Of a DNA stretch of 54,309 nucleotides, positions 1-54,309 are shown piece by piece. Both the position numbers and the translations under genes were made by a program. Location of the stretch: assembly GCA_012518315.1 (NCBI GenBank), contig JAAYSL010000189.1:1-54309 (forward strand). The letters run 5' to 3'. Origin of the DNA: Bacillota bacterium. Its GTDB lineage: Bacteria; Bacillota; Limnochordia; DTU087. How positions within the stretch are numbered: position 1 is the stretch's first letter; each line of letters opens with the position of its first letter. The notes beneath the pieces were generated by a model, which saw only the letters and a program-made list of their open reading frames with translations, was not told the DNA's origin and ran no database searches.

Positions 1-254
1 ATATACTCATACCTCGCTTCTGTGTTCTTGGTTAGTTCGACAAACTCTTCGTAGGTGGCTTTTTGACGGACAAGATAACAGGGGGCTCCCTCTTTGACCA
101 TACTGTGGGAACAGCCGACTGGAGATTTCTCATCCTTAAAGGCAGATAGCTTGGCTACAGGTAGGCCGTTACGGGTAATAATGATGTCCTCATCTGCTGA
201 GAGCATGAGATACTTGCCAAAGTTGTTCTGTACTTCTGTGGAGTTTACTATCAT
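1..254 (-). CDS. Phd/YefM-family antitoxin-like protein (3' end outside window)
   Basis: Minus-strand reading from ATG at 254: MIVNSTEVQNNFGKYLMLSADEDIIITRNGLPVAKLSAFKDEK..., a typical Phd/YefM N-terminus; preceded by GGAGGT RBS. Confidence 0.75.
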   Translation of the reverse strand, partial: MIVNSTEVQNNFGKYLMLSADEDIIITRNGLPVAKLSAFKDEKSPVGCSHSMVKEGAPCYLVRQKATYEEFVELTKNTEARYEY

Positions 255-415
255 GCTGGGCACCTCCGGTTAGCTAGAATGATAGTCACTATAGTTAATC
301 TAGCTATTTGTATTGTAGGTCAAAAGTCACAGGTTGTCAAGAATATCCAGGAGAACCATTCCGCTATGTCGATGACTTTTGGGGGATTGATCCCAAAAGA
401 ACTTGTAAAAAAGGG

Positions 416-444
416 TTGACAGCCACCTTCTCATACCTTATATT
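416..444 (+). promoter_or_regulatory. sigma-A-type promoter for the ilv-leu leader
   Basis: TTGACA (416-421), 17-bp spacer, TATATT (439-444). Confidence 0.75.
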
Positions 445-469
445 AAAAAGAAATTACCTAAATACATAA

Positions 470-757
470 GAGGCGATGCAGGGGAACAGTAGGTATAAAG
501 GGCGGTTAAGAGAGCCGGCGGAGGTGTGAGCCGGTCCGTGATTGTACCGAATCTCACCCCGAAGCTGTAGGCTGAAATCCTAGAGTAGGCCGTGCCGGAG
601 CCACAACCGTTAGCTTGTGGAGCCTTGGGGATACGAATCCCTAGGGTGAAGTAAGGCCATCTTGAACCTAGGCTCTGGGAGCCTAGATCCAGATGGCGAA
701 AAAGGGTGGTACCACGAGACGATACCTTTCGTCCCTTTGAGGGCGGAAGGTTTTTTG
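470..757 (+). ncRNA. T-box leader (predicted tRNA-Leu responsive)
   Basis: Stem I-like AGAGAGCCGG...GGUGUGAGCCGGU, candidate specifier CTC at 553-555 in GAATCTCACCCC, T-box AGGGTGGTACCACG at 703-716, followed by terminator; sits upstream of ilv-leu genes. Confidence 0.92.
725..756 (+). terminator. T-box regulated intrinsic terminator
   Basis: CCTTTCGTCCCT-TTG-AGGGCGGAAGG followed by TTTTTT. Confidence 0.85.
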
Positions 758-795
758 CTACCTAGACAAACCCTAAGAAAGGAGATGAGCGGACT

Positions 796-2580
796 ATGCC
801 AGCCATCGAATCCAGGAAGCAAGCAGTTTTCTTGAGAGGTGGGGAGGCGATTTTGGGCAGTGAGCTAGTGGTGACTGGGGCCGAGGCCTTGATTCGGTGC
901 CTAGAGGCAGAAGGTGTAGAAGTTGTGTTTGGCTATCCCGGAGGGGCAGTGCTGTCTATTTATGATGAGCTCTACAAATCCAACTTGCGCCATGTCCTTG
1001 TCCGACATGAGCAAGGAGCGGCCCATGCTGCAGATGCTTATGCTCGGGCCACCGGTAAGCCAGGGGTCTGTATAGCCACCAGTGGACCGGGGGCCACCAA
1101 CTTGGTTACCGGGATTGCCACAGCTTATATGGATTCTGTACCCCTGATTGCCATCACAGGACAAGTGGCTACTTTTCTCATTGGCAAGGATGCCTTTCAA
1201 GAGGCAGATATCACAGGTATCACTATGCCTATCACCAAACATAACTATCTGGTGAAAGAAGCTAGTGATCTTCCCAGGGTTATTAAGGAAGCTTTCCATA
1301 TCGCAACCACTGGGCGGCCGGGGCCGGTACTAATTGATGTCCCAAGAGATGTAACTACTACTAGCTTCCCCTTTGAGTATCCCGATGTGGTAGACTTGCG
1401 CAGCTATCGACCGACCTATATCGGACATATCAAGCAGATCACATCCGCGGTAAACGCCATACAGAAAGCCAAACGTCCGCTCTTATATGTAGGTGGAGGC
1501 GTGGTGGCCGCTGGCGCCCAAACCGAGCTTTTGCTCCTTGCAGAAAAAATGAATATCCCCGTGACTATGACGTTGATGGGCCTTGGAGCTTTCCCAGGTG
1601 AGCATCCACTGTCCCTTGGCATGTTGGGCATGCATGGCACTGCCTATGCCAACTTTGCAGCCAGTCATTGTGACTTACTAATTGCCATTGGTGCCCGGTT
1701 TGATGATCGGGTGACTGGTGCAATCTCTCGCTTTGCACCTAGTGCCCAGGTAATCCATATCGACATCGATCCGGCGGAGATTAGCAAAAATGTGAGAGTT
1801 GATATCCCCATTGTCGGTGATGCTCGGAATGTACTGGCTGAGCTCTTGCCCCGTGTGTCTGCCAAGCACCACAAAGACTGGATAGAACAAATTGATGCTT
1901 GGAAAAAGGCATATCCCCTGGAGTATCAGGAAGGTTCTCAGCCGCAGACGATCCCATCGGCAGAAGGTGTCGACGATGGACCAGTTCACCCCCAGGCCAT
2001 TATCCGAACTCTGTATGAATTGACCCAGGGTGAGGCGATAGTCACCACCGATGTAGGTCAGCACCAGATGTGGACAGCACAGTACTTTCGTTTTGACAGA
2101 ACTAGGCAGTTAATCACCTCAGGGGGTCTGGGCACCATGGGATTTGGGTTACCGGCGGCGATGGGAGCCCAGATAGGTTGTCCGCAGGATCTTGTGATTT
2201 GCATAGCGGGGGATGGCAGTATCCAGATGAACATCCAAGAGCTTGCAACTATCGCTCAAGAAGACCTGCCAGTAAAGGTGTTTATCCTGAACAATCAGTT
2301 TCTCGGGATGGTAAGACAATGGCAAGAACTGTTCTATGAAAAGCGCTATTCCTACACTGCTTTGAAACATAGCCCCGATTTCGTCAAAGTTGCCGAGGCC
2401 TATGGGATTACCGGGATGAGGATCAAGCACGCCGGTGAAATGCTTTCCACGTTAGAGGCTGCCTTGGCACACCAAGGCCCGGTGGTGGTGGATTGTTGGG
2501 TGTGTATGGAAGAAAATGTGTATCCTATGGTGCCTGCAGGTAAGGGCTTGGATGAGATGTTGGGGCTTGGGGGGCAGTAG
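796..2580 (+). CDS. ilvB: acetolactate synthase large subunit
   Basis: ThDP enzyme motifs: [50 protein letters not shown]; followed by ilvN. Confidence 0.96.
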
Positions 2581-2581
2581 C

Positions 2582-3064
2582 ATGCAGCATATATTGTCAG
2601 TGTTGGTGGAAAATCGTTCAGGAGTACTTTCCCGGGTGGCGGGGCTGTTTAGCCGCCGGGGCTATAGTATCGATAGTATCGCGGTGGGACCGACTGAAGA
2701 TGCCGCGGTTTCCCGTATGGTCATTGTAGTAGAAGCAGACGAAGAAGGCCTTGAGCAGATTACGAAACAGCTGCATAAGCTCATCGATGTAATCAAGATA
2801 CATGATATCACCAAGGAAGCCCGGGTGGAGCGTGAGTTGGCCTTGATCAAGGTGCAAGCTGATGCCCAGAATCGGGGAGACATTCTACAGATTGTAGATA
2901 TATTCAGGGCCAAGATCGTAGATGTGGCAGAAAAATCGCTGGTGATTGAGATTACCGGCGATACAGAAAAGGTAGACGCCCTAATTCAATTGTTGCGCTC
3001 CTTTGGGATAAAAGAGCTTGTCCGAACCGGGCGAATTGCCATGGTACGGGGGATGAGGAGCTAG
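2582..3064 (+). CDS. ilvN: acetolactate synthase small subunit (ACT domain)
   Basis: MQHILSVLVENRSGVLSRVAGLFSRRGYSIDSIAVGPTED; start placed at ATG 2582 inside the longer listed ORF. Confidence 0.95.
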   Translation: MQHILSVLVENRSGVLSRVAGLFSRRGYSIDSIAVGPTEDAAVSRMVIVVEADEEGLEQITKQLHKLIDVIKIHDITKEARVERELALIKVQADAQNRGDILQIVDIFRAKIVDVAEKSLVIEITGDTEKVDALIQLLRSFGIKELVRTGRIAMVRGMRS

Positions 3065-3134
3065 GCTAAACAGCACCAAGCTCTCTTTGGAAAGATGAAA
3101 AGACAAAACCAATACAATCAGGGAGGCGAGATCG

Positions 3135-4139
3135 ATGGCACGGGTTTACTATGACAAAGATGCCGATTTGCAGGTTTTAGCGAGTAGGAAGATCGCAATA
3201 GTGGGTTATGGCAGCCAAGGTCATGCCCAGGCTCAGAACTTAAGAGACAGTGGACTTGATGTGATTGTGGCCAATCGCCCGGGCAGTGCCAATTACCAGC
3301 GGGCTATCGCCCATGGCTTTGAGCCGCTCAGTGCCCAGGAAGCGGCCGCCACGGCTGATATTATCCAGATATTGGTTCCCGATGAGGTGGCCGCTAGGGT
3401 GTATCAAGATGAGATTGCCCCCCACCTCACAGAGGGGAAAGCCTTAGTCTTTTCCCATGGGTTTAATATTCACTATGGGCAGATTGTGCCTCCACCAAAC
3501 GTAGATGTGTTCATGGTGGCTCCCAAAAGTCCCGGCCATTTGGTTCGCCGTATGTATGTCGATGGCCAGGGCGTTCCGGCCCTTCTAGCCGTCCATCAAG
3601 ATTACACCGGGCAAGCCTGGCAGCGGGGCTTGGCTTATGCCCGGGGAATTGGCTCAACTAAAGCCGGAGTCATTGAAACAACCTTTGCTGAGGAGACAGA
3701 GACTGATCTTTTCGGTGAACAGGTCGTTTTGTGTGGTGGCGTAACAGAGCTGGTTAGGGCCGGCTTTGATACTCTGGTGGAGGCAGGATACCAGCCGGAG
3801 ATTGCCTATTTTGAATGTTTGCATGAACTAAAGCTTATCGTGGATCTCATGTATGAGGGTGGCATAGCGGGGATGCGTTATTCCATCAGTGACACAGCGG
3901 AGTATGGTGATCTAATGGTTGGTCCTCGCATCATCACTGAGGAGACTAGAAATGAGATGCGCCAGGTGCTAAAGGAAGTCCAAAATGGTCAGTTTGCAAA
4001 GGAATGGATCTTGGAGAACCAGGCCCGGCGACCGGTGTTTAATGCCAAGAGAGCCAAGCAAAAAGAGCATGCCATTGAGGTAGTAGGGAAAAAGCTAAGG
4101 GCTATGATGCCCTGGATAGCGAAAGATGAGGATATCTAG
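3135..4139 (+). CDS. ilvC: ketol-acid reductoisomerase
   Basis: [53 protein letters not shown]. Confidence 0.96.
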
Positions 4140-4202
4140 AAAGCTTGGACGCAACCAGAAACTGGTAGGAAATGTGAGAGTAATTGTGAGGGAGGGCCGA
4201 CT

Positions 4203-5750
4203 ATGTCAAGGGTATACATCTTTGATACGACCCTAAGGGATGGGGAGCAAACTCCAGGGATCAGTCTTAATGTAGAGGAAAAGCTGGAGATCGCCCGGCA
4301 GCTAGCAAGGTTACAGGTGGATGTCATTGAAGCTGGTTTTCCCGTGGCATCACCAGGGGATTTTGCCGCTACAGCAGCCATTGCCGCCGAGATCCAGGGG
4401 CCGGTGATTGCCGCTTTGGCCAGGGCAACAGAGAAAGATATTGAGCGGGCAGCAGCCGCCCTGCGCCAAGCACCCAAGCCTCTAATTCACACTTTTGTCG
4501 CAACATCTCCTATTCATATGGAATACAAGCTCCGTAAGAAGCCTCGGGAAGTGCTTTTGATGGCAGAAAACGCGGTGAGATATGCCCGGGAGCTTGTCCA
4601 GGATGTGGAGTTTTCCGCTGAAGATGCCACCCGCAGTGACCGGGTCTTTCTAGCTGACGTTCTCTCTGTGGCCATAGAAGCCGGAGCCACCCGTATCAAT
4701 GTTCCCGATACTGTGGGTTACACAACACCGGGAGAGTACTACAAGCTAATCCGATATCTCAAGGAAAATGTACGAGGGATTAATCGGTGTCACCTGAGTG
4801 TCCATTGCCACAATGATTTGGGTATGGCAGTGGCTAACTCCTTGGCAGCCCTTGAGGCTGGCGCCAATCAAGTGGAATGTACCATTAATGGTCTAGGGGA
4901 AAGGGCCGGCAACGCTTCATTGGAGGAAATCGTCATGGCCCTCACTACTCGCCAAGATACCTATGGATTGTCAACGGGTGTAATCACTGAACAGATCTAC
5001 CGAACCAGCCGCCTAGTTAGTGCCCTGACTGGTGCCTCGTTACAACCCAATAAAGCCATTGTTGGTGAAAACGCCTTTGCCCATGAATCGGGGATCCATC
5101 AGGATGGTTTTCTCAAAGCCAGATCGACCTATGAGATCATGACCCCTGAGTCTATTGGACTTCACCAGAGCCGCTTAGTCTTAGGTAAGCATTCGGGGCG
5201 CCACGCTTTTCGGGAGAAAATAAGGGAGCTCGGATACACCTTAAATGATCAAGAGCTGGAAAAGGCCTTTCAAAGATTCATTGATCTGGCAGATAAGAAG
5301 AAAGAGATCACTGATTTAGACCTTGAGGCTTTGCTCAAGGAAGAAATAGTCATGGTTCCGGAGAGCTTTATCCTGGATTATCTGCACATCTCCAGTGGCA
5401 ATCACACTTTGCCCACCGCTACTGTCAGGTTGATTTTGGGCGAAAGACAGATGGAGGAGGCTGCTTGTGGTAGTGGCCCACTGGATGCTGTTTACCGAGC
5501 TATTGATCGGGCCAGTGGGATAGTGATGCAGCTTGAGAGTTATAGCTTGAAGGCTGTAACCGGAGGCAAGGATGCCTTAGGTGAGGTGACAGTGAGAATT
5601 ACCGCCAATGGCTTTAGCTACACTGGGCGGGGAGTAAGTACCGATATCATTGAAGCTAGTGCCAAAGCTTATGTCCATGCCCTCAACAAACTGGTGCATG
5701 ACCGGGGTTTGGGTGTGGGAACAAGGCAAGCCAGCGAGGAGGGGACTTAA
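4203..5750 (+). CDS. leuA: 2-isopropylmalate synthase
   Basis: [45 protein letters not shown]-terminal LeuA dimer domain. Confidence 0.95.
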
Positions 5751-5751
5751 C

Positions 5752-7032
5752 ATGGGGATGACTATCACAGAGAAGATTCTAGCGGCCCATGCCGGGAAAG
5801 AGCAGCTTACACCTGGTGAGCTAATCAGCATACCGGTAGATCTTGTCCTTGGCAATGATGTAACGGCACCTTTGGCCATCCAAGAATTTGAACGCATTGG
5901 AGTTCCGACTGTATTCGATCCGGAGAAAATAGCACTTGTCCCTGATCATTTTACCCCCAATAAGGACATAAAGTCAGCGGAGCAGGTTAAGGTGATGCGG
6001 GAGTTCGCCAAGAAGCACAAAATCACCCATTACTTTGAGATAGGTCGAATGGGCATTGAGCACTGCCTATTGCCAGAGCTTGGTCTGGTTGTGCCAGGAG
6101 ATGTGGTAATTGGTGCCGATTCCCATACTTGTACATATGGGGCAGTGGGGGCTTTTGCTACTGGGGTAGGTAGTACTGATTTGGCCGCGGCCATGGCTAC
6201 CGGTGAAGCTTGGTTTAGAGTGCCAGAGACTATTCGCTTTGTCTACTATGGTAAAATGCGGCCTTGGGTCACAGGCAAGGATCTCATCCTCTATACCATT
6301 GGCCTTATTGGGGTGGAAGGTGCCCGTTATGCAGCCATGGAGTTTACTGGGGAGGCCATTAGCGATCTCTCTCAGGATTCCCGCTTTACCATGGCTAATA
6401 TGGCTATTGAAGCTGGGGCCAAGAATGGAATCTTCATCCCTGATGCTATCACCAAGGAATATGTCCAGGGACGGGCCCAAAGATCATACCAGTTCTATGA
6501 TAGCGATCCAGATGCAACATACAAAGAAGTCATAGAGATTGATGTTAGCCAAATAGAACCCCAGGTGGCTTTCCCCCATCTACCGGAGAATAGTCGAGGA
6601 ATCAGCCAAGTAGGAGATATACCCATTGATCAGGTAGTCATTGGCTCCTGTACCAATGGGCGGATGGAGGATCTTAGGGTGGCTGCCGACATTCTAACCG
6701 GTAGGCAAGTGGCACCCGGTGTACGCCTGGTCATCCTGCCAGGCACTCAGGGCCTGTACAAACAGGCTATCTCGGAAGGGTTAGTTGAGATATTTATCGA
6801 CGCAGGGGCAGCTGTTAGTACCCCGACTTGTGGGCCCTGCCTAGGTGGCCATATGGGTGTCCTAGCCAAAGGTGAACGGGCCCTTGCCACAACTAACCGC
6901 AATTTCGTTGGTCGTATGGGCCATCCCGAGAGTGAAGTCTACTTGAGTAGTCCGGCAGTGGCGGCAGCGTCGGCGGTGATGGGGCGGATTGTAGGGCCTT
7001 GTCAGGTAGTCGGGAAGGGGTGTCAAGGATGA
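5752..7032 (+). CDS. leuC: 3-isopropylmalate dehydratase large subunit
   Basis: Aconitase family; [40 protein letters not shown]; start placed at ATG 5752. Confidence 0.95.
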
Positions 7033-7544
7033 CCCAGTTAAAAGGCAAAGTCTGGGTATTCGGAGATGATATCGATACTGATGCTATCATACCAGCCCGG
7101 TATCTTAATACTTCGGATCCCTCAGAATTGGCTCCACACTGTATGGAAGATGCTGATCCCAAATTTGCTCACCAAGTCGCACCAGGTGATATCATCATCG
7201 GTGGCAAGAATTTTGGTTGTGGCAGTTCCAGGGAGCATGCACCACTTGCCATTAAAGCTGTAGGGGTAGCTTGTGTGATTGCTGAATCCTTCGCCCGGAT
7301 CTTTTATCGCAATTCCATTAATATCGGGCTTCCTATTCTAGAGTGTGGGGCAGCAGCCCAAAGGGCCAGGTCAGGTGATGTTTTGACAGTCGATCTTGCC
7401 AAAGGCATCGTTACCAATCTCGCTTTGCATGAAACATATCAGGCTGCGGTATTTCCCCCATTTATGCAAGAGATTATCGGGGCGGGGGGCCTGATTGGGT
7501 ATGTGAGATACACCCTAGGAAAGGAGAAGAGCCCAGATGGCTAA
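7029..7544 (+). CDS. leuD: 3-isopropylmalate dehydratase small subunit
   Basis: [40 protein letters not shown]; start placed at ATG 7029. Confidence 0.95.
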
Positions 7545-8625
7545 GATCGTCTTATTGCCAGGTGATGGTATTGGTCCGGAGATTATTAGGGAGGCAGTCA
7601 AGGTGCTGGAGGCTGTGGCCTCCATAGAGGGTTTTGACCTGGAGTGGGAAACAGCGGACATGGGTGGGATAGCTATTGACAAGCATGGCATACCCTTGCC
7701 AGAAGCCACTTTGGCTGCCTGTCATGCCGCGGATGGAGTGTTACTGGGGGCAGTAGGCGGGCCGAAGTGGGATGACTTGCCTGGTCAAAAGCGGCCAGAG
7801 GCTGGGCTCCTTGGTATTCGCAAGGGGCTTGGCCTATTTGCCAACCTTAGGCCCGCCAAGATCTTTGGCGCTCTTCAGGAGGCCTCTAGCCTTAAGGCCG
7901 AGGTGGTTGCGGGTATAGATATCTTGGTGGTGCGGGAGCTAACTGGTGGGTTGTATTTTGGTAAACCTCGTTTTAGGGAAGAGCTACCAGGTGGAGGCAT
8001 GCGGGCAGTAGATACCTTGGAGTATAGCACCTATGAGATAGAGCGGATAGCAAAGGTTGCCTTTGAGGCGGCTCGTGAGCGCCGCCGGAAGGTGACTTCT
8101 GTCGACAAGGCCAATATCTTGGAGTCTTCCCGCCTTTGGCGGGAGACAGTAAGCCAGTTGGCTTGGGAGTATCCCGAGATTGAGCTCAATCACATGTTTG
8201 TGGATAATTGTGCTATGCAGCTGGTGCGTAACCCAGGCCAATTCGATGTCATTTTGACTACCAACATGTTTGGAGATATCTTAAGTGACGCGGCGGCCAT
8301 GCTTACTGGCTCCTTGGGGATGCTGCCTTCGGCAAGCCTTGGTGGCAGGGTGGGCCTTTATGAACCGGTGCATGGCTCTGCTCCAGATATTGCCGGGCAA
8401 GGAGTGGCCAATCCCCTGGCAGCTATTTTGTCCGGTGCTATGCTCCTTCGTTACTCCCTTGGGCGAGGCCGGGCCGCGGCTTTGGTGGAAGCGGCAGTGG
8501 AAAACGCACTAGCTATAGGTTACCGAACCCGGGATATCGTCCAGTCTGGTGCCAAGCTAGTTGATACAGCCACCATGGGGGATCTGGTAGCTGAAGCTAT
8601 TTTAGGGGGAGGTAAGCATGGCTAG
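7537..8625 (+). CDS. leuB: 3-isopropylmalate dehydrogenase
   Basis: [16 protein letters not shown]..., [26 protein letters not shown]. Confidence 0.96.
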
Positions 8626-10216
8626 AGTTGAGATCTATGATACTACCCTTAGAGATGGTGCTCAAGGAGAAGGGATATCCTTTTCGGTGGAAGATAAACT
8701 CAAGATCGCCCAAAGGCTTGACCAGATGGGGTTTGATTATATAGAGGGAGGTTGGCCAGGCTCCAATCCCAAGGATAATGAGTTTTTCCAAAGAGCCCAA
8801 GATATCAAATGGCAAAATGCCAAGCTGAGTGCCTTTGGTAGCACACGTCGGGTTGGCATCAAAGCCAATGAAGATCAGAATCTCCAGACGATTTTGGCTA
8901 CAAAGGTAAAAGTCGCGGCCATTGTGGGCAAAGCTTGGGATTTTCATGTGACCAATGCCCTGCAAACCACACTAGAGGAAAACTTGGACATGGTGGCCGA
9001 CAGTATAGCATTTCTTTCGGCCCAGGGGCTAGAAGTCATTTTCGATGCTGAGCATTTTTTTGATGGCTATAAGCACAATCCTGCCTATGCCCTGGAGGTG
9101 CTTCGGGTGGCTGCCCAGGCCGGGGCGCATGTTGTGGTGCTTTGCGACACTAATGGAGGCTCTCTTCCATGGGAAGTGGAAAAGGCTACCAAGGCGGCGG
9201 TAGGGGCAGTAAAGGTACCGGTGGGGATCCATGTCCACAATGATGCTGGTCTGGCAGTAGCTAATAGCCTAGTTGCCGTCCAGGCCGGTTCCACCCATGT
9301 ACAAGGTACCATTAATGGCTATGGGGAGCGCTGTGGTAATGCCGATTTATGTAGCATCATTCCCAACCTCCAGCTAAAGGCAGGCAAATCATGTCTGACA
9401 GAAGAGAGCCTGGGACAGTTGACTCGTCTATCCAATTTCGTTAGTGAGATGGCTAATCAAGCACCCAATGATAAACAACCCTTTGTAGGTAGGAGTGTGT
9501 TCTCCCATAAAGGGGGTCTACATGTCAGTGCTTTGATGCGCCATCCGGAAACCTATGAGCATGTAGCACCGGAATCAGTGGGTAACAGAAGACGGGTTCT
9601 AGTCTCAGAGCTATCCGGGGTTGCTACCATTGCATACAAAGCCCAAGAATATGATATCTCCCTGGAGCAGGGAACGGCGGGCCTTCGCGGTGTTTTGGAG
9701 GTAATCAAAGATCTCGAATACCAGGGATACCAATTTGAAGGTGCTGAGGCATCTTTTGAGATTATGCTCAGAAAATCCCTGGGACTATATAGCCCTTTCT
9801 TTCAGCTGGAGGGCCTTAGGGTAATCATTGAAAAGCGGCATCAGGAGGAAGAGCCCATCACCGAAGCCACTGTCAAAGTTCGGGTGAATGATCAGAGCCT
9901 GCATACGGTGGCAGAAGGTAATGGGCCGGTCAATGCCTTGGATAATGCCTTGCGTAAAGCTTTGGAGGAGGTCTATCCCAGGCTAAACCAGATTTGGCTC
10001 ACAGACTATAAAGTGCGGGTTCTCAATGAACGGCGGGGAACTGGGGCTAAGGTCAGGGTGTTAATCGAATCTACTGATGGGACACAAAGCTGGGGCACTG
10101 TAGGTGTGTCAACTAACCTAATCGAGGCTAGTTGGCGGGCCTTAGTCGATAGTATTGAATATGGCTTGATGCATACTCAAAGGGCTTACGATGCGGGGGT
10201 GCAAATAGCCCCTTAG
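8618..10216 (+). CDS. cimA: (R)-citramalate synthase
   Basis: HMGL/IPMS-like with CimA-type N-terminus [50 protein letters not shown]; distinct from the upstream LeuA. Confidence 0.9.
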
Positions 10217-10296
10217 ACAATGAATCGTGCGTGCCAAGGAAAATCTGGAGAGGATCAAGGATAGAATTGATATCTACCTTCTTGCCATCATCAACT

Positions 10297-10318
10297 GCCC
10301 ATGACTGAGGTCGTGGGC
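10297..10318 (+). terminator. hairpin after cimA, possible weak terminator
   Basis: GCCCATGAC-tgag-GTCGTGGGC (9 bp with one wobble), no strong T-tract. Confidence 0.4.
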
Positions 10319-10414
10319 CCTTTAGCATATCTCGTGGTTCTTCTCTTTCGGTCTAGTGAATAAAGATATCGCGGATGGTCGCAGACAATAGAGAACCTTG
10401 CTGGGAAGGGATAG

Positions 10415-11449
10415 GTGGCAATGACTAGAGAGGGATTAGGGCGGCTGGGGTGGTTTTTGCGGTTACTGGCCATCAGCTGCCTTGTATTACTCTGGGTGGG
10501 TCATGGAGAGTGGGTGCTAACCCAAGCGGGGATGAATGTGGATATTCACATCGACATCTACCCGGCTAAAGTGGGGGATTTCGCCAATATCCCGGATATG
10601 GGAAGGCTGGAAGATGCCGGTTGTGAGTCAGACCGGATGCTATATCTTGCTGATCCACCCATGCAAGGTGAGGATGTGGCGGAACTGCAGCGGGGCCTTT
10701 GGCAGTTACGCATCTTCCCAGGACAGATCTCTCAGAAGTTTGATCGGGAGACGATGCAGGCGGTACTCGATTTCCAGCGCCAGCAAGGATTACGTGCTGA
10801 TGGGGTGGTAGGTCCCGAGACATGGCAGTCTTTGGCAGACAATTTCCCTGTGCCGGCAGTGGATACCTCCCAGCCGGTGCCTGAGGGCGAGCGGGAGATA
10901 GTCATTGATGTGGCTCGCCGCCAACTAATCGTCTACATTGATGGTGTTGAATACCAAAAATTCCCTGTAGCGGTGGGGCTTAGCAAAACACCTAGCCCTA
11001 TCGGGGAGTTTCGGATCGTCCATAAGAGCATGAACTGGGGGGGAGGGTTTGGTAGCCGTTGGCTTGGGTTAAACGTCCCCTGGGGTATCTACGGTATCCA
11101 TGGCACCAATAAACCATGGTCTATTGGTACCCAGGCTAGTGGTGGTTGTATTCGGATGTTTAACCGCCATGTGGAGCAGCTCTTTAGGATTATCCCCGAG
11201 GGAACTCTAGTGAGAATGGTGGGACGTTCCTCGGATCCAGTAACTAGACAGCTAAAGCCGGGTAGCTCTGGTCAAGATGTAATCACCCTACAACTGGCCT
11301 TAAGAGAAAATGGGTATGACGCAGGGATCGCTGATGGTCGATATGGAGAGCAAACGGCGGCAGCGATAAAGAGGCTGCAGGAGCGATATGGTCTAGTGCC
11401 AGATGGCCTTGGTTGGCCTGATGTCTATTTGCTCTTGGGGGTGAGATAG
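10415..11449 (+). CDS. L,D-transpeptidase (YkuD) with two peptidoglycan-binding repeats
   Basis: N-terminal TM segment; PGB-1 repeat VAELQRGLWQLRIF...VGPETWQSL; YkuD motif IHGTNKPWSIG...ASGGCIRM; second PGB repeat VITLQLALRENGYDAGIADGRYGEQT. Confidence 0.9.
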   Translation: MAMTREGLGRLGWFLRLLAISCLVLLWVGHGEWVLTQAGMNVDIHIDIYPAKVGDFANIPDMGRLEDAGCESDRMLYLADPPMQGEDVAELQRGLWQLRIFPGQISQKFDRETMQAVLDFQRQQGLRADGVVGPETWQSLADNFPVPAVDTSQPVPEGEREIVIDVARRQLIVYIDGVEYQKFPVAVGLSKTPSPIGEFRIVHKSMNWGGGFGSRWLGLNVPWGIYGIHGTNKPWSIGTQASGGCIRMFNRHVEQLFRIIPEGTLVRMVGRSSDPVTRQLKPGSSGQDVITLQLALRENGYDAGIADGRYGEQTAAAIKRLQERYGLVPDGLGWPDVYLLLGVR

Positions 11450-11450
11450 G

Positions 11451-12884
11451 TTGCAACACCGAAGAATCCCAATTGCCTTAAGCATAGTGATCCTAGCGGT
11501 CCTGGGACTAGGTGGCTGGCAATGGTGGCAATGGCTGCACCCCCATATTGCCCTAGATCCCCAGGCAAAAATCAACATGGAGCGGACATATCTAATCGAT
11601 GTATGGGTAGAAATGGATGATAGTATAGTAGACCCTCCCAGTTTGGATGACCAATTTTGGTCTGATCTCGTGGCTGAATTCCAATCGATTTACCCCAATG
11701 TGCATATCTCCCTTGTGAAAGTGGCAAAGGCGGATCTGGACCAAAGGATGCAAGACGCCTTGGCTAAAGGGCGCCCACCCCATATTCTAGTGGCAAGTAG
11801 TAAGTGGTTTCGTCTTTGGTCAGATCTGCAGCTACCAATTGACCGATTCATGTCAGAGACTGAGCGACAGCAGGTGTTTCCCTTCGCCCTGGCTAGGGTG
11901 ATGGTAGGGGAGAATTTGATGGCATGGCCTTGCCAGATTCAGCCCAATTTGTGGGCCGGGAGTCGGCCCAGGCTAAAACAGTTAGCCGGTGAGGAGGCAT
12001 TGCTCCACGCTGTCTTGGGAGAGGGCGGGAACTGGTTCTTGGATGATTGGCAGAATCTAAGGGATAGACTAAAACCGCTGAGGGATTTACGCCAGTATCC
12101 CATTGCCCACCAACAAGGAGCCTCCGAGACTCTGCTGGATGTGTTGGTGGCCGCCAGCCAAGGGGTAGTGGGACAAAATGGTGAGCTTCTACTTAGAGCC
12201 GAGCTAGTTGGCAAAGTACTGAATGAGTGGCAGATGATGCAAAGTGAAAAATTTATGTTATTGACACAGGGCTCCTTGTTGACTGACTTTCTCTCCGGCA
12301 AGAGGGCCATGATTGGGCCTGTGGGGCTTTGGTTCTGGTCTTTGGGTGAAAAGGCCAAAAAGAGGGCCAATTGGGCTTTGAAGGTTCCCCAGGATCTAGT
12401 GCTTTTACCCGGTCCCGGGTGGAGTGGTAGTGGTGGATATATGTCTGGTAAGATGGTAGACATAGCTGTTTTCCGACACCGTCGATTCCAGGGTCAAGCC
12501 CATGCTCGCCTGTCTATGGAATTTGCCAAAGAGCTTAGCCAAAAGCTAGGGCTGGAGATGAGTAGGACTGGATTGGGTATACCTGCCGATCGGGGTGAAC
12601 TGGACACTTGGCAGTCCCTAGTAGGTTGGACTCCCCAGCAGAGGGCGAACCTGGAAGAAGTACTGGGGCTTTCGTCAGGCCTTCCCCCGTTGACCCCCAA
12701 GTGGCATGAAGCACGTCGTCAGTTGATATATCGGATCCTTAAGCAGGGCCTAGATGATTTTGTCAATGGGAAAGCAGGATTAGAGATAGCTGATCGATTA
12801 GAGACAGATATGCGACTTTTTCTAGAAGCCATTCGGACACCACCACCGAAGGGAAAACGGAGCCAAACGAGAATTAGTCCATAG
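11451..12884 (+). CDS. membrane-anchored extracellular solute-binding-like protein
   Basis: N-terminal TM helix, then FWSDLVAEFQSIYPNVHISLVKV...ILVASSKWFRLWSDLQLPIDRF resembling family-1 sugar-binding SBPs; no lipobox Cys; no ABC permease or ATPase adjacent; TTG start. Confidence 0.6.
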   Translation: MQHRRIPIALSIVILAVLGLGGWQWWQWLHPHIALDPQAKINMERTYLIDVWVEMDDSIVDPPSLDDQFWSDLVAEFQSIYPNVHISLVKVAKADLDQRMQDALAKGRPPHILVASSKWFRLWSDLQLPIDRFMSETERQQVFPFALARVMVGENLMAWPCQIQPNLWAGSRPRLKQLAGEEALLHAVLGEGGNWFLDDWQNLRDRLKPLRDLRQYPIAHQQGASETLLDVLVAASQGVVGQNGELLLRAELVGKVLNEWQMMQSEKFMLLTQGSLLTDFLSGKRAMIGPVGLWFWSLGEKAKKRANWALKVPQDLVLLPGPGWSGSGGYMSGKMVDIAVFRHRRFQGQAHARLSMEFAKELSQKLGLEMSRTGLGIPADRGELDTWQSLVGWTPQQRANLEEVLGLSSGLPPLTPKWHEARRQLIYRILKQGLDDFVNGKAGLEIADRLETDMRLFLEAIRTPPPKGKRSQTRISP

Positions 12885-12920
12885 ATAGAAGGCTACCTTG
12901 AAATAGCAGGTGATTAACTT

Positions 12921-14300
12921 ATGACAAGGCTTTTTGGAACTGATGGTGTGCGAGGGGTGGCTAACCAAGAGCTGACACCAGAGCTGGCTTATGCCTTGGG
13001 GCGTTATGGTGCGTCTGTGCTCCTTAAGGAAGACACAGGGACACGCCCTCAAGTCTTGGTAGGCCGCGATACCCGCATTTCGGGGCAGATGTTAGAGGCG
13101 GCCTTGACAGCTGGCCTAACTTCAGTGGGGGCAGATGTCATTCAAGCAGGGATTCTACCCACCCCCGCTGTAGCATATCTGACCAGAGCGTGGCAGGTGG
13201 ATGCAGGTGTGATGATTTCAGCTTCCCATAACCCGGTAGCTGATAATGGTATCAAATTCTTCTCCCGAGATGGATTCAAGCTACTGGACAGCATCGAAGA
13301 TGAGATTCAGACTGTTATTGAGAGTAAGGCTCCTTCTGGGAAGCTATCACTCTTGCCAACTGATGGATTGCCTCGGCCCGTGGGGAAAGATGTAGGTAGA
13401 GTTCAGGTTCGCACTGATTGCCTAGATACTTATGTGGACTTTTTGAAAAGTACTGTAACTACCGATCTTTCAGGGATTCGGGTAGTGGTGGATTGTGGTC
13501 ACGGCGCAGCCCATAAAGTGACACCCCGCATCTTAAGAGAGCTAGGGGCAACTGTAATCAGCTTATATGACGAGCCCGATGGCACCAATATTAATGTTGG
13601 TTGTGGTTCCACACACCCCCAGGCCGCTCAGGCCGCGGTGAAGGAGCACAAGGCCGATATTGGGCTAGCCCATGATGGTGATGCTGATCGCGTCATCGCC
13701 ATCGATGAACAGGGAAACATTATCGATGGTGATTATATACTGGTGATCTGTGGCTTGCATCTGCTCAAGCAAGAGCGATTGCACCACAACCGTATGGCAG
13801 TCACTGTTTATAGCAACCTTGGAGTCAGGGCTGCCCTACAGGCCGCCGGTGGTGATGTTGTAGTTACGGCCAATGGTGATCGCTACGTGCTGGAAGCTAT
13901 GCAAAACCAAGGGCTCAATTTGGGTGGCGAGCAGTCTGGCCATATCATCTTTCTAGATCATAATACGACGGGGGATGGAGTGCTTACTGCCCTGCAGCTT
14001 CTCAGTGTCGTGAAAGAGCGGGGATTGTCTCTGTCTGTCTTGGCGAAGCAACTAGAGAAATATCCACAGGTCTTGCGTAATGTTCCGGTGACCGATAAGC
14101 GCGGCTGGGAGGAAAATCCAAGGATAAAAGAGGCAATTGCCAGTGCCACCGAGCTTTTAGGTGATCAAGGTCGCATCTTTGTGCGGGCTTCCGGTACAGA
14201 GCCTGTGATCCGAGTGATGGCAGAAGGGCCTTCACCTGATATAGTGGGTCAAGTGGTGAGCAAGGTTGCCAAGACCATCCAGGCAGAGCTAGGTGAATAA
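12921..14300 (+). CDS. glmM: phosphoglucosamine mutase
   Basis: MTRLFGTDGVRGVAN, active-site ISASHNP, metal loop DGDADR, GGEQSGH, RASGTEP. Confidence 0.97.
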   Translation: MTRLFGTDGVRGVANQELTPELAYALGRYGASVLLKEDTGTRPQVLVGRDTRISGQMLEAALTAGLTSVGADVIQAGILPTPAVAYLTRAWQVDAGVMISASHNPVADNGIKFFSRDGFKLLDSIEDEIQTVIESKAPSGKLSLLPTDGLPRPVGKDVGRVQVRTDCLDTYVDFLKSTVTTDLSGIRVVVDCGHGAAHKVTPRILRELGATVISLYDEPDGTNINVGCGSTHPQAAQAAVKEHKADIGLAHDGDADRVIAIDEQGNIIDGDYILVICGLHLLKQERLHHNRMAVTVYSNLGVRAALQAAGGDVVVTANGDRYVLEAMQNQGLNLGGEQSGHIIFLDHNTTGDGVLTALQLLSVVKERGLSLSVLAKQLEKYPQVLRNVPVTDKRGWEENPRIKEAIASATELLGDQGRIFVRASGTEPVIRVMAEGPSPDIVGQVVSKVAKTIQAELGE

Positions 14301-14747
14301 ATGGGTAAGATGGAGGCAGATTGGTTGATCTATGGTACCGGTATCGATATTATCGAGATTGAGCGGGTGGCCCAGGTGTGGCAAAGACAGGGCCAGCGTT
14401 TCTTGGATCGGGTTTATAGTTCCTATGAGCAGGAGCGCTGCCTAAGAGGGGCTCCCCGGGCTCAGTGGGAAAGGCTAGCTGCTCGCTTCGCCGCCAAGGA
14501 AGCGGTGATGAAGGCCTTAGGTACTGGCTGGCGGCAGGGAGTTCGCTGGCGTGATATCGAAATCCGCCACAAACAGTCAGGCAAACCCTTTGTTCGCCTT
14601 CTAGGAACTACCCGAGAACTGGCGGAGGCTAGAGGAATCGGGGTGATCCATATCTCTCTTTCCCATAGTCGGCTCTATGCTGTAGCAAATGCTATAGCCT
14701 TATCCAAAAGAGAGGATGGTATTGGGGAGCGGGGTGAGAGCGAATGA
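14301..14747 (+). CDS. acpS: holo-[acyl-carrier-protein] synthase
   Basis: YGTGIDIIEIERVAQ, RFAAKEAVMKALGTG, ISLSHSRLYAVANAI. Confidence 0.93.
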   Translation: MGKMEADWLIYGTGIDIIEIERVAQVWQRQGQRFLDRVYSSYEQERCLRGAPRAQWERLAARFAAKEAVMKALGTGWRQGVRWRDIEIRHKQSGKPFVRLLGTTRELAEARGIGVIHISLSHSRLYAVANAIALSKREDGIGERGESE

Positions 14748-16327
14748 GACTTTTGACGGCGGCCCAGATGCGAGCAGTCGATACTCATGTGATAGAGAAT
14801 GTGGGTATCCCCGGAATGATCCTTATGGAGAATGCCGGACGACAGGTGGCAGAAGTTGCTGCCACTTTTTTGGAGGCAGGCAAAGGCCGGAAGGTATCGA
14901 TTCTGACGGGAAAAGGTAACAATGGAGGGGACGGGCTAGTAGCTGCCCGCTACTTGCATAATCTAGGATACAGAGTACGGGTTTTTCTCTTGGCTAGGTC
15001 CCGGGAGTTTACGGCGGATACATTAGCCAATTACCAGATCTGTGGACAGTTAGGGATCGATCTACAAGAAGTGGATGAAAAGTATCTCCCTAAGCTGCGT
15101 TTTTGTCTCTCCTTAACTGACCTCATCATCGATGCTTGTCTTGGTACTGGGATCAAGGGACCTCCTCAGGGCATAGTGGATCAGGTTATCAAACTGGTAA
15201 ATGATCTGGAAAAACCGGTACTTGCCGTAGATGTGCCTTCGGGGGTGGATGCTACTACCGGTGAGGTTTTGGGTAGCTGTATTCGGGCAGCAATGACCGT
15301 TACTCTGGCTGCCCCCAAAACAGGCCTCTTTGCCTACCCCGGGGCAGGGTATGTAGGCAAGCTCTATGTGGCAAATATCGGGATCCCTCCCTACGTTCTG
15401 GACATGGCAAGCCAAGGTGCTCTACTGGAGGCGCCCCTTGTGAAGAGGTTTCTACCAGAAAGGCCTCCCTCCGGTCACAAAGGAACCTTTGGTCATGTCC
15501 TAATTCTAGCTGGCTCAGTGGGGATGACCGGTGCCGCTACCCTTGCGGCCAAGTCCGCACTTCGTAGTGGGGCTGGTCTGGTTTCGCTGGGTATTCCCAC
15601 CAGCCTAAATGATATTCTGGAAGTAAAACTGACGGAAGCGATGACCATACCCCTGCCAGAGACACAGAACCGCAGTCTCAGTATCGAAGCTTTACCTATG
15701 ATCCAGGCAAGAGTCCGGCATATGGATGCATTGATTCTCGGCCCGGGACTCTCCCAGGATCCATCTACCGGGCAGCTTGTGGAGACTTTGCTTCAGGATG
15801 TATCATGTCCGGTGGTTCTAGATGCCGATGGGTTGAATCTCGTGGCTAGACTCGGTGTTCTGGAAAAAAGAACCAATGCGAGTTGCCCTTTGGTGATTAC
15901 CCCTCATCCCGGCGAGATGGCCCGTTTGTTAGGGTGTTCCATCCAGGAGGTAGAGGCTGACCGTGTGGCGGCAGCACAGAATGCCGCTGAGTTGTATAGG
16001 TGTACAGTAGTCCTTAAAGGAGCCGGAACTATTGTGGCTGCCCCCGAAGGCGATTTTTGGATCAATACCACCGGCAATGTCGGTATGGCCACCGGCGGTA
16101 CAGGTGATGTACTAAGCGGGATCATCGGTGCACTCTTGGCGGCAGGGGCGCCCCTTGAAAAGGCGGCGGGGATTGGGGTATATATCCACGGTCTTGCCGG
16201 TGACTTAGCCCTACAGGCAAGGGATGAGATCTCACTTATAGCTGGGGATCTGATTGAAGCACTGCCACAGGCTTGGCAGGCAATCAAACAGGAAGAAGTG
16301 AAGGAGAGTTGGAGTTACCTAGTGTAG
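14744..16327 (+). CDS. nnr: bifunctional NAD(P)H-hydrate repair enzyme (epimerase + dehydratase)
   Basis: YjeF N-terminal domain (GKGNNGGDGLVAARYL) fused to C-terminal carbohydrate kinase-like domain (GHKGTFGHVLILAGS, NVGMATGGTGDVLSGIIG). Confidence 0.94.
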   Translation: MRLLTAAQMRAVDTHVIENVGIPGMILMENAGRQVAEVAATFLEAGKGRKVSILTGKGNNGGDGLVAARYLHNLGYRVRVFLLARSREFTADTLANYQICGQLGIDLQEVDEKYLPKLRFCLSLTDLIIDACLGTGIKGPPQGIVDQVIKLVNDLEKPVLAVDVPSGVDATTGEVLGSCIRAAMTVTLAAPKTGLFAYPGAGYVGKLYVANIGIPPYVLDMASQGALLEAPLVKRFLPERPPSGHKGTFGHVLILAGSVGMTGAATLAAKSALRSGAGLVSLGIPTSLNDILEVKLTEAMTIPLPETQNRSLSIEALPMIQARVRHMDALILGPGLSQDPSTGQLVETLLQDVSCPVVLDADGLNLVARLGVLEKRTNASCPLVITPHPGEMARLLGCSIQEVEADRVAAAQNAAELYRCTVVLKGAGTIVAAPEGDFWINTTGNVGMATGGTGDVLSGIIGALLAAGAPLEKAAGIGVYIHGLAGDLALQARDEISLIAGDLIEALPQAWQAIKQEEVKESWSYLV

Positions 16328-17517
16328 AGTCAGCTGTGGCTGCGTTATCTAGTGGGCCACACCGCCCTGTTTGGGTGGAGGTGGATCTGGATGGGATTAG
16401 CCATAACGTTCAGGCCATTAAACAACAGTTATCCCCTGCCACGGCTCTCATGGTGGTAGTCAAAGCCAATGGGTATGGCCATGGTGCAGTACCAGTGGCT
16501 AAGGCTGCCCTCCATCATGGAGCCGAGTGGCTTGGGGTTGCCATAGTCGAAGAAGGGATTAACCTTAGGCAGGCAGGGATCACGGCACCAATTTTGATTC
16601 TAGGGGCCTCGCCTGAGTGGCAGGCCTCTTTGGTAATTGAGAATGACTTGCGGGCGACTGTGTGTACGTGGGAGTCAGCCAAGGCGCTATCGGACGCAGC
16701 TAAGCGGCGGGGGGTCACCGCCCATGTCCACGTCAAACTAGACACGGGCATGGGCCGCCTAGGGATCTTACCAGCCCAGGCTATCGAGTTCATAACTAGG
16801 CTTAAGGCATTGCCCAACCTGGAAGTTGAAGGGGTTTTCTCTCATTTTGCCACAGCCGATGATCCGGATGAAACGTATGCAAATAAGCAGTTTCATGTTT
16901 TCCAGAAAGTGCTACACAAGTTGGAGGCAGCTGGTATTTCTATTCCAATCAAGCATATGGCCAACACCGCCGCGGCCTTTGCCTTACCCAATACACAGCT
17001 TTCTCTGGTGAGAAGCGGGATCGCGGTCTATGGTTTGAAAGCCGTACCAAACGGGCCCCATAGTCTGCACTTAGTGCCGGCGCTAGAGCTAAAGGCGGCG
17101 GCTAGCTACGTGCATCGTGTACCGGCAGACACTGGGATTAGCTATGGGGTGGAGTACATTACAGCAAAGGATACCAATATAGTTACACTGCCGGTAGGGT
17201 ATGCTGATGGCTATTCCCGGCTACTTAGTGGTAAGGGCGAGGTATTACTCCAGGGAAAGCGCTATCCGATAGTCGGCAATATCTGTATGGATCAGTGTAT
17301 GGTGGACGTAAGTGATGCGCAGATCGCCATCGGAGAAGAGGCAGTCCTCTTAGGCAAACAAGGTGATGAGGAGATCAGCTCCGATGAGCTTGGGGCAAAG
17401 ATGGGCACCATTCATTACGAGATCATTTGTATGATCGGTGGCCGAGTTCCCCGGGTTTATATAGGTGAAGAAGCGAAGCGGCAGGGATTCTTGCCTGGGC
17501 AGATCCATCATATTTAG
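16273..17517 (+). CDS. alr: alanine racemase
   Basis: VVVKANGYGHGAVPVAKAAL (PLP Lys), YAVNGICMDQCMVDVS-like region read as VGNICMDQCMVDVS; exact start uncertain (listed ATG overlaps nnr by 55 bp). Confidence 0.93.
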   Translation: MAGNQTGRSEGELELPSVESAVAALSSGPHRPVWVEVDLDGISHNVQAIKQQLSPATALMVVVKANGYGHGAVPVAKAALHHGAEWLGVAIVEEGINLRQAGITAPILILGASPEWQASLVIENDLRATVCTWESAKALSDAAKRRGVTAHVHVKLDTGMGRLGILPAQAIEFITRLKALPNLEVEGVFSHFATADDPDETYANKQFHVFQKVLHKLEAAGISIPIKHMANTAAAFALPNTQLSLVRSGIAVYGLKAVPNGPHSLHLVPALELKAAASYVHRVPADTGISYGVEYITAKDTNIVTLPVGYADGYSRLLSGKGEVLLQGKRYPIVGNICMDQCMVDVSDAQIAIGEEAVLLGKQGDEEISSDELGAKMGTIHYEIICMIGGRVPRVYIGEEAKRQGFLPGQIHHI

Positions 17518-17612
17518 ACATGGCTCCTTTTTGTTTTGGTAAGATGACCTATGTTTGTGGCTCATATTTCAAACAGAAGTCACATACTGTGGTGAACAGG
17601 GGAGGAGATGCC

Positions 17613-18563
17613 ATGCTAAATGAATGGTGGAGAGCGAAAAGGGCGCAGCCAGCAAACCAAATAGTCTTAACTTGGCGGGAGACTAGAGAGTTTGTCGTCT
17701 GGAGTTTGCTGATTGCGGTTTTCAGTATGATGCTTGTCCCATATGCAGCCACCGCGGCCGGTGGGAGCCACGTGCTTTTTAGCATGGAAGATCGGGCCGG
17801 AGACGATTATGGTCATGGTAGTCTGACCTATCCCTTGCATAAAGTATTTGAACCGGGATTGTTTGATCTAAGGCGGGTTCATATTTGGCATGATGATGAC
17901 AACTTGTACTTCGATGTCTCCTTTGGCCGGGTGACCAACCCCTGGAATGCTCCCGAAGGCTTTTTCCATCAGCTAATCGATATCTATATTGATGCAGAGC
18001 CTGGAGGACATACAACGCCGGTGGCTCCAGGACCCGGGGTGCAGTTTTCCCCTGATGCCGGTTGGGAATACCGCCTCCGAATCCAACCTTGGGGTCATTC
18101 CCAATGGCTAGATGGCCGCTTGATTCCAGGGAAGGTCTATCCCATCAAGGCCCTGGTGTTGCCGGATGGTAAGACCATTCGGGCAGAGGTTCCTCTAGCC
18201 ACGGCTGGATCGCCCCACAAGGGGTGGCGCTACTATGTACTGGTAGGAGGATTTGATACCTTTGGGCCTGATCATTACCGCTCAGTTAAGGAGACTGCAA
18301 CCCAGTGGTGTTTTGGTGGTGGCTTCTCAGGGGGGCCGCAGGTTATTGATCTTCTAGACGGGGGTGCAGGCAAGAGAAACCAGAAAGCACAACTAGCAAC
18401 CAAAGGTGCTGATGATGAACTGCCTGTGCTCTTGCCGGTGGGTCCCGGAATATCTTTGCCCTTTACTTGGGGCCACCTTTTGGCCAGCTTGGTTGTGCTG
18501 GGCGTTTTGGGTGGTATCTTTGTAGCTTTATCCCGCCAGGTGCCACCGGGTCAGGCCGGGTAA
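17613..18563 (+). CDS. membrane-anchored glucodextranase C-terminal/DOMON-like carbohydrate-binding protein
   Basis: FSMEDRAGDDYGHGSLTYPLHKVFEPGLFDLRRVHIWHDDDNLYFDVSFG...IDIYIDAEPGG; N-terminal and C-terminal TM segments; start placed at ATG 17613 behind GGGGAGGAG. Confidence 0.7.
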   Translation: MLNEWWRAKRAQPANQIVLTWRETREFVVWSLLIAVFSMMLVPYAATAAGGSHVLFSMEDRAGDDYGHGSLTYPLHKVFEPGLFDLRRVHIWHDDDNLYFDVSFGRVTNPWNAPEGFFHQLIDIYIDAEPGGHTTPVAPGPGVQFSPDAGWEYRLRIQPWGHSQWLDGRLIPGKVYPIKALVLPDGKTIRAEVPLATAGSPHKGWRYYVLVGGFDTFGPDHYRSVKETATQWCFGGGFSGGPQVIDLLDGGAGKRNQKAQLATKGADDELPVLLPVGPGISLPFTWGHLLASLVVLGVLGGIFVALSRQVPPGQAG

Positions 18564-18606
18564 TTCCACACCACCTAGAAGAAGGGTCTAGAGGGGATTT
18601 GCGGCT

Positions 18607-18632
18607 AATCGGAAGTGTACTTACTTCCGGTT
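18607..18632 (+). other. intergenic hairpin
   Basis: AATCGGAAGT-gtactt-ACTTCCGGTT, 10 bp with one wobble. Confidence 0.5.
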
Positions 18633-18682
18633 TGGACGTTCTAATTTGTGGACTTTTGATCTGTGGACAGGGGGGGGATACC

Positions 18683-19705
18683 ATGGAGTTACCTAGTTCA
18701 GCGAAGGTAGACAAGCCCTCTTGTATGCGGCAAGTAGGGGGATTTTGTATAGCCGACTCCAGCTCAGTTTGGCAAGAGGTAGTAGATAGTCTCGCCATAA
18801 GTGTCTTGGCGGCAGAAGGAAGTAGCTGGCTTCGGCGAGCTAAGGCGGCTTTCCTTTCTGTGTTGCGTCATCCCCTGTGGCGAAGGCTGATCCCTAAGAA
18901 AGAGGGAGCGCCTATCGCCATGGGCAGCCAGATAGATGTGGCATTTCAGGGAAGATATGGCAAATGGATTGCTTTCGATCTCAAGCAGGATCTTGTCATT
19001 AGAAGAATCGCAACCAAAGAACTGTATGATCGGGAGGTTTGGATCCGAAGCCTACCTGTAGTAGAAACCCTAAGTCCGGATATCATGTCATGGGATGACG
19101 AGAGCTTTACATATTGTGAGCAATATGTGCGGGGACGTCCTGTCCAATTGCATGATCTCGATGAAGGGCTGACGGTATTGCGTAATCTGTGGCCAAGCTT
19201 AGGAGCAGTCTATGAAGTAAAGACTAGTAAAGCCCCACTCAAGTTACCTTCCCCTAGGGAGAATGAAACACTTTTTCGTGTTGTCTACCGAGCGGGCCTT
19301 GCAGAAGCCTTCGAGAAAGTGCAAGGACGGGAGGTGAAGCAAGGCCTTGTGCATGGAGACCTTAAGCACCCTAATGTGATCGTTAGGGGAGATGAGGTAT
19401 ATGTTATAGATTGGGGGGAGCAGTTTTTCCTGGCACCACCCCTTTTTGATCTATTGTATTACCTGTATTGGCATACCCGTAGCTTTGCACCAGAAATAGT
19501 GGTCAACAGAGCCTTGTGTAACCCTCAATGGATCGAGGACGGCCTACCAGGTAGTTTGGAGCCAGCAGCGGTGAAGGCTAGTCTTTGCGTGTTTGCCGCG
19601 GAGATGGTGTCCCGGACCAAAGAAGAAAGAAGGCAAGAGTATCATCTAAAAAAGCTAGTCAGTTTCCTTGAGGTAGTCGCCACGCAGCTGGAGGCCATAT
19701 CCTAG
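18683..19705 (+). CDS. APH-fold (aminoglycoside phosphotransferase-like) kinase
   Basis: Catalytic-loop-like VHGDLKHPNVIV and metal-binding-like YVIDWGEQFF; start placed at ATG 18683. Confidence 0.7.
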   Translation: MELPSSAKVDKPSCMRQVGGFCIADSSSVWQEVVDSLAISVLAAEGSSWLRRAKAAFLSVLRHPLWRRLIPKKEGAPIAMGSQIDVAFQGRYGKWIAFDLKQDLVIRRIATKELYDREVWIRSLPVVETLSPDIMSWDDESFTYCEQYVRGRPVQLHDLDEGLTVLRNLWPSLGAVYEVKTSKAPLKLPSPRENETLFRVVYRAGLAEAFEKVQGREVKQGLVHGDLKHPNVIVRGDEVYVIDWGEQFFLAPPLFDLLYYLYWHTRSFAPEIVVNRALCNPQWIEDGLPGSLEPAAVKASLCVFAAEMVSRTKEERRQEYHLKKLVSFLEVVATQLEAIS

Positions 19706-19712
19706 AGGCCAA

Positions 19713-19824
19713 GTGTAGTTTTGTGCATAGTGCATAGGGACAGATGCTCCAGGCAAGACTACACATGTCCTTTATTGCCAAGCCAGGTAGTATCTCGAAA
19801 CATACTACCTGTGGTATAGGGACA
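19713..19824 (+). ncRNA. candidate structured leader with two hairpins and competing repeats
   Basis: Hairpin 1: GTGTAGTTTTG (19713-19723)/CAAGACTACAC (19754-19764). Hairpin 2: CAGGTAGTAT (19784-19793)/ATACTACCTG (19802-19811). Direct repeat ATAGGGACA at 19734-19742 and 19816-19824; complementary TGTCCTT at 19766-19772. Confidence 0.5.
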
Positions 19825-19853
19825 AATAGAAACAACTGCTTGGAGGCGGTCTT

Positions 19854-21302
19854 GTGAGGATTCTCATGCTGTCCTGGGAGTATCCCCCTCAGGTGGTGGG
19901 GGGATTGGGTCGGCACGTGGCAGATTTATCAGAGGCATTAGTGAAGCTCGGTGAAGAGGTGCATGTATTGACTCAAGATGCCCCTGGTGCTCCTTTGCTG
20001 GAGAACGTGAACGGGGTGCATGTCCACCGGCTGAAAATGTATGGCCCTGCCGGTCGGGACTTTGTCGAATCGGCCACCCACCTCAATTTGAACATGCTAG
20101 AAGTAGTGCTAGGACTGGTGCGCCAAGGCTATACTTTTGACCTTATTCACAGTCACGACTGGTTGGCGGCCTATGCCGGTAAGGCTCTAAAACATGGTCT
20201 TCTGCGTCCGCTGGTTGCCACCATCCATGCAACAGAGTTTGGACGCAACCATGGACTGCATAATGATTTGCAGCGGCAGATCAGCAATTTGGAATGGTGG
20301 CTTACCTATGAAGCTTGGAAAGTGATCTGCTGCAGTCAGTATATGAAGGGCGAGATCCAGTACATCTTCCAAGTGCCTACCGATAAGATACGGATGATAC
20401 CAAATGCTGTTAAGGCATCAGATTTCGCCATCCGAGACGCTTTTGATCGCTTGATATTTCGCAGGCGCTACGCGGCAGACAATGAACGAATCATCTACTA
20501 TGTTGGCCGGTTGGTTCATGAAAAGGGTGTTGACACCCTAATTGAAGCTGTTCCCCGGGTTTTGGCCAGGTTCCCCCAGGCCAAATTCGTTATTGCAGGC
20601 AAAGGACCGGCGGAGTTTGCTCTAAGGGAACGGGCCCACCGGCTTGGAGTTAGCCAGAGGATATATTTTGCCGGGTTTGTCGATGACCTAACCCGTAACC
20701 GCTTATATGCCTGTAGTGATGTGGCGGTGGTTCCCAGCCTTTATGAGCCCTTCGGCATTGTGGCATTGGAGGCTATGGCCGCGGGAGTACCGGTTGTCGT
20801 CTCTGATACCGGTGGTCTCTCAGAGGTGGTTCGCCATGCCGAAAATGGCCTTAGGGCCTATCCGGGTAATCCCGAGTCACTAGCTGACAATATCCTTGCC
20901 TATCTGAAGTCTCCTCGGTATGCTGGATATATTGAGGAACAGGCGGCTAGGGAAGTGCGGGAGAAATACAACTGGTCTCTAGTTGCCCGCAAGACTTTGG
21001 AAGTCTATGAAGCAGTGCTGGACGAATTTGAAGCGAGTCCCTGGGCAAAGTTGGGCCGGTTTCCTGTCGATGGTATTTTGGCTCAGACTCGACTGACAAC
21101 TCCAGGTGCCCAGACGCGCTATCAAGAAACCGGTTCTGCTGCCTACTTGCAGCGGGATCTGTGGGAAGAAAATCGTCAGTCAGTCGGTAATCGCTATTTA
21201 CACCCCGGAGCGGAGTCCTTGGGAGTTTCGGGAAAAACCAGCCGGAGTCAGGCCGGCCCGGATGAGCACCTAAAGGATGTAAGGGAGGGTAGCTTGTCAT
21301 GA
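19854..21302 (+). CDS. GT4-family glycosyltransferase (glycogen synthase-like)
   Basis: [81 protein letters not shown] start. Confidence 0.92.
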
Positions 21303-23782
21303 AGGCTGTGATTATGGCTGGTGGGCAGGGTAGTCGGCTAAGACCTTTGACTTGTGATCTCCCCAAACCAATGGTGCCGGTGGCCAACCGTCCAATGATG
21401 GAGTATATTGTCGGGTTGCTTTGTCATCATGGTCTTAGGGATATTGCCGTAACCACCTGCTATCTGCCAGAGGAAATTGAGGACTATTTCGGTGATGGGG
21501 CGGCATGGGGTGCTAAGCTGCGATACTTTATCGAGGATCAGCCTCTAGGTACAGCTGGGAGCGTAAAAAACGCGTCTGGCTACCTAGATGAGACCTTCCT
21601 TGTGATCTCAGGTGATTGCTTGACTGATTTTGACCTACACGGGGCTATAGGTTTCCATCGAGAAAAGGGGGCGTTGGCCACTCTAGTTCTGACTCGGGTT
21701 ACCTCACCTTTGGAGTACGGAGTAGTCTTTACCAATCAAGCTGGCGAGATCGAACGCTTTTTAGAGAAGCCTAGCTGGGGTGAAGTCTTCAGTGATACGG
21801 TCAATACTGGCATCTATATTCTAGAACCTGAGGTACTAGCCATGATTCCCCCTGGTGCCAGATTTGATTTTAGCCGTGACCTATTTCCCCAGCTGTTGGA
21901 AAATGAGCAGCCATTATATGGTTATGTTGCCGATGGCTATTGGTCAGATATCGGTAACCTTGAGCAGTACGTCGAGTCCCACCTAGATCTTCTGGCCGGA
22001 AAGGTAAGGGCGGCCCTACCAGGGAGCATGGATGCCAATAATTCCGGGATCTGGATGGGAAAAGGGGTCTGGGTTCATCCAGAGGCGATCCTAGAGCCAC
22101 CGGTGGTTTTAGGCAAGATGTGTCGCGTAGAAAAGGGAGCAGTAATAGGTCCTTATAGCATATTGGGCCCTGGCACAGTTATTGGTGCATCTAGCTCTAT
22201 CCGCCGATCTATCTTATGGAAGAATGTGCATGTAGGGACAGGGGCAGAGATCAGGGGAGCGGTGCTTTGTGATCAGGTGGTGGCTAGAGGCAAAGCCAGG
22301 GTATTTGAAGGTGTGGTTGTCGGTCACCGAAGTACCTTGGGCGCATCTAGCACCATCCGCCCCGGGGTCAAGATTTGGCCTCACAAAGTAGTGGATCGCA
22401 ATTCTATAGTAAATCATGATGTAGTATGGGCTGGTACCTGTTCCCGGGTACTCTTTGGCAACACCGGTATTACTGGCCTGGCAAATCTGGAGATTAGTCC
22501 AGAGTTTGCCACCAGGGTAGGGACGAGTCTTGGGGCATTACAGGAAGCCCGCCAAAGTGTTTTGGTGGCCGCGGATGGTTGGGGTGCATCCCGGATGGTG
22601 AAACGGGCACTTACAGCTGGCATCCTCTCCAGTGGGGCAAATGCGGTGGATATTGGCTCAACCACTCTGCCGGTGGCCCGGTTCACTACGGTGTTGACTG
22701 CCTCTGTTGCCGGTGTCTATGTGCGTCAGGGACGCCAATTGCCCGATCATGTGGAGATTCAGATTCTAGATGGGGCAGGCTTCCCCTTTAGTCGCAGCCA
22801 GGAGCGGGCAATTGAAAACCACTTTTCCAGAGGTGATTTTCGCCGGGTGGAAGGTGGGGAAGTGGGTAAGACCCAATTTGCCGCGGGAGCGAATCAAGCA
22901 TATCTAAAGGCTTTAGGCCAAAAGTATGGCCAGAGCCTACTGGGCAGTCGGCAACTAGCGGTGGTAGTTGGTTATACATCATCGGCCCTAAGAAGTCTCT
23001 TGCCGGCGCTATTAGGTCAGCTTGGGTGCCGGGTGATTGATCTTGATCTAGATAGGAAACCGGGTGCCACACCCAATTCTGTCATGTATCAACGGGGTCT
23101 TTACATAGACAAGTTAGCAGAGGCAGTGGTGGAAAACCGGGGAGCTTTGGGATTGTTGGTAGATGGTAGTGGTGAAACAGCCGTTATTCTTGATGATCAA
23201 GGTAAGGCGGTGCCTGAAAATAGCCATTGGCCCCTAATTACCTGGGCTTTGGCTGTGTCTGGTAAAGATGGAGGTGGGTTCTGGGCAGTCCCTACGACAG
23301 CCTCTAGAACGGTTGATCATCTTGCTACGAAATATGACCGAAAAGTACTGCGCACTCCCAACAACACCCGAGCGGTACTTCAGGCGGTAGGCGGCAAAGC
23401 CAAGGAAGATCACACCTTGCTTCACCCGGCCTTTGATGCCCTTTCTTTTGTGGCGGCCCTGCTTGGGCTCATTGCCCGGGAGCGACAATACCTTTCCAGT
23501 TTGACCATGGCTTTGCCTACTTCAGGTAGACGGCAGGTAGAAGTGCCTTGCACTTGGCAGGCAAAAGGTAGAGTCATGCACTCATTGCTAGAGAGTACAG
23601 TAAATCACCAACGGGATCTTGTCGATGGGATCAAGGTCTTTCATGACGAAGGGTGGGCTTTGGTCTTGCCGGACGGGGAAGACCCACTAATACGGGTTTA
23701 CGCGGAAGCTGGTACAGAGGAAGAAGCTGATGCTTTGACTCAAATCTATATGAGCCAGATCAGTGATATCACGAACATCTAA
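21299..23782 (+). CDS. sugar-1-phosphate nucleotidyltransferase (ManC-like) fused to degenerate phosphomannomutase-like domain
   Basis: [38 protein letters not shown]; hexapeptide repeats; C-terminal alpha-D-phosphohexomutase fold similarity ([16 protein letters not shown]...) without SASHNP. Confidence 0.88.
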
Positions 23783-25401
23783 CATTCTCCCACGGCTTGG
23801 GCCACATTGGCCCTTTTTATCTCGCCTGCATAGATTCGAAAATCCAGCCAGGGAAAGATATTGTGCTCCTCTTCCTGCTCCTTAAGCCACCGAATATCAA
23901 TGCGGTTTTCTGTAATCTGATGATAAAGCTCGATGAAATTGGAGATGTGCTCCCGGGTGCGGCGCTGGGCGTATTCCACCATGGTGCCGGTCTTCATGAT
24001 AAAGGCCCAATCACTAGCTTGTGCCAAGAGCAGTTCCCTGGCGGCTTGGTTTAATGCCCTTTCTAGATGGCCATCGGCGTGCCTGTATCGGTTGGCCAAT
24101 TGCACCATTCTGTCTGCCGCCCTATGTAGGTGCCGATAAATCCAATCATTACTGCCATCTAGCCACACCTCATGATATCCGCCATTTCCCCAGCTTGACT
24201 CAGAGGGCATACTGATCTGGTTTGAAGGGTATTGTTGCAGGTATTCGGTGGGTGTGATCATGGCAAACACCTCTTGATCGTAGGCGGCTTTTCTAAACAA
24301 GTAATCTAGCCATTGGGGTCCTTCGTACCACCAATGACCAAAGAGTTCCGCATCATAGGGAGCGATGATAAGGGGAGGTCGATCCATCCTGGCTGCAAGA
24401 AACTGAGCCTGCAGTTCCCGGTTAAACATGAAATTCCCCGCATGTTCTGCCGCCCGGATCTGGGCGATGCCAGGATCATAGATCTCCTTATGATTGCCCT
24501 TGCCACTGATTCTATAATACTTAATCCCAGTGAATCCTCGGATGCCGGCTATCAGGTATGGCTTGATGTAATCATAATCTAGGTCAAAGCCGATATCCCG
24601 GTAAAAATCCCTATAGAAGAAGTCTCCTGGATATCCTTCGGAAGCGCTCCAGACTTGCTTAGAGGACTCCCAGTCCCTACCAAAGGCTGCCACCATTGCC
24701 GGTGTATAGATGGGTGCGTAGACCGAGTAGCGGGGGCGTGGCTGGGCGTGGATAATGCCATGGGAATCTGTAATCACATAGCGAATCCCGTATGCCCCGA
24801 GGATTTCATCTATGCCGGGGGTGAAGGCACACTCTGGCAGCCAAAAACCGCTGGGTTCTTTGGCAAAGAAGTGCCGATAAGTCTCAACTCCTAGGGCAAT
24901 CTGTGCTTCTACAGCCTTTGGGTTGATGTAAAGAAGCGGCAAATAGCCATGGGTGGCTGCAGAAGCGATAATCTCCAGGGAGCCGGTCTTCTCCAATGCA
25001 ATAAAGCGATCCAGTAAGCGATAATGGCAATCCTCAAAAGTCTGCCGAGCTCTTTGAAACTGCCGAAGGTACTGAACTGCCATGGTTTGGAGCCCCGGCA
25101 TAAAGCGGGTGCGCTGCACTTCTTTTTCCGCTAGTTCACAAAGCTTCGTAATGTGTCGGTGATACCGTTCCTGTAGGAACCCATCGGCCAGCATCGATGC
25201 CAAGGTCGGTGTGATGGACATAGTCAATCGAAACGGCACATTATCTCTAAGCAGCCCATCCATCACTTCGATGATGGGGATATAAGTCTCTGTTATGGCC
25301 TCCATCAGCCATAGCTCTTCCAGGCACTCCGGTGTTTTTGGGTGGCGCACATAAGGAAGATGAGCATGGAGGACAATCGATACATAGCCGACCTTAGACA
25401 A
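23779..25401 (-). CDS. GH57-family enzyme, 1,4-alpha-glucan branching enzyme-like
   Basis: [15 protein letters not shown]; nucleophile-region [16 protein letters not shown]; acid/base-region [24 protein letters not shown]. Confidence 0.9.
23799..23818 (+). terminator. intrinsic terminator for the nucleotidyltransferase transcript, inside the GH57 gene 3' end
   Basis: GGGCC-acatt-GGCCC followed by TTTTT. Confidence 0.65.
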
Positions 25402-25414
25402 GTGTATGCTCCTT

Positions 25415-26386
25415 TCAGGATTGCCTTTCTGAACTTCTTGTTTGTCTAGTGACTAGAAGTGCAATAGACCGTTCCTTTTGATCCGGGGAAATCGCTTTCA
25501 CCGGCAACGAAATGATGCCATCAGGTAAGGCAAACCGCAAGGTGAAGTTCCCGCCTGGATCTACGTTAATGGTCTCATCACCTATAGTTACCACACTACC
25601 AGGAGTAGTTTGGCCGTAGAGAATCACCTCTGTTTGCACCTCTAGAAAGAAGGGGGCTTCATATGTAACTTGACCCGGGGCTTCTTCTATGGGCCTTGCA
25701 GCTTGAAAACTCGCACCCATAGGGCTAAAGATGCCGGGGCTGGTGGGATAGCCCCCCAAGGCAGCAAGATGGCTCTCTCGGCGTCTTTGCCATTCCATGG
25801 GGCTATGGCCCGGTTCTGGGTGCTGGGAAAGCCAATAGAATTCCTCTACAGTCAGCCATTTTTCGTCGACCAACGGACTCGTGGTTCCCCTGGGTGTGGC
25901 AATGATATTGGATCGGGTGATCTCCCGGAAGACCCCATGGGGTGTACGGATGCCAATACCTACTTGAAAGGAGCCTCCCAGTTTACCGGTATGAATGTGC
26001 CATGCTCGGCTATACGGTTGGACAGTCACATCGAAATGCCCCAAGGGCCTTTTACTACTTGGGTCCAAATCATATACCCGAAGCATGATCTGGCACTGGT
26101 CATCCCTGAGCGTTTGCCGAGCGTGGGCCCAAGCCTTTGGTGTGATCTCCCAATAGGCATAAACCCAAGTTGGATCCCGTGCCATAAGTATAATATAGTC
26201 TTCCCCATACCCACTTGGTAGTTCCCGATGTGATACGGGACATGCAGGCGTGGGCGAGGTCTCATGCATGAGATGATCTGGCCAGATATCACTTAAGGGA
26301 GGACCAATTGTCTCCATGCCTGCTGCAGGTGTTTCGGCAGCGTTTCCTCCTTGAGGAGATCGTCCCTCCATGGCTAGTTCCCTCAA
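25415..26386 (-). CDS. DUF4912 domain-containing protein
   Basis: GEDYIILMARDPTWVYAYWEITPKAWAHARQTL...RVYDL; start placed at TTG 26386 behind GGAGGT (listed ORF begins at 26413). Confidence 0.75.
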   Translation of the reverse strand: MRELAMEGRSPQGGNAAETPAAGMETIGPPLSDIWPDHLMHETSPTPACPVSHRELPSGYGEDYIILMARDPTWVYAYWEITPKAWAHARQTLRDDQCQIMLRVYDLDPSSKRPLGHFDVTVQPYSRAWHIHTGKLGGSFQVGIGIRTPHGVFREITRSNIIATPRGTTSPLVDEKWLTVEEFYWLSQHPEPGHSPMEWQRRRESHLAALGGYPTSPGIFSPMGASFQAARPIEEAPGQVTYEAPFFLEVQTEVILYGQTTPGSVVTIGDETINVDPGGNFTLRFALPDGIISLPVKAISPDQKERSIALLVTRQTRSSERQS

Positions 26387-26413
26387 TGATGGCACCTCCT
26401 GCCCATCCGACAA

Positions 26414-26449
26414 CCGGCGGGTGTGAATACTTTCTTAAGTATTTGCCGG
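26414..26449. other. compound inverted repeat in divergent intergenic region
   Basis: Outer CCGGC (26414-26418)/GCCGG (26445-26449), inner AATACTT-tctt-AAGTATT (26426-26443). Confidence 0.5.
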
Positions 26450-26507
26450 CAAGCAGGCATTTATGCGCCTCGATGCAGGATGGGTCGGATTAGCTTAGGA
26501 CAAAATG

Positions 26508-26586
26508 GGTGACTATGTCAGCCCACTAGGTGAATATGCTCAGCCACAAGGTGGAAGAACTGGGCAAACAAGGTGATTACGGTGCA
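26508..26586. repeat. imperfect tandem repeats with ~21-bp period
   Basis: GGTGACTATGTCAGCCCACTA / GGTGAATATGCTCAGCCACAA / GGTGGAAGAACTGGGCAAACAA / GGTGATTACGGTGCA; unit starts 26508, 26529, 26550, 26572. Confidence 0.6.
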
Positions 26587-26661
26587 TAGAAGCGGTTATG
26601 ACTAGAAGGAAATAACTACTAAACTGGCGAAACGACAAGAAGGTGAGGGGGGGTTGTTAAC

Positions 26662-27828
26662 ATGTCCAAGGGAAGCATAATGATCACCAATGGACAGCTT
26701 GTTACTCCGTTTCAAGTGACCGAAGGGACTTTGGTCATCGAAGAGGGGATAATCACTTATGTAGGGCCTTTTGATGGTGCTCCCCGCGGCGTTTGGCCAG
26801 CATGGGATGCCCAGGGAGCCTATGTAACACCGGGACTCATCGACATCCACGTACATGGTGGGGGCGGTGGGGATGCTATGGACGGTGCAGTGACAGCCTT
26901 AGAGCACATGGGTCGGACATTTGCCCGCTTTGGGACCACTGGGTTCTTGCCCAGCACCGTTACCGCAAGTCACCAGGAAATACTAAAGGCAGTTGGTAGT
27001 GCAAAACAGGCCGCGGAGCAAGGAACCGGTGGTGCCCAAGTGCTTGGCGTGCACCTGGAAGGACCATATATTAATACTCTTAAAAAAGGTGCCCAAAATC
27101 CAGCACACGTTCGGCCGCCATCCCTCGGAGAGTTGGAGGAGATCTGGCAAAAGATCGGCCCCTTGCTAAGGCTTGTGACTTTGGCCCCGGAGATAGAGGG
27201 GGCCCCGGCGGCGATTAGGCAGCTAAGATCCTGGGGTGTTACCGTATCTATTGGTCATTCTGATGCTTCATATGACGAGGCCATGACAGCCCACCTCTGG
27301 GGGGCGAGTCACATTTGCCACACCTTTAATGGGATGCGGGGACTTCATCAAAGGGAACCAGGTGTGGTGGGGGCAGCTCTTAGCTGTGAAGGTTTTTCTG
27401 CTGAGCTGATTTGTGATGGCATCCACGTCCATCCTGCCGCGATGCAGCTACTCTTGCGTGCCAAAGGTCCGGACAAGATTGTTCTAGTGACTGACACGAT
27501 GCGGGCTATGGGTCTACCTGAGGGGCAGTACCAGCTAGGGGGGCTGGAGATTGAGGTTGTGGACGGGGCAGCCCGCCTTTCCACTGGAGAGCTGGCTGGT
27601 AGTACTTTGTCTATGGGTCAAGCAGTCAAGAACGCAATGGGTATGTTAGGTGCTTCCCTATCTGAGGCTATCCGCATGGCGTCCTTTAACCCGGCCCAAG
27701 TCATCAACATGAGCCATCGGAAAGGTAGCCTAACCGTGGGTAAAGATGGCGATGTAGCCATCTTTGATAAGAATCTAGAAACCCTACGAACCATCGTGGC
27801 CGGAGAAGTCGTTTATTCCAGAGAATAA
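26662..27828 (+). CDS. nagA: N-acetylglucosamine-6-phosphate deacetylase
   Basis: TPGLIDIHVHGGGGGDAMDG, GVHLEGPYI, SIGHSDASYDEA, HTFNGMRGLHQREPGVVGAAL. Confidence 0.95.
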   Translation: MSKGSIMITNGQLVTPFQVTEGTLVIEEGIITYVGPFDGAPRGVWPAWDAQGAYVTPGLIDIHVHGGGGGDAMDGAVTALEHMGRTFARFGTTGFLPSTVTASHQEILKAVGSAKQAAEQGTGGAQVLGVHLEGPYINTLKKGAQNPAHVRPPSLGELEEIWQKIGPLLRLVTLAPEIEGAPAAIRQLRSWGVTVSIGHSDASYDEAMTAHLWGASHICHTFNGMRGLHQREPGVVGAALSCEGFSAELICDGIHVHPAAMQLLLRAKGPDKIVLVTDTMRAMGLPEGQYQLGGLEIEVVDGAARLSTGELAGSTLSMGQAVKNAMGMLGASLSEAIRMASFNPAQVINMSHRKGSLTVGKDGDVAIFDKNLETLRTIVAGEVVYSRE

Positions 27829-27840
27829 CCATCACAGTAG

Positions 27841-28608
27841 TTGCAGTTGCACACTAGAAAGGGCAAGGTGATAGATTTGCAGGTAAAGGTTGTTAAGAAC
27901 TATGCTGAAATGAGTAAGCTTGCGGCAGATATGGTGGCGGATTTGCTAAAAAGAAAACCCACCAGTGTTTTGGGGCTACCTACTGGCAGTACTCCCATCG
28001 GTCTTTATGAAGAGCTGGTAAAAAGGCACCAGGAAGGGCTGGATTTCTCAAAAGTGACCACCTTTAATCTGGATGAATATCAGGGTCTAGCGGCCGATCA
28101 CCCGGCCAGTTATCATTACTACATGGAGGAGCATCTGTTTAGGCACATCAATGTTCCTCGGGAAAAGATTAATATCCCTGATGGGGCTGCTGCCGATGCC
28201 ATAGAGGCCTGCCGGATGTATGAAGAAAAGATCGCCGGTGTAGGCGGAATTGATTTGATGATCCTAGGGATTGGCACCAATGGACATATCGGATTTAACG
28301 AGCCCAAGACACCCTTTGGTAGCACTACCAATCTGGTGAGTCTAGCCCCGGCCACCATCGAGGCAAATGCTCGGTTTTTCGAAAGGGAGGAAGATGTTCC
28401 CCAAAGGGCGCTTTCTATGGGGATTAAGAGCATTATGAACTGCCATAAGATCGTGCTCTTGGCCAATGGTGAGGCTAAGGCTAAGGCTATTGCGGCAGCC
28501 ATCCAGGGACCTGTGACCGAGGCATTGCCGGCTTCTGTCTTGCAGCTACATCCTGATTGTACTTTCATTGTGGATGAAGCAGCTGCTGGGGATCTTGACA
28601 ATGAGTAG
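27841..28608 (+). CDS. nagB: glucosamine-6-phosphate deaminase
   Basis: VLGLPTGSTPIGLYEELVKRH, TFNLDEYQGLAADHPASY, LGIGTNGHIGFNEP; exact start uncertain (TTG 27841 or GTG 27868). Confidence 0.94.
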   Translation: MQLHTRKGKVIDLQVKVVKNYAEMSKLAADMVADLLKRKPTSVLGLPTGSTPIGLYEELVKRHQEGLDFSKVTTFNLDEYQGLAADHPASYHYYMEEHLFRHINVPREKINIPDGAAADAIEACRMYEEKIAGVGGIDLMILGIGTNGHIGFNEPKTPFGSTTNLVSLAPATIEANARFFEREEDVPQRALSMGIKSIMNCHKIVLLANGEAKAKAIAAAIQGPVTEALPASVLQLHPDCTFIVDEAAAGDLDNE

Positions 28609-28648
28609 ATCCTCCGGTCCATGGTGAGCACGGAGTTACTTTTTTGGA

Positions 28649-30022
28649 CTAAGGATGGCGCTGGGATTTTGCTAAGGGGCCGCCTTGTGAAGGAGAGTTC
28701 TCCCAAAGCACCTGGGAGATTACCTCAGCTAGCTTCTGGGAGTCATGGCGAACCAGATTGGTCATACTAATTACCGGTGCGGTGATAGGGGTCACTCCTA
28801 AAGACGCAATGGCATATACGTCTGGCTCTACCGGTATGGCCCCTTCTAGTCGGTAGCGTTCTAGTAGTGTCTCGGGGATGGGGCTTGTGTTGACAATCAC
28901 ATAGTCAATCAAGCCTGGCCCCACATGATCCAGTAGTGCCCGCACATGGTGGGAAGCCTTATAGCCATCGGTTTCGCCAGGTTGGGTCATTACATTACAG
29001 ATATAGATTTTGGGGGCTTTTGAAGTAACTACAGCATTCCCAATCTCCCGGACGAGAAGATTGGGCAGCACGCTAGTATACAGGCTGCCCGGCCCCAGGA
29101 TGATGGCGTCGGCGGCATTGATGGCTGCGATGGCCTCTTCCACGGGCTCACAGTTCTCGGGTTCTAGTTGTATGCGGTAAATCGGCTTGCGTGACTGGGG
29201 GATAACGCTTTCACCGGTGGTGCTAGAGCCATCAGCATATGTCGCCCTTAGTGTGACAGAAGTCAGGGTTGAGGGCAAAACTCGGCCCCTTACCGCCAGT
29301 ACCTGGCTTGAGGTGCGAATGGCCTCCTCAAAATCCCCGGTGATATCAGTCATGGCCGCAATGAACAGATTGCCAAAACTGTGGCCCTGTAGTCCTTCAC
29401 CCCAGTCAAAACGATATTGAAATAGCTGTTCCATCAAAGGTTCAGTATTGGCTAGGGCGACTAAAGTGTTGCGGATATCGCCGGGGGGAGGAATGCCTAG
29501 TTCAGAGCGAATGCGGCCAGAACTACCGCCATCATCAGCTACGGTGACAATCGCTGTAATCTTCTCTGTCTCATACTTTAGCCCCCGGAGCAAAGTAGCA
29601 AGGCCAGTACCACCTCCGATTACTACCATGGCAGGTTCTTTGTCTAGACCGCGTTTATGGAAAATAATGTCCGCGAGATCCTTCGGATCGGTAGGCAAAA
29701 GATCTACCACCAAGGACTTGATCACTTGGCGAAAGCCAATGCCTGCAATAACGAAGCCGACGATGGCTAAGGCAATGCCTGTCTCCTTAACAAGTGGTGT
29801 CTTGCCTGGTTGGCCTAGTACCCGCAAGTAGTGGGTGACACTGCGGCCAAAGGCAACCAGGATATCGGGGCCTAGCAGAATGGCGATACCACTACCGGCC
29901 AAGGCTGCCCCTAGGATCATCAATAAGATCCAGCGTTTTACCCCCATGCCTGGATAAAGCCATTTGAGTCCTCGTTTCCAAAGACTCTCAGATGTGTTGT
30001 TGTAATCCACGGTGTTCCACAT
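28649..30022 (-). CDS. yvcK: YvcK/CofD-like gluconeogenesis factor, UDP-sugar-binding family, membrane anchored
   Basis: VVIGGGTGLATLLRGLKYETEKITAIVTVADDGGSSGRIRSELGIPPPGDIRNTLVALA; N-terminal TM helices. Confidence 0.92.
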   Translation of the reverse strand: MWNTVDYNNTSESLWKRGLKWLYPGMGVKRWILLMILGAALAGSGIAILLGPDILVAFGRSVTHYLRVLGQPGKTPLVKETGIALAIVGFVIAGIGFRQVIKSLVVDLLPTDPKDLADIIFHKRGLDKEPAMVVIGGGTGLATLLRGLKYETEKITAIVTVADDGGSSGRIRSELGIPPPGDIRNTLVALANTEPLMEQLFQYRFDWGEGLQGHSFGNLFIAAMTDITGDFEEAIRTSSQVLAVRGRVLPSTLTSVTLRATYADGSSTTGESVIPQSRKPIYRIQLEPENCEPVEEAIAAINAADAIILGPGSLYTSVLPNLLVREIGNAVVTSKAPKIYICNVMTQPGETDGYKASHHVRALLDHVGPGLIDYVIVNTSPIPETLLERYRLEGAIPVEPDVYAIASLGVTPITAPVISMTNLVRHDSQKLAEVISQVLWENSPSQGGPLAKSQRHP

Positions 30023-30869
30023 TGACTACAAACCCCTGCTGCCTGATGAAGTCGGCAATGTAGTTGGCAATAGCGACTGAGCGGTGGCGCCCTCCTGTAC
30101 AGCCAATGGCAATGACGAGCTCCTGTTTGCCTTCTTTTACGTATTGGGGAAGCAAGAACTCTACTAGGTCAAGAAGCTTCTGCATGAACCTTTGGGTAAC
30201 GGACCATTTAAAGACATACTCCTGGACTGGTTCATCATTGCCTGTCAAGGGTGCCAAAGATTCCACATAGTGGGGATTGGGCAAAAACCGAACATCGATG
30301 GCTAGATCAGCATCAAGGGGGATACCGTGCTTATAACCAAAGGAAATCACAGAGACCGCCATGGACTTGTGGGTTTTAGTATCAGCGAACAAAATCCCCA
30401 CCTCTTGTCGTAGTTCCCTGGCAGTTAGTGAACTGGTGTCGATAATTCGATGGGCCCTGCCCCGGAGCTCCTGGAGACGCTGGCGTTCTTGCTGAATACC
30501 ATCTAGCACACTACCTTCCGGTAGGATAGGATGTCGGCGACGGCTCTCTTTAAAGCGGCGCACCAAAGTCTCGTCGGAAGCTTCTAGAAAGAGGATTTCA
30601 TAGGAAAAGCCTGTAGCCTCTAGAGCCTCCAGAACCTCGATTAAGTGATCAAAAAAGCCGCGTCCTCGAATATCACAGACAAGGGCAACATGGTTGATTT
30701 TGCCCTCTGATTGGATGCAGAGTTCGGCGAACTTCGGGATTAGCGCAGGTGGCAGGTTATCTACACAAAAATAACCCAAATCCTCCAGTATACGTACTGT
30801 TTCTGTTTTGCCAGCACCGGAGAGGCCGGTGATCAGCACAAACTTTAGGTTATTCAAGTTAGCCTGCAT
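29988..30869 (-). CDS. rapZ: RapZ/YvcJ family nucleotide-binding protein
   Basis: FVLITGLSGAGKTETVRILEDLGYFCVDNLPP, SFGYKHGIPLDADLAIDVRFLPNPHYV, IGCTGGRHRSVAIA. Confidence 0.95.
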   Translation of the reverse strand: MQANLNNLKFVLITGLSGAGKTETVRILEDLGYFCVDNLPPALIPKFAELCIQSEGKINHVALVCDIRGRGFFDHLIEVLEALEATGFSYEILFLEASDETLVRRFKESRRRHPILPEGSVLDGIQQERQRLQELRGRAHRIIDTSSLTARELRQEVGILFADTKTHKSMAVSVISFGYKHGIPLDADLAIDVRFLPNPHYVESLAPLTGNDEPVQEYVFKWSVTQRFMQKLLDLVEFLLPQYVKEGKQELVIAIGCTGGRHRSVAIANYIADFIRQQGFVVNVEHRGLQQHI

Positions 30870-30895
30870 CCTTTCCCTGTCTGTTTGCTCTTGCT

Positions 30896-31678
30896 TTATC
30901 GTTTCGCTGTTCTTTGCAAAGTCTCCTGCCGGGTGTTTTGAATGGCAGAGGCGGGAATTCCCGCGGTTTCGGCCAGAAGGACGCCCTTAGCCACATCCCC
31001 CACTCTATTAGGGCTATGGGCATCACTGTCAATGACAAAGTGGGCTCCGGCTTGGAAGGCGATTTTTAAGTACTCTGCTGTAATATGATCATGACTAGTG
31101 TTAATCTCCATATATGTACCCACCTGAGCACAGATTTTCGCCACCTTTTCAGTATCGATGTTCATATGTAGACCTGGATGGGTAAGAATGTCTATGGGGT
31201 TTTGGATTAGGGCAGAGCAGATAGCTTGGGTGTTCCAATGGCGCAATTTTCTGGCTAGCCATGTCAAGTGGCGTCCGACTAAGTTCCCCACCATACCAAG
31301 ACCAAAAACTAGACTCTCCGGGTATACTAAGGGGTGTAGGCCCGCTAACACTAGATCAAATTGACTAAGGGATTCTGGTGGCAGATCCAGACTTCCGTCA
31401 ATATCGATGATATTGGCTTCTACACCGAGCAGGATCTTTACCTGAGGGAATTGGACCTGGCAGCTCTTGATCTCCTCCTTGATTAGCCGAAAAACATCAA
31501 GGTTAGAGACACCTACACCAAAAAGACTACGGGGCCCATGGTCAGTAATGGCGATTGCCTGCAGGCCTCGACTAACCGCTGCTTTGACATTATCTGCCAC
31601 CGTTCCCCGGCCATGACTATGGCGAGTATGTGTGTGATAATCCCCGTAGATCGGATACACTGTTAGTCCTTTCATCAC
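30896..31678 (-). CDS. PHP domain phosphoesterase
   Basis: YGDYHTHTRHSHGRGTVADNVKAAVSRGLQAIAITDHGP, INTSHDHITAEYL, VIDSDAHSPNRVG. Confidence 0.88.
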   Translation of the reverse strand: MMKGLTVYPIYGDYHTHTRHSHGRGTVADNVKAAVSRGLQAIAITDHGPRSLFGVGVSNLDVFRLIKEEIKSCQVQFPQVKILLGVEANIIDIDGSLDLPPESLSQFDLVLAGLHPLVYPESLVFGLGMVGNLVGRHLTWLARKLRHWNTQAICSALIQNPIDILTHPGLHMNIDTEKVAKICAQVGTYMEINTSHDHITAEYLKIAFQAGAHFVIDSDAHSPNRVGDVAKGVLLAETAGIPASAIQNTRQETLQRTAKR

Positions 31679-31719
31679 TTGGTCAGGTGGAAAGTGTCTT
31701 TACAACAATAATATGATGC

Positions 31720-31741
31720 AAAAAAGGGGTTGTGATACCCC
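31720..31741 (-). terminator. intrinsic terminator-like element in the 5' region of PHP-rapZ-yvcK
   Basis: Minus strand GGGGT-atcaca-ACCCC followed by TTTTTT. Confidence 0.55.
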
Positions 31742-31842
31742 ATGACGAAGGGCCATGGAAACAGTGAGGGATCCGTATAGCAAAACAACCGAAACCTACA
31801 CCAGCCAGAAAGGGGGGAGTGGGGTGGTTACCCCACGTTATT

Positions 31843-32763
31843 ATGGGGTTTTCCCGTGCGACGAGAGAGGAATTAGCGCGGATCATACCTGAGCGCAGTT
31901 GCTGTCAGTTGGCTGAGCTTGCCGGACTGGCGTTTGTGGATGGAACCATGACACCCCAAGGCTATGATGTTACTGTAGGGCAAGCTGCTGCCGCCAGGAC
32001 GGTGTATCTACTATTCAAACAGCTTTACCAGCCGTACATGGAGATTAAGGTACGGCATAGAGCTCGGTTTAGTAAGCATAGCATCTACGTGATTCGGATT
32101 CCCCAGCAACCTAGCCTCGAGATGATTTGCACCAATCTCCAGAGTGTCCAAAGCCGCTATGCGGAGGGTGATTGGGGCAGGGATTGTTGCCGTAGAGCCT
32201 TTCTGCGGGGTGTATACCTAGGGCGGGGCTCTTTGACTAACCCCCGCAAGACCTATCATCTGGAGATAGTGATTGACAGCTTCCAGCAAGCCGCCATCAT
32301 ACAGGGCTGTATGGAAACCTTTGACTTAACTTGTGGTGTAATCAAGCGGAAAAACCATGTTGCTCTTTACCTGAAAGATGGTGAACAGATTGCTAAGCTG
32401 CTTACCCTTCTAGGTGGTCACACGGCACTTTTGCGTTTGGAGAGTGTACGGGTGGCTAAAGGTATGCGTAATCAGGTCAATCGCTTAGTCAACTGTGAGA
32501 CCGCCAATATGGATAAAACGTTAGAGGCTGCTATGCGGCAGATAGAGAACATTAGGCTAATTGAAGAGAAAGCGGGACTTGAGTCACTGCCCAAAGAGCT
32601 TAAGGAGATTGCTATGATCAGACTCGAGTATCCCTATGCTAGCCTCAAAGAGCTAGGACAGTCGTTGGATCCCCCCTTGAGCAAATCCGGGGTTAACCAT
32701 CGCTTCCGGAAGCTGGAAGTATTTGCTGAAGAACTGAGGGAAAGACAGGGGGATAGGGTATAG
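31843..32763 (+). CDS. whiA: WhiA-family sporulation/division regulator
   Basis: MGFSRATREELARIIP...AELAGLAFVDGTM; CCRRAFLRGVYLGRGSLTNPRKTYHLEIV; C-terminal LAGLIDADG-like/HTH layout; GTG at 31819 is an alternative start. Confidence 0.93.
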   Translation: MGFSRATREELARIIPERSCCQLAELAGLAFVDGTMTPQGYDVTVGQAAAARTVYLLFKQLYQPYMEIKVRHRARFSKHSIYVIRIPQQPSLEMICTNLQSVQSRYAEGDWGRDCCRRAFLRGVYLGRGSLTNPRKTYHLEIVIDSFQQAAIIQGCMETFDLTCGVIKRKNHVALYLKDGEQIAKLLTLLGGHTALLRLESVRVAKGMRNQVNRLVNCETANMDKTLEAAMRQIENIRLIEEKAGLESLPKELKEIAMIRLEYPYASLKELGQSLDPPLSKSGVNHRFRKLEVFAEELRERQGDRV

Positions 32764-32859
32764 ATGGCAGGCAGGTTATTTTTTGCTGAAGATGGAGGAC
32801 TTTGCATGGATGGCTAGAATATGATCTAGTGGATAACACATCTCTTTTTTTGCCGATAG

Positions 32860-32895
32860 TGGGACAGAATACGTTGTGGCGGGACAATATCAGAC
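32860..32895. promoter_or_regulatory. candidate CggR operator
   Basis: TGGGAC-N6-CGTT-N4-CGGGAC-N6-AGAC; two GGGACA boxes exactly 20 bp apart, upstream of the cggR-like gene. Confidence 0.65.
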
Positions 32896-32934
32896 CCCCA
32901 AGCTGGGGGTTCAGGCAGGAAATAATGACCAATA

Positions 32935-34038
32935 TTGATTATGGTAATGGGAGGGCTGCGGGCACTATCCGCGCTTTTTATGGACAACTTAGCAGTTATA
33001 CGGAGAATTGCTCCGGAGATCGCTGAATTGGTGGAAAAGCGGTATACAATATTACGGAACATCTACTTTGTCCAGCCCGTGGGCAGGCGAGCTTTAGCGG
33101 CCCGTTTGCGATTACCGGAACGCACAGTACGTAACGAGGTAGAGCTTCTCAGGGAACAGGGACTTTTGGCCTCTAATCCTGCCGGTATGCAAGTGACTGA
33201 TGCCGGTGAGCGGATTCTTGGTGATTTGAAAGAATATGTACGGGAACTCCGGGGATTATCTGGTCTAGAGCGCCACCTAGCAAGACTCTTAGGCCTTCAG
33301 CAGGTGATCATCGTACCTGGAGATTCTGATGAAGATGAAACCGTCAAGAAAGAGATGGCCAAAGCCACTGCCAAATATCTAAAAGCAGTATTGCAGGATG
33401 GAGATGTATTGGCGGTTACTGGAGGGACTACTTTGGCAGAGGTAGCCCGGAGTTTTCCAGCGTCCACCGAAAAACGGGAGATTATGGTGGTGCCAGCTCG
33501 GGGTGGCCTTGGTGAAGAAGTGGAGAAACAGGCCAATACAGTGGCTGCCAGTATTGCTGACCGTTTAGGTGGGACCTATCGCCTGCTTCATGTTCCCGAT
33601 GATGTGGGGGAGGATGTAATTGCTTCTTTATGTGGAGACCCTAAGATTAAGGAAATGCTAGATCTGATCAAGGAAACCGATATGGTGCTCCATGGTATCG
33701 GAACTGCTGAAGAAATGGCTAAACGTAGGGGACTTGGTGAAGGGGATCTGCGCCTCTTACGTGATCGAAGGGCGGTGGGTGAGGCTTTCGGCTATTACTT
33801 TGATCGCAAGGGGAGCATCGTTTATACAACTACCAGTGTAGGGCTGCGCATGGAGGATTTAGCCAAAATCGATAAGGTCGTAGCCGTAGGGGGAGGCCAT
33901 ACCAAAGCAGAAGCAGCCTTAGCGGTGATGTCCAACCGCTATCAGGATGTGTGTATCACTGATGAAGGTGCTGCCCGGCTGATGCTCACTAGTATTGAGG
34001 GAGATGATGGCGACCACCCTGATTTCGAGAGGCTGTAA
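32935..34038 (+). CDS. cggR: CggR/SorC-family central glycolytic genes regulator
   Basis: N-terminal HTH plus SorC sugar-binding domain (GDVLAVTGGTTLAEVARSFP...VVPARGGLGEEVEKQANTVAASIADRLGG); directly upstream of gap-pgk-tpiA-gpmI-eno; exact start uncertain. Confidence 0.93.
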   Translation: MIMVMGGLRALSALFMDNLAVIRRIAPEIAELVEKRYTILRNIYFVQPVGRRALAARLRLPERTVRNEVELLREQGLLASNPAGMQVTDAGERILGDLKEYVRELRGLSGLERHLARLLGLQQVIIVPGDSDEDETVKKEMAKATAKYLKAVLQDGDVLAVTGGTTLAEVARSFPASTEKREIMVVPARGGLGEEVEKQANTVAASIADRLGGTYRLLHVPDDVGEDVIASLCGDPKIKEMLDLIKETDMVLHGIGTAEEMAKRRGLGEGDLRLLRDRRAVGEAFGYYFDRKGSIVYTTTSVGLRMEDLAKIDKVVAVGGGHTKAEAALAVMSNRYQDVCITDEGAARLMLTSIEGDDGDHPDFERL

Positions 34039-34039
34039 T

Positions 34040-34052
34040 GGGTCCTAGACCC
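34040..34052 (+). other. small stem-loop between cggR and gap
   Basis: GGGTC-cta-GACCC directly after the cggR stop. Confidence 0.45.
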
Positions 34053-34097
34053 GTTTATATAAATAAGCGTAACCACAGCTAGAGGAGGATGAGGAAA

Positions 34098-35102
34098 ATG
34101 GCAGTTAAAGTAGGGATTAATGGTTTTGGCAGAATCGGACGTTTGGTCTTAAGAGGATGCTTAAATGATCCCGATCTTAAAGTTGTAGCCATCAATGATC
34201 TAACTGATGCAAAGACCCTTGCTCATCTTTTCAAGTATGACTCTGTCCATGGTACTTTGGCAGAGGAAGTCCGTTCCGAAGGTGATGAGCTTATCATTGG
34301 GGATGAGCGGATTAAGGTGTTTGCCCAAAGAGATCCTGCCCAGCTACCCTGGGGAGACCTAGGAGTAGAGTATGTGGTGGAATCTACTGGTGTTTTCAGA
34401 ACCAAGGAAAGAGCAATGGCACATATCAATGCCGGTGCCAAAAAGGTAGTAATTACAGCTCCGGCCAAGAATGAGGACATTACCATCGTCATGGGTGTTA
34501 ACCATAAGGACTATGATTCAGCTACACACCAGGTTGTCTCCAATGCTTCCTGCACAACCAACTGCTTGGCACCAGTGGCTAAGGTCATTGATGATGAGTT
34601 TGGCATTAAGAGGGGTCTGATGACCACCGTTCATTCCTATACAAATGATCAGCGTATTCTCGATCTAGAGCATAAGGATCTACGGCGAGCCCGGGCAGCT
34701 GCGATGAGTGTCATTCCTACAACCACCGGTGCTGCTGCAGCGGTGGGATTGGTTCTACCCCAGCTCAAGGGCAAGCTAGATGGTTATGCCTTGAGGGTGC
34801 CAACACCTGATGTAAGTGTTGTTGACCTTGTCTGTGAGCTGGAGAAAAACACCACTACCGAGGAGCTCAATGCGGCTTTCAAGACCGCTGCGGAAGGTGA
34901 ACTAAAGGGTATTCTAGGGTACAGTGAGGTGCCTTTGGTCTCTGTGGACTTTACGGGTGATAACCGGTCGTCCATCGTAGATGCCGCTCTCACCAATGTA
35001 ATGGACGGCAATTTCGCTAAAGTTGTCGCCTGGTATGATAATGAGTGGGGTTACTCCATGAGGGTTGTTGATCTAGTCAAATACATGGCTTCCAAGGCCT
35101 GA
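34098..35102 (+). CDS. gap: glyceraldehyde-3-phosphate dehydrogenase
   Basis: [36 protein letters not shown]; start placed at ATG 34098. Confidence 0.97.
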
Positions 35103-35112
35103 TCTACCTTTA

Positions 35113-35140
35113 CCCCGGTTGGCTAGTGGGCTGACCGGGG
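35113..35140 (+). other. gap-pgk intergenic hairpin (weak terminator or processing site)
   Basis: CCCCGGT...ACCGGGG with no clean T-tract. Confidence 0.45.
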
Positions 35141-35184
35141 GACTTTCTCTTCGTGTCTAGAAAGTCACAATTGGGGGGATTAAG

Positions 35185-36369
35185 ATGAATAAGCGCACCA
35201 TCAAAGATATTGATGTCAAAGGGAAACGAGTGTTTGTGCGGGTAGACTTCAATGTCCCCATGGATGAGAATCAAAACATCACCGATGACAAACGGATTAG
35301 AGCAGCCATGCCCACCATTGAATACTTGCTTCGTCAAGGTGCCCGGGTAATATTGGCATCACATCTTGGCCGACCCAAAGACAAGCCAGAGGATCAGTAT
35401 CGCATGGATCCGGTAGCACAAAGGCTAGCTGATCTGTTAGGGCAAGAAGTCACCAAAGTGGATGACTGTATAGGTCCTGAAGCAGAGGAAGCAGTAGCTT
35501 CCCTTGAAGATGGTGAAGTGCTTCTTTTAGAAAACGTTCGCTTCCATCCGGGAGAAAAGAAGAACGATCCTGACTTTGCCAAGTCCTTGGCCGATCTTGC
35601 GGAGATCTATGTCAATGATGCTTTTGGTGCTGCCCACCGTGCCCATGCCTCCACTACCGGTATCGCCAATTACTTACCAGCTGTGGCAGGTTTTCTCCTG
35701 CAAAAAGAGATAGAAGTAATGGGCAAGGCCTTGGAGGCTCCTGAACGGCCCTTTGTGGCGATTTTGGGTGGTGCCAAGGTGGCAGATAAGATTGGTGTAA
35801 TTAGCAACTTACTGGAAAAAGTAGATACACTTATTATCGGTGGCGGTATGGCCTACACGTTTTTTAAGGCTCAAGGCTACGAAATCGGCGGTTCTTTGCT
35901 AGATGCCGAGAGCCTGCTTCTGGCCCGAGAGCTGATGGAAACCGCGGAGAAACGGGGTGTCAAGTTCTTGCTCCCGGTGGATGTGGTGATTGCCGAAGCC
36001 TTTGCTGCTGATGCAGCCCATGAAGTAGTAGATGCAGACAAGATGCGGGCTGACTGGCTAGGGTTGGATATCGGTCCTCGTACCGTGGAGTTGTTTAGCC
36101 AGGAGATCAAGGCCGCCAAGACCGTAGTCTGGAATGGCCCTATGGGTGTTTTTGAAATGCCAGCCTTTGCCGTAGGCACTAAGGCTATCGCCCAGGTTAT
36201 GGCAGAGAGTAGTGCCGTGACCATTATTGGGGGCGGCGATTCTGCAGCTGCTGTTGAGCAAGCCGGTTTAGCTGATAAAATGTCCCACGTCTCCACGGGC
36301 GGAGGTGCATCTTTGGAATTTCTGGAAGGCAAGGCCCTACCAGGTGTTGAAGCTCTAAATGATCGATAA
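35185..36369 (+). CDS. pgk: phosphoglycerate kinase
   Basis: [64 protein letters not shown]. Confidence 0.97.
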
Positions 36370-36386
36370 CTACCGGAGGCGATAGT

Positions 36387-37142
36387 GTGAGAGTTCCGAT
36401 AATAGCAGGCAACTGGAAGATGAACAAGACATCCAAGGAGGCGGCTGTCCTTTGCCGTGACCTGATCCCTCGCCTCGATGTACTAGATGATAGGGAAGTA
36501 GTCCTTTGCCCTCCTTTTACAGCTTTGGAAATTGTAGGCGAGGCGATTCGGGGAACCAAGATAGCCTTGGGTGCTCAGAACATGTTTTATGAGGATAATG
36601 GGGCATATACCGGGGAGATCTCACCTTTGATGCTCAAGGCAATGGGTGTCAAGTATGTGATTATCGGCCATTCTGAACGGCGACAGTACTTTGGCGAAAC
36701 CGATGATTTGGTAAATCGCAAAGTAAAGGCAGCTATCAGCCATGGCCTAAAACCCATTGTTTGTGTAGGAGAAACCCTGGAGCAAAGAGAAGCAGGGGTA
36801 ACAGAAGCATTGGTGAAGAGTCAAGTGAAAAAGGCCTTTGATGGAGTCACCCCCGACGAGGCTACCCAGGTAGTTGTGGCCTATGAACCAATCTGGGCCA
36901 TTGGCACCGGCAAGACAGCTACTTCAAAGGAGGCAAACCGAGTAATCGGTGTTATTCGGGGCACCATTAATGAGCTTTATGGCAAGACCTCGGCAGAAGC
37001 AATTCGTATTCAATATGGTGGAAGTGTCAAACCGAATAACATGGCAGAATTAATGGATGAACCGGAGATCGATGGTGCCTTGGTGGGAGGGGCCAGCCTT
37101 GATGCAGAATCATTTGCCCGGATCGCAAGGTATGATGACTAA
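36387..37142 (+). CDS. tpiA: triosephosphate isomerase
   Basis: IIAGNWKMNKT, VIIGHSERR, VVAYEPIWAIGTGKTAT, IQYGGSVKPNN; GTG start. Confidence 0.97.
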   Translation: MRVPIIAGNWKMNKTSKEAAVLCRDLIPRLDVLDDREVVLCPPFTALEIVGEAIRGTKIALGAQNMFYEDNGAYTGEISPLMLKAMGVKYVIIGHSERRQYFGETDDLVNRKVKAAISHGLKPIVCVGETLEQREAGVTEALVKSQVKKAFDGVTPDEATQVVVAYEPIWAIGTGKTATSKEANRVIGVIRGTINELYGKTSAEAIRIQYGGSVKPNNMAELMDEPEIDGALVGGASLDAESFARIARYDD

Positions 37143-37175
37143 GGTCAAAAGATCCGGTGCAAAGGAGGATGTATA

Positions 37176-38735
37176 ATGGCAAGGGCAAAACACCCAGTTT
37201 GTCTTTTGATCTTGGATGGCTTTGGAATCAATGAGAATCAAGAAGCTAATGCCATTCATCTTGCCAAAACTCCCTATATTGATGGGCTCAAGACGAATTA
37301 CCCCCATGCACGGCTAGCTGCTTCTGGGGAAGCTGTGGGTCTGATGGAAGGGCAGATGGGTGATTCTAATGTAGGTCATCTGAATATAGGGGCGGGCCGG
37401 GTAGTCTACCAGGATGTTGCCCGCATTAGTAAGGCGGTTAGGGAACACACCTTCCATGAAAATGAGTGGCTCATCAAGGCCATGACTACCTGCCGGGACA
37501 AAGGCACAGCTTTGCATCTAATGGGTCTACTATCTCCCGGTGGGGTGCATAGCCATAGTGCTCATCTTTATGCACTCCTGGAGATGGCCGTCTCCCTCGG
37601 CCTAAAGAAAGTTTTCATTCATGCTTTCCTAGATGGACGGGACGTGCCTCCAGCTAGTGCCCATGAGTATATGAAGGAACTAGAGAGCAAGATACGAGAG
37701 CTGGGCGTGGGGCAGGTGGCTACAGTCTCAGGTCGGTATTATGCCATGGATAGAGATAAACGTTGGAACCGTACAGAGAAAGCCTATAATGCTCTAGTCA
37801 TGGGTGAAGGGCGGCAAGCCAGAAGTGGCATAGAGGCAGTCCAGGAAGCCTATGGCGCTGATGAGACCGATGAGTTCGTTATTCCTACTGTGGTAGTGAA
37901 TGGCAAGGGGCACCCCATCGGGAAGATTGAAGACGGTGATTCAGTGGTCTTTTTCAACTTCCGCGCTGATCGGGCTCGTCAGATTACCCGGGCTCTTACC
38001 GATACAGAGTTCACTGGATTTCACCGGACACGGTGTCCCCAAGTCACTTTTGTTGGTATGACACGCTATGATGAGACTATTGTTGCACCCTATGCTTTTC
38101 CACCTCAGGATCTAAAAAACACCCTTGGTGAAGTGGTGGCTAAAGCCGGATGGCAGCAGTTGCGTATAGCTGAGACAGAAAAATATGCCCATGTGACCTT
38201 CTTTTTTAGCGGTGGTGAGGAGGAAACCTTTCCTGGAGAAGACCGGAAGTTGGTTCCTTCGCCAAAGGTAGCTACTTATGATCTCAAGCCAGAGATGAGT
38301 GCTTTAGAGGTAGCCAGTGAGGCAGTAAAGGCCATTTCGAGCCAGCAGTATGATCTGATTGTGCTGAACTTCGCCAACTGTGATATGGTGGGCCATACGG
38401 GGGTTTTGCTTGCGGCCATCAAGGCGGTGGAGATCATAGATACTTGTGTCCAGAAGGTAGTGCAAGCCATGTTGGCTCAGGGCGGACATGTTGTCTTAAC
38501 AGCTGATCATGGCAATGCTGAACAGATGATTGATTATGAGACTGGAGAACCCCATACTGCACACACTCTCAACCCTGTACCAGTGATTTTGATCTCCGAC
38601 AGAAAAGATATTGTACTGCGGGATGGTATCCTGGCTGATCTAGCGCCGACTGTATTGGAGCTTTTAGGATTATCCCAGCCCCAGGAGATGACTGGAGCAT
38701 CCTTAATCCTAGACGGGAAAGTCATGGGGCAATGA
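37176..38735 (+). CDS. gpmI: 2,3-bisphosphoglycerate-independent phosphoglycerate mutase
   Basis: LILDGFGINENQEANAIHLAKTPYID, GLMEGQMGDSNVGHLNIGAGRVVYQD, LTADHGNAEQM. Confidence 0.96.
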   Translation: MARAKHPVCLLILDGFGINENQEANAIHLAKTPYIDGLKTNYPHARLAASGEAVGLMEGQMGDSNVGHLNIGAGRVVYQDVARISKAVREHTFHENEWLIKAMTTCRDKGTALHLMGLLSPGGVHSHSAHLYALLEMAVSLGLKKVFIHAFLDGRDVPPASAHEYMKELESKIRELGVGQVATVSGRYYAMDRDKRWNRTEKAYNALVMGEGRQARSGIEAVQEAYGADETDEFVIPTVVVNGKGHPIGKIEDGDSVVFFNFRADRARQITRALTDTEFTGFHRTRCPQVTFVGMTRYDETIVAPYAFPPQDLKNTLGEVVAKAGWQQLRIAETEKYAHVTFFFSGGEEETFPGEDRKLVPSPKVATYDLKPEMSALEVASEAVKAISSQQYDLIVLNFANCDMVGHTGVLLAAIKAVEIIDTCVQKVVQAMLAQGGHVVLTADHGNAEQMIDYETGEPHTAHTLNPVPVILISDRKDIVLRDGILADLAPTVLELLGLSQPQEMTGASLILDGKVMGQ

Positions 38736-38784
38736 CTAAGGCGGCTCTAGTAGATAAAACCTAAAGGCAAAGAAAACTCATTAA

Positions 38785-40128
<1,344 letters not shown>

Positions 40129-40145
40129 AAGCTATAGAGTCTAAA

Positions 40146-40193
40146 TGGGGGAGGCTCGGCGAAAATCACTTAGCAGTTGCGGGCTTCCCCCCC
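40146..40193 (+). terminator. possible terminator/hairpin after eno
   Basis: GGGGGAGGCTCG...CGGGCTTCCCCC imperfect stem, no T-tract. Confidence 0.35.
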
Positions 40194-40238
40194 GGTGTGT
40201 TAAGATAAGATAAAACGCTAGGGTTAGAGGTAAAGGGG

Positions 40239-40466
40239 GTGGAGTGGATGGTAACGGCTCTGATGGTCATCCAGTTGCTCATCTCTTTGGGTCTGATTAT
40301 TGCAGTGGTCTTGCAGGAGAGCAAAGGGGAAGGATTGGGGTCTATCGGTGGAGGTGCACAGATGTTTTTCGGCAATGTCAAGGGGCTTGATCGCACATTG
40401 GAGAATATTACGAAATACTTGGCTATTGCTTTCATGTTGATGTCTTTGATCTTGACCTTTATTTAG
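40239..40466 (+). CDS. secG: preprotein translocase subunit SecG
   Basis: Two-TM ~75-aa protein, VVLQESKGEGLGSIGGGAQMFFGN; GTG 40239 or ATG 40248 start. Confidence 0.9.
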   Translation: MEWMVTALMVIQLLISLGLIIAVVLQESKGEGLGSIGGGAQMFFGNVKGLDRTLENITKYLAIAFMLMSLILTFI

Positions 40467-40515
40467 GCCCATCCGCAGTTTAAGCCTGAGAAGGCGAATG
40501 CGATCCTGCCAGATG

Positions 40516-40549
40516 ACCCCTGGGCTGATCAAGTGCCTGTGGGGTTTTT
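40516..40549 (+). terminator. intrinsic terminator after secG
   Basis: ACCCC-TGGGC...GCCTG-TGGGGT followed by TTTTC. Confidence 0.6.
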
Positions 40550-40596
40550 CCATGTTAAAGACAGAAAATAGGGGTGGGTACCATCGGGGCCTTCAA

Positions 40597-40626
40597 TTGA
40601 CAACCCCTTTGAGCAGGATCTATAAT
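40597..40626 (+). promoter_or_regulatory. sigma-A-type promoter upstream of secD
   Basis: TTGACA (40597-40602), 18-bp spacer, TATAAT (40621-40626). Confidence 0.75.
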
Positions 40627-40671
40627 GTTTTCATGTGATTGGCGGATCATAGCAAAGGGGGATAACGGGGA

Positions 40672-41883
40672 ATGCGACGTGGAGACAGTATACGATTGCT
40701 GCTCCTCGTGGTCATCATAGCCGTCGCAGGTGTGGTTTTATACAAGGTGCCTTTAAGTCTGGGCCTTGATCTGCGGGGCGGTGTCCATGTGGTGATGCAG
40801 GCACAGGAAAGACCGGATATCAAAGTCACAGAAGAGACCATGCAAAGAGTCGTCAGCGTGATTGAGCGACGAGTCAATGGTATGGGAGTATCAGAACCGA
40901 TTATCCAGCGTCAGGGAGCCCGGCGTGTCATTATTCAGCTGCCAGGGATCTATGACCAAGAGGCAGCAATTGATACAATTGGTAAGACGGCTCAACTAGA
41001 GATCAAAAATCCACTGGGTGAGACGGTTTTGACTGGAGCCGATTTGGTCGATGCACAGCTATCCCGGGATCAATTTGGTCGCCCTTCTGTAGCAGTTGAG
41101 TTTAGCAAAGAAGGGGCCAAGAAATTTGCCCAGCTCACCACTGTTTATCAAGGACAAGCTATTCCCCATGTCCTAGATGGGGATATCTTAGTAAACCCAG
41201 TGGTGGAAGGGCCTATCACCGGTGGGAAAGGCCAGATTACCGGTCGCTTTACTGTAGATGAGGCTAAGAACTTGGCTGTGCTACTCAAAGCCGGTTCTCT
41301 ACCTGTTCCCATTGAAGTCATGGAGATTCGCAATGTCGGGCCTATCCTTGGTCAGCAGTCCATTGACCGCAGCCTGAAGGCGGGTATTATTGGCATTATT
41401 TTGATTTTCATCTATATGGCAGCTTATTACCGGCTACCAGGACTTGTAGCGGATGTAGCCTTGGCCATCTATGTTGTGATTGTTCTGGGGGCCATGGCGT
41501 TGCTCCGGGCAACCTTGACTTTGCCAGGCATTGCTGGCTTTATTCTATCCATCGGGATGGCCGTAGATGCCAATGTATTGATTTTCGAGCGGATTCGAGA
41601 AGAGTTTAGGGCAGGCAAGCATGTACGGGCGGCGGTAGCAGCGGGATTTGATCGAGCCTTTCGCGCGATTTTCGATGCGAACATAACGACTCTGATTACT
41701 GCTATCGTGTTATTCTACTATGGCAGTGGCCCCGTCAAGGGTTTTGCCGTTACGTTAGGCCTTGGGATATTAGCTAGTATGTTTACGGCCATAGTCGTAA
41801 CCCGACTGATTTTGAATCTTTTCGTAGATAGAAACCCCAGTGGTTTTGGCGAACACCTGGGTGCGAAAGGGGTGTCCCAGTAA
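40672..41883 (+). CDS. secD: protein translocase subunit SecD
   Basis: LGLDLRGGVHVVMQAQ, IGMAVDANVLIFERIREE. Confidence 0.95.
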   Translation: MRRGDSIRLLLLVVIIAVAGVVLYKVPLSLGLDLRGGVHVVMQAQERPDIKVTEETMQRVVSVIERRVNGMGVSEPIIQRQGARRVIIQLPGIYDQEAAIDTIGKTAQLEIKNPLGETVLTGADLVDAQLSRDQFGRPSVAVEFSKEGAKKFAQLTTVYQGQAIPHVLDGDILVNPVVEGPITGGKGQITGRFTVDEAKNLAVLLKAGSLPVPIEVMEIRNVGPILGQQSIDRSLKAGIIGIILIFIYMAAYYRLPGLVADVALAIYVVIVLGAMALLRATLTLPGIAGFILSIGMAVDANVLIFERIREEFRAGKHVRAAVAAGFDRAFRAIFDANITTLITAIVLFYYGSGPVKGFAVTLGLGILASMFTAIVVTRLILNLFVDRNPSGFGEHLGAKGVSQ

Positions 41884-42776
41884 TGGATTTTGTCGGTAAG
41901 AGCAAGATCTCCTTTGGGATTTCCTTAGGTCTTATAGTGCTTTCCATTATCTTGCTGATTACACCGGGTCTGAACTGGGGAGTGGACTTTACCGGTGGCA
42001 CACTAATGGAGCGGGGGTTTGAGCGGCCCATTACCGCGGGTGAGATCCGGGAAGTCTTGGGAGCTGTACAATTAGCTGATATCGATTTGGTCAAGAGTGT
42101 AATCCAGCCGGTGGAGAATAACCGTGCAGCTCTAATTCGCACACAAACCCTCACCAGTGAACAGATTCAAGTGATTGATGATAGCTTGAGCAAGCATTTT
42201 GGTGAGGTCCAGGCGCGGCGAACAGAGATGGTTGGTCCTGTTGTGGGCCAGGAGCTAGTCAAACAGGCCCTGATGGCCCTTCTATTGGCCGCCATCGGCA
42301 TGCTGATCTATCTTTCTTTCAGATTTGAGTATCGGTTTGCCACGGTGGCAGTCTTGGCGGTTCTGCATGATGCCCTCATCGTGCTTGGCATTTTCGCCCT
42401 TTTGGCTAAAGAGATCAATAGTCCCTTTATCGCCTCGATCTTGACCGTGGTAGGCTATTCGGTGAATAATACCATCGTGATCTTCGACAAGATTCGGGAG
42501 AATATGAGCTTCCGTAAGCGGGAGTCGTGGGCCGAATTGGCCAATAAGAGCATTAATGAAACCCTGACCCGTTCCATTAATACGAGCCTAACTACTTTGC
42601 TGGCCGTATTAGCTTTATTCTTCTTTGGAGGGGCTACTATCCAGGACTTTGTCTTGGCACTATTGCTCGGTATAGTTGTCGGCACCTATTCATCTGTATT
42701 TGTGGCAGGTCCTCTTTGGGTAGTATGGAAGGACTGGGATGATCGGCGGAAGGCTACCAAGACAGCCCGGGCTTAG
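41883..42776 (+). CDS. secF: protein translocase subunit SecF
   Basis: GVDFTGGTLMERGF, VGYSVNNTIVIFDKIREN; start codon overlaps secD stop. Confidence 0.95.
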   Translation: MDFVGKSKISFGISLGLIVLSIILLITPGLNWGVDFTGGTLMERGFERPITAGEIREVLGAVQLADIDLVKSVIQPVENNRAALIRTQTLTSEQIQVIDDSLSKHFGEVQARRTEMVGPVVGQELVKQALMALLLAAIGMLIYLSFRFEYRFATVAVLAVLHDALIVLGIFALLAKEINSPFIASILTVVGYSVNNTIVIFDKIRENMSFRKRESWAELANKSINETLTRSINTSLTTLLAVLALFFFGGATIQDFVLALLLGIVVGTYSSVFVAGPLWVVWKDWDDRRKATKTARA

Positions 42777-42819
42777 GAATTATCCTTTGAAGGTACCAAG
42801 GTAATACTTGTAGTAGGAT

Positions 42820-42847
42820 AACCCCGGTGGATAGCCGGGGTTTTTTT
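42820..42847 (+). terminator. intrinsic terminator after secF
   Basis: AACCCCGG-tggata-gCCGGGGTT followed by T-tract. Confidence 0.9.
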
Positions 42848-42929
42848 CGTGGATTGGAGGAAGGATATGCCTAAAGGGTCAGTATTTTATCGGAGAAAGG
42901 TGACAGAAAACCAATAGGAGGTAGGAAAG

Positions 42930-43292
42930 ATGAGTTCTATTCGGAAGCTCCTTTATGCTAGTTTAGGATTAGTGGATTTGACCAGGGAAAAGGCGGAAAC
43001 CCTTGTTGCGGATCTGGTGGAGCGGGGCGAGATGACCAGTGAAGAAGGTAAAGACATTCTCACAGAGATGTTCGAAAGAGTCGGCACTGAGAAACAAGAG
43101 ATGTTAGACCGATTTCACAAGGAGTCCAAAAGAGTCATGGCGGGCATGGGAGTAGCCAGCAAACAAGAAGTGCAGGAGTTGCGGCTGCGCTTAGAGAAGC
43201 TAGAAAACCAATTGCGACAGGGGAAAGGGATCGAAGGAGATAAGGGGGAAACAGGTTCCACGACAGACGAGATAGGTAACACCGAAGCATGA
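42930..43292 (+). CDS. phasin/PhaF-like coiled-coil protein
   Basis: LLYASLGLVDLTREKAETLVADLVERGEMTSEEGKDILTEMFERV plus C-terminal coiled coil. Confidence 0.65.
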   Translation: MSSIRKLLYASLGLVDLTREKAETLVADLVERGEMTSEEGKDILTEMFERVGTEKQEMLDRFHKESKRVMAGMGVASKQEVQELRLRLEKLENQLRQGKGIEGDKGETGSTTDEIGNTEA

Positions 43293-43305
43293 ACGGGGGA
43301 GCATT

Positions 43306-44973
43306 TTGCTGTTTAGGGGAGTGAACCGCCGCTATCAGCATTTGCGGCGATACCGGCAGATTCTAGAGGTTTTTCTCAGGCACGGTTTTGGTTACCTTGT
43401 GCAGCAGCTAGACCTGTTGCATTTGCTGCCTTGGCGGAGGAGACTGTTTAAGGTGGAGGGGCGGCAACCCTCTCCCGGAAAGGGCCTTCGGCAGGCCTTT
43501 GAGGAACTTGGTCCCACTTTCATTAAGTTAGGCCAGATGCTGAGTACGAGAAGTGACATAGTTGGCCTGGATGTGACGACTGAGCTAGGTCGGCTCCAAG
43601 ATGAAGTCCCGGGTATACCCTTTGATCATGTGAGAAAACAGATCGAGAGCGAACTTGAGTGTTCTATTGACGCGGCCTTTGATAGTATCGAGGAGACCCC
43701 GATTGCCGCTGCCTCCATCGGGCAGGTACATAGGGCCGTACTTGATGGTCATGAAGTTGTCGTGAAAGTGATGAGACCGGGGATCGAAAGCACAGTCAAG
43801 ACTGATCTGGAGATCCTCTATCAAGTAGCTCGCATTGCGCGGGATCGATATAGAACGGATCTGTTTGATCCGCTAGAGGTAGTGGAGGACTTTGCCCGGC
43901 ATATGCGCCGGGAACTCGATTATACAGTGGAGGCTCGTAATGCCGAGCGCTTCCGGGAGAATGTGAGTAAGGAACCGCAAGTCCATGTCCCGAGAGTCTA
44001 CTGGTCTCACACAACATCTCGCTTACTGACTTTGGAGCTAGTTGCGGGAACCAAAGTGAGCCAGATTGATGAGCTCAAGGCCAAAGGTGTAGATTTGCAG
44101 GATGTGGCCCGGCGGGGTGCCCGCTCGTTTATGCAGCAAGTTATGATTCATGGTTTCTTTCATGGTGACCCACATCCCGGCAATATTCTAATTGAGGATG
44201 ATGGCACCATAGCCTTCATTGACTTTGGATTGATGGGACGTTTGGACAAGGTCACTATCGATAATCTCGCCATACTTTTTGTCGGTATTACCAAGCAAGA
44301 TATTCCCGGGATCATCCGGGGCCTTAGGGCCATCGCTATTTTCCGCGACAAGATCGATCTAATAGAGCTAGAGCGTGACATCGATGATGTCTTATTTCGC
44401 TACTATGGCAAACCTCTGGGCGAGTTATCCATGGCTGAGATTATCGGTGATCTTTTCCGCCTTACCAGGAAACACGGTATCGGGCTTCCCTCTGATTTTG
44501 CCTTACTACTCAAGGCTCTGCTTTTGATCGAGGGGATTGGTCGGGAATTAGATGAGAGTTTCAATATCTTCGAGATCGCAGAGCCCTTTGCCCAGGAGCT
44601 ACTAAGGCAACGCTTGCGGCCGGATAGGGTCATTAGAAAGACTGTTTCCGAGGGCAAGGACTATGGTCAGATGCTACTGCAACTACCTGCCAAGTTGGAC
44701 ACAGCTTTGGATTTGGTCAATCAAGATCGGCTACAGATCAACTTTCATCATCAAGGTTTAGAAAAACTGATTATTCGCCTAGACATCGCCAGTAACAGGC
44801 TAGCCTTTGCTTTGATTGTAGCGGCACTGGTCATCGGCTCATCTTTGTTGGTGCAAACCAATAAGGGGCCCACCTTATTGGGTTTACCATTACTTGGGGT
44901 GGTGGGCTTTCTTATCGCGGCCTTTTTCGGGATATGGCTGATTATCTCCATCGTTCGCTCGGGGCGCGTATGA
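43306..44973 (+). CDS. ABC1/AarF/UbiB atypical kinase family protein
   Basis: FIKLGQMLSTRSDIVG (KxGQ), AAASIGQVHRAVL, FFHGDPHPGNILI, IDFGLMGRLD; two C-terminal TM helices. Confidence 0.92.
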   Translation: MLFRGVNRRYQHLRRYRQILEVFLRHGFGYLVQQLDLLHLLPWRRRLFKVEGRQPSPGKGLRQAFEELGPTFIKLGQMLSTRSDIVGLDVTTELGRLQDEVPGIPFDHVRKQIESELECSIDAAFDSIEETPIAAASIGQVHRAVLDGHEVVVKVMRPGIESTVKTDLEILYQVARIARDRYRTDLFDPLEVVEDFARHMRRELDYTVEARNAERFRENVSKEPQVHVPRVYWSHTTSRLLTLELVAGTKVSQIDELKAKGVDLQDVARRGARSFMQQVMIHGFFHGDPHPGNILIEDDGTIAFIDFGLMGRLDKVTIDNLAILFVGITKQDIPGIIRGLRAIAIFRDKIDLIELERDIDDVLFRYYGKPLGELSMAEIIGDLFRLTRKHGIGLPSDFALLLKALLLIEGIGRELDESFNIFEIAEPFAQELLRQRLRPDRVIRKTVSEGKDYGQMLLQLPAKLDTALDLVNQDRLQINFHHQGLEKLIIRLDIASNRLAFALIVAALVIGSSLLVQTNKGPTLLGLPLLGVVGFLIAAFFGIWLIISIVRSGRV

Positions 44974-45087
44974 TGGGGCCGCTTCATCTTTGGGTTCTTT
45001 GAGACTAGGGACTAGCCAGCTAGAGGAGACAGCTGAGAGTAAAGAGAATATCCTAGTTGAGAAGAGTAGGGAGGGCGGTGGTTGTAA

Positions 45088-45423
45088 ATGATTATCTATT
45101 TGGTGTTGGCGCTGATTTTTGCAGTATTTGTGGCGCTTTTTGCGGTACAAAACGCCGGTCAGATTACAGTCAACTTTTTGGCGTGGCAGTGGAATACATC
45201 AGTGGCAGTGATCATTTTGGGCGCGGCAGCCTTCGGGGCCATATTCGGCGGCTTGATGGCCATCATCCGGGAAATACAGCTAAAGCTCAAGTTGCGCAGT
45301 GCTGAGGGAAGGGCCAATCGGTTAGAGACTCTCCTGGAGGAAACTGAAACAGAGAAAGAGAGGCTACAGGGTCTGCTCGCGGAAGGAGGTTCTGCTAGCG
45401 GTCAGGGCGAAGAAGGTGTTTGA
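45088..45423 (+). CDS. LapA-domain (DUF1049) membrane protein
   Basis: Two TM helices, FAVQNAGQITVNFLAWQWNTSVAVIILGAAAFGAIFGGL. Confidence 0.75.
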   Translation: MIIYLVLALIFAVFVALFAVQNAGQITVNFLAWQWNTSVAVIILGAAAFGAIFGGLMAIIREIQLKLKLRSAEGRANRLETLLEETETEKERLQGLLAEGGSASGQGEEGV

Positions 45424-45435
45424 GGTGAGTCTCCT

Positions 45436-48108
45436 ATGGTAAATGGACATGCTACCTGGCTGCTTCGAACTGGTAACCCACAAAAAGAGCTAGCACTGAC
45501 AAATGATCTAGGGATATCCCCTACCTTGGCCCGGATTTTGGTGGGCCGGGGTATTGATACACCCGCGGCAGTCCGGGAGTTCTTTGATATAAGCTGGAAA
45601 AAGGTGCCATCGCCGTGGCTACTAGAGGATATGAAGACGGCTGCAACCCGCTTGGCTAAGGCAATAGAATGCCGGGAGACAGTCGGCATCTATGGTGACT
45701 ATGATGTAGATGGTGTCACTGCCACAGCCCTTTTGGTGCAAGTGATCCGGGACCTTGGGGGACTTGCGACTTATTATATCCCTCGGCGGGGGGAAGAGGG
45801 CTATGGCCTACATCAAGAAGCATTAGCGGAACTCGCTAGCCACACCCAATTGGTGGTCACAGTTGACTGCGGCATCACGGCAATGGCAGAGGCAGAGTTT
45901 GCCAGGGACAAGGGTCTAGATCTGATTATTACTGATCATCATCAGCCCGGTGAGGTATTACCTAAGGCGCTAGCTATTGTCAATCCCAATCGACCAGATT
46001 GCCAGTATCCTACTAAGGAGCTGGCCGGGGTGGGGGTGGCATTCAAGCTGGCCCATGCAGTGGCTCTCTTGGTTACCCAGAATACTCAAGCCGCGGATGA
46101 GATTGTTTTGCCGTACCTTGATCTTGTGGCACTAGGCACTGTTGCTGATGTAGTACCACTTCGAGGCGAAAACCGTACTCTGGTGCATATGGGCCTAGAG
46201 CGCTTTGCCAGGGTTTCAACTGGTCTCGGTGCTCTAGTGGAAGTTGCCGGGCTTGGTGACAAAGAGCTTTCGGTAGGGAGTTTGGCCTTTGGATTGGCCC
46301 CCCGCATCAATGCTTTGGGCAGACTAGATGATGCCTCAGTGGCAGTCCGTTTGCTTCTGACTCAGGATGCCCAAGAGGCGAGGCAGCTGGCGGAGACACT
46401 AGATGCAACTAACCGTGAGAGGCAAGCTATCGAAGCCCGGGTCACAGAAGAAGCTATGACCAAGGTGGAAAAAGAAATCGATTTGGAAAAGGACTGGGCT
46501 ATTGTCCTGGCTTCTCCCCAATGGCATCCAGGCGTGATTGGGATAGTCGCCTCTAGGCTAGTGGAAAAGTACCACAGACCCACAATCTTAATCAGCCTGG
46601 CTGAAGAACCAGGTAGGGGTTCGGGCCGGAGCATAGAAGGGTTTGACCTGCATAAGGCCTTACAGTCGCTAGGTTCCATGTTGGAGCGCTATGGTGGACA
46701 CAAAATGGCCGCTGGTCTATCAGTGCGGCATGAGGTCATTCCTAGGCTTCGTCAAGGCTTTGGTGAAATAGCCCGGGCCGAATTGACCAAAGAGAATCTA
46801 GTGCCTAAGCTGAGGATTGATGCTAAGGTAGGACTAGATGAGATTAATGAGGGCTTGCTTGAAGAGCTTAACCGCCTAGCTCCCTATGGCGTAGGCAATC
46901 CTCAGCCAATTTTGATGGCTGAGGCGCTGGCTATGCAGAAGAGTTTTCTGGTAGGGAAGAACCGAACCCACCTCAAATTACTGGTTTCCGAAGGGGATCG
47001 GCAGGCCAATATCACCCAAAGCCAGTTTGAAGCCATTGGTTTTAGAATGGCGGAGAGACTAGACTTAGTGGAGGAAGCTCTTCAGGTGGATTTGGCCTTT
47101 CAGCCACAGCTTAATGTCTGGAATGGCAGAACCAGTATAGATTTGATTCTCAAAGACTTGCGCCTACCGAAACAAGAGCTTAGGCAGCGGTATTTAGACC
47201 TGAGTCTAGACCACTACCAAGAGGTCGTAGGCAAGGTCAGTGGGTTAGTGCCCAGACACCCCATGGATATGGATGATGTGAAGGGGCTTAAACCAGTAGC
47301 TCACCGCCGGGAAGTGATAGACTGGCGGGATAACCTGGACAAAGGCGCAGTTTTGTCCCAGGTCTTTTCTATGGATGGCATATCCTTACTGTATGTGGCA
47401 ACACCGGCCTATGCTATGGCTTTAGCAAAAAGGCTTACACAGGCTAGAGCTTATCGGGGACGTGTGGGAATTTTCTATCATAGGATGCCCCAAGAGGCCG
47501 GGGCTACGTTGGAGAAAGCTCTACAACAAGGGGAATTGTCCCTAGTCATTACTGCTGAATTGGCAAAGGAATCTTTAGCACAGTACTTTCGAAGACTGGT
47601 GCTTTATCACTTGCCACTTGACCCAACGGCATTTCGCTATGGATGGGAATTCGATACACCAGAGCTTTGCCTAGCTTACACATCGGTAGACGTGGATCGG
47701 TATCAAAAAGCATTGCGGGGACAATTTCCTGGAAGAGAAGAGTTAGCCAAGCTATATGTGGCTTTAGCTAATGCAGGGGCATTTACGCAGTTGGTTCAAG
47801 TAAGTAGGGGTTGGTGTGATGAGCTTGGGCTTTGTCTAGACTGGACTGGGATTTGCCAAGCTTTACGTGTTTTCTCTGACCTTAGCCTAGTCGAGGTAGA
47901 TGAGCCAACATCCTGGGAAAAAGCCGATACTGTTTGGGTCACGCTCTTGCCTAGCCCTGAAAACAAGCTAGACTTGACCAGATCCATAAGCTATAATGAG
48001 TGTGTGAAACATCGGGATTATCTGGATCACTATAGCAAATGGGCCTTAGAGACACCTATCACCCAATTCCAGGGGCAGGAAGCATGGGAAGAGGTGCTCG
48101 GGGCCTAG
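45436..48108 (+). CDS. recJ: single-stranded-DNA-specific exonuclease RecJ
   Basis: DHH motifs GIYGDYDVDGVTATALL, ITDHHQPGE, VDCGIT; DHHA1 GRGSGRSIEGFDLHKAL; long RecJ_C-like C-terminus. Confidence 0.94.
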   Translation: MVNGHATWLLRTGNPQKELALTNDLGISPTLARILVGRGIDTPAAVREFFDISWKKVPSPWLLEDMKTAATRLAKAIECRETVGIYGDYDVDGVTATALLVQVIRDLGGLATYYIPRRGEEGYGLHQEALAELASHTQLVVTVDCGITAMAEAEFARDKGLDLIITDHHQPGEVLPKALAIVNPNRPDCQYPTKELAGVGVAFKLAHAVALLVTQNTQAADEIVLPYLDLVALGTVADVVPLRGENRTLVHMGLERFARVSTGLGALVEVAGLGDKELSVGSLAFGLAPRINALGRLDDASVAVRLLLTQDAQEARQLAETLDATNRERQAIEARVTEEAMTKVEKEIDLEKDWAIVLASPQWHPGVIGIVASRLVEKYHRPTILISLAEEPGRGSGRSIEGFDLHKALQSLGSMLERYGGHKMAAGLSVRHEVIPRLRQGFGEIARAELTKENLVPKLRIDAKVGLDEINEGLLEELNRLAPYGVGNPQPILMAEALAMQKSFLVGKNRTHLKLLVSEGDRQANITQSQFEAIGFRMAERLDLVEEALQVDLAFQPQLNVWNGRTSIDLILKDLRLPKQELRQRYLDLSLDHYQEVVGKVSGLVPRHPMDMDDVKGLKPVAHRREVIDWRDNLDKGAVLSQVFSMDGISLLYVATPAYAMALAKRLTQARAYRGRVGIFYHRMPQEAGATLEKALQQGELSLVITAELAKESLAQYFRRLVLYHLPLDPTAFRYGWEFDTPELCLAYTSVDVDRYQKALRGQFPGREELAKLYVALANAGAFTQLVQVSRGWCDELGLCLDWTGICQALRVFSDLSLVEVDEPTSWEKADTVWVTLLPSPENKLDLTRSISYNECVKHRDYLDHYSKWALETPITQFQGQEAWEEVLGA

Positions 48109-48154
48109 TAGCAGACTATCCCTTGATGAATGGATCTTTACTTTGGAGGTGAGC

Positions 48155-48721
48155 ATGGTGGGCAACCCCAACCATGGAGGTATGGTTGCATCCGCCTATA
48201 CTATGGATTTACGGAGCAAGATACGGGTCGTTCCCGATTTCCCCAAACCTGGCGTTAGTTTCAAGGATATCACCACCTTGCTAAAGGACGGCGCTGCACT
48301 TAGATATGTTGTGGATCGCATGGCAGACCATTTTAAAGACAGCAAGGTTGACGTAATTCTTGGAGTTGAATCCCGGGGGTTTCTCTTCGGGGCGCCACTA
48401 GCGTACAAAATGGGTACGGGTTTTGTCTTGGTTCGCAAACCCGGTAAACTGCCCTCTGGTATTGTGAGGGCTTCCTATGAACTAGAGTATGGCTCTGATT
48501 CCCTTGAAATCCATAGAGATGCTATCGAGCCGGGGCAGCGGGTACTCTTGGTGGACGATTTGCTGGCTACAGGAGGGACGATGGCCGCAGCTGCGGATCT
48601 AGTTAAGCAGCTCCAAGGAGAGATCGCGGGTTTTGCTTTTGCCGTCGAGCTAACCTATCTTAACGGGCGAGACAAACTCGGTGATGAAGAGATTCTCAGC
48701 CTAGTGTGTTACGACTCATAA
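48155..48721 (+). CDS. apt: adenine phosphoribosyltransferase
   Basis: IRVVPDFPKPGVSFKDITTLL, ILGVESRGFLFGAPLA, VLLVDDLLATGGTMAAA; start placed at ATG 48155 behind GGAGG. Confidence 0.94.
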   Translation: MVGNPNHGGMVASAYTMDLRSKIRVVPDFPKPGVSFKDITTLLKDGAALRYVVDRMADHFKDSKVDVILGVESRGFLFGAPLAYKMGTGFVLVRKPGKLPSGIVRASYELEYGSDSLEIHRDAIEPGQRVLLVDDLLATGGTMAAAADLVKQLQGEIAGFAFAVELTYLNGRDKLGDEEILSLVCYDS

Positions 48722-48752
48722 GCCAGTGCCATATAGTAGTATGGAACAACCA

Positions 48753-48788
48753 GACACTCTTTTCCAGTAACCATGGGAAAAGAGTGTC
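48753..48788. other. perfect 13-bp inverted repeat between apt and relA/spoT
   Basis: GACACTCTTTTCC-agtaaccatg-GGAAAAGAGTGTC. Confidence 0.8.
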
Positions 48789-48852
48789 GGTGTATATGAT
48801 TTACAGTAGCCATCTTGGGATGATCACAGCTGTTTTGCGGGGTCTTTTAATT

Positions 48853-51003
48853 ATGGATGTTGAAAAGCTAGAAAGCCGCATAATCGAGTATAATTCCCAT
48901 GCAGATCTGGAATTGGTCGAGCGGGCCTATGCTCTTGCCAAAAAGGCCCACCAAGGGCAGTACCGGGACTCAGGTGAGGTCTTCTTTAAGCATCCCTTTG
49001 AGGTAGCAATGATCTTGGCTGAGTTTGAATTTGACACGGTTACCATTGCCGCGGGGCTTTTGCATGATGTGCTAGAGGATACCGATGTTACCCGGGATGA
49101 GCTGACAGAAGAGTTCGGCGAGGAAATCGTTTTGCTGGTTGATGGGGTAACTAAGCTCTCACGCATACCCTTCCAGACTCGGGAGGAGCATCAGGCCCAG
49201 AGCCTACGCAAGATGTTTTTGGCCATGGCTGAGGATCTGCGGGTAGTGGTAATTAAGCTAGCTGATCGATTGCATAACATGAGAACACTGAGGCATTTGC
49301 CAGAGGATCGCCAAGTGCGAATGGCAAACGAGACATTGGAGATCTACGCTCCCTTAGCTCACAGGCTGGGGATGTGGGGTATCAAATGGGAAATGGAAGA
49401 CCTGTCTTTTCGTTATCTTAAGCCCCAGGCCTATTATGATGTGGCTAACAAGATGGCTAAGCAGCGGCAGGAGCGGGAGGGCGAGCTGCAGTTAGTGATG
49501 CAGACTCTCCGAGAGACAATGGCTGAAGTTGGTGTCGCTGCGGAGGTCTCCGGTAGATCCAAGCATTTTTATAGCATCTACCAAAAGATGCAAAGACAAG
49601 ATAAATCCTTTGATGAGATCTATGATTTTCTGGCTGTGCGGGTAATCGTTGATACGGTGAAAGACTGCTATGGAGTCTTGGGTGTAGTTCACACACTATG
49701 GAAGCCGGTTCCGGGACGCTTTAAAGACTATATCGCCATGCCAAAGTCCAATATGTACCAATCTCTGCACACCACGGTGATTGGCCCCAAGGGAGATCCC
49801 TTTGAGATTCAGATTCGCACTTGGGAGATGCATCGGATTGCCGAGAAAGGAATCGCCGCCCATTGGCTATACAAGGAAGGCCAGCGACGCAGCACTATTG
49901 AGTTTGAAGAGAAGATAGCTTGGTTACGCCAGGTAATGGACTGGCTCAAAGAGATGAAGGATCCTGAGGAGTTTATGGCTACCCTCAAGATTGATCTGTT
50001 TGAAGATGAGGTCTTTGTGTTCACACCCAAGGGTGATGTAAAGAATCTGCCGGCTGGGTCTACGCCGGTTGATTTTGCTTTTAGTGTCCATACAGATGTA
50101 GGTCTACACTGTAGTGGTGCAAAGGTGAATGGGCGGATTGTACCCCTTGATTACCAGTTAAACAATGGCGAATTTGTGCAGATTCTTACATCAAAGACAC
50201 CATCCCCTAGCCAGGACTGGTTGGGGTTTGTTAAGACTTCTAAGGCTCGTAGCAAGATTCGGGCCTGGATCAAAGAGCAGCAGCGGGATGAGAGTGTTGA
50301 GCGAGGGCATGATCTACTCTTAAGAGAATGCCGCAAGCTTGGTGTCGAACCCAGTGAAGTCTTGAAGACTGATGAGGTAACCGACTTAGCCAAACGCTAT
50401 GGTTTGGCTACACGGGAGGATCTGCTGGCTGCCGTAGGCTATGGGAAAATCCTGCCCAGGCAAGTCATCGGTAAGCTGGCAGATCAGGACGAAGTCGATG
50501 GGATTAGCCAGGAAATAAAGCCTCAAAAACCAGCCCAGGGTCGTAGCCGGGTGCCTTTGGGCATTACTGCTAAGGGCTTGGACAACCTACTGGTGAGAAT
50601 TTCCAAATGCTGCAACCCGGTACCTGGCGATGACATCGTCGGGTATATTACCCGGGGAAGAGGGGTATCTGTGCATAGAACTGACTGCCCCAATGTAGCT
50701 GCCTTGGCCAAGGAGCCAGAGCGGAGAATTGATATCCAATGGAACACTGAGGAAGAATCGTCCTATCCGGTGGAGCTAGCGATTGAGGCCATCGATCGGG
50801 CAAACCTTCTCACCTCCATCATGAACACTATCTCTGAGAGCAAGACTCAGATTGAAGCAGTCAATGCCCGGACAGTTGAGCACCAGGTGGCTTTAATCAA
50901 CTTGGTAGTCAATATCCATGATGTGGAGCATATGCAAGATGTTATGCGTAGGATTGAGCGGGTGGATGGCGTAGTAGAGGTTAAGCGGGCACGGCCGACT
51001 TGA
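48853..51003 (+). CDS. relA: bifunctional (p)ppGpp synthetase/hydrolase, RelA/SpoT family
   Basis: HD domain LLHDVLEDTDVTRDELTEEFG, synthetase SIYQKMQRQDKSFDEIYDFLAVRVIV, TGS and ACT domains; start placed at ATG 48853. Confidence 0.95.
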   Translation: MDVEKLESRIIEYNSHADLELVERAYALAKKAHQGQYRDSGEVFFKHPFEVAMILAEFEFDTVTIAAGLLHDVLEDTDVTRDELTEEFGEEIVLLVDGVTKLSRIPFQTREEHQAQSLRKMFLAMAEDLRVVVIKLADRLHNMRTLRHLPEDRQVRMANETLEIYAPLAHRLGMWGIKWEMEDLSFRYLKPQAYYDVANKMAKQRQEREGELQLVMQTLRETMAEVGVAAEVSGRSKHFYSIYQKMQRQDKSFDEIYDFLAVRVIVDTVKDCYGVLGVVHTLWKPVPGRFKDYIAMPKSNMYQSLHTTVIGPKGDPFEIQIRTWEMHRIAEKGIAAHWLYKEGQRRSTIEFEEKIAWLRQVMDWLKEMKDPEEFMATLKIDLFEDEVFVFTPKGDVKNLPAGSTPVDFAFSVHTDVGLHCSGAKVNGRIVPLDYQLNNGEFVQILTSKTPSPSQDWLGFVKTSKARSKIRAWIKEQQRDESVERGHDLLLRECRKLGVEPSEVLKTDEVTDLAKRYGLATREDLLAAVGYGKILPRQVIGKLADQDEVDGISQEIKPQKPAQGRSRVPLGITAKGLDNLLVRISKCCNPVPGDDIVGYITRGRGVSVHRTDCPNVAALAKEPERRIDIQWNTEEESSYPVELAIEAIDRANLLTSIMNTISESKTQIEAVNARTVEHQVALINLVVNIHDVEHMQDVMRRIERVDGVVEVKRARPT

Positions 51004-51101
51004 GCTAAGGATAATGCCGATCCATTCTCGGGTTGCCGACCAATTCCGGCATTTTGAGGCGAGACTGTCAAAATAGTACTTGCAGGAAAGGAATAGTAGA
51101 C

Positions 51102-51560
51102 TTGCGAGCTTTAGTGCAAAGGGTAAGTCGTGGTAGTGTTGAAATAGATGGACGTGTGGTTGGCTCCATCGGACCGGGTATGGTTGTTTTGTTAGGTGTA
51201 GCAGAAGATGATACAAAGTGGGATGCCCAGTGGCTTGCCCAGAAAACCGCAAACTTGCGGATTTTCGATGATGAGGCTGGCCGGATGAATCGTTCGCTCC
51301 TGGAGACTAAAGGAGAAGCTCTGATTGTCTCCCAGTTTACCCTCTATGGGGAATGCCGGAAAGGGCGGCGACCTAGCTTTGATAAGGCGGCACCACCTGA
51401 GCTGGCGGAGGAGCTTTATGACGAGTTTGTCGTGGAAATGCAGGAACACGGTGTGAAGGTAGCCACCGGCCAATTTCAAGCGTTCATGAAGGTATATCTT
51501 GAGAACAATGGACCAGTAACACTAATGGTGGAGTCAGACAGCGCTCGGCCCACCGGATAA
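51102..51560 (+). CDS. dtd: D-aminoacyl-tRNA deacylase
   Basis: MRALVQRVSRGSVEIDG, LIVSQFTLYGECRKGRRPSFDKAA, NNGPVTLMVES; TTG start at 51102. Confidence 0.95.
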   Translation: MRALVQRVSRGSVEIDGRVVGSIGPGMVVLLGVAEDDTKWDAQWLAQKTANLRIFDDEAGRMNRSLLETKGEALIVSQFTLYGECRKGRRPSFDKAAPPELAEELYDEFVVEMQEHGVKVATGQFQAFMKVYLENNGPVTLMVESDSARPTG

Positions 51561-51637
51561 GATGTAGCTTGGTGGCAAGCTAGCTGAACCAGAAGCCTTG
51601 GGACCTAGTCCGGAGAGGCGTCACGGAGAGATAGACT

Positions 51638-52258
51638 ATGGAAATTGGTGTAATTGCAGTAGGTGGATTTGCTGTCAACTGCTATGTTGTTTACGAAAAG
51701 GGGCGGGGTATTGTCATTGACCCCGGGGCTGATGCCAAAACCATCCTAGCTTTTACAGAGCAACAAGGGCTAGAAATCGAGGCCATTATCAATACCCATG
51801 GACATTTCGATCACATTGGTGCTAATGGAGCTATCAAAAATGCCTTTGATGCACCTTTGTATATTCACTGGGAGGACGAGCCCTGTTTGAAGGATGCTAA
51901 GCGGAATCTATCGGTGTGGGCAGGCCTGGAAGCAATGGTTAGCCCCCCGGCAGATTACCTATTATCCGGTGGTGAGGTTCTGGAGGTGGCGGGCCTTAGG
52001 GTGGAGGTTTTGCACACTCCAGGTCACAGTCCCGGCAGCATTTGCTTAAGCTTAGGAGGTGTGCTGTTTACCGGTGATACGTTATTTGCTGGTTCTGTAG
52101 GCCGGACTGATTTTCCTGGGGCCTCTGGGGAAAAATTGATGGATTCATTACACAATGTGATTATGCCTTTGCCTTTGGAGACGGTGGTCTATCCAGGCCA
52201 TGGCCCAGCCAGTCGGTTGGAGGCGGAGATGAAGCACAATCCCTTCCTGCGCTGCTAA
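51638..52258 (+). CDS. MBL-fold metallohydrolase (glyoxalase II-like)
   Basis: INTHGHFDHIGANGAIK, HTPGHSPGSICL, FTGDTLFAGSVGRTDFPG, VYPGHGP. Confidence 0.92.
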   Translation: MEIGVIAVGGFAVNCYVVYEKGRGIVIDPGADAKTILAFTEQQGLEIEAIINTHGHFDHIGANGAIKNAFDAPLYIHWEDEPCLKDAKRNLSVWAGLEAMVSPPADYLLSGGEVLEVAGLRVEVLHTPGHSPGSICLSLGGVLFTGDTLFAGSVGRTDFPGASGEKLMDSLHNVIMPLPLETVVYPGHGPASRLEAEMKHNPFLRC

Positions 52259-52286
52259 TCTATAGCATTGCTGGGTTTCGGTTTGG

Positions 52287-52315
52287 TTGACACTAGGTAA
52301 GGGATGGCATACAAT
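52287..52315 (+). promoter_or_regulatory. sigma-A-type promoter for the PpiC-TPR gene
   Basis: TTGACA (52287-52292), 17-bp spacer, TACAAT (52310-52315). Confidence 0.8.
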
Positions 52316-52366
52316 AAATCTGGTCTTTTAGTCTTTTTTGTGGGAAAAGAGCTGAGGGGGAGTATA

Positions 52367-53914
52367 ATGGTATTCGGTCTAATGCGTCACCGCATGAAAC
52401 TTATCGTGATCATCGTTTCCGTGGCCTTTGTGGGTACACTGCTATACGCTGGTGGAGTTAGTTTCTTTAGTGGCAAGGGCGGTACCGTCAATGCCGCATC
52501 AGTTGCCACTGTCAATGGCACTGATATTTCCTATGCAGATTTTTATCAAGCTTACTACAGTATTGTGCGGCAACAGGAGATGTATGGTCAGTCAATTACA
52601 GGACAAATGGTCGGACAAGTACAGTATTACGCACTAGATCAGCTGGTTAACCAGGAGCTTTTGATCCAGGCAGCAGAGAATGCCAAGATCAAAGTGGAGG
52701 AGCGCCTTGTTAATGAGCGTTACAAAGCGATTCAAGATAACTATCCCTCGAAAGCCTTGTTCGAAGAGGATTTGAGAAATTCAGGCCTTACATCGAAAGA
52801 GCTCAAAACACTTTTGCGCAATAGCCTCAAGATCGAAGCATTGCAGACCCAGCTGACTGAAGGACTTGTAGTAACAGACGAAGACATCAAGGCAAGCTAT
52901 GAAGAGGTCAATGCTCGGCATATACTGATTAAGCCAGAGGACGATGGGGATGAGGCTAAGACCGAGGCCTTGGAGCGAGCCAATCAGTTTTGTGAGGAAT
53001 TGAAGGCTGGAGCTGATTTTGCTGCCATGGCTAAGGAATACTCCGCTGATTCCGGCAGCAAAGACAGTGGTGGAGAGCTGGGTTGGTTTGGCCGGGGGAA
53101 GATGGTAGAATCCTTTGAAACAGCAGCTTTTGCCGCCAAAATCAATGAGATAGTTGGTCCTGTGGAAAGCCAGTTTGGGTATCATATTATCCAAGTGACG
53201 GAGCGGAAGGAAGCAGCCGGTGAAGAGTTCGAAAAAGCCAAGAGTGAGTTGCGGGATAAGCTACTACAGGAGAAAACCCAGGCCGAGCTAAGCCAGTGGT
53301 TTAGAGAGCTGAAGGAGACAGCCGCCATTGAGATCAAAGATCCCGGTCTCTTAGGCCAGAAGATGATGCTGGAGGGAGCCTGGCAGGAGGCGGTTGATGC
53401 CTTTAAGGCCGCTATTTTAGCCAATGAGGCCGATCCTTACCTGCACTCTTCTTTGGGCCAAGCCTATGATCAATTGGGCGAGGCAGATCTAGCCCTGGAG
53501 CAATATGAATTGGCCGCAGAGAAGATAGGTACAGATGCTGAGTTATGGCTCGTCGTAGGTATGCTGCATCAACAACGGGAAAACCTGGAGAAGGCGGTGG
53601 CCGCCTATAGACAGGCATCAGATGCTGCCCCCATGAACCTGCTTTTGCACTTGCAGTTGATGAATGCCTATGAACAGCTAGGTGAAGAGGAACTCGTCAA
53701 AGTCGAGGAAGGCAAGATAGCCTCCATTAAGCAAGCCTATGAAGAGAGGCAAAAGGCTCTAGAAGAGTTACAAAAGGCACAGGCCGAGGAAGAGGCAGCC
53801 AAGGACGGGGACGAATCTGCCCTAGGGGAGACAGAACCCCTAGAGGCCGAGGAAGGTCAGGAGTTGACGGAGACAGATGCACCTACTCTTGGCGAGAATG
53901 AATCCGGCGAGTAA
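52367..53914 (+). CDS. membrane-anchored peptidylprolyl isomerase (SurA_N/PpiC) with C-terminal TPR repeats
   Basis: N-terminal TM; SurA_N-like VNGTDISYADF...; parvulin ARHILIKPEDD...LGWFGRGKMVESFETAAFA...FGYHIIQVTERK; TPR units; start placed at ATG 52367 because the listed start lies inside the promoter. Confidence 0.88.
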   Translation: MVFGLMRHRMKLIVIIVSVAFVGTLLYAGGVSFFSGKGGTVNAASVATVNGTDISYADFYQAYYSIVRQQEMYGQSITGQMVGQVQYYALDQLVNQELLIQAAENAKIKVEERLVNERYKAIQDNYPSKALFEEDLRNSGLTSKELKTLLRNSLKIEALQTQLTEGLVVTDEDIKASYEEVNARHILIKPEDDGDEAKTEALERANQFCEELKAGADFAAMAKEYSADSGSKDSGGELGWFGRGKMVESFETAAFAAKINEIVGPVESQFGYHIIQVTERKEAAGEEFEKAKSELRDKLLQEKTQAELSQWFRELKETAAIEIKDPGLLGQKMMLEGAWQEAVDAFKAAILANEADPYLHSSLGQAYDQLGEADLALEQYELAAEKIGTDAELWLVVGMLHQQRENLEKAVAAYRQASDAAPMNLLLHLQLMNAYEQLGEEELVKVEEGKIASIKQAYEERQKALEELQKAQAEEEAAKDGDESALGETEPLEAEEGQELTETDAPTLGENESGE

Positions 53915-53940
53915 CCTCCCGTAGAAACCAATGCAGGCCG

Positions 53941-53962
53941 GAGTGGCGGGTGACCGCCACTC
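53941..53962 (+). terminator. hairpin after PpiC-TPR gene, possible terminator
   Basis: GAGTGGCGG-gtga-CCGCCACTC, short T-poor tail. Confidence 0.5.
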
Positions 53963-54034
53963 TTCCTATACATATTTGGAATACTCTAGTGTAGGGGAGA
54001 ATACCGGGAAGAGTAGCAACTAACCGGGAAAGGG

Positions 54035-54309
54035 ATGTGGTTGGATTTGCTGGCGAAAACCCCTCGAGGCACAGAAGACGTCCTTCCAAAGGAAAGCAGG
54101 ATCTGGCAGTATGTCGAAGGCCAGTTGGCTGAGATATTCTCCTTATTCGGCTATCAGGAGATCCGTACACCTATCTTTGAGGAGACGGAGTTATTTCAAC
54201 GAGGTATTGGAGAAGCCACTGATATAGTGGAAAAGGAAATGTATACATTTATTGACAGGGGTGGGAGGAGTCTAACCCTTAGGCCGGAAGGGACTGCTCC
54301 AGTGGTGAG
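54035..54309 (+). CDS. hisS: histidyl-tRNA synthetase (5' part, truncated by window)
   Basis: [91 protein letters not shown]. Confidence 0.9.

Follow-up and report, generated by a model that had tools for sequence, protein, structure and literature searches.

A conserved module of GT4, nucleotidyltransferase-pseudo-PMM, AmyC-type GH57 and DUF4912 genes in Bacillota, a candidate for a non-canonical glycogen-like pathway

Which of the six neighbouring carbohydrate genes at this Bacillota locus belong together, and what do they make? A first-pass annotation of the window (the whole stretch analysed, 54,309 nucleotides of contig JAAYSL010000189.1) had combined them into one candidate glucan or glycoconjugate system. 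We compared the gene families, their neighbourhoods and their active-site residues across related genomes and more distant phyla.

Gene layout and conservation

All six reported reading frames were open, and each matched its named family in a Pfam profile search of the window proteins. The genes for a glucodextranase-C-like protein (GDXC), an APH-fold kinase, a GT4 glycosyltransferase and a nucleotidyltransferase-PMM protein (NTP-PMM) lie on the plus strand, and those for a GH57 enzyme and a DUF4912 protein lie on the minus strand. The family assignments therefore hold, but the genes do not form one run, and the two convergent strands rule out one operon of all six. The 3' ends of NTP-PMM and GH57 overlap by 4 nt (window:23779-23782), and the transcripts could be coupled through this antisense stretch. 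The convergent arrangement is retained in most Bacillota loci having both genes. The flanking genes, which we take from their sequences to be housekeeping genes, are nnr and alr before the cluster and nagA, nagB, yvcK, rapZ, whiA and glycolysis genes after it.

Among 61 relatives, GT4, NTP-PMM, GH57 and DUF4912 remain together in many families. These four genes form a conserved module; chance grouping is excluded because the association recurs in many families and in many phyla. Any of the relatives with DUF4912 also has the GH57 C-terminal domain, and vice versa, apart from G030 and G036, in each of which a contig ends at that place. Across 399 Bacillota genomes, the presence of the two was concordant in 388 (179 with both, 209 with neither, 8 and 3 with a single one; Fisher p 4e-99, phylogeny ignored). 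At 68 of 72 DUF4912 loci the neighbouring gene on the same strand was GH57, with DUF4912 upstream in every such pair but L122; the other four loci include three at which the contig stops. A reverse search from GH57 found DUF4912 directly upstream in 68 of 73 resolvable loci of named genomes (median gap 17 nt); since the sample comprised the 80 loci nearest to the window GH57, this proportion applies to the AmyC type and does not extend to GH57 as a whole. These loci span Omnitrophota, Nitrospirota, Verrucomicrobiota, Elusimicrobiota, deltaproteobacteria, Margulisiibacteriota and one Thermoplasmata MAG. Both profiles also match in the control genome of Thermotoga maritima. Co-occurrence across relatives, proposed in the first-pass annotation as a check, was thus found for the core families and not for the kinase.

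Predicted enzymes of the module

The GH57 gene (23779..25401, minus strand; Glyco_hydro_57 and BE_C domains, 4e-41) is a predicted glycogen branching enzyme gene. Its product scores 516 bits over its full length against T. maritima AmyC (PDB 2b5d) and 287 bits against TK1436. In a comparison with TK1436 and TT1467, the catalytic loop was about 10 residues shorter than that of TK1436 and colinear with AmyC. Glu190 (nucleophile), Asp350 (acid/base) and Cys191 of CSR-3 are invariant among 24 homologues. By these sequence features, we predict a short-loop branching enzyme of the AmyC type. Branching by AmyC has been demonstrated biochemically (8.5% alpha-1,6 bonds; PMC6616209), with low branching rates and hydrolytic activity of up to 30% (PMC6616209, PMC10346327). 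Of the GH57 branching enzymes, about 92% are reported to be loop-less, and these branch slowly in vitro (PMC10346327).

That hydrolysis and slow branching, together with the preference of loop-less GH57 enzymes for alpha-1,4 transfer (PMC6616209, PMC10346327), would also suit a catabolic or turnover module. GH57 and DUF4912 would then degrade or recycle maltodextrin, as an amylase or 4-alpha-glucanotransferase, and GT4 and NTP-PMM would be a separate synthesis step. A second GH57 of TK1436/TT1467-like sequence (N-terminal WPFGEEW) adjoins the DUF4912-GH57 pair, at its opposite side, in eight loci (L043, L097, L098, L109, L112, L117, L124 and L134), where it could be the main branching enzyme. 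Against this stand the alpha-1,6 bonds formed by AmyC and the single BE_C GH57 in most relatives of the class. The GH57 is moreover fused to GT4, the putative synthase, in proteins encoded at five loci (L039, L046, L047, L094 and L113), and at L123 and L130 DUF4912-GH57 sits among GT5 glgA, glgD and phosphorylase genes. We consider the maltodextrin explanation unlikely.

The GT4 gene (19854..21302, plus strand) encodes a candidate alpha-glucan synthase with the Pfam domains Glycos_transf_1 and Glyco_transf_4 (3e-46) and the E-x7-E motif EPFGIVALE. Some genomes have it joined to the branching enzyme in one protein, and in many it is the sole synthase candidate found. Its score against the GlgM-like family glgA_Coryne (TIGR02149) was 162.7 bits, under the curated cut-off of 302.4, which counts against a glycogen-like role.

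NTP-PMM (21299..23782, plus strand) comprises a nucleotidyltransferase domain (NTP_transferase, 7e-54), a left-handed beta-helix and a degenerate PGM_PMM_I region. Its score against the GlgC equivalog TIGR02091 was 112 bits, below the cut-off of 424.9. The nucleotidyltransferase motifs are conserved among 25 homologues. In the PMM part, the catalytic loops TASHNP (serine), DGDADR (metal) and SGTEP (phosphate) are absent from the window protein and from 24 homologues. The label 'pseudo-PMM' of the first-pass annotation is apt: the domain is catalytically degenerate, and it is probably a regulatory or sensor domain.

The best NCBIfam match of the nucleotidyltransferase was a GDP-mannose family (261 bits, below cut-off) and the best PDB match a UDP-glucose enzyme, a disagreement that also weighs against a glycogen-like pathway. 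Similarity to mannose-1-phosphate guanylyltransferases would fit another glycoconjugate, made by GT4 and NTP-PMM from, for example, GDP-mannose, with GH57-DUF4912 nearby through conserved synteny; in the relatives' loci the wider region (nagA, nagB, rapZ, yvcK, whiA and gap) is indeed conserved by descent. This reading is very improbable in view of the GT4-GH57 fusions, the runs of GT4, NTP-PMM and phosphorylase genes outside that synteny, and the presence of GH57 within 10 kb of 75 of 105 NTP-PMM homologues among the matches listed.

Alpha-glucan gene context and the outer genes

In family f7, GT4, NTP-PMM, DUF4912, GH57 and a GT35 phosphorylase follow one another on one strand. Families f13 (L080, L082, L083, L089) and f14 (L081) have a run of GT4, NTP-PMM and phosphorylase without GH57 or DUF4912, and the lack of GH57 in f13 genomes speaks against a glycogen-like module. 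A GH65 gene flanks the f13 copies. A GH15 glucoamylase gene was found nearby in ten loci. Among GH57-bearing relatives, GH15 occurred in 9 of 11 without any phosphorylase and in 1 of 26 with one (p 4e-6; phylogeny ignored). GT5 GlgA and GlgC were both undetected in at least 22 of 37 GH57-bearing relatives; because most of these genomes are drafts, an isolated absence carries little weight, but whole genera and families were concordant.

The absence of canonical glg genes noted earlier is true of the window and false for the genome, where a classical glg operon lies on contig C49 (L071:1-10434). It contains a glgC fragment at the contig end, glgD, a GT5 glgA, a pullulanase-like GH13, glgB and glgP. 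Two alpha-glucan systems therefore coexist in this genome, the four-gene module being the second, and its redundancy calls for an explanation, which counts against the pathway proposed below. A short GT35 phosphorylase gene on contig C190 (L072:1028-2695) is not linked to the cluster in this genome; its product is about 62% identical to the f7 phosphorylase that is operonic with GT4, NTP-PMM, DUF4912 and GH57.

The APH kinase gene (about 18677..19705, plus strand; Pfam APH 7e-9) has intact HGDLK..N and D-W-G motifs. Of 11 family members, 5 carry it, and one further match was partial and distant. In each of the five it lies beside GT4, towards GDXC, and it is absent from relatives keeping the other genes. 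It is a lineage-specific insertion and not a core gene. The first-pass annotation had related the kinase to maltokinases that feed the GlgE pathway, in keeping with the APH fold, and GT4 does score with the GlgM-like glgA_Coryne. The maltokinase family was not matched in Pfam, NCBIfam or PDB searches, and the PDB search gave no match for the kinase at E<0.1. In the assembled part of the genome no GlgE was found among the three GH13 genes, all assigned otherwise (two belong to the glg operon, and the third is a secreted-looking amylase beside an ABC permease), and most carriers of the cluster do not have the kinase. We reject the GlgE-maltokinase reading, which is left with hardly any probability.

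The GDXC gene (17520..18563, plus strand) encodes a predicted extracytoplasmic protein with an N-terminal signal or transmembrane segment and a C-terminal transmembrane segment. It matched Glucodextran_C (PF09985) at 178 bits (2e-52; gathering score 22) and has no catalytic domain, and the hydrophobic segments at both ends are kept in ten proteins; its description as a membrane-tethered protein without a catalytic domain is upheld. In 20 of the 57 genomes having both, GDXC and DUF4912 are no more than 20 kb apart, and chance placement expects about 1.4. It is missing from most loci of the core, so that it is loosely associated with the cluster as an accessory and is not a core gene.

An outward-facing role is hinted at by GDXC alone. 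An alpha-glucan at the surface or linked to lipid, anchored or sensed by this protein, would have parallels in the surface glucan of Aeromonas and in actinobacterial MGLP, where Rv3031 (GH57) is paired with Rv3032 (GT4). The review PMC11046441 describes cytosolic enzymes as making the Aeromonas polymer. The conserved hydrophobic ends and the enrichment near the cluster favour such a product; the scarcity of GDXC at core loci and the core protein ends, which have no signal or membrane segments, oppose it. A transporter or ligase travelling with the core was not seen, and the phosphorylase and GH15 neighbours indicate intracellular storage. A surface polymer, one of the two locations first suggested, has a distinctly low probability.

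DUF4912 and the proposed pathway

The DUF4912 gene (25415..26413, minus strand) is the upstream partner of GH57, and its product matched PF16258 at 90.8 bits (9e-26), above the gathering score of 29.4. The predicted structure (mean pLDDT 78) has two beta-sandwich domains, mostly above 90: an FN3-like one at about 70-175 and a C-terminal Ig-like one at 262-323. Foldseek returned only generic FN3/Ig-like matches (about 0.6-0.7 TM to target for alignments of around 100 residues), and a CBM48-type assignment was dropped on this result. The modelled fold is consistent with a binding module and is not diagnostic of one. Likewise, the conserved aromatics W83, Y87, W88, W138 and W186 agree with glucan binding and do not prove it.

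DUF4912/GH57 co-occurrence, the GT4-GH57 fusions and the adjacency of phosphorylase, GH15, GT5 and GlgD genes strongly support a shared alpha-glucan pathway for the four core genes, a grouping from which the kinase of the original proposal drops out. We consider it probable that the module is a non-canonical glycogen-like (alpha-1,4/alpha-1,6-glucan) pathway, in which DUF4912 is the dedicated partner of the AmyC-type GH57. The nucleotidyltransferase domain would make an NDP-glucose, with the pseudo-PMM domain probably in a regulatory or sensor role, and the retaining GT4 would use this donor to elongate alpha-1,4 chains. The GH57 would branch and trim these chains, with DUF4912 as its putative glucan-binding or activating accessory subunit. 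Mobilisation could fall to the short GT35 phosphorylase (here on contig C190) and, in other lineages, to GH15 glucoamylase; the kinase and the GDXC membrane protein would be lineage accessories. Gene content, conservation, fusion, co-occurrence and active-site residues are observed; the donor, the product and the function of DUF4912 are what the model infers.

The proposed pathway shares the step logic of the classical GlgC-GlgA-GlgB-GlgP route (NDP-glucose, synthase, branching, phosphorylase), but has GT4 in place of GT5, NTP-pseudo-PMM in place of GlgC and GH57 in place of GH13, with DUF4912 in addition. With the Rv3031/Rv3032 pair it has a GT4 and a GH57 in common, a likeness at the level of gene family; methyltransferase or lipid-linked partner genes were not seen at the module. 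Archaeal clusters of GT4 and GH57 (with GH133/GH15) also place GT4 next to GH57 in genomes possibly without a GT3/GT5 synthase, and neither DUF4912 nor NTP-pseudo-PMM is reported for them in the consulted passages of PMC11046441. This 2024 review lists the role of GT4 in glycogen synthesis as unresolved.

GH57 branching enzymes are already known; we found no report of the DUF4912-GH57 link in the literature searched, where DUF4912 is mentioned in just one paper, on an unrelated subject. T. maritima AmyC, which shares catalytic residues and the short catalytic loop with the window enzyme, was studied alone, whereas AmyC-type GH57 here almost always occurs with DUF4912 and often with GT4 and NTP-PMM. 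A bolder proposal, quite possible though short of probable, is that DUF4912 is the obligatory second subunit of loop-less GH57 branching enzymes, paired with them across many phyla; the low rate of AmyC alone would then reflect the missing partner, and GT4, NTP-pseudo-PMM, GH57 and DUF4912 would be a full alternative glycogen pathway where glgC and glgA are absent. DUF4912 gains a testable function, and the conserved partner offers a direct experiment on the slow branching of loop-less GH57. DUF4912 was present and BE_C GH57 absent in six genomes (G109, G238, G274, G384, G413 and G419), and such copies may have another function. A stand-alone second DUF4912 copy lies at L129:7776-8711.
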